From assembly GCA_025350745.1 (NCBI GenBank), contig JANXXG010000080.1, positions 1-10,894 of the forward strand: a stretch of 10,894 nt of DNA. Reading direction: 5' to 3'. The notes under the pieces are model-generated. The model made no database searches and was not told where the DNA came from. It worked only from the letters and a program-made list of their open reading frames with translations. Numbering within the stretch: position 1 is the stretch's first letter; each line of letters starts with the position of its first letter. The translations under genes were made by a program, and so were the position numbers. This DNA is from Chloroflexota bacterium. Lineage in GTDB: Bacteria > Chloroflexota > Limnocylindria > P2-11E. Below are positions 1 to 10,894 of this stretch, piece by piece.

Positions 1-1
1 C

Positions 2-418
2 GACACCGCGATCGCCCGGGCGGTCCGCAACTCCCTCGAGTGGGACGTGACCGTCCCCGAGGAGAAGATCGAGTCCATCGTCCGCAACGGCGTGGTGACT
101 CTCAAGGGGACGGTCGACTACTGGTACCAGAGGAATGCCGTAGCCGACGCCGTCGCCCACCTGCTCGGCGTCGTTAGCGTGAACAACCACATCGTGATCG
201 CGCCGCCCGGCCGGACGGACACGGAGATCCACGACGAGCTCAAGGCCGCGCTCGTGCGCCGGTTCCCGTTCGAGCACATCGACGTTGCCGTCGACAGGGG
301 CGTCGTGATCGTGCAGGGCAGCGTTCCCTCGTACCGGATCCGCCGGGAGGCTGAGACGATCACCTGGGCGACCCGTGGCGTCAAGGACCTGACGAACAAG
401 CTCACCGTCATCTTCTGA
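2..418 (+). CDS. BON-domain protein, 3' part (5' end outside the window)
   Basis: The reading frame is open from base 2, so the gene begins upstream of the window and 138 C-terminal residues are visible. Two BON-type repeats can be read. The first runs from about residue 1 to 63 and carries the family pattern of an NGVVTLKGTV strand, an AV.DAV helix and a GV..V.NHI strand. The second, about 70-138, repeats it with DRGVVIVQGSV and GVKDLTNKL. BON domains bind phospholipid or other hydrophobic surfaces and are common in envelope and osmotic-stress proteins. Any role here beyond that is inference. A GTG at 47 could be taken as a start, but it would cut the first BON repeat, so I reject it. The gene ends 65 bases before a small ORF, with a strong hairpin in between. 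Confidence 0.85.
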   Translation, partial: DTAIARAVRNSLEWDVTVPEEKIESIVRNGVVTLKGTVDYWYQRNAVADAVAHLLGVVSVNNHIVIAPPGRTDTEIHDELKAALVRRFPFEHIDVAVDRGVVIVQGSVPSYRIRREAETITWATRGVKDLTNKLTVIF

Positions 419-433
419 ACGCTTCTCACGCAC

Positions 434-468
434 CGCGGCCGTGCCGGCAACACGCCGGCGCGGCCGTG
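434..468 (+). terminator. Strong GC hairpin after the BON gene
   Basis: Arms 434-448 and 454-468 pair over 15 bp with two G-U wobbles and a five-base AACAC loop. No U-tract follows; the next bases are AAAGGAAGGG, which look like the ribosome-binding site of the next small ORF. It could be a terminator lacking a U tail, an mRNA 3'-end stabiliser for the BON message, or a structure controlling access to that ribosome-binding site. The pairing is seen directly; the function is inferred. Confidence 0.5.
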
Positions 469-483
469 AAAGGAAGGGTCTTC

Positions 484-582
484 GTGACAAGCTTCTTCGC
501 ATTCGCCAAGGACCAGCTCGATCTCAACGGGCGGCACGAGCTGTTCATCACGGCGACGGCCTCCGAAGGCGGTGCCGTCTGA
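484..582 (+). CDS. Small 32-residue protein, translationally coupled to the next gene
   Basis: A GTG at 484 is preceded by a purine-rich ribosome-binding site (AAAGGAAGGG, 469-478) and opens a 32-codon frame that ends at the TGA at 580-582. The last A of the stop is the first base of the next gene's ATG (TGATG), a classic coupled arrangement. About 27 of the 32 third codon positions are G or C, like the true genes around it, while the competing frame over the same bases has poor third-position bias and is Arg-rich. The product starts MTSFFAFAKDQL and ends TASEGGAV. It has no Cys, no membrane segment and no signal peptide. I do not recognise a family. It could be a small functional protein or a leader peptide that delivers ribosomes to the downstream gene. 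Confidence 0.5.
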   Translation: MTSFFAFAKDQLDLNGRHELFITATASEGGAV

Positions 583-1040
583 TGGGGACAGCGGAGCGGA
601 TGAAGCTCGAAGCTTCAGGTAACGTCCCGATCGATCTGACGGAGAACGAGTGCCTTGACCTGCTGCAGTCTCACGACCTCGCCCGCATCGCGTTCCTCTT
701 CAAGGAGAGCATCGAGATCTTCCCGATCAACTACTGCCTCGACGGCGCGATCATCGTGTTCCGGACCGGTCTCGGGACGAAGCTGGCCGCGGTCGGCGCG
801 ACGACGGTCGCCGTGGAAGTTGATGGCTGGGACCCGGAGTCGGGGATCGGCTGGAGCGTCATCGCCAAGGGGCGGACCGAGGAGATCACCACCAATCCCG
901 GTCGCGTCGCGGAGCACCTGCGCTGGATGCCCGTGCATCCCGCGGCACCTGGGGATCGCTACCACTGGGTCGGGATCAAGCCAAGCGCGATCTCGGGGCG
1001 GCGCTTCCACATCGCGCCAGCCAAGCGCCCCGGAGCCTAG
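582..1040 (+). CDS. Pyridoxamine 5'-phosphate oxidase-like split-barrel flavin/F420-binding protein
   Basis: The 152-residue product fits the small Pyridox_ox_2-type split-barrel family. Residues about 18-40 carry the opening L..NECLDLLQSHDLARIAF, followed by IFPINYCLDG.IIVFRTGLGTKLAA, the typical P-x-NY...DG...RT..GTKL signature that lines the cofactor site, and then VAVEVD and GWSVIAKGR. Members bind FMN, FAD, F420 or heme, and many remain uncharacterised. No substrate can be assigned. The start at 582 is chosen because it overlaps the stop of the small ORF (TGATG). A second ATG at 600 would remove six residues that precede the fold. Frames extending upstream to 441 have non-coding base composition. 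The stop TAG lies within CTAG, shared with the stop of the convergent transporter gene. Confidence 0.85.
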   Translation: MGTAERMKLEASGNVPIDLTENECLDLLQSHDLARIAFLFKESIEIFPINYCLDGAIIVFRTGLGTKLAAVGATTVAVEVDGWDPESGIGWSVIAKGRTEEITTNPGRVAEHLRWMPVHPAAPGDRYHWVGIKPSAISGRRFHIAPAKRPGA

Positions 1041-2089
1041 CCGCCGGCGTTCGTGATCCCGAGGACACGGATCAGCACAAGCGTCAGGCCGGCCAGGAAC
1101 GCGAGCGAGATGATCACGGCGGCCGCGACGCGCAGGCCGACAAGCCGGACCGCCCCGAGGTCGACGCCGAAGCCCAGCCCGGCCATGGCGATGATGGTCA
1201 GGCCGCGGCTCAGATCGCGGGCCGGCAGCGCGAGCGCGTCGGGCAAGGCCCCGACACTTCGCAGCGCCGCAAACAGCAGGAACGCGACCACGAACCAGGG
1301 CGCGTAGGTGTTCCAGCCGCGCTTCGCCTGACCCGGTTCGCCGCGCCGCGACATCACGAGCGCGGTGAACAGGACGACGGGCCCAAGCAGCATCACCCGC
1401 GTGAGCTTCACGAGGGTGGCGACCTCACCCGAGAGCTGGCTCACCGGGAACGCGGCGGCAATGACCTGGGGCACGGCGTAGACACTCATGCCCGCGAGCA
1501 CGCCGTACTGGTAGTGATCCAGCAGGAAGACCGGGATCAGCAGGGGCAGGGCCAGCACCAGGCACACGCCGAGCACCGCGGTGAGCCCGATCGCGCTCGC
1601 AACGTCCTTCTTGTCCGCCCGGATGACCGGCGCGACGGCCGCGATCGCCGAGTTGCCGCAGATGGAGTTGCCGACGGCGACCAGGAACGCGAGCGCGCCG
1701 GAAAGACCGAGCAGCCGGCCGGCGCCGTAGCTCACCCCGATACCGAGGAGCACGCCCGCGAGCACGAGCGCGATCAGCGCCGGACCTGCCGCGACGATCT
1801 GCCGGACGTCGACGCTCGCGCCGAGCAGCGCGACCCCGACCTCGAGGACCTGCTTCGCCGCGAACGCCGTCCCGGCCGCGAAACGCGTTGGGGCGCGCAG
1901 CGCGTTGCGCAGGACGACGCCGATCAGCAGCGCGATCACCAGCGGCTCGAGCCACTCGTGGCCCAGGACGCGGCTCTCGGCCGATCCGATCACGAGCGCC
2001 GCGATCGCGACGACCGTCGCGAGGACGATCCCATCGCGACCGTCCGCCGGCCAGCCGGCGCGCGTCACGAGCCGATGCGCGAGTGTCAT
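1037..2089 (-). CDS. YeiH-family inner-membrane transporter (putative sulfate exporter family)
   Basis: This is a 350-residue, very hydrophobic protein, the usual length of the YeiH family (E. coli YeiH is about 349). Family hallmarks are visible in order: GVVLRN after the second membrane segment, KQVLEVGVALLGA, the highly conserved GNSICGNSAIAA loop followed by APVI.A.K.DVA.AIG, then YGVLAGMSVYAVPQV and the TLVKLTRVMLLGP stretch. About ten membrane segments can be counted. The family is annotated as putative sulfate exporters, but the transported substrate is experimentally poorly defined. The ATG at 2089 is chosen because the family N-terminus begins there; the open frame further upstream is antisense to the permease gene and very rich in charged residues. 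It ends inside a CTAG shared with the convergent gene. No clear ribosome-binding site is seen. Confidence 0.88.
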   Translation of the reverse strand: MTLAHRLVTRAGWPADGRDGIVLATVVAIAALVIGSAESRVLGHEWLEPLVIALLIGVVLRNALRAPTRFAAGTAFAAKQVLEVGVALLGASVDVRQIVAAGPALIALVLAGVLLGIGVSYGAGRLLGLSGALAFLVAVGNSICGNSAIAAVAPVIRADKKDVASAIGLTAVLGVCLVLALPLLIPVFLLDHYQYGVLAGMSVYAVPQVIAAAFPVSQLSGEVATLVKLTRVMLLGPVVLFTALVMSRRGEPGQAKRGWNTYAPWFVVAFLLFAALRSVGALPDALALPARDLSRGLTIIAMAGLGFGVDLGAVRLVGLRVAAAVIISLAFLAGLTLVLIRVLGITNAGG

Positions 2090-3370
2090 GGCGTCACGTC
2101 GGGGTCGAGCGTATGGGATGCTCTGCGCATCGCTCTTGCCGATCTCGCTCCATTGCGGGACCGCGACACCCGCTGGGTCATCGGCGGGGCTGTCGCGTGG
2201 AGCGTCCTCGACATCTGCCTCGGACTGTTCGGCGGCCTGTTCCTCCTGCGTGCCGGGGGCGGGCTCCTGTCGGCGGCGCTCTGGCTCCTGCCCCTCGGCT
2301 TCGCCCTGGCCCTCGTCTTCCTGGCCGGGCGTCGGGTCTTCGCGCGCACCGGCACGCGGCCGTTCCGTCTCGCGTCGCCCGGCGGCGCGATGGTCGTCGC
2401 CCTCGCGTTCGCGCTGCTCGGCGCGCGTGCGGCCGAGCCGCTCATCACCATCGTCCTTTCCGCGATCTGGGCGCTCGCGCAGGGCCTCCATTGGTCAGCG
2501 TTCAATCTGGTCGAGTTCCGGCGGGTCCCGGCTGCAGACCGCGCGCCGTACTTCGCCCTCCTCAGCCGGCTCGGCCTCGTCGTCGCGGCCACGGTCCCGC
2601 TCGGTGTCGGCTGGTTCCTCGGGCAGTACGCGGACCTCACCGGGTATCGCACGCTCTTCGCGATGCTGGCGATCGTCGGCGTCGTGGTGTTCGTCGCCGC
2701 GTGGCGCACTCCGACGCATCGCACGGCGAACGATGGCGGCCGGTTGCGCGACTCAGCGTCAACGCCGGCCGGGCGATGGGCGCTCGCCGCGATCGCGTTC
2801 CGCGGCATGTGGGATCTCGGCGGGCAGCGGATCATGGTGCCGCTGCTCCTGCTCTCGGTCATCGGATCGGAGAAGGGATTCGGCGTGTACCAGGCCGCGA
2901 ACTCCGTGGCGCTGTTCATCGGCTTCACCGTGAGCACGCGATCGCTCGCGCGGGTCGGCGTCCTCCGAGCGCTCCAGATCGGCATGCTCGGGATGCTCGT
3001 CGCGAATCTCTTGTTCGTCGGGACGGCACAGGCGTGGATCCTGTTCGTCGTCGTGCCGCTCGGCGGGGTCTTCGTCGCCCTCTGGGGGAACGCCGCGTTC
3101 GTCGCGAATCAGCTCCTGATCGACCGACTGATCGGCGACGACGCGTACACCTTCATCGTGGCCCGCGAGCTGGCGCTCGGTGCCGGCCGGACCCTCGCGG
3201 CCGTCGTGGCGATCGGCGCGGCCCTGGCGTTCGGGGACCATGCCGCGCGCCCATTGATGGCGGCCTACGCCCTGACGCCGGCAGCGGCGGCGTTCTGCCT
3301 GGGTCGGGCGCTCGGCCCGGCCGCGTCTGCGCGGAGGGTGGCAGCCGGCACCCCCCGAATGGGTGACTGA
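2075..3370 (+). CDS. MFS-like permease with about 12 membrane segments
   Basis: The product of about 431 residues is a polytopic membrane protein in which roughly twelve hydrophobic segments can be counted. They fall into two halves of six, split by a polar linker near the WRTPTHRT...STPAGRW region at about residues 210-230. That architecture and the loop pattern fit a major facilitator superfamily permease, but I see no motif that gives a substrate. The start is uncertain. The ATG at 2075 is the only ATG in frame near the hydrophobic start, and it makes the gene's 5' end overlap the divergent transporter's 5' end by 15 bases. A TTG at 2153 would instead start at MRDRDTRWV, just before the first membrane segment. 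Neither has a convincing ribosome-binding site. It ends 31 bases before the binding-protein gene. Confidence 0.78.
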   Translation: MRECHGVTSGSSVWDALRIALADLAPLRDRDTRWVIGGAVAWSVLDICLGLFGGLFLLRAGGGLLSAALWLLPLGFALALVFLAGRRVFARTGTRPFRLASPGGAMVVALAFALLGARAAEPLITIVLSAIWALAQGLHWSAFNLVEFRRVPAADRAPYFALLSRLGLVVAATVPLGVGWFLGQYADLTGYRTLFAMLAIVGVVVFVAAWRTPTHRTANDGGRLRDSASTPAGRWALAAIAFRGMWDLGGQRIMVPLLLLSVIGSEKGFGVYQAANSVALFIGFTVSTRSLARVGVLRALQIGMLGMLVANLLFVGTAQAWILFVVVPLGGVFVALWGNAAFVANQLLIDRLIGDDAYTFIVARELALGAGRTLAAVVAIGAALAFGDHAARPLMAAYALTPAAAAFCLGRALGPAASARRVAAGTPRMGD

Positions 3371-3395
3371 CCGGGTTTAGCCGACGCTGAACAAT
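3367..3395 (+). promoter_or_regulatory. Possible sigma-70-like promoter of the solute-binding-protein gene
   Basis: CTGACC (3367-3372, four of six to TTGACA), a 17-base spacer and AACAAT (3390-3395) precede the ATG at 3402 by exactly six bases. That spacing would place the transcription start at or near the ATG (leaderless message). The ATG has no ribosome-binding site, which agrees. The -10 match is modest. Confidence 0.35.
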
Positions 3396-3401
3396 CACCT
3401 C

Positions 3402-4259
3402 ATGATGGACACCAAGCAGCAGATACGTCCCCTTCACGTGCCGTGGAGGGGCATCCTCCAGATGGCGGTCGCGGCCCTCGTCGCGGTGTCCTGCGCGGCG
3501 CCGGCGAGCTCAGGCCCGGTCGACCCAATGGTCGGCCGCTACCGGGTGAGCGGCGGCGGCGGGACCATCCCGGTTCTCACGACGCTGACCGCGCGGTTCA
3601 GCGAGCTGCATCCGGGCGTCCTCTGGGACATCGAGAACGTCGGCTCGGATGCGGCGATCGCTTCGGTCAAGAGCGCCGAAGCCGACTTCGGCGGGGTCAG
3701 CCGCGAAATGACTGCCGCCGAAAAGCAGGCCGTGGGCTTCTTGCCGCTCGGGCTGTCGGGCACGGCGATCGCGGTGAACGTTGCCAATCCGATCGCGTCC
3801 CTGACGAGGGAGCAGATCCGCGCGATCTTCGCGGGAGAGATCAAGGACTGGTCGCAGGTCGGTGCTCCGGCCGGCGAGATCAAGACGTTCGTCCGCGAGC
3901 CGGCCGCGGCCACGCGGCAGATCTTCGACGAGTACATCTTCGGCGGCAAGGCGGCATACCGGAGCGATTACACGCCCGTCGACAGTGCCGACCAGACGAC
4001 CAAAGCGATCACCTCGTTCAAGGATTCGATCAGCATGCTCACCATCACCGACGCCACCCTCAAGAGCACCAGCTACCGGCTCGTTCCGATCGCGGGGGTC
4101 CCGCCCTCGCTTGAGACTCTGCAGAACGGGACGTATCCGATGCGGCGGCCGCTCTATGCCGTGTTCAACGCATCGCGGGAGAAGCTCAAGCCGGCGATCG
4201 GCGCGTTCGTGGACTTCATCAAGAGCCCGGAAGGGCAGAAGCTTCTCGGCGGCAAGTGA
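3402..4259 (+). CDS. PstS-like solute-binding lipoprotein, likely sensory partner of the next-gene kinase
   Basis: This is a 285-residue lipoprotein of the PBP-like (PstS/phosphate-binding) fold. A hydrophobic signal, residues about 17-30, ends in a lipobox (AVSC, Cys31). The family landmarks follow: GGGGTIPVLTTLTARF (about 51-66), P.V...ENVGSD.AI, ADFGGVSRE (SR at 100-101), LTREQIRAIFAGEIKDWSQVG and REPAAATRQIF (165-175). In phosphate binders the anion is held by Ser/Thr-Gly clusters, including an S-G-T in the last motif. Here these read GGGGT, VGSDA and A-A-A-T, so several contacts are altered and the ligand may differ. No ABC permease or ATPase gene is adjacent. Instead its stop overlaps the start of a histidine kinase by four bases (GTGA), which suggests it feeds ligand information to that kinase. 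Two consecutive ATGs (3402, 3405) are possible starts. Confidence 0.85.
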   Translation: MMDTKQQIRPLHVPWRGILQMAVAALVAVSCAAPASSGPVDPMVGRYRVSGGGGTIPVLTTLTARFSELHPGVLWDIENVGSDAAIASVKSAEADFGGVSREMTAAEKQAVGFLPLGLSGTAIAVNVANPIASLTREQIRAIFAGEIKDWSQVGAPAGEIKTFVREPAAATRQIFDEYIFGGKAAYRSDYTPVDSADQTTKAITSFKDSISMLTITDATLKSTSYRLVPIAGVPPSLETLQNGTYPMRRPLYAVFNASREKLKPAIGAFVDFIKSPEGQKLLGGK

Positions 4260-6118
4260 TCCGGCAGATCCTGGCGCCAGGCCTCCTCCGCCGGCTCGTC
4301 ACCCGGACGATGGGCTGGAGCACCGTCGCGCTGCTCGCGTTCGCGGTGCCGGCGTTCTACGTTTCGAACCAGATCATCGTCACACGCTTCGGGGAAGAGG
4401 CCCGCAACCTCGCAGCGAATGCGAACCGCGGTGTCGCCGATCGGGTCACGTTCGCATCCAACGCGGCGGCGACGATCGCCGGTCTGCCGGACGTCGGGCT
4501 GCTCGTGTCGGCCAAGGCGAAGCCAGCGTTGTTCGCGACGTACCTGCTCCCCGTGAAGTCGCGACTGCGGCTCGATGTATTGAATGTCGCGACGACCGAC
4601 GGCCTCGTCGTCGGAGCCGGGCAGGACATCACGAGCGGCGAGATGCTCCCACCCGAGCTGCTGCGACGCGCAGGCATCAAGGCGGAAGAGGCGTGGGTCA
4701 TCGAGGACGAAGCGCGCGGTCTCACCGTCCGCGCGATCTCCGTGATCCGCGATCAGGCCGGACTCCAGATCGGCTTGGTCCAGGCGGGCGTGCTCCTCGA
4801 TACGAACGCGCTCGCGAGCCTCAAGCAGACGACCGATGCGGAGATCGTGCTCCTCGTGGGTCCGACGATCCGCGCTTCCACGCTCTCGGTCGTTTCGGCG
4901 GCCACCTTCCCGACCCTCGCGGAGACGACCCTCACGCCGAAGCAACAGCTCACGCGCCAGATCGACATCGGTGGCCGGAACTACCTGGGAACGTTCAGCG
5001 TCCTGGCGACGCACAACGTCACGAACGGGCTCCTCGCAGTCCTCGTGCCGCTCGCGCCACTCGAGGAGTCGCAGCGATCGCTCGTGGGGGTGTTCGTCGG
5101 TCTGCTGGTCCTGGTGCTCTTTGCCGGAGCGACCTACTCGATCCGCCTCGCCCGCAGCCTCAGCGCACCGCTGACCGCCCTCGCGCGCACGACCGATCGG
5201 GTCGTCCGCGGCGAGCGATCGGTCGGAGTCGCGCAGGGCGCGCCGGATGAGATCGGCCAGCTGCAGGCGGGCTTCGCCCAGATGCTCCACGCACTCGGCG
5301 AGCGCGAAGCCGCCCTCGAATCGACCAACAGCGATCTGGCGCGCGCCAACGCTGAGCTTGGAGGAGCGAACACCGAGCTCTCCCGCGCGAACCGGCTGAA
5401 GAGCGAATTCCTCGCGAACATGAGTCACGAGCTTCGCACCCCGCTCAATGCCATCATCGGGTACAGCCAGCTGATGATCGACGGGATCGACGGCGAGCTG
5501 AACGCACAGCAGATCGCCGACCTGACGCGGGTGACGACCGCTGGGTCCACGCTCCTCGGCCTGATCAACGGCCTCCTCGACATCGCCAAGATCGAGGCGG
5601 GCCGCATGGAGATCGGTCAGGAGCGGGTCGATGTCGTTGCTGCCGTGGCGAAGGTGGCCGACCTGGTCCGCCCGAACGCCGAGGCGAAGAACGTCGTCCT
5701 GCGGACGGATGTCCCGGCCGGCCTTCCGGAAGTGCTGGCGGATCCGCCCCGCTTCGATCAGATCCTTGCCAATCTTGCGTCGAATGCGGTGAAGTTCACG
5801 GAGCGCGGATCGGTGACGATCGCCGCTCGCGCGTTCGGTAGCGAGGTCGTGGTCAGCGTCGCTGACACGGGGATCGGCATCGCCCCTGAAGCGCAGACGT
5901 ACGTGTTCGACGAGTTCCGCCAGGAAGACGCGAGCACGACCCGGCAGTACGGGGGCACGGGCCTCGGCCTCGCGATCGCGAAGAAGCTCGTGGAGCTGCA
6001 AGGGGGTCGGATCTGGCTGGAAAGCGATCCCGGCGCAGGCAGCACGTTCTCGTTCGCGCTCCCGAGCGCGCCAGAGATACCAGCGGCCGCGCCCGAGCCT
6101 GCCGCCTCGACCAGCTAG
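4256..6118 (+). CDS. Membrane sensor histidine kinase (periplasmic sensor, HAMP, HisKA, HATPase)
   Basis: A 620-residue sensor kinase. Membrane segment 1 is at about residues 19-40, an extracytoplasmic sensor of about 235 residues (Cache-like in pattern) follows, and segment 2 is at about 276-298. A HAMP linker with L.APLTALARTTDRV..GE comes next, then a short coiled coil with repeated A.A.L/N.EL units. The H-box ANMSHELRTPLNAIIGY has the phospho-accepting His391. The N-box begins at about Asp501 (ILANLASNAVKF), the G1 box DTGIGI at 537, the FDEFRQ F-box at about 552, and G2 GGTGLGLAI at about 566. All catalytic elements appear intact. There is no receiver domain and no response regulator nearby, so its target is encoded elsewhere. 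The GTG start overlaps the stop of the binding-protein gene (GTGA), implying coupled translation and a stoichiometric pair. Confidence 0.95.
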   Translation: MIRQILAPGLLRRLVTRTMGWSTVALLAFAVPAFYVSNQIIVTRFGEEARNLAANANRGVADRVTFASNAAATIAGLPDVGLLVSAKAKPALFATYLLPVKSRLRLDVLNVATTDGLVVGAGQDITSGEMLPPELLRRAGIKAEEAWVIEDEARGLTVRAISVIRDQAGLQIGLVQAGVLLDTNALASLKQTTDAEIVLLVGPTIRASTLSVVSAATFPTLAETTLTPKQQLTRQIDIGGRNYLGTFSVLATHNVTNGLLAVLVPLAPLEESQRSLVGVFVGLLVLVLFAGATYSIRLARSLSAPLTALARTTDRVVRGERSVGVAQGAPDEIGQLQAGFAQMLHALGEREAALESTNSDLARANAELGGANTELSRANRLKSEFLANMSHELRTPLNAIIGYSQLMIDGIDGELNAQQIADLTRVTTAGSTLLGLINGLLDIAKIEAGRMEIGQERVDVVAAVAKVADLVRPNAEAKNVVLRTDVPAGLPEVLADPPRFDQILANLASNAVKFTERGSVTIAARAFGSEVVVSVADTGIGIAPEAQTYVFDEFRQEDASTTRQYGGTGLGLAIAKKLVELQGGRIWLESDPGAGSTFSFALPSAPEIPAAAPEPAASTS

Positions 6119-6132
6119 TCGCGTAGGGCGGG

Positions 6133-6157
6133 GCGCGCGGAGCGGCTGTCCGTGCGC
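6133..6157 (+). terminator. Hairpin between kinase and FIST genes
   Basis: Arms 6133-6141 and 6149-6157 pair over 9 bp with one G-U wobble around a seven-base loop, starting 15 bases after the kinase stop. No U-tract follows. Because a -10-like element for the next gene follows immediately, this may mark a transcript boundary. It is a structural observation; termination is inferred. Confidence 0.4.
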
Positions 6158-6159
6158 AG

Positions 6160-6165
6160 TACGCT
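6160..6165 (+). promoter_or_regulatory. -10 element (TACGCT) placed for a leaderless FIST transcript
   Basis: TACGCT fits the TAnnnT pattern of bacterial -10 elements and lies exactly six bases before the ATG at 6172, so transcription would start at or near the A of the start codon. No ribosome-binding site is present between it and the ATG. No convincing -35 is seen. Confidence 0.4.
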
Positions 6166-6171
6166 CAGACC

Positions 6172-7392
6172 ATGGCCACCGAACGGCGCGACGCCCGGGC
6201 CTTCGCAGGGACCCGGCCGCGGGTGGGCTCGGGCTTATCGACGAACGAGGACGGCCGCCTTGCGGCCCGTGCGGCGCTCGACGCCGCCCTCGGACCGCTC
6301 GCCGGTGATCCCGCCGACCTCGTCCTGCTGTTCATCTCTCCTCAGCACGAGGATGTGCAGCGCGCGATCATCGACATCGCGAGCGAGCGCGTCGGTGGCG
6401 CGACCGTTCTCGGATGCTCGGCGGGCGGAGTCATCGCTGCACAGCACGAGATCGAGGACGCGCCCGCGGTCGCCGCGTGGGCGGCATCCCTTCCGGGTAT
6501 CGGGATCCAACCCTTCCGCTTGACCTTCCAGCGAGAGGACGATCATGCGATCGTCGAGGGGCTCGAGGACCTGCCGCACGCGGACCGTCGACCGGTGGTC
6601 GTCATGCTCGCGGATCCGTTCTCGTTTCCGGCGGACGTCCTCCTCGACCACTTCAACGAGTCAGCCCCTGGCATCCCGATCGTTGGTGGCATGGCGTCCG
6701 GCGGGCTCGAAGCCGGGAGGAACTCGCTGTACTTCAACGATGAGATCCTGCGCGACGGCGCGGTCGGCGCGATCCTCACCGGACCAGGAATGCGGACGCT
6801 CGTGTCGCAGGGCTGCCGGCCGGTGGGGAAGACGTACGCGGTCACTCGCGCAGAACAGAACGTGCTGTTCGAGCTGGGCGGCGCCTCCGCGATGTCGCGC
6901 ATCGAAGAGCTCTACGAAGGATCGAGCGAGCGCGACCAGCTGCTCATCCGCCGCGGGCTGCACGTCGGCAGCGCGATCACGGAGACGAAGCCCGAGCTCG
7001 TTCAGGGGGACTTTCTCGTGCGGAACGTCGTCGGCGTGGATCGCGAGTCTGGTGCCATCGCGATCAGCGACCGGCTCGAGATCGGCAGCACCGTGCAGTT
7101 CCAGGTGCGCGACGCCGGCTCGGCGCGCGAGGATCTGCATGCCGTTCTGGAGCGGGAGCGGTCCACCGGATCGGGCCGGGTCGCCGGCGGCCTGCTGTTC
7201 TCCTGCAATGGCCGTGGCCAGGCGCTCTTCGGCGAGCCCGATCACGACATCGGAGCCTTCCGCCGCGTGTTCGGCGACGTCCCGATCGCCGGGTTCTTCG
7301 CCGCAGGCGAGATCGGGCCCGTCGCCGGAAAGAACTTCCTCCACGGGTTCACCGCGTCGATGCTGCTGTTCCGCGAGGCGTCGGAACGATGA
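6172..7392 (+). CDS. FIST N/C-domain signal-transduction sensor protein
   Basis: This 406-residue soluble protein has the two-part FIST architecture. FIST_N, about residues 45-235, includes TVLGCSAGGVI...HEIE and PIVGGMASGG. FIST_C, about 236-395, ends in the conserved GGLLFSCNGRGQALFGEPDHD, GFFAAGEIGPV and NFLHGFTASMLLF stretches. FIST proteins are small-ligand sensors; one subgroup (NosP) is a heme protein that reports nitric oxide to a partner histidine kinase. This gene directly follows a complete membrane kinase gene, so a sensory link is plausible, but I cannot see a diagnostic heme ligand and do not assign nitric-oxide sensing. The ATG at 6172 is the first good start after the kinase, preceded by a -10-like element and a hairpin that may separate it from the kinase transcript. 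Its stop overlaps the methyltransferase start (ATGA). Confidence 0.92.
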   Translation: MATERRDARAFAGTRPRVGSGLSTNEDGRLAARAALDAALGPLAGDPADLVLLFISPQHEDVQRAIIDIASERVGGATVLGCSAGGVIAAQHEIEDAPAVAAWAASLPGIGIQPFRLTFQREDDHAIVEGLEDLPHADRRPVVVMLADPFSFPADVLLDHFNESAPGIPIVGGMASGGLEAGRNSLYFNDEILRDGAVGAILTGPGMRTLVSQGCRPVGKTYAVTRAEQNVLFELGGASAMSRIEELYEGSSERDQLLIRRGLHVGSAITETKPELVQGDFLVRNVVGVDRESGAIAISDRLEIGSTVQFQVRDAGSAREDLHAVLERERSTGSGRVAGGLLFSCNGRGQALFGEPDHDIGAFRRVFGDVPIAGFFAAGEIGPVAGKNFLHGFTASMLLFREASER

Positions 7393-8147
7393 GCTTCGCC
7401 GTCAGCGCCGATGCGTACGACCGCTTCATGGGCCGGTATTCGGTCCAGCTTGCGCCGCAGCTCGCGGACCACGCGGGGGTGCGCGCCGGCCAGCGGGTCA
7501 TCGACGTGGGCTGCGGGCCTGGCGCCCTCACCGCAGTCCTGGCCGACCGCCTCGGGTCGGCCAACGTGTGCGCGATCGATCCGTCGGAGTCGTTCGTGGC
7601 GGCGGTCCGCGTGCGTCTTCCCGGCGTCGATGCGCGCCTCGCGTCCGCGGAGCGGCTCCCCTGGGCGGACCGAACGTTCGACGCGGCGATGGCCCAGCTC
7701 GTCGTGCACTTCACGTCGGATCCCGTCGCCGGGCTCTCGGAAATGGCGCGCGTGGTGCGTCCCGGCGGCATCGTCGCGGCCTGCGTGTGGGATCACGCCG
7801 GCGAGTACGGACCGCTGAGCATCTTCTGGCAGGCGGCGCGGGAGCTCGACGCGGAGGTGAAGGACGAGTCACTGCTCGCCGGCGCGCGCGAAGGTCACCT
7901 CGCCGAGCTCTTCGTCGAGGCGGGGCTCCGCTCGGTCGAAGATTCGGCCCTCGTCGCGACGGTGAACCACCCGAGCTTCGCCGAGTGGTGGGTGCCATTC
8001 ACGCTCGGGGTCGGCCCGGCGGGGGCGTACGCGGCCGGGCTCGATCCCGAGCGGCGCGCCGCGCTCCAGGAGCGCTGCCGGCAGCTGCTGCCGGCCGCCC
8101 CGTTCGAGCTTTCGGCGCGAGCCTGGACCGCCCGCGGCCGCACCTGA
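7389..8147 (+). CDS. Class I SAM-dependent methyltransferase
   Basis: A 252-residue methyltransferase of the Methyltransf_11/25 type. Motif I, VIDVGCGPGALT (about residues 37-48), binds S-adenosylmethionine. An acidic residue after the second strand (AIDPSES) and the SAERLPWADRTFDAAMAQ stretch complete the cofactor pocket, and RVVRPGGIVAACVW is the usual post-motif III strand. The N-terminal AYDRFMGRYS is typical of small-molecule methyltransferases of this group, but no substrate can be read from the sequence. Its ATG overlaps the stop of the FIST gene by four bases, so the two are almost certainly co-translated. That makes a methylation step tied to FIST sensing worth considering. It ends 31 bases before the stop of a convergent gene, and no clear terminator lies between. 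Confidence 0.92.
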   Translation: MSFAVSADAYDRFMGRYSVQLAPQLADHAGVRAGQRVIDVGCGPGALTAVLADRLGSANVCAIDPSESFVAAVRVRLPGVDARLASAERLPWADRTFDAAMAQLVVHFTSDPVAGLSEMARVVRPGGIVAACVWDHAGEYGPLSIFWQAARELDAEVKDESLLAGAREGHLAELFVEAGLRSVEDSALVATVNHPSFAEWWVPFTLGVGPAGAYAAGLDPERRAALQERCRQLLPAAPFELSARAWTARGRT

Positions 8148-8178
8148 CCGGCGCCCGATCAGCGGCTCGGACTAGCGC

Positions 8179-8421
8179 TCAGATCTCCTGGTCGAGCTGG
8201 TAGCGAGTGAGCGCGAAATCGCAGAGCGAATCCCACAGCGTCGTCGATTCGTACCAGTGCTGGAGCTTCTCGGGGCTCGGGCCGCCGCGATCGAACTCCC
8301 AACCCCCACGCTGTCGCGCAATGTCCGTGTAGCAGCGGGCGAACGCCTCGTAATCCCACGCCTCGCGCTCCGGGGTCACGTGACGATCGTAGGACGTGCG
8401 CGGGGGTTCCCCGGGGCTCAT
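8179..8421 (-). CDS. 80-residue unknown protein at the end of the redox operon
   Basis: A compact acidic protein with no signal peptide or membrane segment. It is rich in aromatic residues (five Trp, six Tyr), has two Cys (30 and 67), and shows a WDYEAFARCY...WEFDRG...LQHWYE...LWDSLCDFA pattern that looks like a small helical domain. Third codon positions are strongly G/C, supporting real coding. The ATG (8421) overlaps the TGA of the upstream ccdA-like gene by four bases (ATGA), so it is translated from the same message. I do not recognise a family. Its position suggests a cytosolic partner of the redox pair, but this is inference from location alone. An internal GTG at codon 15 is a possible shorter start. 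Confidence 0.7.
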   Translation of the reverse strand: MSPGEPPRTSYDRHVTPEREAWDYEAFARCYTDIARQRGGWEFDRGGPSPEKLQHWYESTTLWDSLCDFALTRYQLDQEI

Positions 8422-9089
8422 CGGCCGAGGTAGACCTCGAGCGCCGGCAGCTTGCTCATGAGGTCCGCCGCGCCGACGACGATGAGCACCGCACCGGCGA
8501 ATCGCGAAACGGCCGCCTCGTGACGGGTGAAAAGGCGCAACAGTCTTGCCGAGCGAGCATGCGCCAGGAATGACAACAGCACCAGCGGCGTGCCGAGACC
8601 GAGACCGAACACGAGGAAGAAGACCAGCCGCTGGCTCAGCGAGTCGAGCGCGAGGGACAGCGAGAAGATGCTGACCACGAGGGCGCCCGAGCACGGAAGC
8701 GTGATCGGCCCGTACAGCAGGCCGTAGACAAAGGCGGATCGCACCGGGCCACCCTGTCCACCAGCCGCGAGCATCGGGAGTCGGGCGAACGGGTGCTTGC
8801 CCAACAGGAGCGCTGCGCCGAGCGCGATGACGACGAGATCCGCGAGCGGCGCGACGACGGTGAGGACCGCGCCGAGTGCGATCCCCAACGCGACCACCAG
8901 CGCGCCGAGGGCAAGCATCGCCGTGAGGACGCCCCCGAGGACCACGAGTCCGAGCCAGGGCGCCACGCGGGATGGCGTGGCGCTCGCCGCGGTGAGGTAC
9001 GCGAGAAATCCCGGATAGAGCGGCAAGGCACAGGGCGAGAGGGTCGCGAGCAGACCGAGGGAGAACGCCGGGATGAGCTCGCCGAACAT
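8418..9089 (-). CDS. ccdA: CcdA-type membrane thiol-disulfide electron carrier
   Basis: A 223-residue protein with about six membrane segments, matching the CcdA/DsbD-beta family in length and pattern. The two redox Cys are in place: Cys20 in the first segment (TLSPCALPLYPGF) and Cys133 in the fourth (GPITLPCSGA), both next to conserved prolines. The family accepts electrons from cytoplasmic thioredoxin and passes them across the membrane to extracytoplasmic thioredoxin-fold proteins. The gene immediately upstream encodes such a protein, ending only three bases before this ATG, so the pair should be a functional electron relay. No well-spaced ribosome-binding site exists, so translation probably depends on re-initiation after the upstream stop. 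The 3' end overlaps the start of the 80-residue protein. Confidence 0.93.
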   Translation of the reverse strand: MFGELIPAFSLGLLATLSPCALPLYPGFLAYLTAASATPSRVAPWLGLVVLGGVLTAMLALGALVVALGIALGAVLTVVAPLADLVVIALGAALLLGKHPFARLPMLAAGGQGGPVRSAFVYGLLYGPITLPCSGALVVSIFSLSLALDSLSQRLVFFLVFGLGLGTPLVLLSFLAHARSARLLRLFTRHEAAVSRFAGAVLIVVGAADLMSKLPALEVYLGR

Positions 9090-9092
9090 GTC

Positions 9093-9668
9093 CTAGGTGC
9101 GCTGTGCTGCGACGAGCGAACGCATCGTCCCGGCGTCGCGCCGGCCGAATGAACCGAGGCTCGGTCGAAGCGCCGGGCTCACGAAGAACATCGGCTCGGC
9201 CGTCGGCGTGAGGAACTGCGTGCCGTACGCACGCTGGAGGGCCTCGAGCATCTCCTTGGGCGCGACCGCGAACCGCCAGGTGAAGCCGTTCCGGTCGGCG
9301 TACGCCCGGAGCTGCGCGACATTCTCACTCGAGTCGATATCGAGGGAGATCATCTGCACGTCGCTACCGAGGCTCGCGAGCGCGTCTCTGACAACCAACT
9401 GTTGTCCAAGGCAGCCCGTTCACCAAACGGCCATCCCCTCGACGATCGTCACTTTGCCCTTGAAGTCGGAGACCGTGAATCGTTCGCCGGTGCGGGCATC
9501 GGTGAGCGGGATCGTCATGAACGCAGCCACCTGCACAGCTGCGCCCGTGACCGCGACGGACGGTGCGGGTGCCGCGGGCGTCGCCGAGCTGCAGGCGGCG
9601 ATGAGCAGCGCGGTCACCGCGACTCGACCAAGCCGATCCAGCAGACCTGGGGGATGCAGCGTCGCCAT
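9093..9668 (-). CDS. Probable selenoprotein: thioredoxin/TlpA-like lipoprotein with W-Sec-T-G-C active site
   Basis: Read through one in-frame TGA (bases 9422-9420) the gene gives 191 residues. A lipoprotein signal ends at Cys26 (LLIAAC), an Ala/Pro linker follows, then a thioredoxin fold: a RFTVSDFKGKVTIVEG strand entering the active site, MAVW-U83-T-G-C86, an L..L..DV..ISLDID strand/helix, an LRAYADRNGF helix, and LTPTAEPMFFV with the cis-Pro region. The TGA falls exactly on the first catalytic Cys of the W-C-x-x-C motif. Upstream and downstream parts are in the same frame, both with coding-like composition, and a SECIS-like hairpin follows the TGA. I therefore call selenocysteine and not a pseudogene, although a recent nonsense mutation at that codon is the alternative. 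It would be an extracytoplasmic reductase or peroxidase partner reduced by the CcdA protein encoded next. ATG 9668 is preferred over the adjacent GTG 9671. Confidence 0.82.
9386..9410 (-). promoter_or_regulatory. Bacterial SECIS-like hairpin downstream of the in-frame TGA
   Basis: On the minus strand, 13 bases after the TGA, GACAAC (9406-9401) pairs perfectly with GUUGUC (9395-9390) around the loop AGUUG. Beyond a single G-A mismatch three more pairs form (9410-9408 with 9388-9386). The loop begins 19 bases after the UGA and has G then U at its second and third positions. Bacterial SECIS elements recognised by SelB lie within the coding region right after the UGA, with a G near the start of a small apical loop; the E. 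coli fdhF element has its essential G-U in nearly the same register. Confidence 0.75.
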
Positions 9669-9672
9669 CACG

Positions 9673-9885
9673 TCACTCTATCGTGGGCTCGTCATACGAC
9701 GCCCGCAACGAGAGCCAGCGCGAACCCTTTCTCGATGGGACATGCGCGGCTGCTGAGGGTGATCGTTCCGGCACGGCACCGTTGAACTCGTAGCTGGCGT
9801 CGACTTCAAGCGACTCGTCGTACCGCGCCGTTCCCTGCGCGGACCACGAGCGCCAGCGGAGGCTCGAGGCATCACCGGCCGTCAC
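9673..9885 (-). CDS. Doubtful 70-codon ORF or gene remnant upstream of the selenoprotein gene
   Basis: The 308 bases between the selenoprotein start and the tRNA hold only this frame. From a GTG at 9885 it runs 70 codons to a TGA four bases before the selenoprotein ATG; the frame is open back to a TAG near 9938. The first 40 codons have strong G/C third positions, the middle less so. The product contains a loose internal repeat: RWRSWSAQGTARYDE and later RWLSLRASYDE. There is no ribosome-binding site, signal or known motif. It could be a short gene, the tail of a decayed gene, or chance. The rest of the stretch (9886-9979) shows no gene. Confidence 0.25.
   Translation of the reverse strand: MTAGDASSLRWRSWSAQGTARYDESLEVDASYEFNGAVPERSPSAAAHVPSRKGSRWLSLRASYDEPTIE
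9675..9680 (-). promoter_or_regulatory. -10 element (TAGAGT) of the selenoprotein-ccdA operon, leaderless spacing
   Basis: On the minus strand TAGAGT (9680-9675) is followed by exactly six bases and then the ATG at 9668. It matches TAnnnT, and there is no ribosome-binding site, so a leaderless message starting at the ATG is likely. The element also overlaps the stop of a possible short upstream ORF. Confidence 0.4.
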
Positions 9886-9979
9886 GGCTGCCGCGGAGGC
9901 TGGACACGACTCGAACCCTGCAAAAACAAGCTGGCTCTACCTCGATGTGGTCATTCCGAGGCCGGTTGGGTGTCTGCTG

Positions 9980-10051
9980 AGCGGAAGACGGGATTCGAAC
10001 CCGCGACCCCGTCCTTGGCAAGGACGTGCGCTACCGCTGCGCCACTTCCGC
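9980..10051 (-). tRNA. tRNA-Gly (anticodon GCC)
   Basis: On the minus strand a 72-base cloverleaf can be folded. The acceptor GCGGAAG pairs with CUUCCGC, with discriminator U. The D arm is GCGC/GCGC with an AGCGGUA loop, and the anticodon stem CGUCC/GGACG encloses UUGCCAA, reading GCC. There is a five-base variable loop and a T arm GCGGG/CCCGU with UUCGAAU. CCA is not encoded. It is uninterrupted. The 5' end lies 25 bases after the stop of the helix-turn-helix gene and is preceded by a TATAAT box. Confidence 0.96.
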
Positions 10052-10061
10052 GAACCTCTGA

Positions 10062-10067
10062 ATTATA
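10062..10067 (-). promoter_or_regulatory. Consensus -10 (TATAAT) of the tRNA-Gly gene
   Basis: On the minus strand a perfect TATAAT lies 10 bases before the mature tRNA 5' end, between it and the stop of the helix-turn-helix gene. The -35 would lie inside that gene's last codons and is weak. The tRNA therefore probably has its own promoter and a very short leader. Confidence 0.6.
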
Positions 10068-10076
10068 CGGGCGAAC

Positions 10077-10304
10077 CTACGCCGACCGTTGTGGGCGACG
10101 CTTCGATGACGGCGCCCGCCGCGCATTCGGCGCCGCCGCACGGATCGTCGTCACTTCTTTGATGTCGGCCGATCTCACGAAAGTCCGACGGTCGCCGGCT
10201 CGCCGCCCGTGCGTCACGCGACCCTCGGCGATGAGTCGATACAGCGTCGCGCGCGACACGCCGTACCGACGAGTGGCATCTTCAAGCGGCAGCCAGTCGC
10301 TCAT
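10077..10304 (-). CDS. Small helix-turn-helix DNA-binding protein (MerR/excisionase-like)
   Basis: A 75-residue protein. Residues about 4-50 form a helix-turn-helix plus wing of the MerR/excisionase (HTH_17) type: WLPLEDATRRYGVSRATLYRLIAEGRV, followed by an Arg-rich wing (GRRAGDRRTFVRSADI). The last 20 residues are a basic tail (RRAPSSKRRPQR) that would add non-specific DNA affinity. Such proteins act as excisionases, small transcription regulators or controllers of neighbouring genes. The ATG at 10304 starts exactly where the family domain begins; the open frame further upstream is antisense to the divergent nuclease gene. It diverges from the nuclease gene across an 87-base intergenic region and probably regulates it. 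That role is inferred. Confidence 0.85.
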   Translation of the reverse strand: MSDWLPLEDATRRYGVSRATLYRLIAEGRVTHGRRAGDRRTFVRSADIKEVTTIRAAAPNARRAPSSKRRPQRSA

Positions 10305-10310
10305 CGTCTC

Positions 10311-10316
10311 ATTGTG
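10311..10316 (-). promoter_or_regulatory. Weak -10-like element (CACAAT) of the helix-turn-helix gene
   Basis: On the minus strand CACAAT lies exactly six bases before the ATG at 10304. The match to TATAAT is partial; a GATACA -35-like site lies 18 bases further upstream. The spacing repeats that of three other genes here, which is the main reason for listing it. Confidence 0.3.
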
Positions 10317-10328
10317 TCTCAAATCATC

Positions 10329-10358
10329 TTGACATGTATCGAACGGATGTGCGAACAT
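10329..10358 (+). promoter_or_regulatory. Promoter of the nuclease gene with consensus -35
   Basis: A perfect TTGACA (10329-10334) is followed, after 18 bases, by GAACAT (10353-10358), a fair -10. Transcription would begin near 10365, downstream of the ATG at 10347. The -10 overlaps a short palindrome (CGAACATTCG, 10352-10361), and CGAAC also occurs 12 bases earlier, so the site could be a repressor target, possibly of the divergent helix-turn-helix protein. Confidence 0.5.
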
Positions 10359-10391
10359 TCGTGTGCCGCTCGCGCTGCCCCGGAGGCCTAC

Positions 10392-10799
10392 CTGAAAGAG
10401 ACGACGTCTCAGGGCGATATCACGGAGACCCAGATCGCTGCCGCGCTTGTACTGAGGGGCATGAAGGTCCTCCGGCCGCTTTCCTCGGCGAGCAGGTACG
10501 ACCTTCTTATCGATCACGGCGATGGCCGTTACACCCGCGTGCAATGCAAGACCGGCATTCTGCGGGATGGGTGCGTTCTGTTCCGCCTGTACAGCACGAG
10601 CGGCCACGACACGCGAACGAAGTCCTACGCGGGGCAGGTCGACGCGTTCGGCGTCTACTGTCCGCAGACGCGTTGTTCTTACCTCGTGCCCGTGACAGCT
10701 CTGAGGGACTGTCGCTTGTTCGCGACCCTGAGGATCGAGCCGACCAAGAATGGACAGCGGTTGCGCACGCGCTCGGCCGAGGAGTTCGCGATCTCCTGA
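10392..10799 (+). CDS. PD-(D/E)XK nuclease of the group I intron-endonuclease-like family
   Basis: From the CTG at 10392 the product is 135 residues and begins KETTSQGDITETQIAAAL, which matches the family's start. The nuclease core is intact: Glu12 in the first helix, Asp37 in RYDLLID, and Gln51-Cys-Lys53 in RVQCKTG, with YAGQVDAFGVYCP and SYLVPV as typical later strands. This family includes the tRNA-intron homing enzyme I-Ssp6803I but also many free-standing members of unknown role, as here: no intron is visible and the nearby tRNA is uninterrupted. The CTG is preferred because GGAGG (10382-10386) lies five bases before it, and because the ATG at 10347 would lie upstream of the predicted transcription start. 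Starting at that ATG would add 15 residues outside the fold. After the stop, no gene is seen in the last 95 bases. Confidence 0.82.
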   Translation: MKETTSQGDITETQIAAALVLRGMKVLRPLSSASRYDLLIDHGDGRYTRVQCKTGILRDGCVLFRLYSTSGHDTRTKSYAGQVDAFGVYCPQTRCSYLVPVTALRDCRLFATLRIEPTKNGQRLRTRSAEEFAIS

Positions 10800-10837
10800 G
10801 TTGGGGTGAGGTAACTACCGTTGGTGCGGGTGACACG

Positions 10838-10859
10838 AAGCGCACGGTCCGACGCGCTT
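10838..10859. repeat. Short inverted repeat downstream of the nuclease gene
   Basis: AAGCGC (10838-10843) and GCGCTT (10854-10859) form a perfect 6 bp inverted repeat around a ten-base spacer, 38 bases after the nuclease stop. It might be a weak terminator for the nuclease message. In this high-GC sequence such a short repeat can also occur by chance. Confidence 0.25.
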
Positions 10860-10894
10860 GATACCGAAGGCCTCGCAGCCGCGGTGAGCCGGCT

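Follow-up and report, generated by a model that had tools for sequence, protein, structure and literature searches.

A predicted selenocysteine-containing lipoprotein beside a CcdA-type gene in Chloroflexota

TlpA and ResA act outside the membrane, where they are fed by CcdA. The protein family described here has in common with them a thioredoxin fold with a WCxxC motif, and our alignment profile of the family (A1) matches the solved structures of ResA (4nmu, 3.3e-10) and TlpA (1jfu, 1e-8), which supports the predicted thioredoxin-like fold. The member that we studied, encoded in a 10,894-nucleotide stretch of DNA from a Chloroflexota bacterium (the window), differs from TlpA and ResA in that selenocysteine (Sec) would replace the first cysteine. 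It scores far below the NCBIfam cut-offs for TlpA (NF047696, 23.1 vs 230 bits) and ResA (NF002854, 15.3 vs 170), and no NCBIfam model matches it at that model's cut-off. NF041054, the 'ResA-like WAxxUGC' selenoprotein model, matches weakly over the active-site region (19.8 bits, with a cut-off far above this at 300), and its motif differs, by name, from the W-U-x-x-C of the window protein.

Selenoproteins with a UxxC motif have already been catalogued as 'Redoxin family protein' under PF08534 (PMC13188914, PMC9312934), and the GOS survey includes 'Prx-like 3' (pfam08534, UxxC; PMC2398784). The catalogued redoxins share with the window protein the Pfam Redoxin domain and a Sec in the first position of UxxC. 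Unlike the window gene, their catalogue rows name no link to CcdA, and neither 'CcdA' nor 'Chloroflex' appears in the main text of PMC13188914 or in that of PMC9312934. Two catalogue representatives, HEU0032618.1 and MBA3499694.1, which we likened to the window protein by domain and motif only, may belong to the same family. Because UxxC redoxin selenoproteins are already catalogued, we regard the window protein as a CcdA-linked addition to a known kind; in the part of the open-licence literature covered, no paper was found to name such a Sec lipoprotein with a link to CcdA. The features of the locus are as follows.

9093..9668, reverse strand: predicted gene for a Sec-containing redoxin/TlpA-like lipoprotein, 191 codons if the TGA is taken as Sec; Pfam Redoxin PF08534.
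9591..9593, reverse strand: codon for Cys26 of a lipobox-like LIAAC near the N-terminus, the likely lipidation site, recognised by eye.
9420..9422, reverse strand: in-frame TGA, predicted Sec83, first residue of the W-U-T-G-C active site, from the frame and the TGA/Cys pairs in homologues.
9411..9413, reverse strand: TGC for Cys86, putative resolving cysteine of UxxC; invariant in A1.
9192..9194, reverse strand: codon for Pro159, a likely cis-proline that would face the active site; invariant in A1.
9377..9418, reverse strand: SECIS-like stem-loop, with an upper hairpin at 9406-9390 of 6 bp, loop AGTTG, the loop 19 nt after the TGA.
8418..9089, reverse strand: CcdA/DsbD-type transmembrane thiol-disulfide reductase, the next gene, 3 bases past the lipoprotein stop; DsbD_TM PF02683, 30.8 bits.

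The reverse-strand frame from 9668 to 9093 holds a sole in-frame stop, the TGA, and the rest of its 191 codons are open; an alternative GTG start at 9671 is possible. Read through, the active-site context is MAVW-U-TGC, and the Pfam Redoxin match (PF08534, 27.8 bits vs a gathering score of 26.6, residues 49-154) spans the TGA, giving the Redoxin domain with UxxC (UTGC) that defines the Redoxin UxxC selenoprotein subfamily. A sequence-only reading of this DNA had held that one TGA (9422-9420) joins two pieces of a single thioredoxin-fold lipoprotein, with the frame kept on both sides, and that ordinary gene calling would yield two short fragments or a pseudogene. The open frame and the spanning domain match agree with the first of these points, and mechanical ORF calling indeed splits the gene into products of 83 and 101 aa. 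Six positions are invariant over the 19 rows of A1: M79, A80, W82, C/U83, C86 and P159. From the comparisons set out below, we consider it almost certain that the TGA at codon 83 specifies Sec and that the gene encodes a selenoprotein.

The product would be a thioredoxin-fold reductase of the TlpA/ResA/redoxin type, anchored in the membrane and acting on its outer side, with Sec83 as the attacking nucleophile and Cys86 as the resolving residue. Reduction of a target would leave a Sec83-Cys86 selenenylsulfide, and the adjacent CcdA-like protein would carry electrons across the membrane and reduce this bond again. Candidate targets are the disulfide of a cytochrome c or Cu centre, an oxidised thiol, or peroxide. 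In the window the ccdA-type gene adjoins the lipoprotein gene on the same strand, and such a gene directly follows the lipoprotein in all four loci of the family; its DsbD_TM match is over the cut-off in L042 and L094 and just under it in L093 (26.5 vs 27.1). A CcdA-fed role for the Sec lipoprotein is probable.

A selenoprotein with some other role, such as a redoxin-like Sec peroxidase or an SCO-like copper-binding chaperone that lies beside ccdA by chance, is possible but rather unlikely. Redoxin is the best Pfam match, and one source names a truncated relative (P0026) 'cytochrome oxidase Cu insertion factor (SCO1/SenC/PrrC family)'. Furthermore, a distant TGA-bearing relative (in genome G255, described below) has no CcdA gene directly beside it, the nearest seen being ~5 kb away at a contig end, and no CcdA motif turned up in the downstream tails (up to 900 bases, some shorter) of 13 of the 26 loci with a cysteine form. 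Against this stand the CcdA-type gene adjoining in the four family loci, a CcdA motif downstream in 13 of the 26 Cys loci (by motif search over up to 900 bases), and the ranking of solved structures, in which ResA scores best and TlpA third. The gene next to a second distant relative (L085, in G388) is CcdA-like by eye, yet without a Pfam match.

The reading of codon 83 as Sec draws on homologues at several distances. This codon is TGA in the window gene and in three other species of its family, at 44-73% identity. A search of the class (177 genomes, of which the family makes up 28) returned four strong matches with an internal TGA, all from this one family: the window's own and those of G152, G145 and G148 (L013, L014 and L015, respectively), where the TGA aligns to residue 83. 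The locus from Chloroflexi MAG Baikal-deep-G120 (L042) has the same sequence as L013 and was counted once. No strong lipoprotein match was obtained by the class search in the remaining 24 family genomes (best 1.2e-7, or none), and a weak match in G174 (3.4e-4, with one TGA and one TAG inside) was left uncounted. In contrast, codon 83 is TGC or TGT in each of the 26 further loci that were fetched from the class search (L016-L041), a count that covers the fetched loci. The sequence-only reading had proposed that the TGA replaces the first Cys of W-C-x-x-C, giving W-U-T-G-C, and had suggested the homologous codon as a check; both the frame and the cysteines of the homologues bear it out.

At a greater distance, a profile search over 400 genomes of the phylum matched 24 genomes at 1e-15 or better and added two distant cases of TGA at codon 83, L081 (G255) and L085 (G388). 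Cysteine occupies the position in 23 of the 27 loci from this search; apart from the two new TGA cases, the remaining two are the window's own and L086, whose motif is not comparable. L074 has one TAG inside its match by the phylum search, yet no stop in the aligned part. G255 and G388 both carry selA over its whole length. The Sec form in L085 is divergent, with S-L-F-U-G-T-C instead of M-A-V-W-U-x-x-C. The locus thus shows the pattern by which bacterial selenoproteins are recognised, an in-frame TGA aligned with the cysteine of homologues. Because three more family species and two distant genomes share the TGA at this codon, against cysteine in 26 of 26 loci, a chance TGA is very unlikely.

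These comparisons bear directly on a pseudogene reading, in which a Cys gene is decaying and the TGA represents either a genuine stop or an error of the assembly. Such a pseudogene would need a single change, TGC to TGA, the organism is represented by a draft assembly in 426 contigs, and selD was not found in that assembly. Set against these points are the TGA at the same codon in four family species and two distant genomes, the frame without any other stop, the presence of tRNA-Sec, SelA and SelB, and the substitution pattern. Between the window gene and L013, dN/dS is 0.175 after the TGA (108 codons) and 0.25 before it (65 codons); the five other pairs give 0.35-0.74, values that are less reliable, with synonymous sites much changed. 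Judged by these rates, purifying selection acts on the part of the lipoprotein that follows the TGA. Given the low downstream dN/dS, this part is very likely translated and useful, and the frame decay or random stops that the sequence-only reading had advised looking for left no sign after the TGA. We therefore rejected a pseudogene, on the conserved TGA and the purifying selection downstream, as very improbable.

When the downstream half served as query in a protein search, 24 clusters were obtained, and 21 of them (P0002, P0008-P0026, P0028) are, from their protein sequences only, short ORFs starting past the TGA position; only proteins of limited length enter this search, which biases it toward short fragments. 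P0008 is the window's own truncated ORF; of the three remaining clusters, P0029 is a Cys form of full length, and the N-termini of P0004 and P0027 are unrelated. The gene is a well-supported selenoprotein candidate split by ordinary gene calling, in a phylum for which we found few selenoprotein papers.

The window's assembly (2.0 Mb, 80.8% complete, 426 contigs) contains a tRNA-Sec (73.8 bits) with anticodon tca (UCA), selB (346 bits) and selA (391 bits, model positions 144-453). The last two share a contig, and selA is apparently cut by the contig end, the fetched locus stopping just past the match. SelB and tRNA-Sec would decode the UGA at codon 83 as selenocysteine. A search for selA, selB, selC and selD had been put forward with the sequence-only reading, and three parts of this set, SelA, SelB and tRNA-Sec, are present, whereas no selD match over the cut-off was found in the 80.8%-complete assembly, nor in that of G152 (66% complete). 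Over the family, selD exceeds the cut-off in 21 of 28 genomes, each time with one in-frame TGA, and selA matches in 27 of 28, 23 of them over the cut-off. G153 gave no selA match and G148 a weak one below the cut-off (3.1e-4); tRNA-Sec matches in G152 were no better than 1.4e-5. The family is a Sec-decoding lineage. Its selD seems itself to be a selenoprotein gene, with one TGA in each of the 21 genomes (e.g. L059-L062). With the formate dehydrogenase alpha model, 22 of the 28 family genomes gave matches containing one TGA; every one of these scored below the cut-off, and the window's genome yielded no such match.

Organism-wide reassignment of TGA to another amino acid, for which the read-through in the lipoprotein gene is the only point, has a negligible probability and was rejected, because clear, ordinary genes of the window (for example those of the FIST protein, the methyltransferase and the CcdA-type protein) also end in TGA, and the genome has a tRNA-Sec whose anticodon is tca.

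With Sec as the preferred reading of codon 83, a SECIS stem-loop just downstream would be expected to assist decoding, and one that could do so lies there. A published bSECIS model describes a loop of 3-9 nt, an upper stem of 4-16 bp, a G within the first two loop positions, a distance of 16-37 nt from the UGA and an MFE of -7.5 or lower (PMC13188914). The window hairpin fits this model (loop AGTTG, 6 bp, spacing 19 nt, -16.8 kcal/mol for the element), as do those of L013, L014 and L015, and the loop lies exactly 19 nt from the TGA in all four family loci, with the helix of L015 slipped by one base. Of the two distant cases, L085 fits at 25 nt, and the fit of L081 requires a bulge in the stem. 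The family-locus hairpins rank at p 0.02-0.10 among synonymous recodings. Over the 45 nt that follow the TGA, the folding energy does not fall below that of synonymous recodings (p 0.20-0.42), and pair counts over the four family sequences are not significant. Rfam reported no family at its gathering score in the SECIS region of the window; over the loci, with E up to 10, nothing exceeded the gathering score, and a chance-level sR47 overlaps the hairpin end in L015.

Among the 26 Cys loci, five likewise show a hairpin with an energy of -5.5 kcal/mol or better, 14-29 nt past the codon; in four of them it lies at 16 nt or more, and two of the five (L037 and L039) rank at p <= 0.05. The specificity of the bSECIS fit is therefore modest, and as independent proof of Sec the hairpin is weak. 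The SECIS-like hairpin that had been placed right after the TGA is thus present and within the published constraints, but it carries less weight than was implied. Because neither folding energy nor pair counts are significant, the case for Sec rests on the TGA/Cys pairing, the machinery and the selection rather than on the hairpin.

A tree of 52 rows, which leaves out L012 and L042 (identical in sequence to L064 and L013), L086 and 7 near-copies, groups the four family members together with support (97/90). Three changes of the Sec label are required on this tree, and at least two are forced by well-supported branches. The change from Cys to Sec thus seems, from the tree, to have occurred more than once; independent gain is likely but not proved, because L081 and L085 are long branches. 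We lean towards a selenoprotein family of the phylum, mostly present as split ORFs in the searched database: a CcdA-fed extracytoplasmic reductase whose attacking Cys has become Sec more than once, forming an electron relay that crosses the membrane and ends on a selenol. Related Sec and Cys forms of this CcdA-linked reductase would make up a natural series, which could show the benefit of selenium outside the membrane.

In three family loci the lipoprotein-ccdA pair has a pyridine nucleotide-disulfide oxidoreductase further downstream (L042:6456-7898, L093:3208-4617 and L094:2097-3506); the window has other genes there. The window also encodes a FIST-domain protein at 6172-7392, with an overlapping methyltransferase gene after it. 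Upstream of the lipoprotein, the window carries a tRNA gene at 9980-10051 on the reverse strand (68.9 bits).
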